Below, piece by piece: positions 1 to 64,000 of a stretch of DNA of 64,000 bases. Source of the DNA: Clostridia bacterium (lineage in GTDB: Bacteria; Bacillota; Clostridia; Christensenellales; Aristaeellaceae); assembly GCA_017460395.1 (NCBI GenBank), contig JAFUBA010000127.1:1-64000 (forward strand), read 5' to 3'. The translations under genes were made by a program, and so were the position numbers. Under the pieces are notes generated by a model. That model was not told where the DNA came from. It ran no database searches and saw only the letters and a program-made list of their open reading frames with translations. Position 1 is the stretch's first letter; each line of letters opens with the position of its first letter.

Positions 1-38
1 AAAGAAAGAAGAGGAGCTGATTTCCGTCAGCTCCTCTT
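1..38 (-). terminator. Intrinsic terminator (minus strand)
   Basis: A perfect 12 bp stem (9-20 with 27-38) around a 6 nt loop is followed on the minus strand by a T-rich tract. It lies where transcription from the peptide-transport operon would leave the window. The broken ATPase frame runs straight through it without a stop, which suggests the terminator came with foreign or rearranged DNA and did not originally belong to that operon. Confidence 0.8.
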
Positions 39-336
39 GAAATATGCAAATGTGCAGGCGAATCAAATAAGAATTGATTGATAGGGGATACGCTATCTTA
101 TGGCTTTCAGATGGTTGGAGGTGGGATGACTTTATAGATACTCCGGGACTTTGAATCAGTCCCATGACGGAGGATGCCAGCATACTCTTGCCGCAGCCGC
201 TCTCGCCCACGATGCCCACAATCTCGCCCGGCCTGACACTCAGATTGATATGGTTGAGTACAGGCAGCGCACCGCCCTCGGTGAACAGTTTCACTTGAAG
301 GTCATCTATGACCAGCATAGCTTCTGTGTCTTTCAC
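1..336 (-). pseudogene. 5' fragment of a DppD/OppD-type peptide ABC transporter ATPase
   Basis: A GTG start at 336 overlaps the TGA of the preceding permease gene (GTGA), with GGAGG upstream. The first roughly 66 codons are typical of a DppD/OppD ATPase: a 'gegal-pvLn' type beta strand, then the Walker A motif GESGCGKSM, then MGLIQSPG. After that point (about position 138) the normal family sequence stops. No Q-loop, LSGGQ signature or Walker B follows. The frame continues for about 45 unrelated codons of AT-rich sequence to the window edge and through a terminator hairpin. Intact family members are about 320 residues long. I read this as a gene interrupted by a deletion or insertion. The remainder, and the partner DppF, could lie beyond the window. 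Confidence 0.6.
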
Positions 337-1202
337 AGCGAACCTCCGGAATGCAGTTTTGGATCGAGCGCATCGCGCAGCCCGTCGCCCAGCATATTGA
401 AAGCCATCACCGTGATGATGATCAGAAGGCCTGGGAACAGACTGTAGTACGTGTGTGTGCGAATGTAGGTCTGAGACTCAGAGATCATGGATCCCCAGCT
501 GGCTGTGGGGATCTGCACGCCAAGGCCCAGATAGCTCAGGCTTGCCTCGGAGAGGATGGCAGAGGGGATGCCCAGCGTGATGCTGACAATCAGCATGGGC
601 ACGCAGTTCGGCAGCAGGTGCTTGAGGATAATCCGAAGGTTCCCTCCGCCGTCCGTCTTGCAGGCCTGGATATACTCCTGGTTTTTCAGCTGCATCACCG
701 TGCCGCGGATCAGGCGCGCCGTGCCCGCCCAGGACAGGATACCCAGCGACAGGTACAGGTTCAGGAGCCCTGGCCCCAGCACATTCATCAGTGCCATGGC
801 AAACAGCAGGAAGGGAAAGCTGGAAAATACCTGGATCAGAAAGGAGATCACATCGTCCACCTTGCCGCCAAAGTACCCTGCAGACACGCCCAGCAGATAT
901 CCGATGACGGAGGCGATGAGCTGAGACACAATGCCCACACTCAGGGAAATGCGGCAGCCGTAGATGCACCTCGTGAAAATATCCCGGCCCACCTCGTCCG
1001 TGCCGAACCAGTGTTCAGCGCTCGGAGTCTGCAGACGGTCCCGCAGCGACTGCAGATTGGGATCATACCGGCAGATGACCGGTGCCAGCAGCGCGAGGGC
1101 CGACAGAAGCAGCAGCACGATCACGGAGACCATGGCTACCCTGTTCTTCCGGAACAGCCGGAAGCTTTCGGAATAATAGCTCTTTTTCTTTTCTGCGCTC
1201 AT
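333..1202 (-). CDS. dppC: Peptide ABC transporter permease, DppC/OppC family
   Basis: This 289-residue inner-membrane permease forms one half of the channel of a dipeptide/oligopeptide importer. It has the family hallmarks: one N-terminal membrane helix (about residues 22-44), the HWFGTDEVGRDIFTR motif near residue 65, and an EAA loop (EYIQACKTDGG, about residues 175-185) that contacts the ATPase. Length is normal for DppC. It begins 12 bp after dppB ends, and its stop overlaps the GTG of the ATPase fragment, so the genes are translationally coupled. The substrate could be peptides or nickel. The peptide call rests on family resemblance only. Confidence 0.9.
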   Translation of the reverse strand: MSAEKKKSYYSESFRLFRKNRVAMVSVIVLLLLSALALLAPVICRYDPNLQSLRDRLQTPSAEHWFGTDEVGRDIFTRCIYGCRISLSVGIVSQLIASVIGYLLGVSAGYFGGKVDDVISFLIQVFSSFPFLLFAMALMNVLGPGLLNLYLSLGILSWAGTARLIRGTVMQLKNQEYIQACKTDGGGNLRIILKHLLPNCVPMLIVSITLGIPSAILSEASLSYLGLGVQIPTASWGSMISESQTYIRTHTYYSLFPGLLIIITVMAFNMLGDGLRDALDPKLHSGGSL

Positions 1203-1214
1203 GTGCCGCCCTCC

Positions 1215-2147
1215 CTAGTTGACATCCTTCGTCAGGCGAATATTGGGATTGATCACCGCATAGAGAATATCCACCGTAAAATAGACCACCACACAGATGA
1301 TGGCTACATAGATGACGCCGCCCTGCACCAGTGGAATATCCCTGCGGTTGATCGCATCGATCAGCATCTTGCCCACACCAGGGATATTGAAGATCTTCTC
1401 CGTAATCATCGAGCCTGTCAGGAGCGCTCCAAAATCGTTGCCCAGGATGGTGATGACCGGAATCAGCGCGTTGCGGAACACATGGACAATCGTCACGCGC
1501 AGGCGGTTCAGGCCCTTGGCGTAGCAGGTGCGGATGTAGTCCTGCCCCATCACCTCCAGCATGGAGGTTCGGGTGATGCGGGATATGGACGCCGCATATC
1601 GTGTGCCCAGTGCAAAGGCCGGCAGCACAAACCACCCCGCAGCCTTGGCGCCTGATATGGGGAACCACTTGAGCTGCAGTCCGAAATACAGCTGCAGGAG
1701 GATCGCCACCCAGAAGGATGGTGCGGAGATCCCGAACACCGAAAGGTGCATGACCAGACGGTCCACCACGCCGCCGCGGTGGGTCGCAGCGAGGATGCCG
1801 AAGGACAGTCCCAGCACCACGGCCACCACATATGCAGACACCGCAATGACCACCGTGTACGAGAAAGAAATGTGAATCAGCTCCAGCACCGGGCGGTTCT
1901 GGAAGTAGCTCGTCCCGAAATCGCCCCGCACGATACCGCCCAGCCAGGAAAAATACTGCACAGGCAGCGGGCGGTTCAGGCCCATGTTTTCGCGCAGCTG
2001 CGCAATGTTGTCCGCCGTAGCGAAATCACCCAGCATCATCGCAGCCACATCGCCGGGAATCACGTTCAGGATAATAAACGTAATCAGGGATATGCACAGC
2101 ATGATACCCAGTGCCAGCAGTGTTCTCTTCCCGATATATCTCCACAT
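1215..2147 (-). CDS. dppB: Peptide ABC transporter permease, DppB/OppB family
   Basis: This 310-residue permease is the partner of the DppC-like protein. It starts with the usual MWRYIGKR segment and a first membrane helix. It then has the periplasm-facing loop typical of OppB/DppB (NVIPGDVAAMMLGD, then the region ending NRPLPVQYF), and an EAA-type loop (about residues 195-215, ending HVFRNALIPVITIL). Length and domain order match the family. It follows dppA after a 103 bp gap that holds a large stem-loop, so it is probably expressed at a lower level than the binding protein. Confidence 0.9.
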   Translation of the reverse strand: MWRYIGKRTLLALGIMLCISLITFIILNVIPGDVAAMMLGDFATADNIAQLRENMGLNRPLPVQYFSWLGGIVRGDFGTSYFQNRPVLELIHISFSYTVVIAVSAYVVAVVLGLSFGILAATHRGGVVDRLVMHLSVFGISAPSFWVAILLQLYFGLQLKWFPISGAKAAGWFVLPAFALGTRYAASISRITRTSMLEVMGQDYIRTCYAKGLNRLRVTIVHVFRNALIPVITILGNDFGALLTGSMITEKIFNIPGVGKMLIDAINRRDIPLVQGGVIYVAIICVVVYFTVDILYAVINPNIRLTKDVN

Positions 2148-2172
2148 AAGTCCACCCTCTGGAAAACACAGT

Positions 2173-2217
2173 ACAGCCTGCGCGGTTTGGCCGTATGGCC
2201 TGACACACGCAGGCTGT
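2173..2217 (-). promoter_or_regulatory. Intercistronic stem-loop between dppA and dppB
   Basis: A perfect 10 bp stem (2173-2182 with 2208-2217) encloses a second small hairpin (GGCC...GGCC, 2189-2200). On the minus strand only short T runs follow, so it is a partial terminator or an mRNA 3'-end stabiliser for the dppA message rather than a full stop. Such structures usually make the binding protein more abundant than the permeases. Confidence 0.7.
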
Positions 2218-2250
2218 ATTGCTGTCAGTTCATGTCAGCGAAGGATCATA

Positions 2251-3840
2251 TTAATTCCCATGCACTGCTGCGGAAGCCGCTGCATCCACGTCCGTATTCC
2301 AGAAGTGGAAGATCAGGTTCGGCAGTTCAAAGCCGATGACATGGGGCTTCGCCAGATAGTTGTTCTGCGGGTAATACAGCGGGATGGCCACGTAATCCTC
2401 ACGGGAGAACAGGTAATCCGCCTGGCGGTACAGCTCTGCACGCTCGTCCTCATTCGTATTCAGACGGCCATTGTCCAGCAGCTGGTCAAACTCCTCGCTT
2501 GCGTAGAACACGCTGCGGCCCGCAGCAGCGGTGGAGTAGAAATAGGTGTAGAACTGGGAGTCGCCATCCGGGAACAGCGCGTTCCAGCTCAGGCTGGTCA
2601 CTTCAATGTTGCCGGCGGAACGGTCCGAGGTCCAGGTGGCACTGTCCACGATGCTGATGTTCAGGTTGATGCCAACCTCCTGCAGATAGCCCTGCACGGC
2701 AGTGATGGTGAGTGCATCGCCCTCACGGACTTCCGCGTTCAGGGTGATGGGCTCGGTGTAGCCAGCATCAGCCAGCAGCTGACGTGCCTGATCGGGATCA
2801 TACTCATACACGCCAAGCGAATCGTCGTGGCCGGGGATCTTGTAGTTCAGGAAGGAGGTGGCCGGGATGCCGGAGCCGTTCAGGATGGTGTCGATCAGCT
2901 CCTCGCGGTTGATCGCCAGGGAGATGGCCTTGCGCACGTTGATATCGGCCAGGTACTCGTTCTTCAGGTTCAGGTGCACGAAGTAGGTTCCCGGAGGATT
3001 GTAGGGGTGCACTTCGTCGGGATACAGGGACTGATACTGCAGCAGCTGGGACGCAGGCAGATCGGAAACGTCAATGTCACCATTCTCATAGGCCAGCAGC
3101 TTGGTATCGGCGTTGTCATAATAGATGAAGTGGATCTCGTCCAGCAGCACCTCGCCGCCATGGTAGTTCTCGTTCTTTATCAGCACAACCTCAGTGGAAT
3201 CGTCATTTTCCTTCACCTTGTAGGGACCGGTGCCAATCAGGTTTGTGCTAAGGCCCCACTGCTTGCCCGCCTCGGTGGTCGCCTTCTCGGGGAAGATGTC
3301 CGCGTAGGAGGTCGCCATATTCTTCACGAAGGGCGCAAAGGGGAACTCCAGCGTGATGTTGAAATGATAGTCATCGACCGTCTCAAAGCCGCTCAGCTCG
3401 GTAGCCTCACCCTTCAGGATCGCGGTAGAACCTTCGATCATCGTGAAGAAGGAGGTGCTGCCTGCGTGAGTGTCCGGGTTGAAGAGACGCTCGAGCGTGA
3501 ACTTTACGTCGCTGGAATGCAGTTCCGTGCCATCGGTAAAGTACACGCCCTCCTTCAGCTCGAAGGAGTACACCAGACCGTCCTCGGAGACATCCGGCAG
3601 CTTGGTGAGCAGGATGGGCTGAAGTTCGTTGTTGTCGTCAAAGCGAATCAGGGATTCTGTGACCAGGTCTGCGATGGATGCCGTGCCGGAGTTGGTGCTG
3701 ATCTGCATATCCAGCGCGGTGCCTGCATAGGCCTGTCCAAAATAGAGCACCTTGGGGAGATCTTCCGCGACTGCAGCGGAGCTGAGGAGCAGTGCGATTG
3801 TCAGCACGAGAGAAAGTGCCAAAGCCAATTTCTTATTCAT
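2251..3840 (-). CDS. dppA: Extracellular solute-binding protein family 5 (peptide ABC transporter)
   Basis: This 529-residue secreted binding protein captures peptides for the transporter encoded downstream. The start at 3840 gives a clean signal peptide (MNKK, a hydrophobic core, then SSAAVA before EDLPK). A longer in-frame start further upstream would bury that signal and is unlikely. The mature part has the family 5 pattern: the SIADLVTESLIRFDD segment, then VYSFELKEGVYFTDGTEL, and ADINVRKAISLAINREEL near the C-terminal half. There is no lipobox cysteine, so it is predicted to be released by signal peptidase I and not lipid-anchored, which is unusual for a Gram-positive binding protein. 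The leader is about 240 nt long with a small upstream reading frame. Confidence 0.92.
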   Translation of the reverse strand: MNKKLALALSLVLTIALLLSSAAVAEDLPKVLYFGQAYAGTALDMQISTNSGTASIADLVTESLIRFDDNNELQPILLTKLPDVSEDGLVYSFELKEGVYFTDGTELHSSDVKFTLERLFNPDTHAGSTSFFTMIEGSTAILKGEATELSGFETVDDYHFNITLEFPFAPFVKNMATSYADIFPEKATTEAGKQWGLSTNLIGTGPYKVKENDDSTEVVLIKNENYHGGEVLLDEIHFIYYDNADTKLLAYENGDIDVSDLPASQLLQYQSLYPDEVHPYNPPGTYFVHLNLKNEYLADINVRKAISLAINREELIDTILNGSGIPATSFLNYKIPGHDDSLGVYEYDPDQARQLLADAGYTEPITLNAEVREGDALTITAVQGYLQEVGINLNISIVDSATWTSDRSAGNIEVTSLSWNALFPDGDSQFYTYFYSTAAAGRSVFYASEEFDQLLDNGRLNTNEDERAELYRQADYLFSREDYVAIPLYYPQNNYLAKPHVIGFELPNLIFHFWNTDVDAAASAAVHGN

Positions 3841-3925
3841 TGAATGATCCTGCCTTTCATGTTGGACATTGGACCCGTGTCCTGTGGACTCAGGGTGTGA
3901 AATGATAGATATGCGGATAACAGCA

Positions 3926-4012
3926 TCACATTCGTCCACAGATACAACACCTTCGTCTAACAAAGCAAGGAACAGCCGAATGTGGTCGTGCTTCCCTGTC
4001 TGGCCAGCGCAT
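3926..4012 (-). CDS. Possible 28-residue leader peptide upstream of dppA
   Basis: An ATG at 4012 is preceded by a near-perfect AAAGGAGG ribosome site at 8 nt spacing, which is stronger than that of dppA. It opens a 28-codon frame rich in arginine and cysteine (8 Arg, 4 Cys), ending at a TGA about 85 nt before the dppA start. It lies inside the long untranslated leader implied by the promoter at 4091-4119. A regulatory leader peptide or a small secreted peptide are both possible. Nothing in its sequence is familiar, so function is open. Confidence 0.4.
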   Translation of the reverse strand: MRWPDREARPHSAVPCFVRRRCCICGRM

Positions 4013-4090
4013 AGCTTGTTCCTCCTTTCTGCAGTCAGCCGCCCGCCGGATTTTCTTTGCGGGGGACCGAACCGCTTCTTGCAGCAGTAT

Positions 4091-4119
4091 TCTATACCGC
4101 GGGAACACATATCGTCCAA
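4091..4119 (-). promoter_or_regulatory. Predicted sigma-A promoter for dppABC
   Basis: On the minus strand TTGGAC (4119-4114) is followed after 17 nt by TATAGA (4096-4091). This is the best match in the 430 bp gap between the molybdoenzyme gene and dppA. It implies a leader of about 240 nt before the dppA start. No known riboswitch fold was recognised in that leader. Confidence 0.55.
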
Positions 4120-4212
4120 TGCGAAAATTCTATGGTTCTCAAAAGGCTCTGACTATAACTCCTCTGTTCCGGATCCATGCCATGGCTCAGTACATAAGGC
4201 ATATCAATGCAC

Positions 4213-4254
4213 AAAAAAACAGGGAATACCACGGCTGTCCCGTCGGTATTCCCT
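4213..4254 (-). terminator. Intrinsic terminator of the molybdoenzyme-SGNH gene
   Basis: A perfect 10 bp stem (4221-4230 with 4245-4254) on the minus strand is followed by a run of seven T. It sits 16 bp after the stop of the fusion gene and separates it from the dpp operon. Confidence 0.9.
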
Positions 4255-4270
4255 GATATTCATTCATTCA

Positions 4271-7117
4271 TCATTCGCTGGTATACTGGCTGACCAACCG
4301 CCGCATATCGAGCGCAATCCTCGGCGCCCACCATGTTCTGTAGCCCTCCGGTGTCGGGTGGACGGGATCACGCATAAAATCATCGTAGCGGCTGCCGGGC
4401 AGGTTGTTGAAGCCCCGGTCGTTCCACAGGTCGATCACCGGGAAATGCTCCTGCTCTGCGATTTCCTTCAGGCGCTTCACCATTTGGTCGTACACATCGC
4501 TTTCAAAATGTGCGCCGGTATAGAACGCCACGGGGCAGCCAAACTTTTCCCTGCCAAGCGCGGCAACTGCCCGTATCGCTCCGCTGATCGTGTGGGTGTC
4601 TGTGTCGTCCATTTCGCCCAGGGGCATGCCCTGCCACGCATCGTTGGTGGACAGTTGACAGACAAAAAGATCCACCCCTTCTTCTGTCGGCATGCGACGG
4701 AGCCGCGCAACATAGGAGTCTTCAGAATTGTCTGCCAGCGTCGTGCCGGAGACAGCCTCCTTGACGGCAATGCAGCCATATCGCTCGGCGATATCCTCCA
4801 CAAACGATCGGCCCTCTGCGCCATAGGTCACCGATGATCCGAGGAATACGACCTTCCTGCCGCGCAGCGCATCGTCGTCAGGCATGCGCTCCACCTCCAC
4901 CAGATTGGTGTGCTGCGCGTTTCCCCGGGCATACGGCGTGGGATGCAGGGATGTCAGCGCATTGATGCTGCCCGCCGTATCCGTGCCCGTCTCGTCCGGA
5001 TGATACCACGCGCCCTGGCTGATGGCTGCAACACCGCGCATCAGCCGCTCGGATACGGTCACTGGCAGACGCATGCGTCCCCGGTCATTGTAGATGAGCG
5101 CCTCATCACCGTCATGCAGTCCGCGCGCTGCCGCATCCTCCGGATGCATCCAGATGCGCTGTGGATCCACCCTGTGCAGCTGCAGATTGTTGTCGTGCAC
5201 GCTGTGGCAGCGCCGCTTGGTGTGCCATCCGATCAGCTGCAGTGGGAAACGCCTGACCAATGGATCATCTGCGCCTTCCGGCGGAGCGACATAGCGCGGA
5301 ATGGCCGGGAAGAATTCCCTGTACTCGGTCCGATAAACCTTTTCGGAGAACAGCTCCACCTTTCCGCTGGGCGTAGGAAACGGATGCTTATGCGGATCTT
5401 CGCGCTGTGCCTGAAAGGCGATGACCTGTTTTCTGTCTTTATAGCGCCAGATACCAGCCTGCCGGAATTCATCAAACGGGGGCAGTTCCTTTTCGATCTG
5501 CCGCAGCTGACCGTAGATGTGTTCCAGCCACTGCAGCGAAGTCCGTCCCTCGGAAAACTGTGGCTCAAGCCCGAGCCGCTGTGCCAGCTCCACCAGCCAG
5601 TCATACTCCTGCCTGCTCTCCCCAAGCGGGTCGATTGCCTGATTGACATACCCCAGAAAATCACCGAAGCTCCACGGCATGGTGATATTTTCCATTTCAA
5701 ACATGGACGTGCCGGGCAGCAGGATATCCGCAAACTTCGCACTCGCAGTCATAAACAAATCAGAGCACACGATGAATTCACACTTGGAGGTATCCCGCAG
5801 AATCTCCGATGTGCGGTTGATATCACCATGCTGGTTGATGAGACAGTTGCCTGCCAGGTTGATGATCATCTTGATGTCGCTGTCCAGACAGTCCCCTCCG
5901 GTCACACCGTCCAATGAGGTGAATTCATGTCCGCGCTCCACCGCTTCTGTCCAGAGATAGCATGGGATGGCCCTTCCATATGGATTTGCCGGCTGCGGAA
6001 ATGATGGCCGGGCCTGCCTGCTGCAGGCGCCAGTGCCGCAGGCCCATCCGCCGCTGACACCCACGTTGCCCGTCATACAGGCCAGCAATATGCCGCCGCG
6101 GGCACTCTGCTCCCCATAGGCATGGCGCTGCGCACCATAGCCCTGAATCAGGGCCGCGGGCCTTGCGGTCGCGTAGCGGACCGCAAGAGATTCGATCGTC
6201 TCTGCGGGCACACCCGTGATATTCTCCGCCCATTCCGGCGTCTTTGGGATCCCGTCGCGCGTGCCCAGGAGATAGTCGAGCACGCTTTCCGTGGGATCCA
6301 CACTCTCCGGCATATGATCCCGATCAAAGCCCACACAGCACCTGTTCAGGAAATCCCAGTCGACCAGGCCGCGCTGCACAATCACCCATGCCATAGCATC
6401 CTGCAGGGCTGCATCGGTGGCAGGCCGAAGAGGAATCCACTCTGCGTCCAGGGCCAGCGCGGTATCGTTTTTCCGAGGATCCACCACGATGATGGGAATC
6501 CCTTTCTCCTTTGCCTTGCGCAGGTAGTACATTGTGTCTGAGCCGAAGTGGGTTTCCATGGGATTATGCCCCCAGAGGATGATCAGGTGGCTGTTCAGCC
6601 AGTCCTCAGGCGCATTTCCGCTCACAACCGTGCCATACATCAGGCGCGTAGCCTGGGAGATGCATGCAGTGCTGTAGGAATTGTACCGGCCAAGAAAGCC
6701 GCCATCCATCGCAAGCAGACGCATAGCCAGGTGATCTCCACGCAATACACCGCTCACGCCTGTGGCGTAATTGACGTATCGGCTGCCGGGTCCATACTGG
6801 TCGCGAATGCGGACCCATTCCGATGCAATGGTATCCAGCGCCTCATCCCATGAAATCCGCTCAAACCGGCCTTCGCCGCGCTGTCCGACGCGCTTCATCG
6901 GCCAAAGCAGCCGGTCATCGCCAAGAAACGTCTTGTGGTAGTTGAGTCCGCGCACACAGGCACACAGCGGCACACCGTCTCCGGCGTCCGCCTGGGTATC
7001 TGTCGTCAGCCTGATAATCTTTCCATCCTGCACATGCGCATGGATGATGCAGCGCCCGCCGCAGTTGTTCATACCCGTGGTATGAATCACCCGTATTTCT
7101 TCTGTGCCGGCCATCAT
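4271..7117 (-). CDS. DMSO-reductase-family molybdopterin oxidoreductase fused to a C-terminal SGNH/GDSL hydrolase
   Basis: This is a 948-residue two-part protein. Residues 1 to about 740 follow the DmsA-like plan: an N-terminal cysteine motif (C19, C23, C54), MKRVGQRGEGRFERISWDEAL, a likely Mo-ligand serine in the NSYSTA segment (around S149), NPMETHF, and a C-terminal cofactor-binding domain (IGWHTKRRCHS, WMHPEDAAARG). From residue 752 (DNA 4864 downward) comes an SGNH hydrolase of about 197 residues with block I GSSVT (nucleophile Ser), STND (block III) and DPVH (catalytic Asp/His). No twin-arginine signal is visible, so the protein is probably cytoplasmic. No DmsB or DmsC partner lies beside it. 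ATG at 7117 was chosen because AAAGGAG precedes it. The substrate is unknown. Confidence 0.85.
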   Translation of the reverse strand: MMAGTEEIRVIHTTGMNNCGGRCIIHAHVQDGKIIRLTTDTQADAGDGVPLCACVRGLNYHKTFLGDDRLLWPMKRVGQRGEGRFERISWDEALDTIASEWVRIRDQYGPGSRYVNYATGVSGVLRGDHLAMRLLAMDGGFLGRYNSYSTACISQATRLMYGTVVSGNAPEDWLNSHLIILWGHNPMETHFGSDTMYYLRKAKEKGIPIIVVDPRKNDTALALDAEWIPLRPATDAALQDAMAWVIVQRGLVDWDFLNRCCVGFDRDHMPESVDPTESVLDYLLGTRDGIPKTPEWAENITGVPAETIESLAVRYATARPAALIQGYGAQRHAYGEQSARGGILLACMTGNVGVSGGWACGTGACSRQARPSFPQPANPYGRAIPCYLWTEAVERGHEFTSLDGVTGGDCLDSDIKMIINLAGNCLINQHGDINRTSEILRDTSKCEFIVCSDLFMTASAKFADILLPGTSMFEMENITMPWSFGDFLGYVNQAIDPLGESRQEYDWLVELAQRLGLEPQFSEGRTSLQWLEHIYGQLRQIEKELPPFDEFRQAGIWRYKDRKQVIAFQAQREDPHKHPFPTPSGKVELFSEKVYRTEYREFFPAIPRYVAPPEGADDPLVRRFPLQLIGWHTKRRCHSVHDNNLQLHRVDPQRIWMHPEDAAARGLHDGDEALIYNDRGRMRLPVTVSERLMRGVAAISQGAWYHPDETGTDTAGSINALTSLHPTPYARGNAQHTNLVEVERMPDDDALRGRKVVFLGSSVTYGAEGRSFVEDIAERYGCIAVKEAVSGTTLADNSEDSYVARLRRMPTEEGVDLFVCQLSTNDAWQGMPLGEMDDTDTHTISGAIRAVAALGREKFGCPVAFYTGAHFESDVYDQMVKRLKEIAEQEHFPVIDLWNDRGFNNLPGSRYDDFMRDPVHPTPEGYRTWWAPRIALDMRRLVSQYTSE

Positions 7118-7441
7118 CTCAGCTCCTTTGCCCCATGTCATGCCCGTTCCCGGAAAGCTCTGGAAGAATCAGAGACGGTCTTCGGGCATACACGATGTTC
7201 AGCCAAAGATCCGTTCCGGATCCCTGTGATCATCAGTATACCTCAGCTGTCTGATTCCGCACAGGCCCCGGCACACTTTTCCCTTATAGTTATTTGTGAT
7301 ATCATGCGCGCCATTGCCATGAGATTCAGGGCATCTGCCCGGCTTTCGCGGCCATCCCTGTATTGCGCATGGCTTTGAAGGCAAGTTCAACGAAGGTGAC
7401 ATTCATGCCATGGCATGCAGTCACATGGAGGCTGTGTCATC
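7118..7441. other. Divergent intergenic region between the molybdoenzyme and mobA-like genes
   Basis: These 324 bases must carry the promoters for two divergent molybdenum-related genes. I see only weak -10-like elements: CTATAA on the minus strand near 7284-7289 and GATATCAT on the plus strand near 7299-7306. Neither has a good -35. No strong inverted repeat that would mark an operator was found. Confidence 0.4.
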
Positions 7442-8221
7442 ATGCTCCGGTATATTGATACCCAGGTTCAGTGGAATGGGCAAATGTGCATCCGAAGACA
7501 CTATGCAGATCCGGCAGACTGGCGCGCGGATCGCACCCGCCTGGCCGAATGGATATGCGGCATTGCCCCTGGACTGCTGCTTCTGCGCCCGGACGTGCCG
7601 GAATTCGTGCCATCTCAGACGGATGCCGCCAGCGCGAGCACCACATTGATCCTGCTTGCCGGAGGAAAGTCCCGAAGAATGGGCACAGACAAGGCACTGC
7701 TGCCTTTTTATGGCACTTCGCTTATGCACTTTCAGATGGAAAAGGCGTCCCTGCTCGGCGCACGCCTTCTGATCTCCGCCGGTGAAAACCCGGAGCGTCT
7801 GCGAAGCCAGCTTTCCCCCGGAAGAGAATCCTCTCTGGTTTCCGATGAGATCCCCGACCGCGGACCGCTCTCAGGCCTCGCCGCCTGTCTGAAGCTTGCT
7901 CAGACACCTCGGTGCCTGGTGCTTCCGGTGGACGCCCCATTTGTGCCGGCCAAAGCTTTCTGTGACCTCCTGAGCGCTCCGGAAACATCCCCCATCGTGC
8001 AGCTTTCACATCACGGTCGCATTGAATATCTCCTGGGTCGGTGGGATGCCGCGCTCTGGCAGAAAATCGAGGAGAGTATCCAGACAAAGGCAGTCTCTGT
8101 CCACGCTTTCTCCGCGCAGACCGGCGCTGCAACCTGTCCGTCAGACCTGGACGATACCTTTTTTGTGAATCTCAACCATCCATCTGACTATGAAGCCATT
8201 CTCCATGCTGAAAACAGGTAA
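7442..8221 (+). CDS. mobA: MobA-like molybdenum cofactor guanylyltransferase with an N-terminal extension
   Basis: MobA transfers GMP from GTP to molybdopterin, making the guanine dinucleotide form that DMSO-reductase-type enzymes need. The nucleotidyltransferase signature LLAGGKSRRMGTDKA lies around residues 71-85. It is followed by DRGPLSGL and the metal-binding VDAPF segment in the position of the usual VPCDxPF. The protein is 259 residues, about 60 longer than typical MobA, because roughly 66 residues precede the signature. I do not recognise this extension. The ATG at 7442 has GGAGG 10 nt upstream. It faces the molybdoenzyme gene across a divergent promoter region, which supports a shared role. 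Confidence 0.8.
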   Translation: MLRYIDTQVQWNGQMCIRRHYADPADWRADRTRLAEWICGIAPGLLLLRPDVPEFVPSQTDAASASTTLILLAGGKSRRMGTDKALLPFYGTSLMHFQMEKASLLGARLLISAGENPERLRSQLSPGRESSLVSDEIPDRGPLSGLAACLKLAQTPRCLVLPVDAPFVPAKAFCDLLSAPETSPIVQLSHHGRIEYLLGRWDAALWQKIEESIQTKAVSVHAFSAQTGAATCPSDLDDTFFVNLNHPSDYEAILHAENR

Positions 8222-8253
8222 AATGCGGAGCACAGGTCCAGCTGTTCCGCATT
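8222..8253 (+). terminator. Stem-loop after the mobA-like gene
   Basis: A perfect 8 bp stem (8222-8229 with 8246-8253) extends inwards through ACAG/CTGT with a 2 nt bulge. No T run follows, so it is a weak terminator or a 3'-end stabiliser. Confidence 0.45.
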
Positions 8254-8287
8254 CAGATTCTCACATTCCCGGCCATCGCGCCACATC

Positions 8288-8325
8288 AAAAATGCACGTA
8301 AGCATTGAGTCAACGCCTACGTGCA
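8288..8325 (-). terminator. Intrinsic terminator of tmRNA
   Basis: An 8 bp stem (8293-8300 with 8318-8325), extended by three more pairs including a G-U, is followed on the minus strand by TTTTT. It begins 8 bases past the tmRNA 3' end. Confidence 0.9.
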
Positions 8326-8332
8326 CAGATAG

Positions 8333-8677
8333 TGGAGATGAGGGGAGTTGAACCCCTGTCCGAAAGCCCGTCTACAAAACTTTCTCCGAGCGCAGTCTGT
8401 ACTTTGACATTCCCTCTGCCGCCCGCCTACAGACAGGCTGACGGTTTCAGTAGCTTCATGTTACGGACACGTCTCAAAGCTTTGACGTGCTCGTTCCCCA
8501 CTCGCATGACGCCGGGAGCTGGGTGAGTGGGCAACCCAGGCCGACGCGCCGCCTAATTAGGCAGCGGCCAATTCGTAAGAATTGTCAGTTCATTTTTATT
8601 TCCCAGTTTTATTGTGGTCCGGGTCCACAGCTCGCTTATCCTGTCTACAAAACCCCCGTCGAAACCGGATCATCCCC
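8333..8677 (-). ncRNA. ssrA: Transfer-messenger RNA (tmRNA)
   Basis: tmRNA rescues ribosomes stalled on broken mRNAs and tags the products for degradation. The 5' end at 8677 reads GGGGATG, which pairs with CATCTCC near the 3' end (8340-8334, one G-U pair), forming the tRNA-like acceptor. The T arm (GGACAGGGGTTCAACTCCCC) is intact. CCA is not encoded after the discriminator A. The tag frame lies at 8589-8557 and ends ...DNSYELAAA followed by TAA. The codon before it (ACT, just after an in-frame TGA) is the likely resume codon, giving a 10-residue tag plus the alanine charged on the RNA. The 5' end is only 8 nt from the smpB stop codon. Confidence 0.95.
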
Positions 8678-8685
8678 ATGTCCGG

Positions 8686-9153
8686 TTACTTCTGCTTCTG
8701 GCGCAGTGCCCTCTGTATCTCCCTCTGGGCATCCCGCTTCGCCATGGAATCGCGCTTGTCATGCTCCTGTTTGCCGCGGCACAGCCCCAGCTGCAGTTTC
8801 ATGCGCCCGTCCTTCAGGTACACTTCCAGGGGGACCAGGGTGTAGCCCTGCCTGGAGACAAGACCTGTGAGCTTGCGGATCTCACTTTTATGGAGCAGAA
8901 GTCTCTTTGGTCTGAGCGGGTCTCTGTTGAAAAAGCTTCCCTGCTCATAGGGCGAGATGTGCATGCCTTCCACCCAGACCTCGCCCTTCCGGATGGCTGC
9001 CCAGCTTTCCTTCAGACTGACCTTCCCTGCTCGCATGGATTTGACCTCCGTGCCGAACAGTTCCAGTCCGCATTCGTACCGCTCCTCCACAAAATAATCA
9101 TGGAAGGCCTTGCGATTCTGTGCCACTGTCTTGGTTCCCCGCTGATGAGGCAT
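8686..9153 (-). CDS. smpB: SsrA-binding protein SmpB
   Basis: SmpB (155 residues) binds the tRNA-like part of tmRNA and brings it to the stalled ribosome. Family marks are NRKAFHDYF, the GTEVKSMR motif near residue 36, SFFNRDPLRPKRLLLHK, and the basic C-terminal tail that enters the mRNA channel (MAKRDAQREIQRALRQKQK). Length and start (GGGAGG upstream) are normal. It shares a promoter (9228-9255) with ssrA directly downstream, so the two partners of one pathway are made from one transcript. Confidence 0.97.
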   Translation of the reverse strand: MPHQRGTKTVAQNRKAFHDYFVEERYECGLELFGTEVKSMRAGKVSLKESWAAIRKGEVWVEGMHISPYEQGSFFNRDPLRPKRLLLHKSEIRKLTGLVSRQGYTLVPLEVYLKDGRMKLQLGLCRGKQEHDKRDSMAKRDAQREIQRALRQKQK

Positions 9154-9227
9154 CGCAGTTCCCTCCCATCCTGATCATTCTGTCTTTACCGCCGATTGCG
9201 TCTTTTTTGGATCACAGGGCGAAAGCC

Positions 9228-9255
9228 AGTATACCACGAATTCTCCATTTTGCAA
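9228..9255 (-). promoter_or_regulatory. Predicted sigma-A promoter for smpB-ssrA
   Basis: On the minus strand TTGCAA (9255-9250) is followed after 16 nt by TATACT (9233-9228). It lies about 75 bp before the smpB start. No promoter was seen between smpB and ssrA. Confidence 0.7.
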
Positions 9256-9354
9256 TGCCATGAAACTACAAGTTGAAAGAGTTCAGGGAGGAGTCAGTGC
9301 AACCAGGCAGAAGTGGACCTCTGCTGCATGACAGGATCTTAGGTACAATCACCC

Positions 9355-10197
9355 TTAGCGAATCGAATGCTGAAAGCCGACCGTTTCAGGAAGCTGATCC
9401 TGATGCACAGATAATGTCCCGGGCATCGAAGATGCGATGTATTGGCTTCCCCCGCTTTGCAGATATATTGCATCAAGGCCCCAACTGCCATAATAACAGT
9501 CGCGGGTAACATTTTGCTGCGTTCCGCGATAATTGGAAATCGCGTAATTGCTGAGGGATACCCACACCCTGTCTTTTCTTGCGTAATACCCACGCAGATA
9601 GCAGCTGCGGGAGAGGTCATTTCCCATCCAGTCCTCGAGAAAGAAACAGTCCCAGGTGAAGCCCTGATTCGGGACCGAATAGCTGATGACTGCCAGTTGT
9701 TCCCAGTCTCCGTTTTCCGGTTTGACCCACATTTCATAATACGTTTTCCGGCTGTCCGACCATGCCTGCACACGCATCGTGTACCATATGCCCGTTTCCC
9801 AGGCATAGGGAACAAGAATATGGAGCCCCTCTCCTTCTCCACCAAATGGTTCTCCTACGCTGAAAGGCGGAGCGTATTCAATACCCGCGTGACCTGTCTC
9901 CGTATCCCATATGGATAATATCGCCCATGTCTGCCCGTCCTTATACTGGAAACCCGCATAGCCGGAACCATCCACAATTCCAGTGTAATTTCCGCTTGCG
10001 TTATACCAGTTGTGAAGACAGTAATAGGTGTTCTCCGCTACATCCCTGCACATCCACTGTCCCTCGAGGATCTCATATTGAACACCATTTTGGGGATACA
10101 GCACCGTGGCCACCATGTATGGCGCCGCCTCCGACTGTGCCGCCGCATGCGCGAAAAGCAAAAAAGCCAACATGAATATCGCGATGGTTCTCTTCAT
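9355..10197 (-). CDS. Secreted protein with a DUF3472-like domain
   Basis: This 280-residue protein has an N-terminal signal peptide (MKRTIAIFMLAFLLFAHAAAQSEA) and a beta-rich, aromatic-rich body. The segments GSGYAGFQY, SIWDT, FGGEGEG and YAWETGIWYTMRVQAW resemble the DUF3472 family of secreted proteins, which often occur beside carbohydrate-binding modules. A binding role for glycans is inferred from that association, not seen here. GAGGAGG precedes the ATG. A TTGACA -35 box lies at 10250-10245, but its -10 is poor. It appears to be a single-gene unit. Confidence 0.7.
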   Translation of the reverse strand: MKRTIAIFMLAFLLFAHAAAQSEAAPYMVATVLYPQNGVQYEILEGQWMCRDVAENTYYCLHNWYNASGNYTGIVDGSGYAGFQYKDGQTWAILSIWDTETGHAGIEYAPPFSVGEPFGGEGEGLHILVPYAWETGIWYTMRVQAWSDSRKTYYEMWVKPENGDWEQLAVISYSVPNQGFTWDCFFLEDWMGNDLSRSCYLRGYYARKDRVWVSLSNYAISNYRGTQQNVTRDCYYGSWGLDAIYLQSGGSQYIASSMPGTLSVHQDQLPETVGFQHSIR

Positions 10198-10523
10198 GAA
10201 TCCGTAGCCTCCTCAAAACCCACTTGCCTGTTTTCAGCGTAAATTGTCAAATGCATCATCCCCTGCGGTGTTTTTCACTTTACTAAACAATCGCCGCTGT
10301 GTAAAGACACCACTGCAGGTTGAATCGCGATGCTGCGTTTTACCGATTCAGCTGCCGGCAAAACATGACACTCTGCCGGATCTGACAGAACACCGGACCA
10401 ATATTTCCATAGACTTTTCCCTTCCTTTTTGATATAGTTCCTCGCGATGCATGGATCGCCCGGGCTGATCACCTCAAGGGCATGAATCCTTCGCAAAACC
10501 GGTGTTCCCTGGAGGTATCTTTC
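10198..10523. other. Divergent intergenic region upstream of proA
   Basis: These 326 bases separate the DUF3472-like gene (minus) from proA (plus). On the plus strand TATAGT at 10433-10438 is a candidate -10 for the proA operon, with no clear -35. A short CCGGCA/TGCCGG inverted repeat lies around 10352-10380. I looked for the conserved T-box (a proline T-box would be expected here in some Bacillota) and did not find it. Confidence 0.35.
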
Positions 10524-11822
10524 ATGGATCTGCATAAGATCGCATTAGAGATCCGGAGAGCCTTTCTGTCTCCGGATCTTCAGAACCTTTCTCTTCGAAA
10601 CCAGGCGCTCCTCGCCATGGCAAAAAACCTTCAGACCGCCTTCCCTGAGATTCAGAAGGCCAACGAGGAAGATCTCCTTGATGCCAGAAAGAGCGACCTT
10701 GCAGCTCCGCTCCTCAAGCGTCTTCGCTTTGATGAAGCAAAGCTCCATCAGGTGACGCAGGGCCTTGAGGATCTCGCCCGTCTCCCGGATCCCATCGGAG
10801 CCACCACGCTGGCGCGGGAGCTGTCTCCCGGTCTCAAGCTGTACCGGGTCACCTGCCCCATCGGGGTCATCGGCGTCATCTTCGAGAGCCGCCCTGACGC
10901 CCTGGTACAGATCGCAAGCCTGTGTCTGAAGAGCGGGAATACTGTACTCCTCAAAGGCGGACGGGAAGCCATGCGCACCAACGCCTGCCTGACAAAGATT
11001 CTGCAGCTTTCCGCTGAGGAAGTCGGCCTTCCGGGCACCTTCGCGCAGCTCCTTGAGAGCCGCGAGGACGTGCAGGCCATGCTCTCGGAGGATACCCTGA
11101 TTGACCTGATCATTCCCCGGGGTTCCGCTTCCTTTGTACAGTACATCAAGGACCATAGCCGAATCCCTGTGCTGGGACACGCAGACGGGATCTGCCATGT
11201 TTACCTTGACAGGGATGCAGATCCTGACACCGCCCTGAAGGTGGCATTGGACAGCAAGGTGCAGAACGTCTCTGTCTGCAATGCATGCGAGACGCTGCTG
11301 GTCCATCAGGACAGGGCCGAGGAGCTTCTCCCGCGCCTTGCAGAGGAATACCGGAAGTGCGGGGTGACCCTTCGCTGCACCCCAGACGCCGCCAGGTATA
11401 TTCCGGACAGTACGCCCGCCACGGAGGATGACTGGAAAACAGAATACCTCGATCTTATTCTGTCCGTGAAAGTTGTATCATCCCTTGAGGAGGCCATCCA
11501 GCACATTAACACCTACGGGAGCCATCATACGGACTGTATCGTCACAGAAAACAGGGAGGCCGCCAGCATCTTCCTGAAGCAGGTGGATTCCGCCGGCGTC
11601 TATGTCAATGTGTCCACCCGCTTTGCAGACGGGTTTGTCTATGGGTTCGGCGCCGAGGTCGGCATCTCCACCGGCAAAATCCATGCAAGGGGCCCGATGG
11701 GACTGGACGGTCTCACAACGTATAAATACAAGCTCATCGGCAGCGGGCAGACCATGCAGAGTGTGCGGGACGGAGAGATCCAGTATACGCATCGCGATTT
11801 GAACGAGGTGTGTCCTCTGTGA
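10524..11822 (+). CDS. proA: Gamma-glutamyl phosphate reductase
   Basis: ProA reduces gamma-glutamyl phosphate to glutamate semialdehyde with NADPH, the second step of proline synthesis. The 432-residue length is normal. Visible marks are GVIGVIFESRPDALVQIASLCLKSGN, the LIIPRGSASFVQYI segment, the catalytic cysteine in NVSVCNACETLLVH (about residues 250-260), and RFADGFVYGFGAEVGIST near the C-terminus. The ATG at 10524 follows GGAGG with 8 nt spacing. The partner kinase gene proB is not in the window. It heads a run of closely spaced plus-strand genes, and its stop overlaps the next start. Confidence 0.96.
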   Translation: MDLHKIALEIRRAFLSPDLQNLSLRNQALLAMAKNLQTAFPEIQKANEEDLLDARKSDLAAPLLKRLRFDEAKLHQVTQGLEDLARLPDPIGATTLARELSPGLKLYRVTCPIGVIGVIFESRPDALVQIASLCLKSGNTVLLKGGREAMRTNACLTKILQLSAEEVGLPGTFAQLLESREDVQAMLSEDTLIDLIIPRGSASFVQYIKDHSRIPVLGHADGICHVYLDRDADPDTALKVALDSKVQNVSVCNACETLLVHQDRAEELLPRLAEEYRKCGVTLRCTPDAARYIPDSTPATEDDWKTEYLDLILSVKVVSSLEEAIQHINTYGSHHTDCIVTENREAASIFLKQVDSAGVYVNVSTRFADGFVYGFGAEVGISTGKIHARGPMGLDGLTTYKYKLIGSGQTMQSVRDGEIQYTHRDLNEVCPL

Positions 11823-12487
11823 AACATCTGCCTCCGGAAAAACAGCTTGCCGTGTTCGACTTTGACGGCACGCTCTCCCCTGGCGATTCCATTGTCCCGT
11901 TTCTTCTCTTCTGCCAGAAGGAAGGGCTGTGCAGTCTCGCGCAGTGGGCAAAAGCCGGCGCCGGGTTCCTTGCCCAGAAGCTCCGCCTGATCGATCCTGC
12001 CTATGCCAAGGAGTGGACACTCTCCTTCATCCGCGGAAAGAGCCTTTCCTCCATGGAAGCCCTTGCAGACCGCTTTTTGAAGGAAAAGATCCTGCCAAAC
12101 CTTTTCCCGGAGGGGCTCAGGGAACTGGAGCGGCTGAAAAAGGACGGCTATACCGTCCTCATCGTTTCCGCCTCGGTCGATATCTATATGCGAAGGCTTG
12201 AGAAATTGCTCCCGGTCGATGAGGTGCTTGCCACCCCCTGCAGCGTGGATGATCAGGGGCTCCTCACAGGTCAGATCGGCCCCAACTGCCGGGGTGAAGA
12301 AAAGGTTTCACGCCTGCGCGCATGGGAACAGGCGCACCCGGAATACCGCTGGGTGTATGCGCGTGGCTACGGGGATTCCGCGCACGATCTGCCGATGCTC
12401 TCCCTCGCAGAACAACCTTTTCTGGTGTCTCCCTCCGCGTCCCTTCAGAAGGCCTGTCCTGCGGCCGTGCCTCTTTCCTGGAGGTAA
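11819..12487 (+). CDS. HAD-superfamily phosphatase, subfamily IB (SerB-like)
   Basis: A 222-residue hydrolase with the HAD nucleophile motif FDFDGTL at residues 15-21, a helical cap, motif II IVSASVD and motif IV GDSAHDLPML near the C-terminus. Subfamily IB includes phosphoserine phosphatases and phospholipid-related phosphatases. This one also resembles the HAD-IB group whose substrate is unsettled. The GTG at 11819 overlaps the proA TGA and has GAGG upstream, and an alternative GTG nine bases earlier sits too close to that site. The coupling to proA may be coincidence of operon packing, since no phosphatase is needed for proline synthesis. Confidence 0.85.
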   Translation: MKHLPPEKQLAVFDFDGTLSPGDSIVPFLLFCQKEGLCSLAQWAKAGAGFLAQKLRLIDPAYAKEWTLSFIRGKSLSSMEALADRFLKEKILPNLFPEGLRELERLKKDGYTVLIVSASVDIYMRRLEKLLPVDEVLATPCSVDDQGLLTGQIGPNCRGEEKVSRLRAWEQAHPEYRWVYARGYGDSAHDLPMLSLAEQPFLVSPSASLQKACPAAVPLSWR

Positions 12488-12526
12488 GGCCGTATAGTCC
12501 CAAAGATTTAAGAGGAGAAGATTGAC

Positions 12527-13087
12527 ATGATCTTTGTCAGACAGCTTCCCCCGGATGATCTTCCCTCTTCCCTCAATGCGGATAAGTCCCTCATTGGAGA
12601 GCAGCTGATGATCCGGATCACACGCCTTGGTTTCTCTCTCCAGTATGTCCCGCGGCAGACGGCCGTATGGGGCAACTATCCCATGAGCCGCAGGGCGGAA
12701 AATGCACTTTCACTCACCTCCTCGGCCCTCTTTGGCGCCTTTGAGGGGGATGAGATCATCGGACAGGCCATTGTCACAGAAAAAGACGGCTTCTGGGCGG
12801 ATATCCTGGATCTTCGGGTCGATGTCTCCCATCGGCGCATCGGAGCCGGAAGGCTGCTCCTGGACGCCTGCCAGACCTGGGGCCTGACCCATGCCTGCCG
12901 CGGCCTTTCCGTGACTGCCACCGATGACAATCCGGTGCTTTGCCAGTTTCTCGAGCACCAGGCATTTCATCTTGAGGGCATGGACCGCTTCGCGCTTGCC
13001 CTGACGGACTCCGAACGGGATAAACCCCTGGCCCAGAGGAAATGCCAGCTCTTCTTTTACCGTCCGTTCCAGGACGATTCCATCTGA
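12527..13087 (+). CDS. GNAT-family N-acetyltransferase
   Basis: A 186-residue protein with the GNAT acetyl-CoA binding core. ADILDLRVDVSHRRIGAGRLLLDAC (strand beta4 plus motif A with RRIGAG) lies near residues 85-110, and a 'LSVTATDDNPVLCQFLEHQAF' type motif B follows. The substrate cannot be told from sequence. It starts 39 bp after the HAD gene with AAGAGGAG upstream. Functional link to neighbours is not evident. Confidence 0.85.
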   Translation: MIFVRQLPPDDLPSSLNADKSLIGEQLMIRITRLGFSLQYVPRQTAVWGNYPMSRRAENALSLTSSALFGAFEGDEIIGQAIVTEKDGFWADILDLRVDVSHRRIGAGRLLLDACQTWGLTHACRGLSVTATDDNPVLCQFLEHQAFHLEGMDRFALALTDSERDKPLAQRKCQLFFYRPFQDDSI

Positions 13088-13140
13088 GTGAGACGCACTC
13101 AATACATACTTAAGACTTAAATTAAGGAAGAATACCCCTC

Positions 13141-13851
13141 ATGATGAGACTTCAGAAATATATTGCCATTAGCGGTGTTGCCTCCAGGCGAAGTGCGGAA
13201 AAGCTGATCGCAGACGGCCATGTCATGGTCAATGGTCAGACCGTGCGGGAGATGGGCATCACGGTGGATGAAGGAAAAGACCAGGTGCGGGTGGACGGAA
13301 AGCTGATCCATCCCGAAACCCAGAAGCACTATATCGCCTACAATAAGCCCATGGGACAGGTGACCACCGTCTCCGACCCGGAGGGCCGCGATACGGTCAT
13401 GGACATTTTCCGCGACTATCCCGTGCGCCTGTTCCCTGTCGGCCGCCTCGACTATGACAGCGAGGGCCTGCTGCTGCTCACCAACGACGGTGAGATGATG
13501 CAGAACCTCACGCACCCAAGCCACGAGGTCCCTAAGACCTATCTGTGCAAGGTGTCCAACCAGCTCTCGGAGGAATCGGTCCGACGCCTTCGTGCCGGCG
13601 TGGACCTCGACGGCCGTCTCACGAGCCCTGCCCAGGTACGGATCATCCGGACGGAGACCCTGTTCACGGTGGTCCTGGTCACGATCCACGAGGGCCGCAA
13701 CCGGCAGGTCAGGCGGATGTTTGACGCCGTCGGCCACCAGGTGGTGTCCCTCAAGCGCGTGGGCTTTGGACCCATCCTGCTCGAAGATCTGCCGCGCGGC
13801 CACTGGCGCTCCCTGACGCCCCGCGAGATCCAGAAGCTGAAGGAACTGTAA
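13141..13851 (+). CDS. rluB: Ribosomal large subunit pseudouridine synthase, RsuA/RluB family
   Basis: This 236-residue enzyme isomerises a uridine in ribosomal RNA. It has an N-terminal S4 RNA-binding domain (residues 3-50, LQKYIAISGVASRRSAEKLI) and the catalytic domain with GRLDYDSEGLLLLTNDG (about residues 100-116), whose aspartate is the nucleophile. The later HEGRNRQVRRMFDAVGH motif is also conserved. In B. subtilis the RluB homologue acts on 23S rRNA, so rluB is the most likely assignment. RluE/RluF-type or RsuA specificity cannot be excluded. ATGATG gives two possible starts. Confidence 0.9.
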   Translation: MMRLQKYIAISGVASRRSAEKLIADGHVMVNGQTVREMGITVDEGKDQVRVDGKLIHPETQKHYIAYNKPMGQVTTVSDPEGRDTVMDIFRDYPVRLFPVGRLDYDSEGLLLLTNDGEMMQNLTHPSHEVPKTYLCKVSNQLSEESVRRLRAGVDLDGRLTSPAQVRIIRTETLFTVVLVTIHEGRNRQVRRMFDAVGHQVVSLKRVGFGPILLEDLPRGHWRSLTPREIQKLKEL

Positions 13852-13907
13852 AGATTTGCGAGGCCGCTTTATGTTGGCGGTCCCGTCACGCCAGGAGGCA
13901 CCCTCAG

Positions 13908-14486
13908 ATGGATTACATCCTTCGTTCTGCACGGTTTCTCGCATCCGATATACGGAAATCTACGATCCGCCCGGGCGACTCTGTGATCGATGCCACCCTG
14001 GGCAACGGACACGATACCCTGGAGCTGTGCCAGCTGGTTGGCCCAGATGGCCATGTCTACGGGTTCGACGTGCAGCCATCTGCCGTGGAAAGCACCCGGG
14101 CAAGGCTTATGCAGGCGCAGATGGAAGGCCGCTTTGAGCTTTACTGCGAGGGACACGAGCACATGGGGGAACACGGCTTTCCGCCTGTATCCTACATCTG
14201 CTTTAACCTCGGCTGGCTTCCGGGCGGCGACAAGGGCATCACCACGTTCTGGGAAACGACCCGAAAAGCCCTGGAGGAGGCCCTCACGCTGCTCAAGCCC
14301 ATGGGCGTATGCACCGTCTGTGCCTACCCGGGTCACGAGGAGGGTGACAGGGAGCGCAGGGAGCTGATTGCTTTTCTCTCATCGCTCCCTCCGCAGCGCT
14401 TCAATGTCCTCCGGCAGCATTTCCTGAATGCAGGGCCCGGGGCACCCGAGTGCTTCGTCATTCAAAAGCAGTCCGGAACCCTCTGA
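13908..14486 (+). CDS. mnmM: tRNA methyltransferase MnmM (YtqB family)
   Basis: A 192-residue Rossmann-fold methyltransferase of the family long called 'rRNA methylase' (YtqB). Biochemical work on the B. subtilis and related proteins assigned it as MnmM, which uses S-adenosylmethionine to finish the mnm5 group at U34 of certain tRNAs. Motif I DATLGNGHDTLEL is at residues 28-40, a short N-terminal helix (YILRSARFL) precedes it, and ICFNLGWLPGGDK is the family signature near residue 100. The substrate here is inferred from that family. Its end lies 8 bp before the ATP synthase promoter. Confidence 0.88.
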   Translation: MDYILRSARFLASDIRKSTIRPGDSVIDATLGNGHDTLELCQLVGPDGHVYGFDVQPSAVESTRARLMQAQMEGRFELYCEGHEHMGEHGFPPVSYICFNLGWLPGGDKGITTFWETTRKALEEALTLLKPMGVCTVCAYPGHEEGDRERRELIAFLSSLPPQRFNVLRQHFLNAGPGAPECFVIQKQSGTL

Positions 14487-14493
14487 ATGCATC

Positions 14494-14522
14494 TTGAACC
14501 CTTCCCCGGAAACCGCTATAAT
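14494..14522 (+). promoter_or_regulatory. Predicted sigma-A promoter of the ATP synthase operon
   Basis: TTGAAC (14494-14499), a 17 nt spacer and a perfect TATAAT (14517-14522) make this one of the best promoters in the window. It starts 8 bp after the mnmM stop and lies about 35 bp before the atpZ start. No terminator separates it from the upstream operon, so some read-through is possible. Confidence 0.85.
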
Positions 14523-14557
14523 ACGGACAATATATGCACGGGATGAAGGGAAACAGT

Positions 14558-14956
14558 ATGACGGATGCACCGGAGCACAAGACTGCCTCGGAGGATGCAG
14601 CGCAGTCACAGGTACGAGGCGGCAGCAGCGACTGGAAGATGCTGATCTGGATCTCTCAGCTTGGTCTGAGCACCTGTCTTCCCCTGGCCGGCTTTACGCT
14701 GCTTGGCATCTACCTGTGCGACCGATTTTCCTGGCCGCGCGGCGTCATCATCATTTTTCTCCTGCTTGGCCTGATCAGCGGCTTCTCCGGTCTTCGGGAA
14801 GCATGGCAGGCGATGAATCACATGGAGCGGATGCAGAAAAAGTATGACGCAGCACATCCGCAGAAAAAAGGTGGCAAGTTCCGCGCCGGAAGCTTCGATC
14901 TCTCTGATCCGCAGGAGCCGCCGCCCCCCGCTGTCTCATTTCAGGAACACGAGTGA
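14558..14956 (+). CDS. atpZ: AtpZ-like ATP synthase accessory membrane protein
   Basis: A 132-residue membrane protein with two hydrophobic segments (about residues 35-58 and 64-82), matching the AtpZ/'ATPase gene 1' family that often opens F-ATPase operons and is reported to work with AtpI in cation transport or c-ring assembly. The C-terminal 50 residues are charged and proline-rich. The ATG at 14558 has GAAGGGA upstream. An earlier in-frame ATG at 14534 lacks a ribosome site. Confidence 0.7.
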   Translation: MTDAPEHKTASEDAAQSQVRGGSSDWKMLIWISQLGLSTCLPLAGFTLLGIYLCDRFSWPRGVIIIFLLLGLISGFSGLREAWQAMNHMERMQKKYDAAHPQKKGGKFRAGSFDLSDPQEPPPPAVSFQEHE

Positions 14957-15062
14957 TGTGGCAGCCGGATTGATTCAGATCTTTGTCCTGACGCGGCTTT
15001 CCAGACGTGTTTTTTAAGGTTATTGATGAAGGCGAGACTCTTTTTTAAGGAGATACATTTGG

Positions 15063-15527
15063 ATGGATGCACGGAAAACTGTGCTGCGTGAGACAGGCTT
15101 CATTGCAGCTGGCGAGATCGTCTGTGTCTGCCTGATGGATCTTGTGTTCTACCTGGCAGGCGCCTTTGACCGCTCGGTGCTCCTCGGAAGTATCCTGGGC
15201 CTCCTTCTGGCCGTGGGGAACTTCCTGTTTATGGCCATCTCGGCCTCCCAGGCGCTGGACCAGGCCGCTGCACAGAACGTCAGCCAGGGAAAGAGCACCA
15301 TCCGCGCCTCCTACATTTTTCGTATGCTCGTGATCGTCGTGATCCTCTTTGCTGCTGTCCAGAGTGGCGCGTGCAATGTGCTTGCGAGCGTATTCCCGCT
15401 CCTCTTTGTCCGGTGGATCATCATGGTGACCGGTTTTTTCAGAAAGGATGCACCGGACACGAACGCACTGAACAGCCAGTCTCAGCCTTCCCGCGATGCG
15501 GATGACGAAGACAACCTGGAAGAGTAA
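15063..15527 (+). CDS. atpI: ATP synthase subunit I-like protein
   Basis: A 154-residue protein with four hydrophobic segments (about residues 12-32, 38-60, 80-100 and 103-120) in the place where atpI normally sits, directly before atpB. AtpI helps assemble the c-ring. Sequence conservation in this family is low, so the call leans on topology and position. The C-terminal tail is highly acidic (DADDEDNLEE). AAGGAG precedes the start. Confidence 0.75.
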   Translation: MDARKTVLRETGFIAAGEIVCVCLMDLVFYLAGAFDRSVLLGSILGLLLAVGNFLFMAISASQALDQAAAQNVSQGKSTIRASYIFRMLVIVVILFAAVQSGACNVLASVFPLLFVRWIIMVTGFFRKDAPDTNALNSQSQPSRDADDEDNLEE

Positions 15528-15585
15528 ATTCTATTCTGTTTCGTATTTTTTCGTATCATACTTTTACCGAAGGAGCTGTGATTTC

Positions 15586-16476
15586 ATGGATCTCAATGTC
15601 ACGGGTGCCTTTATATACTTCACCATTCCCATCTTCGGCGGGATACCCATCACCCAGACCACCGTATCATCCTTTGTGGTCATGCTGATCGTCTGTCTTG
15701 CCTCTGTAAAGCTCGGGAAAAATCTTCAGAAGCATCCGGGCGGCACGCAGGTGATGGTGGAAAAAGGCGTTCAGATGCTCTATGACATGGTGGCACAGAC
15801 CATGGGAGAACACAATCTTCGCTGGACACCCTTCATCGGAACGATCTTTCTCTCCTCCATCCTGGGGAGTCTGATCGGTCTGACTGGTTTCCTCCGCTCC
15901 TCCACGGCAGACCTGAGCTGCGTGCTGGTGTGGGCCGTGATGGTCTCGGTCATCATCTGGTACAACAACATCAAGGCCAACGGCTTCCTTGGCTGGCTGA
16001 AAGGGTTCACCGAGCCCATCGCCGTGATGACACCCATGAACATCATCTCTGAGATTGCCCAGCCCGTCTCCATGGCCTTCCGTCATTTCGGCAACGTGGC
16101 AGGCGGCAACGTCATCACCACGATCATCTATGTCTCCCTGTCCGGTGCAAGTGCCCTCGTCCTCTCCCTGATTGCACGAAACGGCACCACCATTGCCCTG
16201 GTCCTTCTCGTGTGCGGTGCCCTGCTGATTGCCTGGTACTGCCTGAAGAGCCACAAGAAGGTTGCCCTGATCTTCGGCTGTCTCATGGCCGCCCTCGGAC
16301 TGTTCGGCCTTCTGCAGGCACTGGGGATTCTCTCCGGTGTGCCTGTGCTGGCCTTTGGCATCCCGGCCGTGCTGAGCTGCTACTTCGATCTCTTCTCGGG
16401 CTTTGTGCAGGCGTATGTTTTCTCTCTTCTGACCATGGCTTACATTGGGAATTCCTGCCCGGCGCCGGAAAACTGA
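15586..16476 (+). CDS. atpB: ATP synthase subunit a with an enlarged C-terminal region
   Basis: Subunit a forms the two ion half-channels beside the c-ring. The essential arginine is R166 in PVSMAFRHFGN, and the final helix has FVQAYVFSLLTMAYI with Q275 at the place of the E. coli Q252. The distance between these two landmarks is 109 residues, against about 42 in E. coli. The extra stretch holds two strongly hydrophobic segments (about residues 201-220 and 225-249) joined by KSHKK, which look like an added helical pair. Total length is 296. The ATG at 15586 follows GAAGGAG. The reading frame and codon use are continuous, so this is not an obvious frameshift. Confidence 0.92.
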   Translation: MDLNVTGAFIYFTIPIFGGIPITQTTVSSFVVMLIVCLASVKLGKNLQKHPGGTQVMVEKGVQMLYDMVAQTMGEHNLRWTPFIGTIFLSSILGSLIGLTGFLRSSTADLSCVLVWAVMVSVIIWYNNIKANGFLGWLKGFTEPIAVMTPMNIISEIAQPVSMAFRHFGNVAGGNVITTIIYVSLSGASALVLSLIARNGTTIALVLLVCGALLIAWYCLKSHKKVALIFGCLMAALGLFGLLQALGILSGVPVLAFGIPAVLSCYFDLFSGFVQAYVFSLLTMAYIGNSCPAPEN

Positions 16477-16574
16477 TTCTCCGGCATCTGGCAGTTCTTC
16501 TACCGGTTTTCCGGTTTTTCCTGAGGTTTCCCCATCTGTACTCAATTCTCAAATAGACTTAAGGAGGCTCCATC

Positions 16575-16823
16575 ATGGAATTGGCAAATGCTATTTTTCT
16601 CGCTGGCAAGGCACTGGGTGCAGGACTGTGCATGGGCATCGGCGCTATCGGACCCGCTCTTGGTGAAGGCAACGCTGTGAGCAAGACCCTCGAGGGCATG
16701 GCCCGTCAGCCCGAAACCGCAGGCACGCTGCGCTCCACCATGATCATGGGCTGCGCCATTACCGAGACCACCGGTATCTACTCCCTGCTCATCGCTCTTC
16801 TGATCCTGTTCGTTCTGAGATAA
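16575..16823 (+). CDS. atpE: ATP synthase subunit c with a sodium-type ion-binding site
   Basis: An 82-residue two-helix proteolipid of the rotor ring. Helix 2 carries the ion-binding carboxylate E64 in AITETTGIYSLL. T65, T66 and Y69 occupy the positions of the Na+ ligands known from Ilyobacter tartaricus (E65, S66, T67, Y70). In helix 1, E31 (GEGNA) stands where Ilyobacter has Q32. A glutamate there is known from the sodium rings of Clostridium paradoxum and Fusobacterium. This pattern predicts sodium rather than proton coupling. The loop ARQPE is the conserved contact with gamma and epsilon. Confidence 0.95.
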   Translation: MELANAIFLAGKALGAGLCMGIGAIGPALGEGNAVSKTLEGMARQPETAGTLRSTMIMGCAITETTGIYSLLIALLILFVLR

Positions 16824-16865
16824 CGCATCTTCTGCGAACACGATTTCTGAGAGGGGTGACAATGA

Positions 16866-17372
16866 GTGGGACAGTTTGAAGAGTTTATCGGCGTCAATTT
16901 CTGGACAGCGCTGTTTGTGCTGCTCAACACCCTGTTCATCTTTTTTGTCGCAAGAAAGTACCTGTTCAATCCCGTCCACAAGATCATCACAGACCGTCAA
17001 AGTGAGATTGACGGAATGTACCAGGATGCCGAGAAGGCGAAGGGCGATGCGGAGCAGCTGGCGGAGGATTACCGCCAGAAGCTGAGCGATGCCCAGGCCA
17101 CCTCCGACCGCCTGGTGAAGGATGCCATGGCCCGCGCCCAGTCCAGAGAGGAAGAGATTGTCCAGAAGGCCAATCAGGAAGCCTCCCAGATTCTGGAGCA
17201 GGCTGCAAGGGATGCAAAACAGGAGAAACAGAAGGCAATCAACGGGGCCAAGGATGAGATTTCATCCATCGCCATGGAAATGGCTGAGAAGATCGTAGGC
17301 AAAGTGCTCACGGACGACGATCACAGAGCCCTGGTCGATCAGTTTATCGATGGGCTAGGTGATCAGGCATGA
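16866..17372 (+). CDS. atpF: ATP synthase subunit b
   Basis: A 168-residue peripheral-stalk protein: one N-terminal membrane helix (FWTALFVLLNTLFIFFVARKYLF, about residues 12-34) and a long charged helix that dimerises and reaches the delta subunit. A GTG start at 16866 is used. The ATG four bases earlier is out of frame and closes at once. GAGAGGGG lies upstream. The stop overlaps the atpH start (ATGA). Confidence 0.95.
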   Translation: MGQFEEFIGVNFWTALFVLLNTLFIFFVARKYLFNPVHKIITDRQSEIDGMYQDAEKAKGDAEQLAEDYRQKLSDAQATSDRLVKDAMARAQSREEEIVQKANQEASQILEQAARDAKQEKQKAINGAKDEISSIAMEMAEKIVGKVLTDDDHRALVDQFIDGLGDQA

Positions 17373-17914
17373 CACAGGCAGGAAGCATGTACGCTCACGC
17401 GCTGTATGATCTTGCAAAAGACGAAGGCCTGAGTGAACAGATCCTTTCGGAGCTGAACATGCTCCGGGAGATTTTCAGCGAAAACCGTGATTTCGTGCGT
17501 CTTATGTCCACGCCCAACCTTTCCAAGGAGGAACGCGCCTCCGTTCTGGATGAAACTTTCCGTGGCAAACTCCAGCAGTATCTGCTGAACTTCCTGAAGC
17601 TTCTGATGGAAAAAGGATATTTTTCCTCCGTCTTCGACTGTGTGTCAGCATATCGTGACCTCTACAATGAGGACCATGGGATCGTGCCCGTGCGGGCCTA
17701 TACTTCCCTGCCCATGTCCGACACGCAGAAGCAGAAGCTCCAGGAAAAACTCAGTTCCATCACCGGCATGACGGTGGATCTCAAAAACATTGTGGATCCA
17801 AGGACGCTTGGCGGTGTGAAACTGGACTGGGACGGCAGACAGCTGGACGATACCGTGCAGCACAGGCTCTCCGACATGCACCGCATGCTGAGAAATACGC
17901 CTGTGGCATCATGA
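17369..17914 (+). CDS. atpH: ATP synthase subunit delta
   Basis: A 181-residue protein that joins the peripheral stalk to the top of F1. It shows the N-terminal helical domain (YAHALYDLAKDEG), the FVRLMSTPNLSKEER region and the C-terminal VDPRTLGGVKLDWDGRQLDDTV signature. It overlaps atpF by four bases, implying coupled translation. Confidence 0.95.
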   Translation: MTQAGSMYAHALYDLAKDEGLSEQILSELNMLREIFSENRDFVRLMSTPNLSKEERASVLDETFRGKLQQYLLNFLKLLMEKGYFSSVFDCVSAYRDLYNEDHGIVPVRAYTSLPMSDTQKQKLQEKLSSITGMTVDLKNIVDPRTLGGVKLDWDGRQLDDTVQHRLSDMHRMLRNTPVAS

Positions 17915-18003
17915 GGCAGCCTCTGCCGTGCGCCTTCCCTTGACACGGCAGACATGCCCCGCGAACTTCTGCGCTGCGAGGATAAACAGAAAGCAGGGAT
18001 CAT

Positions 18004-19518
<1,515 letters not shown>

Positions 19519-19533
19519 AGGGAGGGAGAGCAC

Positions 19534-20391
19534 ATGGCTGGCGTCTCCACCAAGGAAATCAAAAGCCGGATCCGCAGTATGGAAAGCACCAAGCAGATCA
19601 CCAAGGCCATGGAAATGGTGGCTGCATCCAAGCTTCGCCGTGCGCAGATGAAAATCACGGAATCCCGCCCCTACTTTGAGATCATTCTTTCCACCATTCA
19701 GGACATTGTCCGTTCTACGGGCGATGAGTCCCTCCCCTATCTTCTGCCAGCTAAAACCACCGGCAGGGTTGCCTACGTGGTGATCGCAGGTGACCGCGGG
19801 CTGGCCGGCGGCTACAACAGCAACATCCTTAAGTACTGCTACCAGGAAATGAAGGGGAAAGATGCTGCTGTACTGCCCATCGGAAAGAAGGCCGTGGAGT
19901 TTTTCCACGCAAGGGGAACAGACCTGATCAGCGATGACTATGACGAGGCAGAAAACGTGTCCGTTGGCGACTGCTTCACCATTTCAAAGCAGCTGTGCCG
20001 CGCCTATCTCAGGGGAGAGTATGACAAAATCTACCTTGGATTCACGCGCTTTGTGTCGGTCCTGTCTCAGCAGCCCGTCTTTCTGCAGCTTCTTCCCCTG
20101 GAGGAGGCAATTCTGCAGGGCGAAAACACAGAAACACCGAAGGATCATGATATCCTCTACGAGCCCGATCCCGTGAGCGTATACCGTGCCATGGTGCCCG
20201 AGTACCTCGGCGGCATTCTCTATGGTGCCCTGTGCGAGAGCCGTGCCTCCGAGCAGGCTGCGCGCAGAACTGCCATGGACTCGGCCACACAGAATGCGGA
20301 GGATATGATTGCCGATCTGTCCCTGAAGTTCAATCAGGCGCGCCAGGCGGCCATCACCCAGGAGATCACTGAGATTGTGGCCGGATCCTGA
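19534..20391 (+). CDS. atpG: ATP synthase subunit gamma
   Basis: The 285-residue central rotor shaft. The N-terminal helix carries KEIKSRIRSMESTKQITKAMEMVAASKLRRAQ. The C-terminal helix (TAMDSATQNAEDMI, then the NQARQAAITQEITEIVAG signature) completes the coiled coil that turns inside the alpha-beta ring. GGAGG is present just before the ATG. Confidence 0.97.
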   Translation: MAGVSTKEIKSRIRSMESTKQITKAMEMVAASKLRRAQMKITESRPYFEIILSTIQDIVRSTGDESLPYLLPAKTTGRVAYVVIAGDRGLAGGYNSNILKYCYQEMKGKDAAVLPIGKKAVEFFHARGTDLISDDYDEAENVSVGDCFTISKQLCRAYLRGEYDKIYLGFTRFVSVLSQQPVFLQLLPLEEAILQGENTETPKDHDILYEPDPVSVYRAMVPEYLGGILYGALCESRASEQAARRTAMDSATQNAEDMIADLSLKFNQARQAAITQEITEIVAGS

Positions 20392-20476
20392 CGGCTGGAA
20401 ATCTGTACCTGATCTTTTCTGCCTTCATTCTTTCTATCTTCCTCATCTCAGACGATTCAGGAATGTGAGGAGTTGA

Positions 20477-22308
<1,832 letters not shown>

Positions 22309-22313
22309 TGCAG

Positions 22314-22341
22314 GCAGCCGGAATGTCTCCGGCTGCTTTTT
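22314..22341 (+). terminator. Intrinsic terminator of the ATP synthase operon
   Basis: A perfect 9 bp GC-rich stem (22314-22322 with 22328-22336), a 5 nt loop and five T. It ends the atp transcript before the tRNA-Ser promoter. Confidence 0.95.
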
Positions 22342-22402
22342 CTGTGCCCCATACGCCCACAAAAATTCCTTCTGGTTTTTTGCAGAAAAGCATGAAAAGT
22401 CC

Positions 22403-22430
22403 TTGACGCGGCTTTCCGTTTTGGTATAAT
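22403..22430 (+). promoter_or_regulatory. Predicted sigma-A promoter for tRNA-Ser
   Basis: TTGACG (22403-22408), a 16 nt spacer and TATAAT (22425-22430). The tRNA starts 24 bp further on. Confidence 0.85.
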
Positions 22431-22454
22431 AGGATCGTTGCCTAGCGCAGCCAT

Positions 22455-22544
22455 GCAGAGTTGGCTGAGTGGTCTAAGGCGCACGACTGGAAATCGTGTG
22501 AGGGCCGAAACCCTCCCAGGGTTCGAATCCCTGACTCTGCGCCA
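22455..22544 (+). tRNA. tRNA-Ser (anticodon GGA)
   Basis: A 90 nt class II tRNA. The acceptor stem GCAGAGT pairs with ACTCTGC, the anticodon loop is CTGGAAA with GGA, the long variable arm is AGGGCCGAAACCCTC, the T loop is GTTCGAATC, and CCA is encoded. Discriminator G is typical of serine tRNAs. It decodes UCC/UCU. Confidence 0.98.
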
Positions 22545-22545
22545 T

Positions 22546-22579
22546 AAAAAAGACTTTCTGAATTCAGAAAGTCTTTTTT
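22546..22579. terminator. Bidirectional terminator after tRNA-Ser
   Basis: A perfect palindrome in which AAAAAAGACTTTCTG meets its complement with almost no loop. It gives T runs on both strands and serves the tRNA (plus) and the SH3b gene (minus), whose stop is 71 bp away. Confidence 0.9.
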
Positions 22580-22650
22580 GTTTTCCTGTTTGAGCAAGCC
22601 CCATCCGGGCATAAGAAAAAGCCGGTCCGAAGACCAGCTCTTGGATTTCC

Positions 22651-24387
22651 TCAATATCTGCGCACCAGATCCGTGCTGTTCACATACCCGTTCATGCCGC
22701 CGATCTTGATGTAGCTCCAGCCGTCATCCGACTGGGCCTGCAGGATCACGGCTGTCCCGCAAAGGTACTCGCCCAGCACATCCGCATTGGTCTGCAGGGC
22801 CTTGCGCACAGACACAAAGCCTCGGCTGTTGTTCTTCAGATAGCAGATCTGCCGGCCGGTAGAATTCGGGAGCGCCTCGGCACCCTTCTCGGCCACATTG
22901 GTCAGGGCCACAAAGGTCTCCTCACCGTTGATCCTGACCCTCAGGAAGTCCCCCATGACCTCGCGCACGATGGCAGGCGTCCCTGCAAGGCAGGTCAGAT
23001 CCACGGCATATGTCCTGGCGGGTCCTTCCCTTGTCACCACGGTGTTGCCCTTCTTGTTGGCAAGGAACACGCGGCTGCCGATGGCGGGCGTCCACACGGC
23101 CTTCTCCACGGGGTTGGCCGGCTCTGTGGTCGTCAGGAATTCACTCTGGATGTAGCCCTCCACCAGACCGCTCATGATCTGGGACCACTTGCCCTTCTGC
23201 GCATAGACGGTGACGGGGGTTCCCACGTCCAGCTGTGCCACCACGCCATACTTGGTGCTGGCACCGCTGCGCACGCGCACGGGCTTCTTGTTGGCGGCCG
23301 TGACCCAGGCAGTCTTGGCTTCCACATCGGAGGAAACATTCGTCTCAGGCTTTGCATCGGGTTCGGTCATGCTCAGATAGGTGGTCATCATATAGCCCGT
23401 ACCGGCATCTGTCTCAATCTTCGACCAGGTCTTGCCCATCTCCAGCACCGTGACCTCGGTACCGGTCTCATAGTTGGCCAGGCTCTCGGACTTCTTGTCC
23501 GCCTTCTTGCGCATGTGCACCTGTGTGCCGCCCTTGGCATCCACCCAGGCCCGGGTCCGGCTCTCTGCCTTTTCGGGAGCAGGTGTGGTGGAAGGCGCCG
23601 GTGTCACGACAACGTCCGGCTTCACATCGGACAGAAGGCGGTTCATGATGTAGCCCACGCCGCCATCCATGGTGATCCTGCTCCAGGAATGATTGCTGTC
23701 CTCCACATGGACTTTCGTCCCGATGTCATACTTTGCAATCACCTTGGCAGAGCTGGTCGCCTTGGACCTGACGTTCACGGCAGCGCCCGTCGGGTTGATG
23801 ACATACATGTCCTTTTCCTTGGTGTCTGTCTGGGCGGACTTTGTTTCTTCCTGAACCGCAGGCTTTGTGTCAGACAGATACTTGGTCATGACATACCCGG
23901 TCAGGTCCCCGGCCTTCACCTCAGTCCAGTTGTTCTTGACGGAGATCACGGTGACCTGGGTGCCGCTCGGCAGCGTGCCAAGACTGCTGGTCCCCTTCGC
24001 GGGTCCTTTGCGGATATGGACTGAACCTGCATTCTGGGAATCGATCCACTTCACCTGGGAAACAGGCGTGGGTGTGGGCTTCCCCTTTGCAGCCTTCGCG
24101 TCACTGGTCAGGTACACCGACTGGATGTACCCTTCCTTCCCCTCAAACGCGATCCTGGTCCATTCATCTTCGGTGCCATTCACCGTCACTTCCGTGCCGA
24201 CATCCAGTTTTGCGATGGCGCGATAATTCTTTCCTGCCCCCTCGCGGACGTTGACCGCCTTGCCGTTTGCACTGGTGACATATGCCTTGACAGTTGTCGC
24301 TGCCATGGCACTGCTGCCAAACAGGCCCAGGGGCATGCATGTCAGTGTCATGACGATGACCAGAATAGTTGCCAGTGTTTTCCGCAT
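22651..24387 (-). CDS. Secreted protein built of seven SH3b-like repeats
   Basis: A 578-residue protein with a signal peptide (residues 1-29, ending SSAMA) followed by seven SH3_3-type domains. Each is recognised by a 'V-x-V/H-x-R' strand, a 'GT-x-V-x-V' strand and 'GY-I/M' at its end. Rough repeat starts are residues 34, 109, 193, 285, 364, 438 and 512. Linkers rich in Lys, Pro and Thr separate several repeats. SH3b domains commonly bind peptidoglycan peptides, so cell-wall attachment is likely. No enzymatic domain is present, so it may be a scaffold or a wall sensor. The last two repeats are more diverged. Confidence 0.88.
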   Translation of the reverse strand: MRKTLATILVIVMTLTCMPLGLFGSSAMAATTVKAYVTSANGKAVNVREGAGKNYRAIAKLDVGTEVTVNGTEDEWTRIAFEGKEGYIQSVYLTSDAKAAKGKPTPTPVSQVKWIDSQNAGSVHIRKGPAKGTSSLGTLPSGTQVTVISVKNNWTEVKAGDLTGYVMTKYLSDTKPAVQEETKSAQTDTKEKDMYVINPTGAAVNVRSKATSSAKVIAKYDIGTKVHVEDSNHSWSRITMDGGVGYIMNRLLSDVKPDVVVTPAPSTTPAPEKAESRTRAWVDAKGGTQVHMRKKADKKSESLANYETGTEVTVLEMGKTWSKIETDAGTGYMMTTYLSMTEPDAKPETNVSSDVEAKTAWVTAANKKPVRVRSGASTKYGVVAQLDVGTPVTVYAQKGKWSQIMSGLVEGYIQSEFLTTTEPANPVEKAVWTPAIGSRVFLANKKGNTVVTREGPARTYAVDLTCLAGTPAIVREVMGDFLRVRINGEETFVALTNVAEKGAEALPNSTGRQICYLKNNSRGFVSVRKALQTNADVLGEYLCGTAVILQAQSDDGWSYIKIGGMNGYVNSTDLVRRY

Positions 24388-24431
24388 GGATACCCTTCCC
24401 TTCCGCCTTCATTGCCTTGTCTTGATTCATT

Positions 24432-24460
24432 CAGCTGATTCTGCCATCAGCTGTTTTTTT
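24432..24460 (+). terminator. Plus-strand intrinsic terminator without an obvious plus-strand gene
   Basis: A perfect 8 bp stem (24432-24439 with 24446-24453) with a 6 nt loop and seven T on the plus strand. It lies in the leader of the minus-strand SH3b gene. No plus-strand gene exists between the tRNA terminator and here, so it may end antisense transcription or protect argH from read-through. Confidence 0.75.
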
Positions 24461-24599
24461 CTTTTTCATCCTGCCTCAGACACTTCTATGCGTACAATTC
24501 GGTCTGAGTAGAACTCCACGGTGGGAAGTGTATCATATATATTTCAAAAATGCAACAATCTATTTCAAAAATATTTCGAAAATATTTTTATTTGTTTCT

Positions 24600-24636
24600 A
24601 AAATATTACAAAAGTGTTACAGTTTTGTAATATTTT
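24600..24636. repeat. Perfect inverted repeat upstream of the argH promoter
   Basis: Fourteen bases (24600-24613) are repeated in inverted orientation at 24623-24636 around a 9 nt centre. The repeat ends 17 bp before the -35 box. It could be a regulator-binding site or part of an UP element. It does not match the ArgR box consensus I know (TNTGAATWWWWATTCANW). Confidence 0.7.
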
Positions 24637-24653
24637 CTTCGTTTTCGTATGGT

Positions 24654-24682
24654 TTGCAGGGATCCTTTGCGTTTGCTATACT
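24654..24682 (+). promoter_or_regulatory. Predicted sigma-A promoter for argH
   Basis: TTGCAG (24654-24659), a 17 nt spacer and TATACT (24677-24682), about 70 bp before the argH start. AT-rich DNA directly upstream may act as an UP element. Confidence 0.75.
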
Positions 24683-24752
24683 TTCGAAGCCATGCATTCT
24701 GCGTGGCACGTAAGGCTTCTCTTGAAAATCGCTTAAAGGAGACATAAATCCA

Positions 24753-26138
24753 ATGGAAAAACTGTGGGGCGGCAGATTCAGCAAGGCAACAGACGGCCTC
24801 GTCGATGATTTTCATTCTTCCATCAGCTTTGATCAGCGGCTTTATGAGCAGGATATTCTGGGGTCCATTGCCCATGCCACCATGCTCGGGGAACAGGACA
24901 TTATCCCGAAGGAGGACGCGGCCAAAATCGTGGAGGGCCTGAAGGGTATCCTGGAGGATGTCAAAAAGGGCAACATTACCTGGATGGTGGATGCTGAGGA
25001 CATTCACATGAATGTCGAGACCATTCTGACCGCGAGGATCGGCGATGCCGGCAAGCGGCTGCATACCGGGCGCAGCCGCAACGACCAGGTGGCGCTGGAC
25101 ACGCACATGTACGCAAAAGCCGCCTGCCTCGATGCACGGCACATGATCCGTGACCTGATCGGGGCCCTCCTCGACACAGCAGAGCAGCACCTTAACACAA
25201 TCATGCCAGGCTATACCCACCTGCAGAAGGCACAGCCGATCACCCTGGCCCATCACCTGATGGCCTATGTGCAGATGTTTTTGCGGGACGATCTCCGCTT
25301 TTCCCAGGCCTTTGCCCGCGCAGATGTCATGCCCCTTGGCAGCGGTGCCCTCGCCGGCACCACCTATCCGCTCAACCGCGAGCGGGTGGCAGAGCTCCTG
25401 GATTTTTCGTCCATCAGCATGAACAGCATGGACGGTGTCTCCGACCGGGACTACATTCTCGATTATCTCTCCGCCGCTGCCATCACCATGATGCACCTCT
25501 CCCGCTTCTGCGAGGAGCTGATCCTGTGGAGCTCCCACGAATTCCATTTCGTGGAGATGGACGACGCCTTTTCCACCGGGTCATCCATCATGCCGCAGAA
25601 AAAGAATCCTGATGTAGCGGAGCTGATCCGCGGGAAGACCGGGCGTGTCTATGGCGACCTGATGGCCCTGCTCACCGTCATGAAGGGACTTCCGCTCGCC
25701 TACAATAAGGATATGCAGGAAGATAAGGAAGGCTTCTTTGACGCAAGAGACACACTCATCAAGTCCCTGACCGTCTTTACCGCCATGTTCCGCACACTGC
25801 ACTTTTGCCAGGAGAACATGGCACGCGGGGCTGAGGGCGGCTTCACCAATGCCACCGACCTGGCGGATTATCTGGTCCGGCAGGGCGTGCCCTTCCGCGA
25901 TGCACACCGGGTGGTGGGCGAGCTGGTCGCACACTGTCTGGACAAGAACTGCACGCTGCTGGAGCTCTCCCTTGAAGAGCTGCAGACCTTCCATCCATCC
26001 TTCCAGGAAGATGTCTACGAGGCGATCTCCATGAAGGCCTGCGTCGAGCGGAGAAACATTCCCGGCGCACCCAGCCCCGAGGCCGTGGAAAAGAGCATTC
26101 AGGCCGCAAGGGCTGCACTTGAAAGCACCCCCGTCTGA
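24753..26138 (+). CDS. argH: Argininosuccinate lyase
   Basis: ArgH splits argininosuccinate into arginine and fumarate, the last step of arginine synthesis. The 461-residue protein has KLWGGRFSKATD at the N-terminus, the HTGRSRNDQVALD signature near residue 105, TIMPGYTHLQKAQP with the catalytic histidine near residue 158, and the mobile loop GSSIMPQKKNPDVAEL near residue 275 with the catalytic serine. AAAGGAG precedes the start. No argG is nearby, so the gene stands alone with its own promoter and terminator. Confidence 0.97.
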   Translation: MEKLWGGRFSKATDGLVDDFHSSISFDQRLYEQDILGSIAHATMLGEQDIIPKEDAAKIVEGLKGILEDVKKGNITWMVDAEDIHMNVETILTARIGDAGKRLHTGRSRNDQVALDTHMYAKAACLDARHMIRDLIGALLDTAEQHLNTIMPGYTHLQKAQPITLAHHLMAYVQMFLRDDLRFSQAFARADVMPLGSGALAGTTYPLNRERVAELLDFSSISMNSMDGVSDRDYILDYLSAAAITMMHLSRFCEELILWSSHEFHFVEMDDAFSTGSSIMPQKKNPDVAELIRGKTGRVYGDLMALLTVMKGLPLAYNKDMQEDKEGFFDARDTLIKSLTVFTAMFRTLHFCQENMARGAEGGFTNATDLADYLVRQGVPFRDAHRVVGELVAHCLDKNCTLLELSLEELQTFHPSFQEDVYEAISMKACVERRNIPGAPSPEAVEKSIQAARAALESTPV

Positions 26139-26149
26139 TCCCCAGATAC

Positions 26150-26190
26150 AAAAGCATCCGGGCAGCGCATGTTGCTGCCCGGATGTTTTC
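26150..26190. terminator. Bidirectional terminator between argH and the serine hydrolase gene
   Basis: A perfect 12 bp stem (26155-26166 with 26174-26185) is flanked by AAAAG and TTTT, so it serves both convergent genes. It overlaps the last codon of the minus-strand gene. Confidence 0.9.
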
Positions 26191-27598
26191 AGTTTCCTTC
26201 TTTCTTCAGACTGTACTGTGCCTTCTCGGCGCCGCAGCCGTCCACGACAAGTATCCACACATCACGATCGGCAGCGTCCCGCGCGAGCCTCAGCCGCACG
26301 AAGCCAGGCTCGTCCAGGGATCTTGCAAGGAACGTGATCGTCCCGTCGGAGCCGGTACCTGCCATCGCGAGAAGCCGCGTCGGAATCTCACTCATCTGAT
26401 GTATCGGCACATTCAGGTACGGGTGCTCCATTCCAAAGAGCACTTCCTGCACCTGGTCATCCCTTCTCAGCCTTGCCAGGATGCGCCCCATGTCGCCGCG
26501 CAGCTGCAGCTCCGCACGCTCCCCGACAAGGCGTCCCTGCGGCATTGCTGCTGCGTCCAGCACTTTCCCGGGCCACGGGTGCGAGAGTTCCCCAAGGCAC
26601 GTCTTGAGCGCCTGCTGCTCCTCCTGCGTGCCGGGCTCTGCATCCGCCGCCGGGAAGAGATAGTCGTGCAAAAGCTTCATCTCAAGTCCCATGTCATCCA
26701 GGCCGGCTGTCACGGCCACCACCATGTCCCGCGCCGGGTCCACCATGCACAGCTGACCGTACATGCCGTCTCCCCGGAACCTGTGGTCCCTGCAGCGCCA
26801 GAACTGGTACCCGTAGCCCTGGTGCCATTCATTGTTTGGATCCGGGCTGCCGTTGCTGTTGTCGATCTGATAAGCCGTGGCCCGGGAGAGCCATTCCGGA
26901 GGGAGTACCTGACGTCCCTCCCACACGCCCTTCTGCAGCAGGCACTGTCCGAAGCGGGCAATGGAATCGCTGGAAAGATGGAGGCCCCAGCCCCCGCAGC
27001 AGACACCATCCGGAGACATGTCAAAGTCCGGTGCCGGTATGCCGAGAGGTTCAAAGAGCCGCGGCATGAGATAGTCCCGGACATTCATGCCCGCCACCTT
27101 CTGCACCATGCAGGACACGAGATAGGTGCCGTGGCTGTTATAATGGAAGTGTTCCATCGGCAGATGGTCAAGATCGCAGGCCAGCACGCGCCTGGCCCAG
27201 GCCGGCTGACTGCCGTCGATCCGGTCGGACTCGGCCTTCAGTCCGGAGCCCATGCAGAGGAGATGATGGAGCGTAACCCCCTTCAAGGCCTCCGATGCGG
27301 AGTCCTGCATATCCTCCTTCAGCACCTCCGACACCTTGGAGTCCCAGGAAAGCCTGCCCTCCTGCACGGCAAAGCCTGCAGCCGCAGAGGTGAAGGATTT
27401 GCTGAGGGAAAAGAGGAGGTGCGGAGTTCTGTCGTCATACGGCGCAAAATTCATCGTGACAGCTTCCACGCCGTGCCTGAGCACCTTGATGGAATGATGC
27501 TCCAGCCCGGATGCTTCCACGGCCCTCAGGTATTCGAGGATCGAGCGTGAGGAAAGCCCCACTTCCTCCGGCACATTCGCCTTCTGAAACGCCTGCAT
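26189..27598 (-). CDS. Class C beta-lactamase-family serine hydrolase
   Basis: A 469-residue protein of the penicillin-binding/esterase fold. The nucleophile motif S-x-x-K is SLSK (in FSLSKSFTS, about residue 66) and the Y-x-N motif is YNS (in HYNSHGTYL). DMVVAVTAGLDD stands where the third motif is expected. No signal peptide is visible, so a cytoplasmic esterase or peptidase role is more likely than antibiotic resistance. ATG at 27598 was chosen because an ATG nine bases earlier touches the GGAGG. A C-terminal region of about 120 residues lies outside the catalytic fold. Confidence 0.85.
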   Translation of the reverse strand: MQAFQKANVPEEVGLSSRSILEYLRAVEASGLEHHSIKVLRHGVEAVTMNFAPYDDRTPHLLFSLSKSFTSAAAGFAVQEGRLSWDSKVSEVLKEDMQDSASEALKGVTLHHLLCMGSGLKAESDRIDGSQPAWARRVLACDLDHLPMEHFHYNSHGTYLVSCMVQKVAGMNVRDYLMPRLFEPLGIPAPDFDMSPDGVCCGGWGLHLSSDSIARFGQCLLQKGVWEGRQVLPPEWLSRATAYQIDNSNGSPDPNNEWHQGYGYQFWRCRDHRFRGDGMYGQLCMVDPARDMVVAVTAGLDDMGLEMKLLHDYLFPAADAEPGTQEEQQALKTCLGELSHPWPGKVLDAAAMPQGRLVGERAELQLRGDMGRILARLRRDDQVQEVLFGMEHPYLNVPIHQMSEIPTRLLAMAGTGSDGTITFLARSLDEPGFVRLRLARDAADRDVWILVVDGCGAEKAQYSLKKEGN

Positions 27599-27653
27599 GT
27601 ATGTCATCCTCCTTCAGGTTTCCATCTTGATCTTGATTCTTTGATTTTGGACA

Positions 27654-28574
27654 TCAGCCTTCGTCAAATTGCCCCAGCGCCCAGGCGGCCGCCTCCCTGA
27701 CAGATGGCGATGGATGGACCGTGAGGGCCTCCACCTGTTCCTTCAGTCCCTGCCGCCTCTCTGCCCCCGCCATGACCAGCGCCTGGGTGAGCAGTCGGTT
27801 TGGAAGGGCGAGGTTCCGCCCGATGGCAGGCCCAAGCTGCTCCGACATCCCCTTTGGGTTTTCCAGGATGTCCCGAAGCGCAATCTCTCTCTGCCTCTGC
27901 GCATCCTCTGCCGCCCTCTCCGGCCGTCTGTTTTTCGGGCAGCACCACTGACACACGTCGCAGCCGATCAGGCGGTTCCGGTTTGCCTTCCGGATCTCCT
28001 CCGGTGCAAGCTTTCCCGACAGCTGCCAGAATCGGATGCACCTTTCCTTCTGAAAGCCACCGTCCAGGATGGCCCCCGTGGGGCAGGCCTCGAGACATGC
28101 ACGGCACGAACCGCACTCGGGCCCCCGCCCCTCCGCTGCCAGATATGTATTCACGGGAACGTCCTCGTCTGTCAGAAGCGTCTGCACATGAAAGCGGCTG
28201 CCGACGCCCGGCAGATAGGAGAGTGTGTTGCGTCCGCGGACGATCCAGGCGATCTCCTCCGACTCGATGCGCGCAAAGATGGGCTTGAGACGCACCTCCG
28301 GTGCCTGCTGCACCCTGATGCCCATCTCGCTGCCCTCCCGGCACAAACTCTCCACTGCCCGGTAGGCCCTCTGGGAGACGGGGTAATAGGGATGGATCCA
28401 TACATCCCGCTCTTCGTCTCTTTTTTCAGGCAGATAGGTCATAAACGCGAGGATGACCCTGCCCGCCGCTTCCCCTGCCTCTGTCCCCGGCATCACCAGG
28501 ATCGGATCAAAACCGCTCTCCCGAAGTCTTGCCAGGATCCATTCTCCCCTGCCCTGTTCCGTCTTTCCGTCCAT
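27654..28574 (-). CDS. queG: Epoxyqueuosine reductase
   Basis: QueG reduces epoxyqueuosine to queuosine in tRNA using cobalamin and two 4Fe-4S clusters. This 306-residue protein has the paired ferredoxin motifs CGSCRACLEACPTGAI and CDVCQWCCPKN (about residues 155-220), the 'RIESEEIAWIVRGRNTLSYLPGVGSRFHV' region of the cobalamin domain, and a HEAT-like C-terminus (VEALTVHPSPSVREAAAWALGQFD). It is shorter than E. coli QueG (379). ATG at 28574 follows a G-rich site. A longer frame would run into upp. It lies downstream of upp past a terminator. Confidence 0.88.
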   Translation of the reverse strand: MDGKTEQGRGEWILARLRESGFDPILVMPGTEAGEAAGRVILAFMTYLPEKRDEERDVWIHPYYPVSQRAYRAVESLCREGSEMGIRVQQAPEVRLKPIFARIESEEIAWIVRGRNTLSYLPGVGSRFHVQTLLTDEDVPVNTYLAAEGRGPECGSCRACLEACPTGAILDGGFQKERCIRFWQLSGKLAPEEIRKANRNRLIGCDVCQWCCPKNRRPERAAEDAQRQREIALRDILENPKGMSEQLGPAIGRNLALPNRLLTQALVMAGAERRQGLKEQVEALTVHPSPSVREAAAWALGQFDEG

Positions 28575-28598
28575 GTGTGCCCCCGCCCGTGCCTTCTC

Positions 28599-28628
28599 AA
28601 AAAGGCTCTGAGCCTTGCCCAGAGCCTT
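28599..28628 (-). terminator. Intrinsic terminator of upp
   Basis: A perfect 9 bp stem (28602-28610 with 28620-28628) followed on the minus strand by T residues. It lies between upp and queG, so queG may depend on read-through or its own weak promoter. Confidence 0.8.
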
Positions 28629-28641
28629 CCTTGGCACTTCG

Positions 28642-29478
<837 letters not shown>

Positions 29479-29482
29479 TCAT

Positions 29483-29707
29483 ATGCCTCTGTTTCTTCGA
29501 AAAAAGCAGTCCCCGACGTTAACCTATGACCAGGAGCGTCTGGAGCCCATCCTTCGCAGCAGCATCTGCACAGGCGAGACCACGGCCGGGTTTCTCGAGA
29601 AGGGGACAGGACACTACACGGAGGTCTGCCTGATCCGCTCGCCCGGGGACCTCGCGGCGTTTCGCCAGAAATACGGTATCGAGGGCGAGATTCGAAAAAC
29701 CTACTGA
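29483..29707 (+). CDS. Conserved small protein of unknown function
   Basis: A 74-residue protein preceded by AAAGGAAAGAAGG. It contains SSICTGETTAGFLEKGTGHYTEVCLIRSP and ends LAAFRQKYGIEGEIRKTY. I recall similar short proteins with an 'ICTGE..AGF' motif in Clostridia, sometimes mislabelled in databases, but no function is known to me. It has no signal or membrane segment and a single cysteine. It ends 39 bp before the hydrogenase-like gene and shares its promoter, which suggests a linked role. Confidence 0.75.
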   Translation: MPLFLRKKQSPTLTYDQERLEPILRSSICTGETTAGFLEKGTGHYTEVCLIRSPGDLAAFRQKYGIEGEIRKTY

Positions 29708-29746
29708 TCCATAAGGATCACACCGGATCCATCAAGGAGGTACTCC

Positions 29747-31231
29747 ATGGTTACCAATGACATGGGCTTTGTCTTTTTCCGACACATGATCAATGTGGAA
29801 GTGTCCAAGCTTGCCTGGGAAGACCAGCTCAACGAAGATACAAAGGAAGCGCTGGTGCACCAGCTGATTCCGGGGCCGCTCGCGCGCTTTCGCTGCTGCA
29901 TCTACAAGGAGCGTGAGATTGTCAGGGACAGAATCCGCCTGGCCTGCAATCAGGACATTGCCGGAAATCAGCCCGGCATGACCGTGCAGGTCATTGAGCC
30001 CGCCTGCCAGGAGTGTCCCCTGCAGTCCTACTCCGTGACCGACAACTGCCGGCTTTGCATGGGCAAGCCCTGCCAGTCCTCCTGCCGCTTCAACGCCATC
30101 AATATCGGTGCCGGGCGCATGTTCATCGATCCCAACAAGTGCAAGGAGTGCGGCCAGTGCGCCCAGAACTGCCCCTTTGGCGCCATTGTGCACCTGGTTC
30201 GTCCCTGCAAGTCCGCCTGTCCCGTCGGCGCCATCTCCTATGACGATTACGGACTGTGTGTCATCGACGAGAACAAGTGCATCGAATGCGGACAGTGCAT
30301 CCACTCCTGCTCTTTTGCGGCCATCGCAAGCAGGTCATCCCTGGTGGATATTATCGGCCACATCAAGGCAGGCCACGAGGTTTATGCCATGTGTGCCCCT
30401 GCCACCGAGGGCCAGTTCGGCGAGGGCATCGGCATGCCATCCCTTCGAAAGGCCCTGAAGGAAGTCGGGTTTACGGACATGGTGGAGGTCGGCCTTGGCG
30501 GCGACATGACCGCCGCCTACGAGTCCGCCGAGTGGTCCGAAGCCTACCATGATGGCCGGAAGATGACCACCTCCTGCTGCCCGGCCTTCATCAACATGCT
30601 GAAGAAGCATTTCCCCAAGCAGTACCAGGAGAATCTCTCCTCCACCGTATCCCCGATGTGTGCCGTCTCCCGATACCTCAAGAGCCAGCACAAGGACTGC
30701 ATCACGGTCTTTGTGGGGCCCTGCATCGCCAAAAAGTCTGAGGCCAAGGACAGGAGCGTGCCGGACAATGCGGACTATGCTGTCACCTACGGCGAGATCA
30801 CGGCACTCCTCGATTCCAGGAACATTCAGCTCGCGCCGGTGGATGACACCTATCAGGAATCGTCTGTCTTCGGCAAGGGCTTTGCCTCCTCCGGCGGCGT
30901 CTCGCAGGCTGTCATGGAGTGCATGAAGGAGCGGGGCGAGGACGTGGATGCCATCCGCGTGTGCAAGGCAGCCGGCGGCGCCGAGTGCAAGAAAGCCCTG
31001 AGCCTCCTCAAGGCAGGACGGCTGCCCGAGGACTTCATCGAGGGCATGGCCTGCGTCGGCGGCTGCGTGGGCGGCCCCAGCAAGCACCAGACGGAGAGCG
31101 AGATCCGGCGTGCCAGAGAGAATCTCCTCAAGAAGGCGGACAGCCGGAAGATTCTGGAAAACCTCGCCTCCTACCCCATGGATTCCTTCTCCATGCACAG
31201 GGACGGTTCCCCCTCAGGTCTCCCGGTGTAA
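29747..31231 (+). CDS. Monomeric [FeFe]-hydrogenase-like protein, group B type
   Basis: A 494-residue protein with several 4Fe-4S motifs: C101/C104/C109/C113, C132/C135/C138/C142 and C178/C181/C184/C188, plus C154/C158. The H-cluster domain carries L1 TSCCPAF (275-281), L2 GPCIAKK (324-330) and L3 MACVGGCVGG (434-443). All four H-cluster cysteines are present. The P1-P3 variants differ from classical group A enzymes (TSCCPGW, MPCTxKK) and fit the group B family seen in fermentative Clostridia, whose physiological role is unclear. It is predicted to exchange electrons with ferredoxin. AAGGAGGT precedes the ATG. A strong terminator follows. Confidence 0.85.
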   Translation: MVTNDMGFVFFRHMINVEVSKLAWEDQLNEDTKEALVHQLIPGPLARFRCCIYKEREIVRDRIRLACNQDIAGNQPGMTVQVIEPACQECPLQSYSVTDNCRLCMGKPCQSSCRFNAINIGAGRMFIDPNKCKECGQCAQNCPFGAIVHLVRPCKSACPVGAISYDDYGLCVIDENKCIECGQCIHSCSFAAIASRSSLVDIIGHIKAGHEVYAMCAPATEGQFGEGIGMPSLRKALKEVGFTDMVEVGLGGDMTAAYESAEWSEAYHDGRKMTTSCCPAFINMLKKHFPKQYQENLSSTVSPMCAVSRYLKSQHKDCITVFVGPCIAKKSEAKDRSVPDNADYAVTYGEITALLDSRNIQLAPVDDTYQESSVFGKGFASSGGVSQAVMECMKERGEDVDAIRVCKAAGGAECKKALSLLKAGRLPEDFIEGMACVGGCVGGPSKHQTESEIRRARENLLKKADSRKILENLASYPMDSFSMHRDGSPSGLPV

Positions 31232-31243
31232 TTCGCGCAGAAG

Positions 31244-31286
31244 AAAAGCGTCTTCCGAATGAAACATCATCCGGAAGACGCTTTTT
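31244..31286. terminator. Bidirectional terminator between the hydrogenase-like gene and dapL
   Basis: A 13-14 bp stem (31244-31257 with 31272-31285) with A and T runs on either side. It serves both convergent genes and ends 2 bp from the dapL stop. Confidence 0.92.
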
Positions 31287-31287
31287 C

Positions 31288-32517
31288 TTACAGTTTCAAT
31301 CTTTCAAAGCGGCTGACCGCCTCCAGGGTCTTTTCCCTGGTATTGAAGGCCGTCAGGCGGAAGTATCCTTCCCCGCTTGGGCCGAAGCCGGCGCCAGGGG
31401 TGCCCACCACGTGGGCCTCATCCAGGAGCTTGTCAAAGAAGGCCCAGCTGTCCATGCCGGAGGGCACCTTCATCCAGATATACGGCGCATCCTTCCCGCC
31501 AAAGACGGTAAAGCCCCTGGCCTCGAGGCCCTCTCTGATGATCCTGGCATTTTCCATGTAGCCGGCGATCACCTCTCTGATCTGCTTCTGCCCTTCCTCC
31601 GTGTAGACGGCGGCCGCACCCCGCTGCACGGGATAGGAGACGCCATTGAACTTGGTGGCCATCCGTCGCTTCCACAGGGCGTTCAGCTCGACCTTTTCGC
31701 CCGTGCTGCTCAGACCTCTGACCTCGTGGGGAATCACGGTATAGGCACACCTTGTGCCCGTGAACCCGGCGGTCTTGGAGAAGGAATTGCACTCGATGGC
31801 CACCTCCCGTGCGCCTTCCACTTCATAGATGGAGGCCGGGATGCCCTCGGTGGTGATGTAGGCCCTGTAGGCCGCATCGTAGATGATCAGGGCCTGGTTC
31901 TCACGCGCCCAGTCCACGAACACCTTCAGCTGCTCCTTTGTGAGCACGGTGCCGGTGGGGTTATTGGGATAGCACAGGTACAGGACATCCACCTTCTGCT
32001 CGGGAAGGGCAGGCACGAAGCCATTTTCCGCATTGCAGGGCAGATACACGAGACGGTCCCATCTGTCCCCTTTGTAGTTTCCTGCCCTGCCTGCCATGGC
32101 ATTGCTGTCCACGTACACGGGATACACGGGGTCCGTGACGGCGATCACGGCATCGTCAGAAAACAGCTCCTGGATGTTGCCCACATCGCATTTCGCGCCA
32201 TCGGACACGAACACCTCGTCATAGGCAAGAGAGATGCCCCGCTTTTCGTAGTCCCATTCCCGGATGGCATTGACGAGGAAATCATACCCGAAATCCGGGC
32301 CGTATCCGCGGAAGGTCTCCCTCTTCCCCATCTCGTCCACGGCCTCGTGCATGGCATCAATGACCGCAGGCACCAGCGGCTGCGTCACGTCCCCGATCCC
32401 AAGGCGGATGAGGTCTGCATCCGGGTGGGCCGCCTGATACTCGCGGATGCGCCGGGCGATCTCCGCAAACAGGTAGGAGCCCGGCAGCTTCAGAAAATGA
32501 TCATTGATATGGAACAT
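31288..32517 (-). CDS. dapL: LL-diaminopimelate aminotransferase
   Basis: DapL converts tetrahydrodipicolinate directly to LL-diaminopimelate, bypassing the acylated steps of lysine and peptidoglycan precursor synthesis. The 409-residue PLP enzyme begins [24 protein letters not shown], as DapL does. It has [26 protein letters not shown] and the PLP lysine in [15 protein letters not shown] (about residue 270). ATG at 32517 was chosen because earlier in-frame starts would overlap dapF. It lies 19 bp after dapF, so the two steps are one operon. Confidence 0.96.
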
Positions 32518-32536
32518 ATGCTTTTCTCTTCCTTTC

Positions 32537-33385
32537 TCACTCCGTCCACTCGCCCTCAAAGGCAAAGCTTGCATCGCCGGTCTGCATGATGTGACCATCC
32601 TCCCGATAGAATACCTTCAGGTCTCCACCGGGCAGCGTCACGGTGACCTCGCGGCCGGTTCTGTCGCACATGGCGCTTGCCGCCACGGCCGCACAGGCAC
32701 CCGTCCCGCAGGCCATCGTCTCCCCGCTTCCGCGCTCCCAGACGCGCATGTAGATGTGATCCCTCGATTCCACCTGGATGAACTCTGCATTCACGCCATC
32801 GGGAAAGCAGGGAAGATGCTCAAAGAGCGGTCCATATTTGTGGACGGCCAGGTCATGTACGTCCTCGCCCTCCTCAAGAAACATGACGCAGTGGGGATTG
32901 CCCATGGAGACAGGATGGAGAAGCCACTTCCTGCCGCCCACGTCCACGGGGCCGCCCGTCATGCTCCCGTAATCCTTCATCGGAATATCCTCCGGCAGAA
33001 AGGACGGAGCACCCATGTCCACCGTCACACGCAGCGCCTTCCGCCCGGATACATCAAGATGGATCCCCCGCGTCCCGGCCAGCGTATCGATGGTCAGGTC
33101 CTGCTTGTCCGTCAGGCCCCTTTCATATACGTACTTACCAATGCAGCGGGCCGCGTTGCCGCACATTTTTCCTTTCGAGCCGTCTGCATTGTACATGATC
33201 ATACGAAAGTCTGTCCCGTCCTGTCCGGGCGCGATCAGCACGAGACCGTCCGCACCAATCCCAAAATGTCTCCTGGACATCCGCCTTGCGAGGGAGGCAA
33301 TCTCCTCCTCCGACATATGCTCGCATTCCTGGCTCAGCACATAGATGTAATCGTTCCCAAGCCCCTGCATCTTCACAAAATGCAT
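32537..33385 (-). CDS. dapF: Diaminopimelate epimerase
   Basis: DapF interconverts LL- and meso-diaminopimelate, the product used for lysine and for peptidoglycan cross-links. The 282-residue protein has [14 protein letters not shown] at the N-terminus. Its two catalytic cysteines are in [17 protein letters not shown] (about residue 73-89) and [16 protein letters not shown] (about residue 220-235). ACCGGAGGTG precedes the start. Pairing with dapL shows this organism uses the aminotransferase variant of the pathway. Confidence 0.97.
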
Positions 33386-33428
33386 CTGCCCGTTTCACCT
33401 CCGGTGAATGAAACTGAAAAACAGAGCA

Positions 33429-33434
33429 AGTATA
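33429..33434 (-). promoter_or_regulatory. Predicted extended -10 promoter for dapF-dapL
   Basis: TATACT on the minus strand is preceded by TGG (extended -10). No convincing -35 is present. It lies 44 bp before the dapF start and is the only candidate in the gap. Confidence 0.5.
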
Positions 33435-33490
33435 CCATGAATTGCCCTGATTCGCTTTTTGATAAGGCCCCCCGCTGAACAAAAAACACG

Positions 33491-33516
33491 AAAAAAGCAG
33501 CAGCCAAAGCTGCTGC
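33491..33516 (-). terminator. Intrinsic terminator of the two-gene unknown module
   Basis: A perfect 8 bp stem (33497-33504 with 33509-33516), a 4 nt loop and six T on the minus strand, 12 bp after the stop of the second gene. Confidence 0.92.
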
Positions 33517-33528
33517 AGATAAGCTTTC

Positions 33529-34092
33529 TCATGCCTTTCTCGCAGGCAGGATCTTCTGAAACACCGGCTGAGGGCTCTCGGGAAAGAGGATGCTTTCAGC
33601 GCCCTCATCTGCCTGTTCCTCCTGCTGCTTCCCGCAGGCCGCTCCGTCCAGCTGTCCGCGCAGCTGCTGAAGCCGCTGAATTCTGCATTCCACCCGCTTG
33701 CCCGTGAGCGTCCTTGATTTGTAGGTATCAAACAGGGCCCTCACGCCCATGGTCGCAGGCAGTGCCGCCCAGAAGCCGGCGACCCCCGCCACCGCGGCCC
33801 CGACACCCATGGCAGCGCCGGTCTTGAGCATCCGCCTTGCCGCATCTGCGCCGCCGTTTTTGGCCGGTTTCCTGCCGAGGATCACCTTTGTGCCCTCGGT
33901 CGCCGCGATGATCACAAAGGGCAGGGCACCCATGACGCCGGAGGTGAGATCGGTCATGAGCCCTGTCTCCTCCAGAAGTCCCGTGTCCACCGCGATCTCA
34001 TCGACATAGGTAAGACCCATGGCCAGGGTATCCACCATGGTGTCCTTCTGGCGCTTTCGGTAATCCCTCACAATCTCCTCATAGGTTCTCAC
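33529..34092 (-). CDS. Unknown membrane protein, second gene of a two-gene module
   Basis: I do not recognise this 187-residue protein. It starts with a charged stretch (VRTYEEIVRDYRKRQKD). A hydrophobic glycine- and alanine-rich region spans about residues 50-72 (SGVMGALPFVIIAATEG), and a second glycine/alanine-rich one follows at about 95-125 (GAAMGVGAAVAGVAGFWAALPA). A polar, Gln/Glu-rich tail comes last. The GTG at 34092 overlaps the TGA of the upstream gene and GGAGGTGA lies within the end of that gene, so the two are coupled. It could be a membrane component whose partner is the coiled-coil protein upstream. Confidence 0.75.
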   Translation of the reverse strand: MRTYEEIVRDYRKRQKDTMVDTLAMGLTYVDEIAVDTGLLEETGLMTDLTSGVMGALPFVIIAATEGTKVILGRKPAKNGGADAARRMLKTGAAMGVGAAVAGVAGFWAALPATMGVRALFDTYKSRTLTGKRVECRIQRLQQLRGQLDGAACGKQQEEQADEGAESILFPESPQPVFQKILPARKA

Positions 34093-34601
34093 CCTGCAAT
34101 CACCTCCCGAATGAGATTCAGCACCGTCACCGTGATCCACGATCCGCCCAGGATGGATGCCAGGATGATCGCCTGATGGAGCACCCCGCCGTCCATGGAA
34201 AGGAGCTTTCGTCCCTTCGCCTTCACGCTTTTTGCATCCTCAGCTTCCTGCCGGAGCGTATCCACCTGTTTCTCCAGTACCGCCACGCGATCCCGAAGCT
34301 CGCGGATCTGCCGGTCCGACTCCTTCACATTTTCCCGCTGTGTTCTGTCCAGCACCTCAAAGTCGCCCTCAAGCTTTTCCTCCAGGCGGTCCTGCCGCTC
34401 TGTGATCGATTCCTGAAGGGTGCGGATCCTGCTCTGGTCCTCGCACAGACCTTCTGCCACCAGCGTCATCTCCTGGGTAAAGCTCTCCACCAGCTGCTGC
34501 GTGCTTTCGCCCCGCACGGCCTTGAGCGCCTGATCCCAGATGCGCCTGGGACCTGTTTTCTCCTGAAGCTGCTGCGTATCCATCAGCTCCGCTGTCTGCA
34601 T
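34089..34601 (-). CDS. Unknown coiled-coil protein with a C-terminal membrane helix, first gene of a two-gene module
   Basis: A 170-residue protein that I do not recognise. Residues about 30-125 are charged with heptad-like spacing of Leu, Ile and Val (SRIRTLQESITERQDRLEEKL and RELRDRVAVLEKQVDTLRQEAED), which predicts a long coiled coil. A single hydrophobic helix follows near the C-terminus (about residues 143-162, HQAIILASILGGSWITVTVLNLI). The layout suggests a tail-anchored rod facing the cytoplasm. GGGAGGTGGAG precedes the ATG at 34601. A TGC-TATAAT extended promoter lies at 34686-34691. Confidence 0.75.
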   Translation of the reverse strand: MQTAELMDTQQLQEKTGPRRIWDQALKAVRGESTQQLVESFTQEMTLVAEGLCEDQSRIRTLQESITERQDRLEEKLEGDFEVLDRTQRENVKESDRQIRELRDRVAVLEKQVDTLRQEAEDAKSVKAKGRKLLSMDGGVLHQAIILASILGGSWITVTVLNLIREVIAG

Positions 34602-34685
34602 ACACTCCACCTCCCTGCCGGATCTGTGGTCTTTATGCCGCCGGATAGGGCGACTGATCTTCCTTGTTTCCGGGTATACAGCTCC

Positions 34686-34691
34686 ATTATA
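34686..34691 (-). promoter_or_regulatory. Predicted extended -10 promoter for the two-gene module
   Basis: A perfect TATAAT on the minus strand preceded by TGC (extended -10), about 85 bp before the first gene. The -35 is poor. Confidence 0.55.
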
Positions 34692-34791
34692 GCACATGGG
34701 ACTTTACAGGTTTCTTTTACCTTCATTAGAATCCCATGAAAAGATCCCATGACAGATTCCTGAAAAGATGGTCTCAGATTTCCGTGCAGTG

Positions 34792-34800
34792 TGGTACAAT
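34792..34800 (+). promoter_or_regulatory. Predicted extended -10 promoter for the GH13 gene
   Basis: TGG-TACAAT (34792-34800) on the plus strand, 43 bp before the GH13 start. No good -35 is visible. Confidence 0.45.
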
Positions 34801-34843
34801 AGGTACAGCCACACGATCCACAGAACTAAAGGAGATGCTGCCC

Positions 34844-36355
34844 ATGAAGAACAGCTGGTGCCCTGTGCTGTTTCTCGTATCGTTTCTGCTGCTTTTCCCT
34901 CTGCTTGCCTCCGCCCAGGATACGCCCCTGAGCTGGTACGAGATCTTCGTGTCCTCCTATCAGGACAGTGACGGGGACGGCATCGGGGATCTGAAGGGCG
35001 TGGAATCCCGCCTTGACTATATTGAGGACATGGGCTTTGACGGCATCTGGCTGATGCCCGTCATGCCGTCACCTTCCTATCATAAGTACGATGTCACGGA
35101 TTACCTCTCGGTGGACGAAAGCTATGGCACAACCGATGATCTGAAGTCCCTCATCGCAGCCTGCCACGCACGGGGCATCCGTGTGATCCTGGATATGCCC
35201 ATCAACCACACATCCACCCAGCACCCCTGGTTCCTCTCGGCCCTTCAGGCCCTGGAAGAGGGCGACATGGACAACCCCTACATCAGCTACTATCACTTTT
35301 CCGAGAAGTCCGCCTCCAGATGGACGGGGGTCACGCTCGGCGACAGGACATGGTACTATGAGGAGCAGTTCCAGGGCGGGGGCATGCCGGATCTGAACCT
35401 GGATGAGGAGCGTGTGTGGGATGAGCTACGGGACATCTTCCACTTCTGGCTCGCAGAATGTGACGCGGACGGTTTCCGCCTGGACGCCGTAACCAGCTAT
35501 GACACGAACCACCTGTCCCATAATGTGGAAATCCTCGCTCGCGTGAAGCAGCTTTGCGAGGAAATCCGTCCGGGCAGCTTCCTCGTCGGGGAGGCATGGA
35601 CAGGCCTCGGGGAGATCGCCAGCTACTATGAGAGCGGCGTGGATGCCTTCTTCCTCTTCCCTGTTTCACAGGCAGAAGGCTGGATCTGCCGGGCCCTTCG
35701 CGCCAGAACGCCGGCCAAATCCTACCTGGACGCCCTCTCGCAGGTCCAGACCGCGCTCCCGGATGTCCTGTGGGCCCCGTTTCTGTGTAACCACGATACG
35801 GGGAGAACCATCGGCCTTCTGCAGGCCAGGAGTAACCCGTCCCTTGCAAAGTTCGCAGAAGGGATCCTGCATCTCTTCGGCGGCAGCACCTTCACGTATT
35901 ACGGCGAGGAGATCGGGATGGTAGGCAGCGGCGATGACCCCAACAAGCGACTGAGCATGTACTGGAACGATCAGGACATGACGCTCCAGCCGCCGGGTGT
36001 CACGAAGCTCGAATACGCCTATCCCAGCGTGGACGAGCAGCTCCAGGATCCGGACTCGCTCCTTCACTATATCCGCCGCCTGAACGGAATGAAGCACCAG
36101 TATCCGGCCTATGCCGCCCAGGCCAGCCAGATTCTTTTTCAGGACGCGACAACCTTCCTTCTTGAGAAAACCTCAGATGACGGCGCGCTCCTGATCGCAG
36201 TCAATTTTTCTCCCTCAAAGGAGGCTGTCCTTGAAGATGTCCCGTCAGACGGCATCCTCTTTGACCTTGAAACGGGCCATGAAACAGCCAGACTGGATGC
36301 AGGTCAGCTGACGCTGCCGCCCCATGCCATCGTCCTGCTGCACCCCGCACCCTGA
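34844..36355 (+). CDS. Secreted alpha-amylase-family glycoside hydrolase (GH13)
   Basis: A 503-residue extracellular enzyme acting on alpha-glucans. A signal peptide (MKNSWCPVLFLVSFLLLFPLLASA) is followed by the GH13 barrel: SYQDSDGDGIGDLKGVESRLDYI, region I DMPINHT, region II DGFRLDAVTSYD with the nucleophile Asp, region III LVGEAW with the acid/base Glu, and region IV CNHDTGR. The 'DSDGDGIGDL' calcium-binding loop and overall layout resemble oligo-1,6-glucosidase or neopullulanase-like amylases, so exact bond specificity is open. ATG at 34844 was preferred over one nine bases earlier that touches AAAGGAG. It precedes a maltodextrin-type transporter, which fits uptake of its products. Confidence 0.9.
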   Translation: MKNSWCPVLFLVSFLLLFPLLASAQDTPLSWYEIFVSSYQDSDGDGIGDLKGVESRLDYIEDMGFDGIWLMPVMPSPSYHKYDVTDYLSVDESYGTTDDLKSLIAACHARGIRVILDMPINHTSTQHPWFLSALQALEEGDMDNPYISYYHFSEKSASRWTGVTLGDRTWYYEEQFQGGGMPDLNLDEERVWDELRDIFHFWLAECDADGFRLDAVTSYDTNHLSHNVEILARVKQLCEEIRPGSFLVGEAWTGLGEIASYYESGVDAFFLFPVSQAEGWICRALRARTPAKSYLDALSQVQTALPDVLWAPFLCNHDTGRTIGLLQARSNPSLAKFAEGILHLFGGSTFTYYGEEIGMVGSGDDPNKRLSMYWNDQDMTLQPPGVTKLEYAYPSVDEQLQDPDSLLHYIRRLNGMKHQYPAYAAQASQILFQDATTFLLEKTSDDGALLIAVNFSPSKEAVLEDVPSDGILFDLETGHETARLDAGQLTLPPHAIVLLHPAP

Positions 36356-36384
36356 TGGATGACCGCAAAACTTTACATTTCTCT

Positions 36385-36413
36385 TTGACAATCAGGCGCC
36401 TGCATGCTATACT
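36385..36413 (+). promoter_or_regulatory. Predicted sigma-A promoter of the maltodextrin transporter operon
   Basis: A perfect TTGACA (36385-36390), a 17 nt spacer and TATACT (36408-36413), about 100 bp before the binding-protein start. GGCGCC within the spacer is palindromic. No CcpA-type site was recognised. Confidence 0.85.
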
Positions 36414-36511
36414 TCAAAGCACAGATTGTTCCACACACAAGGACATATGCTTCGTTTGCCCCATACATGTTGTGTCACAAATCTGATATTTTTTATTAGG
36501 AGGCACTCTCT

Positions 36512-37708
36512 ATGAAAAAGGTACTTGCCCTGGTCATGGCTCTTGCCATGCTGCTTTCCGTTGCCTGTGCTGAAGGCTTCAGCGGCAATGTGAAGATCTG
36601 GGTTGCCGATGCTGTGGTGGACTTCACCCAGCAGCAGGTGGACGCTTTCAAGGCTGCCAATCCCGAATATGCCGGCATGACCGTCACCATCGAGCCCGTG
36701 GGCGAAGGCGACGCTGCCAGCAACATGATCACCGACGTCGAAGGCGGCGCTGACCTGTACGGTTTCGCACAGGACCAGCTGGCCCGTCTTGTGGCTGCCG
36801 GTGCCCTCATCGACGTGGCACCCGAAAATGCTGATGTCGTGGAGAAAGAGAACGATGCCGGTGCCGTCAGCGCCGTGAAGATGGGCGACACCATGTATGC
36901 CTATCCCATGACCAGCGACAATGGCTACTTCCTCTACTACGACAAGAGCGTGGTCACCGATCCCACCGACCTTGAGAAGGTGCTGGAAGACTGCGAGAAG
37001 GCCGGCAAGAACTTCTACATGGAAATCAACTCCGGCTGGTATCAGACCGCCTTCTTCTTCGGTGCCGGCTGCACCCTGACCTATGATTCCGACGACAGCG
37101 GCAACCTGACCGGCATCAACTGCGATTATGCCACCGAGAACGGCGTGAAGGCCCTCAAGAGCATGATCAAGGTTGCTCAGTCCCCCGCTTTCGTGAACGG
37201 CTCCTCCGCCTCCAATGCCACCAACATCGGTGCTATCGTGGACGGTACCTGGGATGCCAACACCATGATGGACCTGCTGGGCGACAACTTTGCTGCCACC
37301 AAGCTGCCCACCGTGGACGGCTATCAGCTGGGCGGTTTCGGCGGATTCAAGATGCTCGGCGTGAAGCCTCAGACCGACGAGGACAAGCTGGCTGCCTGCG
37401 ATGCTCTGGCTGCCTATCTGACCTCTGAAGACGTACAGCTGGCCCGCTATGAGGCCGTGCAGTGGGGCCCCTCCAACCTGAATGCTCAGAAGAACGAGGC
37501 TGTGCAGTCCAATGTCGCTCTGGCCGCTCTGGCAGAGCAGCTGGCCTATGCTGTTCCCCAGGGACAGTATCCTGGCGATTACTGGTCTCTGGCCACCGCT
37601 CTTGGCGATGACGTGATCGGCAAGAACCTCGATGGCAAGACCGACGAAGAACTCCTCGCAACTCTGCAGCAGTTCCAGGACACCGCTGCCACTTATGTGA
37701 CCAAGTAA
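36512..37708 (+). CDS. malE: Maltose/maltodextrin-type ABC transporter binding protein
   Basis: A 398-residue family 1 solute-binding protein. The N-terminus is a signal peptide (MKKVLALVMALAMLLSVACA). The body has the MalE pattern: VKIWVADAVVDFTQQQVDAFKAANPEYAGMTVTIEPVG, YAYPMTSDNGYFLYYDKSVV, and GGFGGFKMLGVKPQTDEDKLAACDALAAYLTSEDVQLA. A cysteine lies close to the predicted cleavage site, but the preceding residues are a poor lipobox, so lipidation is uncertain. It heads a complete transporter operon and is followed by a terminator-like hairpin. The sugar bound is inferred from family and from the adjacent amylase gene. Confidence 0.92.
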   Translation: MKKVLALVMALAMLLSVACAEGFSGNVKIWVADAVVDFTQQQVDAFKAANPEYAGMTVTIEPVGEGDAASNMITDVEGGADLYGFAQDQLARLVAAGALIDVAPENADVVEKENDAGAVSAVKMGDTMYAYPMTSDNGYFLYYDKSVVTDPTDLEKVLEDCEKAGKNFYMEINSGWYQTAFFFGAGCTLTYDSDDSGNLTGINCDYATENGVKALKSMIKVAQSPAFVNGSSASNATNIGAIVDGTWDANTMMDLLGDNFAATKLPTVDGYQLGGFGGFKMLGVKPQTDEDKLAACDALAAYLTSEDVQLARYEAVQWGPSNLNAQKNEAVQSNVALAALAEQLAYAVPQGQYPGDYWSLATALGDDVIGKNLDGKTDEELLATLQQFQDTAATYVTK

Positions 37709-37717
37709 GTATGCATT

Positions 37718-37755
37718 ACGGGGCTGGAAGCACATGCTTTCAGTCCCGTCTTTTT
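37718..37755 (+). terminator. Intercistronic terminator-like hairpin between malE and malF
   Basis: A long stem (from ACGGG at 37718 to CCCGT at 37749) with three single mismatches and a 4 nt loop is followed by five T. It should stop most transcripts after malE and let a fraction continue into the permease genes. Confidence 0.8.
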
Positions 37756-37795
37756 CTTTGGAACCGCCTGATTCTATGGATACGGAGGGCTGTCC

Positions 37796-39277
37796 ATGAC
37801 AGATCTGGAATTTTTAAAGCTGTCAAAGCCTCAGAAGATCGGATACCAGTTTCTCCAGTTTCTGAAAAAGGTGCCCATGGCCATCATTTCCGGCATCAAA
37901 AAGCTGTTCCTCGGTCTCTGGGCCGTGTTGGTTGGCCTTGGCCACGAGATTGCGGACGTTTTCTCGACCTTTGTCCACGGCGACTGGAAAACCAGGTTAT
38001 CCTTTCTTGTGATGGGCTTTGGCAATGCCGCCCGGGGGCAATGGCTCAGGGGCATTCTCTTTTTCCTCTTTCAGACCGTGTTTAACCTGTACATGGTCAA
38101 CTTTGGCATTTCCTATCTTGCCAAGTTCAACACCCTCGGCACCGTAGAAACCACCCGCCAGGGACGTGTGACGGTCTACGGTGACAATTCGTTCTACATT
38201 CTCCTCTATGGCATCCTCACGATCTGCTTTGTCATCGCCTTCATCTACACATGGCGGGTCAATGTGAAGCAGAACAAGCTGGGGCAGATGTACTTAAAGA
38301 ACGGGCACAGGCTCAAGACCGGCCGGGAGGACATCCGTTCCTTTGCGGATGAGGAATTCCACAAGACGCTCCTCGCGCTCCCGGTGCTTGGCATCTTCAC
38401 CTTCACCATTCTGCCCATCATCTTCATGATCCTCGTGGCCTTCACCAACTTCGACTACGAGCATCAGCCGCCGTCCAAGCTCTTCACATGGGTGGGCTGG
38501 AGCAATTTCCAGACCCTTCTGTCATCGGGCGGCGCAAACTTCGGCGACACCTTCCGCCAGGTCCTCTTCTGGACGCTCCTGTGGGCCTTTTTTGCCACCT
38601 TCCTCAACTATTTCCTCGGCATGTTCGTGGCCATCATGATCAACCGCAAGGGCATTAAGCTGAAGAAAATGTGGCGGACCATCCTGGTGATGACCATCGC
38701 CATCCCGCAGTTCGTGTCCCTTCTGTATGTGTCCAAGATGTTTGCAGCAGACGGACTCATCAACGGTGTCCTCATGCGGTGGGGCTGGATCAAGGAGCCG
38801 CTCCCCTTCTGGACGGATCCCACGTGGGCCAGGGTCACGATCATCGTGATCAACCTGTGGATCGGCATCCCCTACCTCATGCTCATCGCCACAGGTATCC
38901 TCATGAATATCCCGGCGGACCTCTACGAGTCTGCGCGCATGGACGGTGCCAACGCCTTCCAGATGTATGCAAAGATCACCCTGCCCTACATGCTCTTTGT
39001 GACAGGGCCCTATCTGCTCACATCCTTTACAGGCAATATCAATAACTTTAACGTCATCTTCCTTCTATCCGGCGGCAAGCCGCTGTCCATGAACCTGGCC
39101 GGCAATGCCGGGTACACGGACCTGCTGATCACCTGGCTGTACAAGATGACCGTCAATGACACCAACTACAAGCTCGCTGCCGTCATCGGCATTCTCGTAT
39201 TCGTCGTCACGGCCGTCATCAACCTGGTGGTATACAACCTCATGCCATCCGTCAAAAACGAGGAGGATTTCCAATGA
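37796..39277 (+). CDS. malF: Maltodextrin ABC transporter permease, MalF type
   Basis: A 493-residue permease with about eight membrane segments. The long N-terminal part (about 190 residues with three hydrophobic segments) is typical of MalF/MdxF rather than the shorter sugar permeases. The EAA motif is ESARMDGANAFQMYAKITLPYM (about residue 380-400). The C-terminus is NLVVYNLMPSVKNEEDFQ. GGAGG precedes the ATG. It overlaps the next gene by four bases. Confidence 0.93.
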   Translation: MTDLEFLKLSKPQKIGYQFLQFLKKVPMAIISGIKKLFLGLWAVLVGLGHEIADVFSTFVHGDWKTRLSFLVMGFGNAARGQWLRGILFFLFQTVFNLYMVNFGISYLAKFNTLGTVETTRQGRVTVYGDNSFYILLYGILTICFVIAFIYTWRVNVKQNKLGQMYLKNGHRLKTGREDIRSFADEEFHKTLLALPVLGIFTFTILPIIFMILVAFTNFDYEHQPPSKLFTWVGWSNFQTLLSSGGANFGDTFRQVLFWTLLWAFFATFLNYFLGMFVAIMINRKGIKLKKMWRTILVMTIAIPQFVSLLYVSKMFAADGLINGVLMRWGWIKEPLPFWTDPTWARVTIIVINLWIGIPYLMLIATGILMNIPADLYESARMDGANAFQMYAKITLPYMLFVTGPYLLTSFTGNINNFNVIFLLSGGKPLSMNLAGNAGYTDLLITWLYKMTVNDTNYKLAAVIGILVFVVTAVINLVVYNLMPSVKNEEDFQ

Positions 39278-40221
39278 CGAACAAAACCAATGAAATCCCG
39301 GAAGTGGACATCGTCATTGATGAGGAAAAGGGCGTCATTCGGGAGGTCAAATCCGAAAAGCACCTTCGCTCCAAGGCAGCCCATGAGAAGAGGATCAACC
39401 GGACCATCTATACCGTGCTGACCATCATCTCCATCATCTGGCTGTGCCCCTTCGTCTTTCTGATTCTCCAGTCTTTCCGCTCCTATCTGACAGAGGGCGG
39501 CGGCATGGTGAATTACGTGATCCCAAAGCATTTTTCCCTGGACAATTACCGCTTTCTCTTTGAGGACGGCCAGTTCTTCCGCTGGTACAAAAACACGCTG
39601 ATCATCGCCCTGTTCTGCGCCGTGCTGCAGACGCTGATGGTCCTCTCCGTGTCCTATGCACTCTCCAGAATGCGCTTTCGCGGAAGAAAGCTGTTCATGA
39701 ACGTGGTGCTGGTGCTCGGCATGTTCCCGGGCTTTCTCACCATGATCGCCCTCTACTTCCTTTTAAAGCAGCTGGGCCTCACCCAGGAGGGTGCCATCCC
39801 CGGCCTCATCCTCATCTATGTCGCATCCTCCGGCATGGGCTACTATATTTCCAAGGGCTTTTTTGACACCATCCCGAAATCACTGGACGAGTCCGCCCGC
39901 ATCGACGGCGCCACAAGGTTTCAGGTGTTCCTGAAGATCATCATGCCCATGTCCAAGCCCATCGTGATCTATACCATCATGATGGCGTTCATGGCGCCCT
40001 GGGGCGACTATGTGTTTGCCAGCTACGTGGCCTTTGGCCGGCAGGACAGCTACAACGTGGCCGTAGGTCTCTACCGCTGGGTCAACACCAACGACTTCCA
40101 GGGTTATTTCACCCGCTTCTGCGCGGGCGGTGTTCTGGTGGCCATTCCCATCACACTCCTGTTCCTGTTCCTCCAGAAGTACTATGTGGAGGGTGTCACA
40201 GGCGGCGCCGTGAAAGGATAA
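39274..40221 (+). CDS. malG: Maltodextrin ABC transporter permease, MalG type
   Basis: A 315-residue permease, the partner of MalF. Six hydrophobic segments are visible. The EAA motif is DESARIDGATRFQVFLKIIMPMSKPI (about residue 205-230) and the C-terminus KYYVEGVTGGAVKG is the MalG ending. An N-terminal cytoplasmic stretch of about 45 charged residues precedes the first helix. The ATGA overlap with malF implies coupled translation. Confidence 0.94.
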   Translation: MTNKTNEIPEVDIVIDEEKGVIREVKSEKHLRSKAAHEKRINRTIYTVLTIISIIWLCPFVFLILQSFRSYLTEGGGMVNYVIPKHFSLDNYRFLFEDGQFFRWYKNTLIIALFCAVLQTLMVLSVSYALSRMRFRGRKLFMNVVLVLGMFPGFLTMIALYFLLKQLGLTQEGAIPGLILIYVASSGMGYYISKGFFDTIPKSLDESARIDGATRFQVFLKIIMPMSKPIVIYTIMMAFMAPWGDYVFASYVAFGRQDSYNVAVGLYRWVNTNDFQGYFTRFCAGGVLVAIPITLLFLFLQKYYVEGVTGGAVKG

Positions 40222-40241
40222 TTGAAGGAGGTAATCAGTCT

Positions 40242-41384
40242 ATGGCAAGTGTGACACTTGAACATATCAAGAAAGTCTATGATCACAATGTGGTGGCGGT
40301 GCATGACTTCAACCTGAAGATCCGGGATAAGGAATTTGTGGTCTTTGTCGGCCCCTCCGGCTGCGGCAAATCCACCACCCTGCGCATGGTGGCAGGCCTG
40401 GAGGATATTTCCGCAGGCACGCTCAAGATCGGGGAAAGGATCGTCAATGACGTGGAGCCCAAGGACCGCGACATCGCCATGGTGTTCCAGAACTATGCCC
40501 TCTATCCCCATATCACCGTCTATGAAAACATGGCCTTCCCGCTTCGCATCCGCAAGATGAACAACGATGAGATCCATAAGCGGGTCTGCCAGGCAGCCGA
40601 TATTCTCGGCATCACCGAGTACCTCGGACGCAAGCCCAAGGCCCTCTCCGGCGGCCAGAGGCAGAGGGTGGCCATCGGGCGCGCCATCGTGCGTGATCCC
40701 CAGGTCTTCCTGATGGATGAACCTCTGTCCAACCTCGATGCCAAGCTACGCAACCAGATGCGCGCCGAGATCATCCTTCTGAGAAAGCGCATTGACACCA
40801 CCTTCATCTACGTGACCCACGATCAGACCGAGGCCATGACCCTGGGTGACCGGATCGTCGTCATGAAGGATGGCTATATCCAGCAGGTCGGCACACCCCA
40901 GCAGGTCTTTGACACGCCGAAGAACCTGTTCGTGGCAGGCTTCATCGGCTCCCCGCAGATGAACTTCCTGAAGGCCCGCCTTGAAAAGACGGGAGCCGGG
41001 TATGTGGTCAACTACCTTGGCATGTCGATCCCGGTGGAGGATGAGCATGCCGCCATCCTCGCGAAAAAGAAGATCGGCTCCCAGGACATCGTCCTCGGCG
41101 TCCGCCCGGAGCATGCGGCCGTGGAGTTTGAAAACACCAGCAACACGCTGGAGTGCACCATCAACGTGGTGGAAATGATGGGCTCCGAGCTGCATCTGCA
41201 CCTGACCACGGGCGGTGGGGACAACATTATCCTGCGCCTGCCCACCATTGATCTGACCAAGCAGCAGAGAAAGGACCTGAAGGCAGGTGGCAAGCTGTTC
41301 TTCACCTTCCCCGCCAAGGTCATGCACATCTTCGATCCCTCCACCGAGATGAGTCTCCTCTACGACGAGAACGAAGACGAATAA
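40242..41384 (+). CDS. malK: Sugar ABC transporter ATP-binding protein (MalK/MsmK/UgpC family)
   Basis: A 380-residue ATPase that powers sugar import. Walker A is GPSGCGKSTT (about residues 37-46), the Q loop is in VFQNYALYPH, the signature is LSGGQRQR, Walker B is VFLMDEPLSNLDAKLR and the switch histidine is in TFIYVTHDQTEAMTL. A C-terminal TOBE/OB domain (from about residue 235) is the MalK regulatory part. GAAGGAGG precedes the start. In many Bacillota one such ATPase serves several sugar transporters. Here it sits in the operon, so it probably belongs to MalFG. Confidence 0.95.
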   Translation: MASVTLEHIKKVYDHNVVAVHDFNLKIRDKEFVVFVGPSGCGKSTTLRMVAGLEDISAGTLKIGERIVNDVEPKDRDIAMVFQNYALYPHITVYENMAFPLRIRKMNNDEIHKRVCQAADILGITEYLGRKPKALSGGQRQRVAIGRAIVRDPQVFLMDEPLSNLDAKLRNQMRAEIILLRKRIDTTFIYVTHDQTEAMTLGDRIVVMKDGYIQQVGTPQQVFDTPKNLFVAGFIGSPQMNFLKARLEKTGAGYVVNYLGMSIPVEDEHAAILAKKKIGSQDIVLGVRPEHAAVEFENTSNTLECTINVVEMMGSELHLHLTTGGGDNIILRLPTIDLTKQQRKDLKAGGKLFFTFPAKVMHIFDPSTEMSLLYDENEDE

Positions 41385-41390
41385 AACCTC

Positions 41391-41421
41391 AAAATGCCGC
41401 TGCCAATGGCAGCGGCGTTTT
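41391..41421. terminator. Bidirectional terminator after the maltodextrin operon
   Basis: A perfect 9 bp stem (41396-41404 with 41408-41416), a 3 nt loop, A run on one side and T run on the other. It serves malK (plus) and the VanZ fusion gene (minus), 4 bp beyond. Confidence 0.95.
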
Positions 41422-41424
41422 TGG

Positions 41425-43137
41425 TTATCTGAAGTCATAGAGATTGCTGTGGCCTGTCCATCGCATGTACTTGATGGACGATGGGATGTACATGATGACC
41501 ACGGCTGTGGGGCGATAGGCCCGAAGGTAGGTCTCCAGACTCCCGTCAAAGAGTCTCAGGTCCAGGGCGCGGACCTCCCTCACGCCCATGGCCAGCTGCG
41601 GCACAGCGCAGTTTCCAAAGGAATCGTGGAGCACGAGAAGTCTCGTCCTGTTGTCGGACAGCTCATTCACGATCCGGATCTCCGCCTCATCCCCGCCCCC
41701 GTAGACCGCATACAGATTGCGCTGGGTTGTATCCCCGCGCAGGACGTCGCTAAGCATAGTCAGGGAAAAGTCGCCGGATTCGTCCACCTGCCTGCCCGGC
41801 ACCTGATAGCGGATGGCCGTGGGATAGTCAGGCTCGAGAATCTCAAAGTCCTCAGGCTGTGCCTTCTCCCGCGTGTAGATTTTCCCCCGGGATCCAAAGA
41901 ATGCGCCAGGATATACGGTCCCGGCCCACCGGTTTTCCTCCAGCATGTCGGGATTTGTCTCGATGCCCATGTCTTTTAGCCTTGTCAGAATCTCAGCACT
42001 GGACAGAAGGCTCAGGCGAGGCTTCCAAAAATAATCTGTTTTGTAGAACATGTCGTGGTGGTAGATGCCCTGCTCCTGGAAAACTTCTCTCAGGTCCAGG
42101 AGGGATCTTGCTTTGCCACGCCCGTCCTCCCAAAGTTCTTCCGTCGCCTGCAGGAGCCTGTTCTGGTTCTCGTTGGACCAGTCATCTTTTCCCTCGGGGA
42201 AGTCCTGATCCGTCCACTGGTTGATCTTGCATGGCAGCACGGTATAGAGCAGTGGGATATTCATGTCCTCCAGGATGCCTGAGAGACGCTCGAGGGATGC
42301 TGCATGCGCCTCAATCTGCATCCAGCCCGTCACGCCGGCGAGATGTCCATCCCCCAGCGGGATCACCTGAACCGTCTCCCGGCTCAGCTCGTCGGGCTGC
42401 CCAAAGCGCTGGATCATCCATTTGTCCGAGACCGTCTCATCCTGGAAGGGATAACGTTTTTCCCAGTCCGAGACGCCCACCTGCAGCGTCTGAAGGCACA
42501 AGGCAAACATCCAGGCTGCCGTCATGGTGAGCAGCAGATTGACCAGCAGCCGCACACGGAACCTTCTCTCCTTCTTCGCCGCCCGAAGGGCGATCAGACC
42601 GTAGAAAAAGGATCCGATAAGGCATCCCAGGGTGTTGTTGATGACGTCATCCACCTCCGAGGTGCCGAGCCTGAAAAGGTACTGCACCGTCTCTGTGCAG
42701 ACGCTGAGCAGGAAACCGATCAGAACGACCTGCCACGAGAGCAGCCGGTCCTTTTGAAGGTCTGGGAAGACAAAGGGCAGGAGGTACCCCAGCGGCACGC
42801 ACAGGAGAATGTTCAGGAGAATTTCCCTTGCAAGACCGCTGTTGGTGACACTGATCTGGGCCGTCCCGTGCAGAAGGCTGTCCAGGAGATTGCGTACCCC
42901 GCCGCCCGTGGAAAAGGCCGCCCTGTAGGACCAGAGCGGCTCCAGCACCAGAATCGGATGACTCCGCACGGCCCGAAACAGGATGGTCTCATAGAGAAAT
43001 CCGAAAAGGTATACGCAAAAGACGATCCACTTCCCGATGCGTAGCAGGTCTTCCCGCTTTTCCAGCAGCTGCACCGCAGGGGGAAGGCTCAGAAGCACGC
43101 CAAACACAAAGAAGGTAACCACATTGACCTTGTCCAA
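41425..43137 (-). CDS. VanZ-like membrane domain fused to an SGNH/AlgX-like extracellular domain
   Basis: A 570-residue protein. Residues 1-215 hold about six membrane segments and the VanZ pattern: ILLNILLCVPLGYLLPFVFPD, then TETVQYLFRLGTSEVDDVINNTLGCLIG. From about residue 225 a soluble part follows, with GWMQIEAHAASLERLSGILEDMNIPLLYTVLP, HHDMFYKTDYFWKP and RLLVLHDSFGN. The last resembles the DHHW/AlgJ-AlgX-like group of SGNH hydrolases that modify cell-surface polysaccharides, although this protein has DSF and a diverged D-H-H region. A TTG start at 43137 is preceded by GAGGGGAG. Cell-envelope work is inferred. Confidence 0.75.
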   Translation of the reverse strand: MDKVNVVTFFVFGVLLSLPPAVQLLEKREDLLRIGKWIVFCVYLFGFLYETILFRAVRSHPILVLEPLWSYRAAFSTGGGVRNLLDSLLHGTAQISVTNSGLAREILLNILLCVPLGYLLPFVFPDLQKDRLLSWQVVLIGFLLSVCTETVQYLFRLGTSEVDDVINNTLGCLIGSFFYGLIALRAAKKERRFRVRLLVNLLLTMTAAWMFALCLQTLQVGVSDWEKRYPFQDETVSDKWMIQRFGQPDELSRETVQVIPLGDGHLAGVTGWMQIEAHAASLERLSGILEDMNIPLLYTVLPCKINQWTDQDFPEGKDDWSNENQNRLLQATEELWEDGRGKARSLLDLREVFQEQGIYHHDMFYKTDYFWKPRLSLLSSAEILTRLKDMGIETNPDMLEENRWAGTVYPGAFFGSRGKIYTREKAQPEDFEILEPDYPTAIRYQVPGRQVDESGDFSLTMLSDVLRGDTTQRNLYAVYGGGDEAEIRIVNELSDNRTRLLVLHDSFGNCAVPQLAMGVREVRALDLRLFDGSLETYLRAYRPTAVVIMYIPSSIKYMRWTGHSNLYDFR

Positions 43138-43173
43138 GCCTTCACTCCCCTCATGCAGTGATGCACTGGCCGC

Positions 43174-44328
43174 TTACAGAACCGGTTTTCCGTTAACAAA
43201 GACCTGCTTTGCCCTTGCCTGGATGGAACAAAGGGGATTTGCATCAAAGATGGCGATGTCTGCGTCCTTCCCAACCTCAAGAGAGCCGATCCGGTCATCC
43301 ACGCCGGCCACCTTTGCCGGGTTGATGGTGATCGCCCGCCAGGCCGCGTCCTCCGGCAGACCGTCCCGCATGGCAAGGCCTGCACACAGCGCCAGATGGT
43401 AGAGAGGAATCACGGGCGCATCGGTGATGATGCACACCTCCAGGCCATGGCTGTAGAGAATGCCGGCGGTGGCGAAGGTCTTGTTCTTCAGTTCAAACTT
43501 GCTCTTGTCACCAAGGGACGGGCCCACCAGGACAGGATAGCCCTTCTCCGCCAGGATATCGGCGATCAGATGGCCGTCGGTGCAGTGGTCGAGCGTGATG
43601 CGGATGCCGAACTCCTCCGCAATGCGGATCGCGGTCAGCATATCGTCTGCCCGGTGCGCGTGGCACTTGAGCGGGATCTCCCCGTGCAGGACCGGCAGCA
43701 GTGCCTCCAGCTTCATGTCATAGGGCTCCGGCTTGCCCTCCTCGACCTTTGCCTTGCTCTCCTCGTAGCGCTGTGCCTTTCTCAGTTCGTCCCGCAAAAG
43801 GGCCGCAATGCCCATGCGCGTGACGGGCGCCTTTCTCCCCTGCTGCCCATAGCAGCCCTTGGGGTTCTCGCCAAAGGCCGTCTTCATGGCCACGGGATCG
43901 CGGATGATCATCTCATCCACGCTCTTGCCGTAGAGCTTGATGGCACTGAAGGTGCCGCCGATGACGTTGGCAGAGCCGGGTCCTGTAACGGCAGAGGTCA
44001 CGCCGCCACTGAGTGCCAGGGGGAAGGCCTCGTCCTGGGGATTGATGCCGTCAATGCCCCGCATGTGCGGCGTCACGGGATCTGACATCTCGTTGTAATC
44101 GTTTCCCTCCCACCGGATGGACTCCTCGTCCAGACCGATGTGCGTGTGCGCATCCACAAGGCCGGGGGTCACAAGCAGGCCGGTGGCATCAAAGATCTCT
44201 GTGCCCTCGGGGCAGGCAATGGACGTACCAACCGCGGCTATCTTCCCCTCGTCCGATACGAGCACGTCCCCGCAGGGCAGGTCCTCGCCGGCCATCGTCT
44301 TCACATATCCTCCGTGAATCAGCAGCAT
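43174..44328 (-). CDS. Amidohydrolase-family metal-dependent hydrolase
   Basis: A 384-residue enzyme of the imidazolonepropionase-like amidohydrolase group. Metal-binding HTH appears in TPGLVDAHTHIGLDE (about residues 55-70), further histidines in LKCHAHRADD and LDHCTDGH, and the late aspartate in ITDAPVIPLYHLALCAGLAMRDGLPEDAAWRAITINPAKVAG. The N-terminal (LIHGGYVKTMAG) and C-terminal (GSLEVGKDADIAIFDANPL) halves of the small beta domain are both present. The substrate is unknown. It may be a cyclic amide or amino-acid derivative. It lies between two SGNH-related genes in one likely operon. Confidence 0.85.
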   Translation of the reverse strand: MLLIHGGYVKTMAGEDLPCGDVLVSDEGKIAAVGTSIACPEGTEIFDATGLLVTPGLVDAHTHIGLDEESIRWEGNDYNEMSDPVTPHMRGIDGINPQDEAFPLALSGGVTSAVTGPGSANVIGGTFSAIKLYGKSVDEMIIRDPVAMKTAFGENPKGCYGQQGRKAPVTRMGIAALLRDELRKAQRYEESKAKVEEGKPEPYDMKLEALLPVLHGEIPLKCHAHRADDMLTAIRIAEEFGIRITLDHCTDGHLIADILAEKGYPVLVGPSLGDKSKFELKNKTFATAGILYSHGLEVCIITDAPVIPLYHLALCAGLAMRDGLPEDAAWRAITINPAKVAGVDDRIGSLEVGKDADIAIFDANPLCSIQARAKQVFVNGKPVL

Positions 44329-44379
44329 GTGCAGTTCTCCTTTCTGTGTCTGTGTTGTCTTTGTACATACGTGTTTATT

Positions 44380-45063
44380 TCAGTCGGCACATATGGCCGT
44401 ACCTTCAAGACATTGAGCCCAGGTATCCGCGATGGTCCTGTGCCCGGCTGCGGTCGGGTGCACCCCATCAAGGGTCTCATATTTCACGCCTGTTCCCGCA
44501 AGGTCCACGAGGGTACACCCCTCGGCCCTGCAGGCCTTCTCAATCGCCTCGTTGTAGGGTCTGAGGCCCTCCGTCCAGGCCGTATCATACATCAGCCGTG
44601 CGGCAGAGGACATGCAAGTGCCCATGAGCGTGCCGCAGAGGACCTTTGTTTCCGGAAGCATCGCCCGGATCTCCCGCAGCATCTTCCGGTAGGAAGGCGC
44701 AAAGTATCTGTCCTTCCCCCTGCCCGCGATCCCTCTTGGATGGACTGGCACCTCAAAGCCAAAGTCATTGAAACCAAGATAGATGAGCACCATCTCCGGC
44801 GAGGCATCTTCGCTCCTCAGCATGCGGATCCGATCCCCGCTCGAAGCGCTCGGGTACTGCCCCCCGGAGACCCTGCAGCCGGAGTAGGCATTGTTCACGC
44901 AAAGATCCCATTGCATCTCCTGTAAAAGGAGCTGCCACCAGATCTCTCCAGGCGCCGTGATCCCGTTCCTCTCCATGTTCTCAGCGTCATAGTAGAGGGC
45001 ATAGCCGGGCAGCTGAAAGCCATCGCATGTGCTGATGGAATCTCCGAAGATGGACACGCGCAT
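44380..45063 (-). CDS. SGNH/GDSL hydrolase
   Basis: A 227-residue cytoplasmic hydrolase without signal peptide. Block I is FGDSIST (Ser nucleophile, residues 6-12), block II glycine lies in NNAYSGCRVSGGQ, block III is LGFNDFG and block V is DGVHPTAAGH with the catalytic Asp and His. Esterase activity on an acyl or acetyl group is likely. GGAGGTGA precedes ATG at 45063, and that site directly adjoins the T run of the liv operon terminator. It leads the operon with the amidohydrolase and the VanZ fusion. Confidence 0.88.
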   Translation of the reverse strand: MRVSIFGDSISTCDGFQLPGYALYYDAENMERNGITAPGEIWWQLLLQEMQWDLCVNNAYSGCRVSGGQYPSASSGDRIRMLRSEDASPEMVLIYLGFNDFGFEVPVHPRGIAGRGKDRYFAPSYRKMLREIRAMLPETKVLCGTLMGTCMSSAARLMYDTAWTEGLRPYNEAIEKACRAEGCTLVDLAGTGVKYETLDGVHPTAAGHRTIADTWAQCLEGTAICAD

Positions 45064-45078
45064 CGCCCATTCACCTCC

Positions 45079-45111
45079 AAAAAACCGGAATGGATTCGAT
45101 TTCCATTCCGG
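45079..45111 (-). terminator. Intrinsic terminator of the liv operon, fused to the next ribosome site
   Basis: A 10 bp stem (45085-45094 with 45102-45111) followed on the minus strand by six T that run straight into GGAGG of the SGNH gene. A TGA-TATACT extended -10 lies upstream around 45177-45182, so transcripts from there would meet this terminator before the SGNH gene. Confidence 0.85.
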
Positions 45112-45181
45112 CATTTTTACCAGGGTCACCCAAGAAATCGAGATCCGCACCGCGCGGCGGATTCTGTCGGTTTCCAGTATA

Positions 45182-45904
45182 TCACTTTCTGGCACTCTTG
45201 CCCAGGTAAGCTTCCCTCACGCGGTCATCGCCAAGGAGCTCCTCGCCCGTCCCGTGCATCCCCAGGATGCCGGTCTCGAGGACATAGGCGCTGTCGGCAA
45301 TCCTCAGGGCGGCGTTCGCGTTCTGCTCAACCAGGAGAATTGTGATCCCCTCGTCGTGCAGGGTCTCGATAATCCGGAAGATATCCCGGATGACCAGCGG
45401 TGCCAGGCCCAGGGAAGGTTCATCCATCATCAGGATCTTGGGGCGCATCATGAGGGCACGGCCAACAGCCAGCATCTGCTGCTCGCCGCCGGAGAGTGTG
45501 CCCGCCAGCTGCCAGGAGCGCTCCTGGAGTCTTGGAAAGAGCTGGTATACATGATCGATGTCTGCCTGAATCTCATCTTTCCTGAGGTAGGCACCGATTT
45601 TCAGGTTCTCCAGCACCGTCAGGTTCGGGAAGACCCGTCGGCCTTCCGGCACCATGCAGATGCCCTCAGCCACGATCTTCTGCGGGCTCTGGCCGCTGAT
45701 CACGTTACCATCATAGGTGATGGTTCCTTCCTTCACAGGCACGAGACCGGAGATGGCCCGAAGCGTCGTGGACTTCCCGGCACCGTTGGCACCGATCAGC
45801 GTCACGATCTCACCTTTATTGACCTCTATGGAGATGCCCTTGAGCGCCTCAATGCCGCCGTAGGACACCTTCAGATCCATGATTTTCAGAAGGGGCGTAC
45901 TCAC
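45182..45904 (-). CDS. livF: Branched-chain amino acid ABC transporter ATP-binding protein LivF
   Basis: A 240-residue ATPase. Walker A is GANGAGKST (about residues 36-44), the signature is LSGGEQQML, Walker B is PKILMMDEPSLGLAPL and the switch histidine position carries glutamine in LLVEQN, a known feature of LivF. The C-terminus HGTGEELLGDDRVREAYLG is typical. It overlaps livG by four bases. Confidence 0.95.
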   Translation of the reverse strand: MSTPLLKIMDLKVSYGGIEALKGISIEVNKGEIVTLIGANGAGKSTTLRAISGLVPVKEGTITYDGNVISGQSPQKIVAEGICMVPEGRRVFPNLTVLENLKIGAYLRKDEIQADIDHVYQLFPRLQERSWQLAGTLSGGEQQMLAVGRALMMRPKILMMDEPSLGLAPLVIRDIFRIIETLHDEGITILLVEQNANAALRIADSAYVLETGILGMHGTGEELLGDDRVREAYLGKSARK

Positions 45905-46749
45905 AGGTCATCACCTCCAAGATAGGCATCGATCACGGCCTGGTTGTTCTGAATTTCCGATGGAACACCCTCGGCAATCTGCTTGCCAAAATCAATCACA
46001 TAGATTCTGTCGGAGATCCCCATCACCAGATCCATGTGATGTTCAATGACGAACACGGTCAGCTGGAACTTCCGTTTGATGTCCTGAATGAAGGCGGCCA
46101 GCTCCAGCGTCTCCTGGGGATTCATGCCGGCGGCCGGCTCGTCGAGGAGCAGCAGCTTGGGGTCTGTGGCAAGAGCCCTGATGATCTCAAGAAGACGCTG
46201 CTTTCCGTAGGGAAGGCTCGTGGCCATCTCGTCCCTCAGGTCCTGAAGGCCCACGATCTTCAGTAGCTCCATGGTCTTTTCCCGCATCTGCTTTTCCTCA
46301 GCACCGTTCAGGTGGAAGGCGGCGGTGAAAAAATTGCTCTTTTTCCTCAGGTGCTGCACCGTGAGTACGTTTTCAAACACGGTCATCCCGGAGAACAGGC
46401 GGATGTTCTGGAAGGTCCGGCTGATCCCCTTCTTTGTGATCTCATCCGGGGTGTGGCGGATGATGGGCTGAGAGACAAACGCATCCGGGTGCCCGCCGGC
46501 AAAGATCTTCTTCATCTTGCCGGTGGGGTGGCTGCGGGCGATGGTTTCCCCCTCAAAGAGGATCTCCCCGTTGGTCGGCTCATAGACCGAGGTCACCGCG
46601 TTGAAGGCAGTGGTCTTGCCGGCACCGTTGGGGCCAATCAGGGCGACGATCTCCCCATCGTCAATGTGCATACTGAAATCGTTGACGGCCACCACGCCGC
46701 CAAACTGCATCGTCAGATGACGGATATCCAGCACATGCTCCTGACTCAT
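45901..46749 (-). CDS. livG: Branched-chain amino acid ABC transporter ATP-binding protein LivG
   Basis: A 282-residue ATPase, the partner of LivF. It has TMQFGGVVAVNDFSMHIDDGEI, Walker A GPNGAGKTT and the ISRTFQNIRLF Q-loop region. In the signature position it has LPYGKQRLLEI rather than LSGGQ, followed by Walker B LLLLDEPAAGMNPQE and VIEHHMD. All are standard for LivG. Four-base overlaps join it to livM and livF. Confidence 0.95.
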   Translation of the reverse strand: MSQEHVLDIRHLTMQFGGVVAVNDFSMHIDDGEIVALIGPNGAGKTTAFNAVTSVYEPTNGEILFEGETIARSHPTGKMKKIFAGGHPDAFVSQPIIRHTPDEITKKGISRTFQNIRLFSGMTVFENVLTVQHLRKKSNFFTAAFHLNGAEEKQMREKTMELLKIVGLQDLRDEMATSLPYGKQRLLEIIRALATDPKLLLLDEPAAGMNPQETLELAAFIQDIKRKFQLTVFVIEHHMDLVMGISDRIYVIDFGKQIAEGVPSEIQNNQAVIDAYLGGDDL

Positions 46750-47852
46750 TTGAGCTCACCCCCTGCCTTCTTTTTTCTTCGGAACAGGTCCGGCAGCTCC
46801 TTTGTCCCCATAATGCCCCGCCGGAAGAAGAGCACTACAATCATGATGATGATGGAGAAGACCACGAGGCGGAAGCCGTTTCTGAGCAGCGGCACCTCCC
46901 AGTTCCCGATCATCTGCTTTTCGTCGAGAAAGCGGAGCCACCATTCGCTGGCTGCCACAAACAGAAATGCACTGATGCAGCTGCCCGTGACCGAGCCCAC
47001 GCCGCCGATGACCACGATCAGGAGGATCTCATAGGTCATGGCCGAGGTGAAGCTCTTGGCCTGGACGGTGGTTTGGTACATGGCCAGCATGGCACCGCCG
47101 ATGCCGGTGAAGAAGGAGGACACGCAGAAGGCGAGGCGCTTGTGGTGGGCCAGGTTGATGCCCATGGCCTCGGCTGCCACCTCATCGTCCTTGATGGACC
47201 TGAGGGCACGCCCGTAGGTCGAGTTGATGATCATCACGATCAGCGCAATGCACACGCCAGCAACCAGAAGCGGCACCAGTGTCGACAGATAGACCGTCAC
47301 ATTGCCGTCCGCGTTTCTGATGTTAAAGTCATTGAATGTGGGAAAGAGCCTCAGCATGTTGGACCCGTTGGTCACAGGGCCCAGCTGGTTCCACTGGAAG
47401 ATGGCCCGGATGATCTCGGCAAAGCCGAGGGTCGCAATGGCCAGATAATCGCTCTTGAGCCTGAGGACCGGCAGGCCGATCAGGAAGGCAAAGAAGGCGG
47501 CCACAAGTCCTGCCAGCAGCATCGCAACAAACACGGGAAGCGTGAACTGGACCACGCCCCCTGCGTAGTACTGGTAGACGTTGACCCTCTGCTCCAGCGG
47601 GATCGTGAAGATGGCGTACACGTAGGCACCGATGAGCATGAAGCCTGCCTGCCCCAGGGAAAAGATACCGGTAAAGCCGTTGAGCAGGTTCATGGAGACC
47701 GCAACGAGCGCATAGGTTGCGCCTTTTTTCAGCACCGTAAATAGCATGGATGTGGCTGGCAGTTTCTGCTCTGCGATAAACACGGCCACATACAGGCAAA
47801 GGACGATCAAAGCGGAGGCTACATTTGCCAGCGTCAGTTTTTTCTCTTTCAC
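46746..47852 (-). CDS. livM: Branched-chain amino acid ABC transporter permease LivM
   Basis: A 368-residue permease with about nine hydrophobic segments. Family marks are NGFTGIFSLGQAGFMLIGAYVYA, LRLKSDYLAIATLGFAEIIR and GRALRSIKDDEVAAEAMGIN (the EAA-like loop), then GGIGSVTGSC-type sequence. The C-terminus is positively charged. It starts 14 bp after livH. Confidence 0.95.
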   Translation of the reverse strand: MKEKKLTLANVASALIVLCLYVAVFIAEQKLPATSMLFTVLKKGATYALVAVSMNLLNGFTGIFSLGQAGFMLIGAYVYAIFTIPLEQRVNVYQYYAGGVVQFTLPVFVAMLLAGLVAAFFAFLIGLPVLRLKSDYLAIATLGFAEIIRAIFQWNQLGPVTNGSNMLRLFPTFNDFNIRNADGNVTVYLSTLVPLLVAGVCIALIVMIINSTYGRALRSIKDDEVAAEAMGINLAHHKRLAFCVSSFFTGIGGAMLAMYQTTVQAKSFTSAMTYEILLIVVIGGVGSVTGSCISAFLFVAASEWWLRFLDEKQMIGNWEVPLLRNGFRLVVFSIIIMIVVLFFRRGIMGTKELPDLFRRKKKAGGELK

Positions 47853-47866
47853 TTATGCCGCCTCCC

Positions 47867-48790
47867 TTACACCTTATCCGTCACTTTTTCGCCGAACAGA
47901 CCCGTGGGCTTGAAGACCAGGATCACGATGAGCAGGGCGAAGGTAAAGGCATCCGAGAAGGTCGCAAGGCCCAGCGGTGCCTTGATGACACCGGACTTGA
48001 AGAGAATCACGTCCAGACCCTTGATGATATTCTCCATGATGCCGATGATAAACGCCCCGATCACGGCCCCCGGGATGCTGCCGATCCCGCCGAACACCGC
48101 TGCCACGAAGGCCTTGAGGCCGGGCATGGCACCGGAGGTCTGGATGACGGTTGTGTAGTTGGTAAAGTACAGGATGGATCCCACGGCCGCGAGGAAGGAA
48201 CCGATCACGAAGGTCACCGAGATGACCGAATTGATCTTGATGCCCATGAGCTGGGATGTCTCAAAGTCCTTGGACACCGCCCGCATGGCCATGCCGATCT
48301 TGGTGTGGTTGATGAGCTGCACGAGCGCAACCACCAGGATGATGGTCAGCACCGGCGTCACCAGCGTCACCATCTTTGTGGTGGCAGATCCGATCGTCAC
48401 GGACCCCGAGATCCAGGGGATGGTGGGATAGATCTGGTTGAGACCGCCGGTGATGTAGAGCACCAGGTTCTGCAGGGTATAGCTGACACCGATGGCACTG
48501 ATCATGACGCTCATCCTCGGTGCCGTGCGAAGCGGCTTGTAGGCCACACGCTCAATGAGAAAACCTATCAGACTGGTGATCAAAAGCACAAGGAGGATGG
48601 ACAGCCACAGCGGCACACCGCTGGAGACCACATAGACCATCACGATGCCGGCCACCATGAACACATCGCCGTGGGCAAAGTTAATGAGGCGCAGGATACC
48701 ATAGACCATCGTGTAGCCGATGGCGATCAGGGCATACTGTCCACCCACGGAAATGCCGGAGAGGAGATATGGGAAAACTGTGTTCCACAT
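47867..48790 (-). CDS. livH: Branched-chain amino acid ABC transporter permease LivH
   Basis: A 307-residue permease, the partner of LivM. It shows SGISVGGQYALIAIGYTMVYGILRLINFAHGDVFMVAG at the N-terminus and TKIGMAMRAVSKDFETSQLMGI as the ATPase-contact loop. ATG at 48790 follows AAAGGGAG. It lies downstream of livJ past an intercistronic terminator. Confidence 0.95.
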   Translation of the reverse strand: MWNTVFPYLLSGISVGGQYALIAIGYTMVYGILRLINFAHGDVFMVAGIVMVYVVSSGVPLWLSILLVLLITSLIGFLIERVAYKPLRTAPRMSVMISAIGVSYTLQNLVLYITGGLNQIYPTIPWISGSVTIGSATTKMVTLVTPVLTIILVVALVQLINHTKIGMAMRAVSKDFETSQLMGIKINSVISVTFVIGSFLAAVGSILYFTNYTTVIQTSGAMPGLKAFVAAVFGGIGSIPGAVIGAFIIGIMENIIKGLDVILFKSGVIKAPLGLATFSDAFTFALLIVILVFKPTGLFGEKVTDKV

Positions 48791-48830
48791 CCTGACAACT
48801 CCCTTTCTTATCTGGCCCGGGGGCCATGAA

Positions 48831-48877
48831 ATCAAAAGGCGGCGTCTGCCATCGGCTTTTCGCCAGGCAAACGCCGC
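48831..48877 (-). terminator. Intercistronic terminator between livJ and livH
   Basis: A 12 bp stem (48839-48850 with 48866-48877, one G-U pair) followed by CTTTTGATTT on the minus strand. It should favour livJ-only transcripts. Confidence 0.8.
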
Positions 48878-48895
48878 AGCTTTTCAGAATACTTC

Positions 48896-50053
48896 TTATT
48901 CGACGGTCTGCTCTGTCACAAACTGCCAGTCGCCGGTGGCGGTGTCCACGGTCTTGACGAACGCGGAGGTGCGGATGGCATCGCCGGTCGCGTCAAAGGC
49001 GATCTCGCCGGACACGCCGATGAGGGTGACTGCGGGCAGTGCTGCCATCACGGCCTTGGAGTCGGTGGTGCCGGCTGCCTTGAGGGCCTCGAGGGCAGTG
49101 TAGTATCCGTCATAACCCATCACGGACACGGCAGAGATGATGTCGTTGCCGCCGTTGTTGGTCAGCGCTTCGCTGTCGGAGTTCAGCCAGGCCTTGAAGC
49201 CTTCATCAAAGGCCGGATTGGCGCCTTCCTGATAGAAGGTGGTGATGATGACCTTCACGTTCGTGCCCTTGGCAGCATTGGCCACCACGTTGGAGTCCAG
49301 GGTGTCACCGCCGAGGATCGGGAAGGTGACATTCTGGGCAGCAGCCTGCTGCACGATCTGGGTGGAATAGGCGATGGACACGGGGCTGAAGAACACGTCT
49401 GCACCGTACATGGCAGCGTTGTTCAGATAGGAGTTGAAGTCGGAGTTGCCGGTGGGGAAGGTATCATCGATGACCATGCCGCCCAGCTCTACGAAGGCCT
49501 GCTTGAAGTAGTTGACCAGACCCACGTCATAGTCGTTGCCCAGCTCTGCAAGGCAGTAGGCCGTGCGGGCGCCCAGGGTCTTGTAGGCATAGTTGGCCAG
49601 AACGGTGCCCTGGAAGGGATCCAGGAAGCAGATGCGGAAATAGTGGCTGTTGCCGCTGGTGACCTGGGGATTGGTGCAGGTCAGACCGATGGCGGGGATG
49701 CCGGCATCTGCAAAGTACTGGGAACCGGCAATGGACACGCCGGAGCCGTAGGAGCCGAGCACGGCGGACACGCCGGAGGCCACCAGCTGCTGAGCCGCGG
49801 AGGGTGCCTTATCGGTGGAGGAACCATTGTCTGCATAGACCAGTTCCACTTTGTATTCCTGGTCGCCGATCACCACAGTGGGAGTCTCCACGTTGGCATA
49901 CTGGATGCCCAGGGATTCCTGCTTGCCGCCCGCACCGCTGTCGCCGGAGGCAGGTTCATATACGCCGAGTTTCACCACGGGCAGATCCTCTGCCAGTGCG
50001 AACACGGGCAGCACCATGGCGAGAACCAGGAGAATGCTCATGAGCTTCTTCAT
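48896..50053 (-). CDS. livJ: Branched-chain amino acid ABC transporter binding protein
   Basis: A 385-residue periplasmic-binding-type protein. The signal peptide is MKKLMSILLVLAMVLPVFALA, cleaved before EDLPVVKLG, with no lipobox cysteine. The body shows GDSGAGGKQESLGIQYANVE, VASGVSAVLGSYGSGVSIAGSQYFADAGIPAIGLTCTNPQVT and AYCLAELGNDYDVGLVNYFKQAF, all typical of Leu/Ile/Val-binding proteins. ATG at 50053 has AAGAAGG upstream. Two short hairpins lie in its leader (about 50101-50145). Confidence 0.94.
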   Translation of the reverse strand: MKKLMSILLVLAMVLPVFALAEDLPVVKLGVYEPASGDSGAGGKQESLGIQYANVETPTVVIGDQEYKVELVYADNGSSTDKAPSAAQQLVASGVSAVLGSYGSGVSIAGSQYFADAGIPAIGLTCTNPQVTSGNSHYFRICFLDPFQGTVLANYAYKTLGARTAYCLAELGNDYDVGLVNYFKQAFVELGGMVIDDTFPTGNSDFNSYLNNAAMYGADVFFSPVSIAYSTQIVQQAAAQNVTFPILGGDTLDSNVVANAAKGTNVKVIITTFYQEGANPAFDEGFKAWLNSDSEALTNNGGNDIISAVSVMGYDGYYTALEALKAAGTTDSKAVMAALPAVTLIGVSGEIAFDATGDAIRTSAFVKTVDTATGDWQFVTEQTVE

Positions 50054-50158
50054 AAGACAAACCTTCTTTCTGCATACGTTATCCAAACATTGAGCTTACT
50101 GCCGCCGCAGGGGCGGCCGTATCATGACAGGCTTTTATGCCTGCAACATGTTGGATTC

Positions 50159-50188
50159 AGTATACTGTGTCCCCTCGCCGAATTGCAA
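50159..50188 (-). promoter_or_regulatory. Predicted sigma-A promoter of the liv operon
   Basis: On the minus strand TTGCAA (50188-50183), an 18 nt spacer and TATACT (50164-50159), giving a leader of about 100 nt with two GC-rich hairpins. Confidence 0.7.
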
Positions 50189-50287
50189 GAAGATGAGGCG
50201 GGAGATTCACCGCAAATACACAGAAAGAACAGAAAATGCCCGGTCTGTCCGGCTTTTCACACGATCCGTTTCCATGGCTTGTGCACC

Positions 50288-51844
50288 TTATTTTGCAGGA
50301 TTGACCGCATTTTCCTGCAAAATCAGGGCATAGAGCTTCCTGTCATCGGCAAGGTCCCTGATGGAGGCCTTTACGTCTGGCTCTGTTCCCGCGTCCGTGT
50401 TCTCCCATGTCCCCTCACTGTTCCCTGTTCCCATGGACCAGACGCAGGAGTACCCGATGGCCGATCCGAACTCGTCCACAAACAGCGCCACCGGGCAGCT
50501 GCCACCGCCGCTCTTCTCCCCGATGATCTGGGCGCACCCCTCGATTCTGCAGATGTGTGCCAGGAGATCTGCGCCGGAAAAGGTGCCGGGAGATGTGAGG
50601 ATCGAAAAATCAAACCTGTCCGCCCACCCGTCCATGCCCTGAAGCGTGAAAGATTCAGCCCGTATGCTACCTGTGAGTGCGTTTTTCATGCTGATGGTGC
50701 TCTCACCCTTCATTGCAGCCAGCGCAAAGTACACGGCGTCCGTGTCCCCACCGGGGTTCGCGCTCAGGTCCAGCACCACATGCCGTACATCTCCTCTGTC
50801 TGCAAGCGCATTGAGGGAGGTAATGAGAAAGGTGACGGTATCCCGGTCCTCGAGGGCATGGATGTCCGGCTTTCCCTGCCAGTAGAATCTGTCAAAGGTG
50901 AATTCATCGATGGTCAGTACAGCCATGTCCAGATAGACATGCAGCTTCTCCCTTTTCGTGCCCCTGGACCTTGCCCAGTTGACCTGGGAGATGGAGGAGA
51001 GAATGCTGCCCATGCGTGTCCCCCTCTTCATCTCCTCGGAGGCGCCATACGGATCCGTGCCCCGCGGGCCCTGCAGCATTCTCGTGTGCCCGTCATCGAT
51101 CCATCGCCACCGAAGGGTCCGCATGCCCGCCAGGTAGGCGGACTCACTGCTTGACAGAAGCTGCCGCAGACACGATTCGTCCTTTTCCCGCAGCCACGCC
51201 TCAAACCCCTTTTCTCTCCAGGGAGCATCGAGCCCGTACATGACGTCCAGCCGGAAGAACAGTGCCCTGGCATTTCGCTCGATGGCCTCCGGCGTTCTTC
51301 TCATCTTCAGCTGCCTCAGGATCCCCAGTGCTTCCGCTGCCGGCAGGAAGTAGATATCCTGCCCGTCTGTAAACAGCACTTCCCCGTGCTCCTCCATGAA
51401 GAGGGCGGACATCACGGTGAGGGGCACATAGATCTTTTCATCCTGTTCTAGCATCTGAAAGCCCCACCGGGAAAGGTCCACCGTCGCCACCCGGTTCTCC
51501 GTCTCATATACTGAAGTGGGCCGGATCACGTACTCTGCGGCCTCGGAGATCGGGGCAGAAATATTGAGGCCGTAAAAGGAGACCGTCTGATGTTCCACAT
51601 CAAACAGGGCATATCCCTTCCTGTCCTCCCTGTATACCTTCCCGTCGCTCACGCGCCAGCTGTCCCTGGGATAGAGCCTGCGCAGAATATCGAGGGGCAC
51701 ATACATTTCCTCTGTCCCGATGACATCCACGTAGATCTCCGGGCCGTGGACGTAGCGCAGCTCGCCCCTTGCCTCACCGAGCACAAGGCACATGAGCAGG
51801 GCCAGGCAAAAAAGACACAGGGAAACCGTTGCGGGCCTTCTCAA
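50288..51844 (-). CDS. Secreted S41-family peptidase-like protein
   Basis: A 518-residue protein with a signal peptide (ending GEARG). The N-terminal 160 residues contain two segments like the copper-amine-oxidase-N fold used for wall binding (MYVPLDILRRLYPRDSWRVSDGKVYREDR and IYVPLTVMSALFMEEHGEVLFTDGQDIYF). The C-terminal part has the S41 pattern: HVVLDLSANPGGDTDAVYF, TSPGTFSGADLLAH with the likely nucleophile Ser, and IIGEKSGGGSC with the likely catalytic Lys. No PDZ domain is evident. A role in processing surface proteins is inferred. Confidence 0.78.
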   Translation of the reverse strand: MRRPATVSLCLFCLALLMCLVLGEARGELRYVHGPEIYVDVIGTEEMYVPLDILRRLYPRDSWRVSDGKVYREDRKGYALFDVEHQTVSFYGLNISAPISEAAEYVIRPTSVYETENRVATVDLSRWGFQMLEQDEKIYVPLTVMSALFMEEHGEVLFTDGQDIYFLPAAEALGILRQLKMRRTPEAIERNARALFFRLDVMYGLDAPWREKGFEAWLREKDESCLRQLLSSSESAYLAGMRTLRWRWIDDGHTRMLQGPRGTDPYGASEEMKRGTRMGSILSSISQVNWARSRGTKREKLHVYLDMAVLTIDEFTFDRFYWQGKPDIHALEDRDTVTFLITSLNALADRGDVRHVVLDLSANPGGDTDAVYFALAAMKGESTISMKNALTGSIRAESFTLQGMDGWADRFDFSILTSPGTFSGADLLAHICRIEGCAQIIGEKSGGGSCPVALFVDEFGSAIGYSCVWSMGTGNSEGTWENTDAGTEPDVKASIRDLADDRKLYALILQENAVNPAK

Positions 51845-51877
51845 TCGCGATCCCTCCTGACGCCAGACTGGTGCCTA

Positions 51878-51902
51878 CGAAAAAAGCCGGACGTGCCGGC
51901 TT
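51878..51902 (-). terminator. Intrinsic terminator after the lipoprotein gene
   Basis: A perfect 7 bp GC-rich stem (51884-51890 with 51896-51902), a 5 nt loop and a T run on the minus strand. It separates the lipoprotein gene from the S41 gene 34 bp further on. Confidence 0.88.
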
Positions 51903-51906
51903 ATGA

Positions 51907-52785
51907 TTACTTTGTGATCTTCACGGAATGTCTGAACTGCTTATATACGTTGTCCTTGTACTGCTCCTGATAGTCCCGCGGCCAGGTCAGCTCCACAATG
52001 TACAGGCGCTTGTTCACGCTCACCGCGTGCACTCGCCCGCCGACCCGGATCCCGTCCCGCGTGGTGGCGGTAAAATCCGCATACACGCCGGTCTTGTCCA
52101 GCAGGGTTCTCGTAGCCGTGTTGGTGGGGCTGAAGGTTGCGAACTGGCCCTTCCAGTTGGAGAGGACATTCTTCACTTCCTTGGCAAGCTCACTCTGGGA
52201 ATAATCGGAATTCACCGTGATGGCGCTCACCGTCAGTGATGCCTGCCAGTCCACACGCAGGTCCGGGTTGGTGATGGTATAGCTGTCCTGCTGGGTGTCA
52301 TCCTCGAGCCAGCCCGCGGGCGCAGAGAAGCTCAGTCCCTGCCTGGTGGCATCATAGGTGACGAACTCTCCGAAGACGATCGGCGGTGCCGGGGTCGGAG
52401 TGGGCTTGTCGATGGGGTCCAGGATCACGGGCGTGGCACCTGCATAGATGCTGTTCACCGTGGGAACAGGTGACGGCTCGGTGAAGACCGTGGCCACGAA
52501 GACGGTCTGTGCCGGCGGGACATCCTCCAGTGGCGCGTCATCCATGAGGCCCTCCTCGGAGGCAGGATCATAGTCGCCGCTGTCAAAGTCGATGGTCTCG
52601 TCCGCATTTGAGGTCTGCGGCGCCTGTGTCACCTGCGTCACCAGGTTCTGCGTAGGCATGGACGCTGCATCGCCCGCCACCGGAAAGCGCTGATCCTCCT
52701 TGGAGGAACAGCTGCTGAAAAGCAGCGCCGCGCACACAAGCAGCAGGAATAAGGTCACGATTTTACTGTATTTTGTCCGTCGCAT
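51907..52785 (-). CDS. Putative lipoprotein with a Pro/Thr-rich linker
   Basis: A 292-residue protein. The N-terminus MRRTKYSKIVTLFLLLVCAALLFSSCSSKED is a lipoprotein-type signal with a cysteine after SS. A low-complexity acidic and Pro/Thr-rich linker covers about residues 40-135. The C-terminal domain of about 150 residues (LSFSAPAGWLEDDTQQDSYTITNPD onward, ending VELTWPRDYQEQYKDNVYKQFRHSVKI) looks like a PsbP/DUF-type beta domain found in clostridial lipoproteins. Function is unknown. GGAGG precedes ATG at 52785. Confidence 0.75.
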   Translation of the reverse strand: MRRTKYSKIVTLFLLLVCAALLFSSCSSKEDQRFPVAGDAASMPTQNLVTQVTQAPQTSNADETIDFDSGDYDPASEEGLMDDAPLEDVPPAQTVFVATVFTEPSPVPTVNSIYAGATPVILDPIDKPTPTPAPPIVFGEFVTYDATRQGLSFSAPAGWLEDDTQQDSYTITNPDLRVDWQASLTVSAITVNSDYSQSELAKEVKNVLSNWKGQFATFSPTNTATRTLLDKTGVYADFTATTRDGIRVGGRVHAVSVNKRLYIVELTWPRDYQEQYKDNVYKQFRHSVKITK

Positions 52786-52859
52786 CAGGAAAACCTCCTT
52801 TTCAGCCATGGATGGCCTGAAGCCCTGGATAGCCTGAAATCGGAAATGCTTTGTCTTTC

Positions 52860-53873
52860 TCAGGAATGCATATTGCGCAGGGGGTGGTACACCCGTCGCC
52901 CCTCCAGCGTCGGGATCTTCTCAGAGAACGAGCCTGCCGGCACGCGGTCCTCGATGCCCTTCATCTCGTTCATCTTCGCATCCAGCGTGTCCACCAGGTG
53001 GAGAAGCTCCGCCTCAGGGAACATGGGATACCGCACGCTGCCGTACTCGGGAATTCCGTGGTGGGAGAGCATCATGTGCTCCAGCAGCACCACGCACTCG
53101 CCGCTGACCCCTGTCTCCCTCGCGGCCTCGCCCACCATCGCCATGCCCCTTGCAAGGTGGCCGACCAGCAGGCCGTCCCGCGTGTAGTCAGAGACATTGC
53201 CAAGCTCGTCGCTTTTCATCTCCTCGATCTTGGCAATGTCGTGGAGAATGACGCCGGCAAGCACCAGGTCCCGGTCCAGGAACGTATATACGTCCAGAAG
53301 CCCCCTGGCGCTCCTCAGCATGTCCGTCATGTGGTGAAGAAGACCGCTTCGCTCCGCGTGGTGCAGCCGCATGGCGGCCGGATAATAGAGAAGCTCCTCC
53401 TGCTTTTTGGAAAGCAGGTTCCGGCAGATCTTTCTGAGGTCCTCGTTTTCAAACCCGTCCACCGTGTCCGTGATCTCCTGCATCATGTCGCCAGGCATCC
53501 GCGGCGCAGCGGGGATCAGCGTCCGCACATCGACGGGTTCGCCCTTGTTCACCCTGCGGATGGTATCGATGCGCATCTGGATCCTGCCATTGTATTCCTG
53601 CACAAGGCCGGTGACGAACACCACGCTGCCCCCCGCCGGAGGTGCCACTGTGCCGTCCCACTTTTTGCAGTTGATCTCCCCTGTCCTGTCCACCAGGTTC
53701 AGGTCCAGGTACTTGCTGCCCTTGGCATTGGTCCGCTGCTCGGCGGAACGGACGAGCAGGTATCCTGAAAACTTCATGTCCGGCCGCAGCGATGCCACTG
53801 TCAGCTGCTCCACCCTGATCTCACTTTGATTCTCTTCCTGCGCCTCAAGGCTCAGGACCAGCGTATCCTCCAT
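52860..53873 (-). CDS. yhaM: 3'-5' exoribonuclease YhaM
   Basis: A 337-residue nuclease with an N-terminal OB fold (residues about 25-110, with LDLNLVDRTGEINCKKWDG) and a C-terminal HD phosphohydrolase domain. HD motifs include HHAERSGLLHHMTDML and LVLAGVILHDIAKIEEM, then VVLLEHMMLSHHGIPEYG. This architecture is that of YhaM, which trims single-stranded RNA or DNA ends in Bacillota. It follows dnaB by 37 bp. Link to replication restart or RNA decay is suggested by context only. Confidence 0.9.
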   Translation of the reverse strand: MEDTLVLSLEAQEENQSEIRVEQLTVASLRPDMKFSGYLLVRSAEQRTNAKGSKYLDLNLVDRTGEINCKKWDGTVAPPAGGSVVFVTGLVQEYNGRIQMRIDTIRRVNKGEPVDVRTLIPAAPRMPGDMMQEITDTVDGFENEDLRKICRNLLSKKQEELLYYPAAMRLHHAERSGLLHHMTDMLRSARGLLDVYTFLDRDLVLAGVILHDIAKIEEMKSDELGNVSDYTRDGLLVGHLARGMAMVGEAARETGVSGECVVLLEHMMLSHHGIPEYGSVRYPMFPEAELLHLVDTLDAKMNEMKGIEDRVPAGSFSEKIPTLEGRRVYHPLRNMHS

Positions 53874-53910
53874 GGCCTCTCCATTCTTTCACCAAGGTTC
53901 ATATAGGTCG

Positions 53911-55272
53911 TCAGAACGCCTTTCCGCCGCCCTTTGCAGGACCCTCCTGGGCAAGGTTTGCATACATGGCATACTGTTCAAGCCATGCAACGTTCACCAC
54001 GCCCAGCGGGCCGTTTCTCTGTTTTGAGATGATGACCTCACCGACATTTTTGTCCGGGCTCTGGGTATCATAGTAGGCTTCCCTGTGGAGAAACAGCACC
54101 ACGTCCGCGTCCTGCTCTATGGAGCCGGAATCTCTCAGGTCCGAGAGCACCGGGCGCTTGTCCTGTCTGGTGGTGGCTGCACGGCTCAGCTGCGCGCAGG
54201 CGATCAGCGGAATCTTCAGCTCCAGCGCAATGGCCTTGAGCTGGCGCGAGATCTCACTGACCTCCAGTTGCCGGTTCTCGGCCTTGGAGTCTGAGTGCAT
54301 GAGGCCCAGGTAGTCCACCACCACAAGGTCCAGTCCCCGGTCCATCATAAGGCGTCTGCATCGGCTGCGAAGCTGGGACGGGGTGATGCCGGCCGTGTCG
54401 TCGAGATAGCACTTCGCCTCCGACATGGGACCGATGGATCTGGCGATCCTGGACCACTCCTCATCCCGCATGACACCCTGTCTGACGTGCTGCATGTCCA
54501 CCCTTGCGTCTGCGCACAGCATACGCATCACGATCTGCTCCCGGGGCATTTCGAGGGAGAAGAAGGCCACCGACCTGCCTGCATAGAAAGCCGCGTGGCT
54601 CGCAATGCTGATGGCAAAGCTGGTCTTACCCATGGAGGGCCTGGCGCCGATGAGGATCAGTTCGCCTCCGTGAAGACCGGTCAGCAGGTTGTCCAGAAGC
54701 TGGAACCCCGTGGGCACGCCCGAGATCTTTCCCTTGAGCTTGTCCAGCTCCTCAATGTAATTGTAGGTGTTGTAGAGCACTTCCTTGATGGATATCAGGC
54801 TCTCCCCGCTGGCGCGGCGCATGACGATATCAAAGATCGCCTTTTCCGCCCTGGCCAGTGTCTCCGGCAGCGGGTTCATCTGTCCATAGCAGTCCCGGGA
54901 TATCTCATCGCATGCCCGGATCAGCTTTCTCAGGGTGCTCTTTTCCTCAACGATGGCAATGTAGGACTTGGCGTTGGATGTCGCCGGCACGTAGGCCGCC
55001 AGCTCCATCAGGTAGGTGGTCCCGCCCACGCCCTCCAGCGTGCCCCGATTCGTCAGTTCCTGATTGACCGTGATCAGGTCGATGGATGTGTGGGCCTGAA
55101 AGAGCGTGCGCATCGCATCGAAGATCTCACCGTGCGCCGGCTGGTAAAAGTCCTCCTTGGACAGGGCTTCCACAGCCTGAAGCACGGCATTCGAATCCTG
55201 AAGCATGGCGCCGAGTACAGACCGCTCAGCTTCCAGAGACTGGGGCGGCAGTGCGCCTCTTCCCTCATCCAT
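53911..55272 (-). CDS. dnaB: Replicative DNA helicase DnaB
   Basis: A 453-residue hexameric helicase that opens DNA at the fork (named DnaC in B. subtilis). The N-terminal domain starts PPQSLEAERSVLGAMLQDSNAV. The RecA-like motor has Walker A GARPSMGKTSFAI (about residues 202-214) and the later KAIALELKIPLIACAQLSRA and LRDSGSIEQDADVVLFLHREAYY motifs. The start ATG at 55272 is chosen because the apparent upstream start codon is the GTG inside GGAGGTG. It follows rplI, the usual neighbour. Confidence 0.97.
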   Translation of the reverse strand: MDEGRGALPPQSLEAERSVLGAMLQDSNAVLQAVEALSKEDFYQPAHGEIFDAMRTLFQAHTSIDLITVNQELTNRGTLEGVGGTTYLMELAAYVPATSNAKSYIAIVEEKSTLRKLIRACDEISRDCYGQMNPLPETLARAEKAIFDIVMRRASGESLISIKEVLYNTYNYIEELDKLKGKISGVPTGFQLLDNLLTGLHGGELILIGARPSMGKTSFAISIASHAAFYAGRSVAFFSLEMPREQIVMRMLCADARVDMQHVRQGVMRDEEWSRIARSIGPMSEAKCYLDDTAGITPSQLRSRCRRLMMDRGLDLVVVDYLGLMHSDSKAENRQLEVSEISRQLKAIALELKIPLIACAQLSRAATTRQDKRPVLSDLRDSGSIEQDADVVLFLHREAYYDTQSPDKNVGEVIISKQRNGPLGVVNVAWLEQYAMYANLAQEGPAKGGGKAF

Positions 55273-55324
55273 GCCCGGCACCTCCTTGGCAAATTAGGTA
55301 ATAATTAGGTATTGGGAAACTGAA

Positions 55325-55777
55325 TTACTTTTCCATCGGCACAATGTGCACCACCATGCTGGCTGTGATGCCGCTGTAGAGCCACACACTCATGCTGACA
55401 TCGCCCACCTGCTTGATGGCCTCCGACAGCTCGATCTTTTTCTTGTCCACCTTGATGCCATACTGCTTTTCCAGGGCCTGAGCGATCTCGGCCGTGGTGA
55501 CAGATCCGTAGAGCCTGCCCTTCTCGCCGCACTTGACAGGCAGGGTCACGCCCTTATCCTTGAGCAGCTTTGCCTTCTCCGTGGCCTCCGCGCGCCGCTC
55601 GGCCTCACGTGCGGCCTCCGCAGCCCGCTTGCGCTCCACTTCCTTGAGGGCACCGGGCTTGGCCTCCATGGCCAGCTTCTGGGGGAAGAGAAAATTTCTG
55701 GCATAGCCATCAGACACATTGATGATGTCGTCCCGCTTGCCCATGTTCTTTACATCCTGCAGGAGAATCACTTTCAT
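55325..55777 (-). CDS. rplI: 50S ribosomal protein L9
   Basis: A 150-residue ribosomal protein. The N-terminal domain [36 protein letters not shown] is the L9 signature. A long charged helix (rich in Ala, Glu, Arg and Lys) joins it to the C-terminal domain [49 protein letters not shown]. Position ahead of dnaB is conserved in many bacteria. Confidence 0.97.
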
Positions 55778-55905
55778 AAGATCTATATTCCTTTCTGAGA
55801 TACCGCGTCCGGGCCATAAAGAGGATGCCCGGATGCAGAATAATTCTGAATGCTGTATTCACAGACCATGTCTGCACGCCGGAAGGGCAGCGCCCGGCAT
55901 GCGGT

Positions 55906-55934
55906 AGTATAGCACGCGCCACACGCTCAGGCAA
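55906..55934 (-). promoter_or_regulatory. Predicted sigma-A promoter for rplI-dnaB
   Basis: On the minus strand TTGCCT (55934-55929), a 17 nt spacer and TATACT (55911-55906). A CCGGGC/GCCCGG hairpin (about 55810-55832) lies in the leader before rplI. Confidence 0.7.
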
Positions 55935-55985
55935 ACACAGACCCCCGGATGAACCGTTCTCTCATTGTACCTTTTCCGCCCTGTC

Positions 55986-56014
55986 TTGACAAGCCATACC
56001 CCGAATCGTATGAT
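55986..56014 (+). promoter_or_regulatory. Predicted sigma-A promoter for rnpB
   Basis: A perfect TTGACA (55986-55991), a 17 nt spacer and TATGAT (56009-56014). The RNA is expected to start about 56021, which fits the 5' end of the RNase P RNA. Confidence 0.85.
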
Positions 56015-56021
56015 GACTTGC

Positions 56022-56364
56022 GGCTTAGAGGTGACCAGACGATCGCGTGCCCCCGGGCATGAGGAAAGTCCGAGCATCACAGGGCAGGGTGCCGGCTAAC
56101 GGCCGGTGGAGGCGACTCCAAGGAGAGTGCAACAGAAAGAAACCGCTGGGTGTTTTGCCCAGTAAGGATGGAAAGGCGAGGTAAGAGCTCACCCGCGGCC
56201 TGGCGACTTGTCCGCGCTGTAAACCCCACCTGATGCAAGATGCATATGGGAACACATGCAGCTGCCCGCTGCGTTCCTGCAATCGCTTGAGCCTGCGCGG
56301 TAACGCCAGGCCTGGATAGATGATCGTCCTCGACAGAACTCGGCTTACGGTCACGCTCCAAGCC
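56022..56364 (+). ncRNA. rnpB: RNase P RNA (class A)
   Basis: The catalytic RNA that matures tRNA 5' ends. Conserved blocks are GAGGAAAGTCCG (from about 56060), the GGGTGCC...GGTAACGGCC-like P8/P9 region, ACAGAAAGAAACCGC, TAAGAGCTCACC, and the closing block GATAGATGATCGTC followed by ACAGAACTCGGCTTACGG. The layout is the ancestral type A rather than the B. subtilis type B. P1 can be extended: GGCTT-A-GAG-GTGACC at the 5' end pairs with GGTCAC-GCTC-C-AAGCC at 56349-56364. End positions are inferred from that pairing. Confidence 0.95.
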
Positions 56365-56372
56365 TTTATTAT

Positions 56373-56425
56373 GCCCGCGAAGTGCATGTCTGATTTAGGG
56401 CATGCAGATCCGCCCGGGCCTTTTT
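56373..56425 (+). terminator. Intrinsic terminator after rnpB
   Basis: GCCCG (56373-56377) pairs with CGGGC (56415-56419) and TGCATG (56383-56388) with CATGCA (56401-56406), followed by five T. It ends 24 bp before the deacetylase start, close to its ribosome site. Confidence 0.75.
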
Positions 56426-56448
56426 ATGATATCCCCGGAGGTGCCAGA

Positions 56449-57348
56449 ATGCAGCGCATACTATCGCTCGCTGTTTGTCTTTCTCTTCTTCTTTTTGCCT
56501 TTCCCGCCCTCGGCGATACGGCCATCAGCGTGCAGGTCATCACCGCCGCGCCGTCAGATCTGCCGGAAGCGGAGGAAACGCCCCTTCCCCTCTCGACCTT
56601 CACTCCGGAGCCCTCGCCCGTCCCGACGCCGGAGGTGACCCCGGAAAGCAGCGTCGGGGCCACGGTCGTCTCCGCCGTCACGCCGGACCCTTATATGTTC
56701 ATCATCCGCTATGCTGACCGGGAATCCAACAAGATCGCCATCACCATGGATGACTGCTATGAGATCGACAAGGTTCGCGAGGCGCTGGAGATCTGCAAGC
56801 AATACGACGTCCACATGACCTTCTATCCCATCGGGAAGATGCTCCATGAGGAGGACAGGGACCTGTGGGAAGAGATCATTGAGCAGGGCAGCGAGATCGG
56901 CACCCACTCCATGTGGCACAATCAGCTGGGCAACATCCAGGGGAACAGGGACCTGATCTATGCCCTCCTCCAGCCCCAGGTTGTCCTGGACAATATCCTG
57001 GGCTATCACTACCCCATCCGGACCATCCGCCCGCCCTACGGAAAGATCCAGGATGCCAACGGGAACATCTCCCGCGTGTACAATGCCTGCCGGGCCGTCG
57101 GGTTTGATCATGTGGTGAACTGGGACGTCTCCCAGACCACGCCCGAACTCTGCGTGCCCCGCGTCCAGAACGGCTCCATCCTTCTCTTCCACGCAAGGTA
57201 TCAGGATGTGTACTGCATCCGCACCATCGTGCCGCAGCTGCTGGAAAAGGGCTTCGAGCTTGTGACCGTGACCGATCTTCTCGGCATGGGGTCTGTGGCG
57301 ACGTCCTCGGACCTGTTCGTCCTGGACTATTCAAAGTATCTGAAGTAA
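56449..57348 (+). CDS. Secreted polysaccharide deacetylase-family protein
   Basis: A 299-residue protein with a signal peptide (MQRILSLAVCLSLLLFAFPALG) and a Pro/Thr-rich linker (about residues 28-70), then a NodB-like domain. Motif 1 is ITMDDCY, where most family members have TFDDG. Motif 2 is GTHSMWH, which keeps the metal-binding H-x3-H. Motif 3 is RPPYG. It would remove acetyl or acyl groups from wall or exopolysaccharides. The altered first motif leaves activity uncertain. GGAGGTG precedes ATG at 56449, and no separate promoter was found after the rnpB terminator. Confidence 0.85.
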   Translation: MQRILSLAVCLSLLLFAFPALGDTAISVQVITAAPSDLPEAEETPLPLSTFTPEPSPVPTPEVTPESSVGATVVSAVTPDPYMFIIRYADRESNKIAITMDDCYEIDKVREALEICKQYDVHMTFYPIGKMLHEEDRDLWEEIIEQGSEIGTHSMWHNQLGNIQGNRDLIYALLQPQVVLDNILGYHYPIRTIRPPYGKIQDANGNISRVYNACRAVGFDHVVNWDVSQTTPELCVPRVQNGSILLFHARYQDVYCIRTIVPQLLEKGFELVTVTDLLGMGSVATSSDLFVLDYSKYLK

Positions 57349-57350
57349 CA

Positions 57351-57376
57351 AAAACGAGGCCTCATGGCCTCGTTTT
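57351..57376. terminator. Bidirectional terminator between the deacetylase and MBL-fold genes
   Basis: A perfect 11 bp stem (57351-57361 with 57366-57376) around a 4 nt loop, with A and T runs. It serves both convergent genes. Confidence 0.95.
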
Positions 57377-57378
57377 CC

Positions 57379-58566
57379 TTATTCCGCCGTGTCGATCTGG
57401 CGTCCGAAGGCATCGTAGAGGTAAAACAGGTCGTCCTTGGAGGGATGAATCACCTTTTTCTCGTCCCACTGAATGATGATCGCTTCTTCCTGAGGCAGTC
57501 TGCCTGTGTCCGTATCGAGGCACACCATGCGAAGCGCCCCCTCAGCCGGAATCACGGTGCCCTCTTCAAAAAAGAACATCTCCCCGCCCTTGTCACTCAC
57601 AAGGTACCAGCCCCCGAGGTCCACCTCCGTGTCCGAAAGGTTTCGGATGAGGAGCGTGTCCTGCTTTGCATCCTTTTCTGCGATCTCCACCTGCTGCCTC
57701 TCGGGCAAATCAGGGTAGCTTACATACTGCATGGTGGCTTCCTGTTCATACAGGTTCACCATGACCCCGCCCTCGGCGTACTGCGTCACGCCGACCGTCG
57801 CCCCGATGCTCTTGAGCAGCTTCAGGACCCGCTTGGCGGGTGTGTCCTTCTCCTCCTCGGTGTTCGTGGAGATGACGGCCAGCTGGGGCTGGATGCGTTG
57901 GATCAGCGCTTCCCCCGTGGCGTCCGATTCCCCGTGATTCCCCACCTTGAGGACGGTCACGGGTGACAGTATGCCCGCATCGAGAAGCGTCTGCTCCTCC
58001 GGGAACTCCATGTCGCCGGCCAGCAGGATGCTGCCGCCCTCGCCCGTTACCTCCAGCACCACGGAGTTGCAGTTTTCCTTGTCGTTGTATTCCAGCGGGC
58101 CCAGCACCTTCAGCTGGTAGTCCCCGAAGGGCAGCTCCATGCCGCCCTGAAGAAATTCAGCCTCCTGGCCGCGCGATTTTGCCGCCACCACCACCGGGTG
58201 TTTCTTCTCTTTGACATCCGCAAAGAAGGCGGATGTGTACCAGTGGTCCACCTGAATGTCACTGTCTGCCAGCAGCGGCACGCCGCCGATGTGATCCTTG
58301 TCCGTGTGGGTCACAATGACGCCGCGCAAAGTCTTCACCTCAAACAGGTCCAGCGCATATCGCACGGCGCCCCAGGTCCTGTCCCTGCCTGTATCCACCA
58401 GGTAGGTGTCCTCCCCTGCATGCAGCAGGATCGCATCCGCCTTCCCCACGTTGATCGCATACATGGAAATCCCCTCCGGCCAGTCTTCGGCGTGTGCTGC
58501 CGCACCTGCGCCGAGCACGGAGAGAAGGGTCAGGCACAGGGCCGCAAGGAAGCGTCTTTTCATCAT
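57379..58566 (-). CDS. Secreted ComEC-type metallo-beta-lactamase-fold hydrolase with a lamin-tail domain
   Basis: A 395-residue protein with a signal peptide (MKRRFLAALCLTLLSVLGAGAAAHA). The MBL domain has NVGKADAILLHAGEDTYLVDTGRDRTWGA and VTHTDKDHIGG (the H-x-x-x-D-H metal motif with T-H-T-D-K-D-H). A later metal histidine lies in VLKVGNHGESDATG. The C-terminal roughly 95 residues (IRNLSDTEVDLGGWYLVSDKGGEMFFFEEGTVIPAEGALRM) fit a lamin-tail domain, often found in secreted nucleases. Extracellular nucleic acid handling is a reasonable inference. Either of two adjacent ATGs may start translation. Confidence 0.85.
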   Translation of the reverse strand: MMKRRFLAALCLTLLSVLGAGAAAHAEDWPEGISMYAINVGKADAILLHAGEDTYLVDTGRDRTWGAVRYALDLFEVKTLRGVIVTHTDKDHIGGVPLLADSDIQVDHWYTSAFFADVKEKKHPVVVAAKSRGQEAEFLQGGMELPFGDYQLKVLGPLEYNDKENCNSVVLEVTGEGGSILLAGDMEFPEEQTLLDAGILSPVTVLKVGNHGESDATGEALIQRIQPQLAVISTNTEEEKDTPAKRVLKLLKSIGATVGVTQYAEGGVMVNLYEQEATMQYVSYPDLPERQQVEIAEKDAKQDTLLIRNLSDTEVDLGGWYLVSDKGGEMFFFEEGTVIPAEGALRMVCLDTDTGRLPQEEAIIIQWDEKKVIHPSKDDLFYLYDAFGRQIDTAE

Positions 58567-58623
58567 CTTCACCCCCAGTATTCATTCCAAGAATTCCATC
58601 CACAAAACAAAGGAGACGGTCGT

Positions 58624-59121
58624 ATGGAAGCACATGCCCAATCCCCTCACCCCATGGAGCTCGCCCTCGAGGAGGCGCGAAAGGCCCTTTCGCGGGGCGA
58701 GGTGCCCGTGGGCGCCGTCCTCATGCATGACGGCCAGGTCATCGCCAGCGCCGGCAATGAGCGGGAGGCGTCCTGCGATCCCACGGCCCACGCGGAGATC
58801 CTGTGCCTGCAGAGAGGCGCAAGGAAGCTTGGGCGGTGGCACCTCGAGGACTGCCAGCTCTACGTCACCCTCGAGCCCTGCCCCATGTGCGCGGGTGCCC
58901 TCGGCCTGGCAAGACTGGGCCATGTCGTCTACGGCGCCCCGGACATCCAGAAAGGCTGCTGCGGCTCCGTCTACGATCTTCTCTATGACAGGAAGCTCCG
59001 CACATGCACCTCCTGGCAGGGCGGAGAGATGGAGCAGGCGTGCAGAGCACTCCTGGACGGCTTTTTCGCCATGCGGCGACAGGGCATCAGGCGCGAATCA
59101 TCTCAAGAAGCAGATTCGTGA
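58624..59121 (+). CDS. tadA: tRNA-specific adenosine deaminase
   Basis: TadA converts A34 to inosine in tRNA-Arg(ACG). The 165-residue protein has the zinc-binding HAE motif in DPTAHAEIL (about residues 57-65) and PCPMCAGALGLARLGHVVYGA (about residues 88-108), with VPVGAVLMHDGQVIASAGNEREA before them. AAAGGAG precedes ATG at 58624. A much longer in-frame extension upstream is antisense to the MBL gene and is rejected. The last 35 bases overlap the convergent hisC gene. Confidence 0.96.
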   Translation: MEAHAQSPHPMELALEEARKALSRGEVPVGAVLMHDGQVIASAGNEREASCDPTAHAEILCLQRGARKLGRWHLEDCQLYVTLEPCPMCAGALGLARLGHVVYGAPDIQKGCCGSVYDLLYDRKLRTCTSWQGGEMEQACRALLDGFFAMRRQGIRRESSQEADS

Positions 59122-60142
59122 CCGTCTCCGTATCCTCCTCCGTCCCGATGGTCACCCGCAGGTAGGGGGACAGGCCCGGGGCAGCAAAGTGCCGCACGAG
59201 GACGCCCTGATCCCGGAGCTTTTTCTGCACGGGTGCCGCATCCTCCCTGCCTGCCCGGACAAAGAGAAAGTTGGTCTGACTGTCCAGCACCTCGATCCCG
59301 GCCTCTCTCAGGCGACGGATGGCACGGTCCCTGGATGTGCAGATCCTTTTGACACTCTCCTCCAGCCACGCTTCATCCCGCACGGCAGCTGCCGCAGCCG
59401 CCTGTGCCAGCCTGTCCACCGGGTAACTGTTGAAGGAGTCGCGGACCTTTCGGAGGGACTGGATCAGCCCCTCATCCCCGATGGCGTAGCCCACGCGCAT
59501 GCCGGCCAGGGCATGGCTCTTGGAGAAGGTCCGGACGATGAGCAGATTATCATATTCCTTCAGGAGTTCCTGCGCATTTTCCCTTGCAAAGGCCGCGTAC
59601 GCCTCATCCACCAGGAGGATCTCTCCAAGGCTCTTTGCGTGCTCGCAGAGCCTGCGGATCTCCTCCAGCCCAAGGCCCAGGCTGGTCGGAGCGTTGGGGT
59701 TGGCCAGGACGATCGGGCCGTCCCGCATGAGGCCGTCCACGTCCACCCGGAAGCCGTCCAGCATGGGGACCGCGGTGAGAACTGCCCCGAAGAGGTTTGC
59801 ATACACGGGGTAAAAGGAGTAGCCGATGGAGGGCGTATAGGTTTTCTTCCCGGAGAAGAAGGCGGCAAAGGAGAAGGCCAGGACCTCGTCCGAGCCGTTC
59901 CCGCAGAAGACCTGCTCCGGTGCCACATGCACTGCCTCTGAGATGGCCTCCCGCAGCGCCGTGCTCTCCATGTCCGGGTACAGGCGAAGGTTTGGAACCT
60001 CCGCTTCCACGGCCTTCAGGACGCTCTCCGGCGCCTGGTAAGGGTTTTCATTGGTGTTGAGCTTGATCAGCTTCTGCTCCTTTGGCTGCTCGCCCGCCAC
60101 ATACGGAACGAGTCGCCGGGCAAGACTGCTCTCATAGGACAT
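59087..60142 (-). CDS. hisC: Histidinol-phosphate aminotransferase
   Basis: A 351-residue PLP aminotransferase of histidine synthesis. It has [30 protein letters not shown], the LANPNAPT segment, and the PLP lysine in [16 protein letters not shown] (about residue 210). The C-terminus is [20 protein letters not shown]. Its ribosome site (GTGAGGAGGG) lies inside the end of hisF, and the genes overlap by 11 bases. It ends inside the convergent tadA gene. Confidence 0.94.
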
Positions 60143-60902
60143 GCTGCACCCTCCTCACAGGGATTCCTTCATCTCGAAGATAGGCTTTCAGCTCCGGGAT
60201 CGGCAGGATTCTGTCGTGAAAGAGCGTGGCCGCGAGCGCGGCATCTGCGCACCCTTTGGTGAAGGCGTCCCGGAAGTGCGCCTTCTCCCCCGCCCCGCCG
60301 CTGGCAATCACCGGGACCGGCACGGCCTGTGCAATGGCCTTCGTGACGCTCAGGTCAAAGCCGCCCCTTACGCCATCCGTGTCCATGCTGGTCAGGAGGA
60401 TCTCGCCGGCACCGCGCCGAACGCCCTCCATCGCCCACTCGATGGCATCCAGGCCAGTATTGACCCTTCCTCCGTGGATGTACACATCCCAGCCGCCGTC
60501 CCTTGATTTCACATCCATGGCCAGCACAATGCACTGGCTCCCGAAGCGAAGGGCGCCCTCCTCGATGAGGTCCGGGTTCTTGACCGCGGCTGAGTTCAGA
60601 CTGATCTTGTCGGCCCCGAGGCGCAGGATGTCCCGGATCTGCTGCACATCTGAGATGCCGCCGCCCACGGTGAAGGGGATAAAGACCGTCTCCGCCACGC
60701 GGCTGACCACGTCCAGCATGGTTCCCCGGCCCTCGTGGCTCGCGTTGATATCCAGGAGGACCAGCTCATCTGCACCCTCCTCGTTGTAGCGCTGGGCCGC
60801 CTCCACCGGGTCTCCGGCGTCCCGGATGCCGACAAACTGTACGCCCTTGACAACCCGCCCGTCCCGAATGTCCAGGCAGGGAATGATCCGCTTGTTCAGC
60901 AT
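60132..60902 (-). CDS. hisF: Imidazole glycerol phosphate synthase cyclase subunit
   Basis: HisF uses ammonia from HisH to close the imidazole ring. The 256-residue barrel has [23 protein letters not shown] with the catalytic Asp11, [37 protein letters not shown] with the second catalytic Asp, and [13 protein letters not shown] at 60902 follows GGAGG. It begins 4 bp after hisH ends. Confidence 0.97.
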
Positions 60903-60906
60903 CCCT

Positions 60907-61509
60907 TTATACCTCCATCTGCGCAAATCGCCGGAGCATCCTGAGTCCCATCTCCCCGCTCTTCTCCGGGTGGAACTGCGTGGCGCAGACTCTCCCCCGC
61001 TCACAGGCGGCGGTAAAGACCTGGCCGTAGTCGCACGTGGCGGTGGTAAAATCATTCACCTGAAGGGCTGCATAGGAATGGACGAAATAGACGTCCGGAT
61101 CCTCATTTCCCCGAAAGAGCAGACAGTCCCTCGTCTTCAGGCTCTGCCAGCCCATGTGGGGGATTTTCAGGCCTTCCTTCTTCGGCAGCGGCGAGATCAT
61201 GCCCGGGAACAGTCCCAGTCCGTCAAAATGCCCGTTTTCCTCAGAATGCTGGAACATCAGCTGCATCCCGAGGCAGATGCCCAGCACCGGACGCTCGTCA
61301 TGCACAGCTTCGAGAAGCGCCTGGTCCATGCCGCTGCTCTTCAGGCGCGAGATGGCCTCCTCGAAGGCACCCACGCCCGGCAGAATCACATGAGAAGCTT
61401 TTGAAATGACCTCCGGGTCCTCTGAGATGCACGCTTCATATCCCAGAAACTCAAAGGCCTTCTGCACACTTCGAAGGTTCCCCATGCCGTAGTCGATGAT
61501 GGTGATCAT
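60907..61509 (-). CDS. hisH: Imidazole glycerol phosphate synthase glutaminase subunit
   Basis: HisH releases ammonia from glutamine and channels it to HisF. The 200-residue class I amidotransferase has [30 protein letters not shown], the nucleophile Cys in [11 protein letters not shown] (about residue 80) and [13 protein letters not shown] with the catalytic His and Glu. It heads hisH-hisF-hisC. The other histidine genes are not in this window. Confidence 0.97.
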
Positions 61510-61569
61510 TCACTCATCCCATTCTTTTCATGTCTTTATCGTTGTCACGCGTAAAAGCGTTTTGCATAT

Positions 61570-61603
61570 GCGTCTCTGCCATGGAAAGCCATGGCAGAGA
61601 CGC
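61570..61603 (+). terminator. Strong hairpin in the purA-hisH gap with a plus-strand T run
   Basis: A perfect 15 bp stem (61570-61584 with 61589-61603) and a 4 nt loop, 6 bp after the purA stop. On the plus strand TTTGTTTT follows, while the minus strand, where purA is read, has no T run after it. It may protect the purA message end or block antisense transcription. Confidence 0.7.
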
Positions 61604-61609
61604 TTTGTT

Positions 61610-62887
61610 TTACCTGTAGAGAATGTCCGAGCGCTTGGGGCCGTTGGACACCATATGGATCGGCACACCGCAGGTGGACTCGATGAAGTCCACATACTTT
61701 TTGCAGTTTTCCGGCAGATCCTCATACCTCTTCACGTCCCGGATATCCTGCTTCCAGCCGGGCAGTGTATCGAGAACGGGCTTGCAGTGCATGAGCACGG
61801 GGGTGGCCGGGAAGTTCCGGATGATCTCGCCCTCTTTTGTCTCATAGCCCACGCACACGGGGATCTCATCGAGGTATCCCAGCACGTCCAGGTTGGTCAG
61901 CACCACCTCGGTCGCGCCCTGGACCATGACGCCGTAGCGGGTGGCGACGGCATCGAACCAGCCCACGGATCTCGGCCGCCCGGTGGTGGCGCCGTATTCG
62001 CCCTTGTCACCGCCGCGGTCACGCAGTTCCTTGGCCGCATCTCCGAAGATTTCGCTCACAAAGGGGCCCGCGCCGACGGCGCTGGAGTAGGCCTTGGTGA
62101 CGGCATAGATCTTCTTGAGGCTCATGGGGCTGACCCCCGCGCCGATGCACCCGAAGCCCGCCAGGGGCGAGGAGGACGTGGTATAGGGATAGATGCCGTG
62201 ATCGGGGTCGCGCAGGGTACCCAGCTGGCCCTCCAGCAATATGACCTTCCCCGCCCGGTCCGCCTCGTGGAGAAAGAGCGTCGTGTCCGCCACCATGGGG
62301 CGGATCGTCTCGGCCAGGCCCTGAAGATATGCGACCATCTTCTCAAGATCCACGGGCTCCTTGTGATAGAGGTGCTCAAGGAGCGCGTTCTTTTTGACCA
62401 GGGCGATTTCCAGCCTCTCCCGCAGAATCTCCTCATCGTAGAGCTGGCAGACCTGAAGGCCGGTCTTTGCGTACTTGTCGGAATAGAAGGGGGCAATGCC
62501 GGACTTGGTGGACCCGAAGGACTGCTTGCCCAGACGCTCCTCCTCAAACTTGTCAAAATCCACATGATAGGGCAGCAGGACCTGCGCCCTGTCAGAAATC
62601 ATGAGACGGGGGGATGGGACACCGCCCGCCTCGAGCTGGTCGAGTTCCCTGAGCAGTGCTTCGACGTTCAGCGCCACGCCGGGGCCGATCACGTTCACCA
62701 CATCCTGGTGAAACACGCCCGAGGGCAGAAGATGCAGTGAAAACCGTCCAAAATCATTGATAATCGTATGCCCTGCATTGGCACCGCCCTGAAAGCGGAC
62801 CACCACATCGCTCTTTTCCGCGAGAAGGTCGGTGACCTTCCCTTTTCCTTCATCGCCCCAATTGGCGCCTACCACAGCCTGGACCAT
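61610..62887 (-). CDS. purA: Adenylosuccinate synthetase
   Basis: PurA joins IMP and aspartate using GTP, the first committed step to AMP. The 425-residue protein has GANWGDEGKGKVTDLLA (GTP loop, residues 7-23), RFQGGANAGHTI, the PRSVGWFDAVATRYG segment (about residue 295-310), the TNLDVLGYLDEI segment with the TKxD-like guanine site diverged, and TTGRPRSVG. GAGGAGG precedes the ATG. No other purine genes adjoin it. Confidence 0.96.
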   Translation of the reverse strand: MVQAVVGANWGDEGKGKVTDLLAEKSDVVVRFQGGANAGHTIINDFGRFSLHLLPSGVFHQDVVNVIGPGVALNVEALLRELDQLEAGGVPSPRLMISDRAQVLLPYHVDFDKFEEERLGKQSFGSTKSGIAPFYSDKYAKTGLQVCQLYDEEILRERLEIALVKKNALLEHLYHKEPVDLEKMVAYLQGLAETIRPMVADTTLFLHEADRAGKVILLEGQLGTLRDPDHGIYPYTTSSSPLAGFGCIGAGVSPMSLKKIYAVTKAYSSAVGAGPFVSEIFGDAAKELRDRGGDKGEYGATTGRPRSVGWFDAVATRYGVMVQGATEVVLTNLDVLGYLDEIPVCVGYETKEGEIIRNFPATPVLMHCKPVLDTLPGWKQDIRDVKRYEDLPENCKKYVDFIESTCGVPIHMVSNGPKRSDILYR

Positions 62888-62954
62888 CTGGGCCAGTCCT
62901 CCTCACATCGTTGAAATCGATTTTCCTGCCTGCCGTGCCTGCACGCAGACAGAT

Positions 62955-62987
62955 CAAAACGGCACAGCCCCTTTTTGAGGCTGTGCC
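62955..62987 (-). terminator. Intrinsic terminator of the phosphofructokinase gene
   Basis: A perfect 9 bp stem (62961-62969 with 62979-62987) followed by GTTTT on the minus strand, about 100 bp after the stop. It lies directly before purA, in a gap where no clear purA promoter was seen. Confidence 0.82.
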
Positions 62988-63090
62988 CTGCAGGCGACAC
63001 ATACGTTCACCCGGGCGGGCAGGCAGATTATACCGCAAACCCGCAAAGATGTACAATCATCTGAAAAGAAGGCCCGTTTCCTGGACGCGC

Positions 63091-64000
63091 TCAGGCTTCC
63101 CGGATGATGTGCCTTGGCAGACCGCCGATGTAGATGGGCGTCAGCTCCGCCTGGATGAGCGGCTTTGCGTAGGCGATGAAGGCCGACGTCATGTCCGTCT
63201 TGTAACTGTTGACCCACTCGGAGGGCACCTTGCGCTCCCGGTTGATCACCTCCGCCACGTCCACCATCTCGGTGGCGCAGATGTACGGATCATCCGAGGT
63301 GCGAAGGGTGGCCACCATTTCCCCTGTGTGGCCGTCAAAGCCGGCCCGCACGGCGGCGCCGCCCAACTGGTACGCCTCTGTGATGTCCACGCGGCTGGTC
63401 AGATGACCGGCGCAGCGCTGGAGCGTCGAGAGCTCGATGGCCCGGGTCTTGACCTGCAGCTGCTCACGGACGATTCTGCAAAGATACTGTGCGGTGCCGC
63501 TCAGGTCCATGTGGCCGAAGGCATCCACCAGCTTTTCCTCGCCCGACAGCTCGCACACATACTGCCCGTCGGACGTGCGCACGCCCTCGCTCACGGCCAC
63601 CACGATGCTCTTCTTGCTCTCCATCATCGTCTTCACCTTGGCGATGAAGCGGTCCGGGTGGAAGGGCAGCTCCGGCAGGCAGATGAGGTCCACGCCCTCG
63701 CAGTCATCGCCCCGGGCCAGCGCCGCCGCGGCCGTCAGCCAGCCGGTATTGCGGCCCATCACCTGCACGATGGTCACCATGGGCATGTCGTACACCGCCG
63801 CATCCCGTATGATCTCCTTCATGGTCACGGCCACATACTTTGCGGCGGATCCATAGCCCGCCGTGTGGTCCGTGAGGGCCACATCATTGTCCACCGTCAT
63901 GGGCACGCAGATGAAGCGGACCTCACTGTGGATCTGCCGGCCATAGGCAGACAGCTTCCTCACCGTATCGATGGCGTCCGTGCCGCCGACCATCAGGAAG
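63091..64000 (-). CDS. 6-phosphofructokinase family protein with atypical active-site residues (partial)
   Basis: About 303 residues of a PFK, with its N-terminus beyond the window end. PFK phosphorylates fructose 6-phosphate in glycolysis, using ATP or pyrophosphate. Visible marks are FLMVGGTDAIDT (the G-G-D-x loop), VPMTVDNDV (catalytic TxDND), HTAGYGSAAKY, VQVMGRNTGWLTAA and VSEGV. ATP enzymes usually have Gly and Gly at the two phosphate-donor positions (104 and 124), and pyrophosphate enzymes Asp and Lys. Here the loop has Asp but the second site has Met (VPMT). The phosphate donor therefore cannot be assigned. The C-terminal part is also longer than in short ATP-PFKs. Confidence 0.88.
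   Translation of the reverse strand, partial: FLMVGGTDAIDTVRKLSAYGRQIHSEVRFICVPMTVDNDVALTDHTAGYGSAAKYVAVTMKEIIRDAAVYDMPMVTIVQVMGRNTGWLTAAAALARGDDCEGVDLICLPELPFHPDRFIAKVKTMMESKKSIVVAVSEGVRTSDGQYVCELSGEEKLVDAFGHMDLSGTAQYLCRIVREQLQVKTRAIELSTLQRCAGHLTSRVDITEAYQLGGAAVRAGFDGHTGEMVATLRTSDDPYICATEMVDVAEVINRERKVPSEWVNSYKTDMTSAFIAYAKPLIQAELTPIYIGGLPRHIIREA

Follow-up and report, generated by a model that had tools for sequence, protein, structure and literature searches.

The locus described here raises two questions: whether a DmsA-like molybdoenzyme and an SGNH hydrolase are really joined in one clostridial protein, and how the two activities relate to each other. The earlier note on this DNA described one uninterrupted frame linking a DmsA-like catalytic subunit to a full SGNH hydrolase. 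It proposed that an esterase releasing or preparing the redox substrate in the same protein would be a new reaction pairing. No description of a fused DMSO-reductase-family and esterase architecture, or of its motif, was found in the literature searched. Here we describe the structure, conservation and origin of the fused gene in the window (the whole stretch of 64,000 nucleotides that was analysed) and weigh the possible relationships between its two modules.

Layout of the frame and the reductase module

On the reverse strand the frame stays open between 7141 and 4271 (956 codons) with no stop at the domain join, and residues of the fused protein are numbered from 7141. An AAAGGAG Shine-Dalgarno (SD) sequence is located at 7123-7129, ahead of ATG ATG GCC (Met9 and Met10, at 7117 and 7114). 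Translation most likely starts at 7114, or else at the alternative Met9 at 7117, the limit given in the earlier note, because the Met-Ala-Gly-Thr-Glu-Glu start is common to a second species. The start MAGTEEIRVIHTTG (Met10, 7114) is shared by the fused gene and the copy in that species, locus L009. Counted from Met10, the fused coding sequence (4271-7114, reverse strand) specifies 947 amino acids.

The DmsA/YnfE-like Mo/W-bisPGD catalytic module comprises residues 10-752 (4886-7114, reverse strand). The NCBIfam model TIGR02166 (DmsA/YnfE) matches residues 14-752 over model positions 40-793 with 867.5 bits (cut-off 777.7). Pfam PF00384 (molybdopterin oxidoreductase) and PF01568 (molybdopterin dinucleotide binding) match residues 77-521 and 634-745, both above their cut-offs. 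A short linker of about 10 residues follows (753-763; 4853-4885, reverse strand). It is delimited by the ends of unfused homologues, which terminate at NLVEV plus a few residues, and by the beginning of the SGNH strand at 763-767 in the whole-protein AlphaFold model. The SGNH/GDSL hydrolase module occupies residues 764-956 (4274-4852, reverse strand) and was recognised by PF13472, by invariant catalytic blocks and by Foldseek matches to SGNH esterases. PF13472 (Lipase_GDSL_2) matches residues 766-935 with 57.0 bits against a cut-off of 32.9 and covers profile positions 1-177 of 178. The frame, Pfam and TIGR02166 thus bear out the earlier description of a DmsA-like subunit and a full SGNH hydrolase in one uninterrupted frame.

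The predicted molybdenum ligand is Ser157 (6671-6673, reverse strand), which is invariant in 17 sequences. In an alignment with the Rhodobacter sphaeroides DMSO reductase (1eu1) it falls on position 147, the established serine ligand of molybdenum, and Tyr125 falls on position 114, an active-site tyrosine. The whole-protein AlphaFold model (mean pLDDT 83.9, pTM 0.82) has H. influenzae MtsZ as its best structural match, followed by DMSO reductases; the best solved structures are MtsZ 7l5i, DMSO reductase 1dmr and TorA 9h4t. Because of these residue alignments and structural matches, the likeliest function is that of an S/N-oxide reductase with a predicted substrate such as methionine sulfoxide, biotin sulfoxide or DMSO, the range of such enzymes being taken from PMC10100899. 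BisC, like the fused protein a single catalytic subunit, is cytoplasmic (PMC10100899), as is the predicted location of the fused reductase. The fused protein differs from MtsZ, BisC, DorA and TorA, with which it shares about 28% identity, by a retained three-Cys Fe-S motif and by the SGNH tail.

The Fe-S site retains Cys27, Cys31 and Cys62 (6956-7063, reverse strand), as determined by alignment with the DmsA proteins of Bacillus and Leminorella (L021 and L027). The first Fe-S cysteine of DmsA is replaced by Gly23 (window 7073-7075), so that only three of the usual four cysteines are present. This glycine is found throughout the clostridial group, in which the other three cysteines are kept, in contrast to the DmsA proteins of Bacillus and Leminorella. 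PF04879 scores 20.3 bits on the fused protein, slightly below its cut-off of 22.7. The upstream part of the frame contains no twin-arginine motif, and the protein has no Tat leader. DmsB was absent above cut-off from the genome (a MAG that is 95% complete) and from the genes adjoining the fusion, and neither DmsC nor any other electron-transfer subunit is encoded in its neighbourhood. The fused protein is the sole PF00384 protein of the genome. Close clostridial relatives likewise lack a Tat leader and dmsB/dmsC, whereas the Bacillus and Leminorella proteins have the leader and both partner genes.

The DmsA-like label of the earlier note is appropriate for the type of subunit and needs correction otherwise. 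Likeness to DmsA, YnfE and YnfF is seen in the full-length TIGR02166 match above cut-off, the Ser-type molybdenum ligand and the Molydop_binding domain. Unlike those proteins, the fused protein has no Tat leader, DmsB/DmsC or first Fe-S cysteine, and it has an added SGNH domain. It belongs to an orphan, predicted cytoplasmic branch of DmsA and is not a DmsA of the usual respiratory kind.

A divergent neighbour encodes a MobA-like NTP transferase (7415-8221, forward strand; PF12804, 97.4 bits). It is kept beside the fusion in the second species (4992-5762 of L009) and is compatible with bis-MGD cofactor supply. Downstream are peptide/nickel-type ABC transporter genes (SBP_bac_5 and two permeases; 333-4119, reverse strand). 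The transporter is not kept in L009, and a link to the fused gene was rejected on this ground; the two are probably unrelated. Molybdenum cofactor genes are located on another contig, where MoeA, MoaC, MoaA, MOSC and MogA sit together with ModA, TatA and TatC (L140, G000:C185, 2461-10070); MoeA and MoaA were named by profile and the others by eye. At a further locus (L142, G000:C196) an aldehyde:ferredoxin oxidoreductase-like gene adjoins one for a ferredoxin-like protein that carries a twin-arginine leader; here the genome possibly encodes a second pterin enzyme and a Tat substrate.

The SGNH module

The Ser, Asn and Asp-x-x-His motifs reported earlier are all present (Ser770, Asn833, Asp925-x-x-His928), as is Gly799. 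The catalytic Ser, Gly, Asn and Asp-x-x-His fall in blocks I, II, III and V, respectively. Among 17 aligned SGNH domains the invariant positions are Gly768-Ser769-Ser770, Gly799, Ser831-Thr-Asn833-Asp and Asp925-x-x-His928, with Gly-Ser-Ser standing where Gly-Asp-Ser is usual. A two-sequence AlphaFold model of the domain (mean pLDDT 69.7) matched SGNH hydrolases in Foldseek, including CE2 carbohydrate esterases, TesA and PatB. The domain is complete and, by its residues, appears catalytically competent, and it is predicted to be an esterase or deacylase.

The nearest stand-alone relative found (L087) comes from the same family and is 56% identical. This protein and two others with GSSVTYG (L097 and L101) are clostridial SGNH/GDSL hydrolases of similar length that share GSS, AVSGTTL, QLSTND and D-x-x-H-P with the fused domain. 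They differ in being separate proteins of about 190-250 amino acids, some with a predicted N-terminal anchor. In the SGNH tree the only firm grouping of the fused copies is that of the two together, and the tree does not place the donor.

Other SGNH relatives are found C-terminal to unrelated large proteins, and two adjoin GH3 and sugar-transporter-like genes (neighbours named by eye from sequence). These fusions and neighbours suit a general-purpose deacylase better than a dedicated redox partner. Two proteins of 1081 and 1232 amino acids with secretion-type N-termini (L125:4185-7430, reverse strand, and L126:3911-7609, forward strand, respectively) end in close SGNH relatives. Because it also forms the C-terminus of these large proteins, this type of SGNH is a mobile domain. 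The window contains a separate second SGNH hydrolase (44437-45048, reverse strand; PF13472, 75.5 bits).

Conservation and origin of the fusion

The same fused protein is encoded in a roe-deer rumen MAG (L009, JAFUZB010000380.1), where residues 1-952 are matched at 85% identity. The L009 coding sequence is identical to the copy in G001, a genome of the same genus as the window, and the proteins of the two species align without internal gaps. By Nei-Gojobori counts the two fused copies are separated by a dS of about 0.85. The dN/dS values are 0.086 for the DmsA part, 0.171 for the SGNH part and 0.222 for the neighbouring MobA-like gene. Both parts are under purifying selection; for the SGNH part, a ratio of 0.171 at this dS indicates maintenance by selection. 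The fusion is real, conserved and lineage-specific, and it joins two known enzyme types.

The draft genome behind the window is fragmented (247 contigs), which could suggest that two genes were joined by an assembly or sequencing artefact. The gap-free recurrence of the join in a separate public assembly of another species, at 85% identity, excludes a sequencing error near 4850-4880 and leaves the chance of any such artefact negligible. Nor were homologues found that consist of two separate genes and have lost the SGNH catalytic residues, the other outcome that the earlier note had named as refuting; the unfused relatives are without the SGNH part altogether. The tail could instead be a passenger acquired by chance loss of a stop codon and without an important role. 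The restriction of the fusion to two of nine genomes in one genus is in line with this, as is the roughly twofold faster evolution of the SGNH part relative to the DmsA part. However, a dN/dS of 0.17, with zero stops or frameshifts at a dS of about 0.85, and the retention of all catalytic residues rule out a decayed tail and make a passenger very improbable.

Wide genome searches were samples in which most genomes are drafts. Among 60 relatives searched, a close DmsA-like match was found only in G000 and G001. With the full protein as query, no other fusion was found in sets of 60, 391 and 398 genomes save the same-genus copy. The same held for an order-wide SGNH search of 396 genomes and for 76 GTDB loci. 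No other DmsA match carried an SGNH tail in about 1,270 genomes searched, mostly drafts.

The next relatives of the reductase are 51-71% identical and end near residue 752. In a phylogenetic tree the fused pair is nested, with full support, in a clade whose other proteins come from Lachnospiraceae and Oscillospiraceae and lack the tail. The fusion is derived because the pair lies within this tail-less clade. The reductase was probably acquired by horizontal transfer, as the pair is nested among proteins of those two families. An unfused adjacent dmsA-SGNH pair, considered as the ancestor, was not found in the inspected loci or in 13 genomes with close unfused DmsA homologues, none of which contained a match to the SGNH part.

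Long open frames at four loci of other Clostridia (L146, L147, L180 and L181) were considered as further SGNH fusions and proved instead to be N-terminal TorD-like fusions. The L147 protein (1513-4515, reverse strand) is DmsA-like with an N-terminal TorD/NarJ-type chaperone domain (PF02613, 81.5 bits), that is, a chaperone joined to its own client. The other three resemble it by sequence, L180 and L181 being judged by eye. These are likewise domain fusions of a clostridial DmsA-like protein, although what is added there is a chaperone at the N-terminus, whose role in maturation is obvious.

Relationship between the two activities

The best explanation, which we consider fairly probable, is that a fusion of single origin tethers a soluble cytoplasmic S/N-oxide reductase to an esterase that acts independently in the cytosol. 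A soluble, cytoplasmic member of the DmsA subfamily with a bis-MGD molybdenum cofactor would reduce S- or N-oxides, and a C-terminal SGNH esterase or deacylase would be held to it by the linker of about ten residues. The fusion would have occurred once, in the ancestor of the two species. By the route proposed, an SGNH gene would have come to lie next to that of a clostridial orphan-type reductase, and loss of the intervening stop codon would have joined the two. The SGNH part would cleave some small ester in the cytosol, possibly an acylated sugar, which is probably also what its stand-alone relatives do. The two active sites are most likely independent, which is a default reading.

Gene fusions often unite steps of one pathway. 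This general tendency, and the preservation of the fusion with both catalytic sites conserved over a dS of about 0.85, are the arguments for a coupled bifunctional enzyme in which the SGNH part would strip an acyl or ester group from a sulfoxide or N-oxide, or from the reduced form, with the molybdenum site working on that molecule too. Yet the inspected loci contain no unfused dmsA-SGNH neighbours, and the 13 genomes with unfused DmsA are devoid of an SGNH-part match. Only MobA is conserved beside the fusion, with no known pathway gene otherwise, and SGNH is a broad, often recombined domain that is also joined to unrelated proteins. Coupling is distinctly unlikely on this evidence. The new reaction pairing envisaged in the earlier note finds no backing in a conserved neighbour, an unfused pair or structural evidence linking the activities, and close unfused reductases function without a close SGNH homologue in the searched genomes.

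A different arrangement, which we regard as unlikely, is that one gene gives two products, the fused reductase and a free esterase of about 204 amino acids from an internal ribosome-binding site and start at Met753. The sequence GTGGAGGTGGAGCGCATG (4883-4900, reverse strand) is the strongest SD-like site in the gene and is followed by an ATG (Met753) exactly at the join. Its duplex energy is -10.6 kcal/mol, compared with -7.9 for the start of the gene, and in both species its pairing is the best among the in-frame start-like codons scanned. Codons 748-753 (GTG GAG GTG GAG CGC ATG) are identical in the two species. Overlaps also occur in this family, as the next gene (MobA-like) begins inside the dmsA tail in L016 and L018. 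However, the SD-like run is simply Val-Glu-Val codons, expected about 17% of the time from codon usage; the unfused L010 carries the same GTGGAGGTG; and local synonymous conservation is ordinary for the gene. The Met753 site may be a remnant or a working start of a formerly separate SGNH gene, and internal initiation giving a free esterase is a lead only. A combination of the two alternatives, with one gene encoding a bifunctional cytosolic enzyme for hydrolysis and oxo-transfer on one compound plus a free esterase started at Met753, is quite improbable.

Our preferred reading thus remains a reductase tethered to an independent esterase. If the activities were coupled after all, the fusion would offer a clue to the compound on which the orphan cytoplasmic DmsA-like branch, widespread in gut Clostridia, naturally acts. 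Even if they are uncoupled, the locus presents a clean, selected natural fusion.
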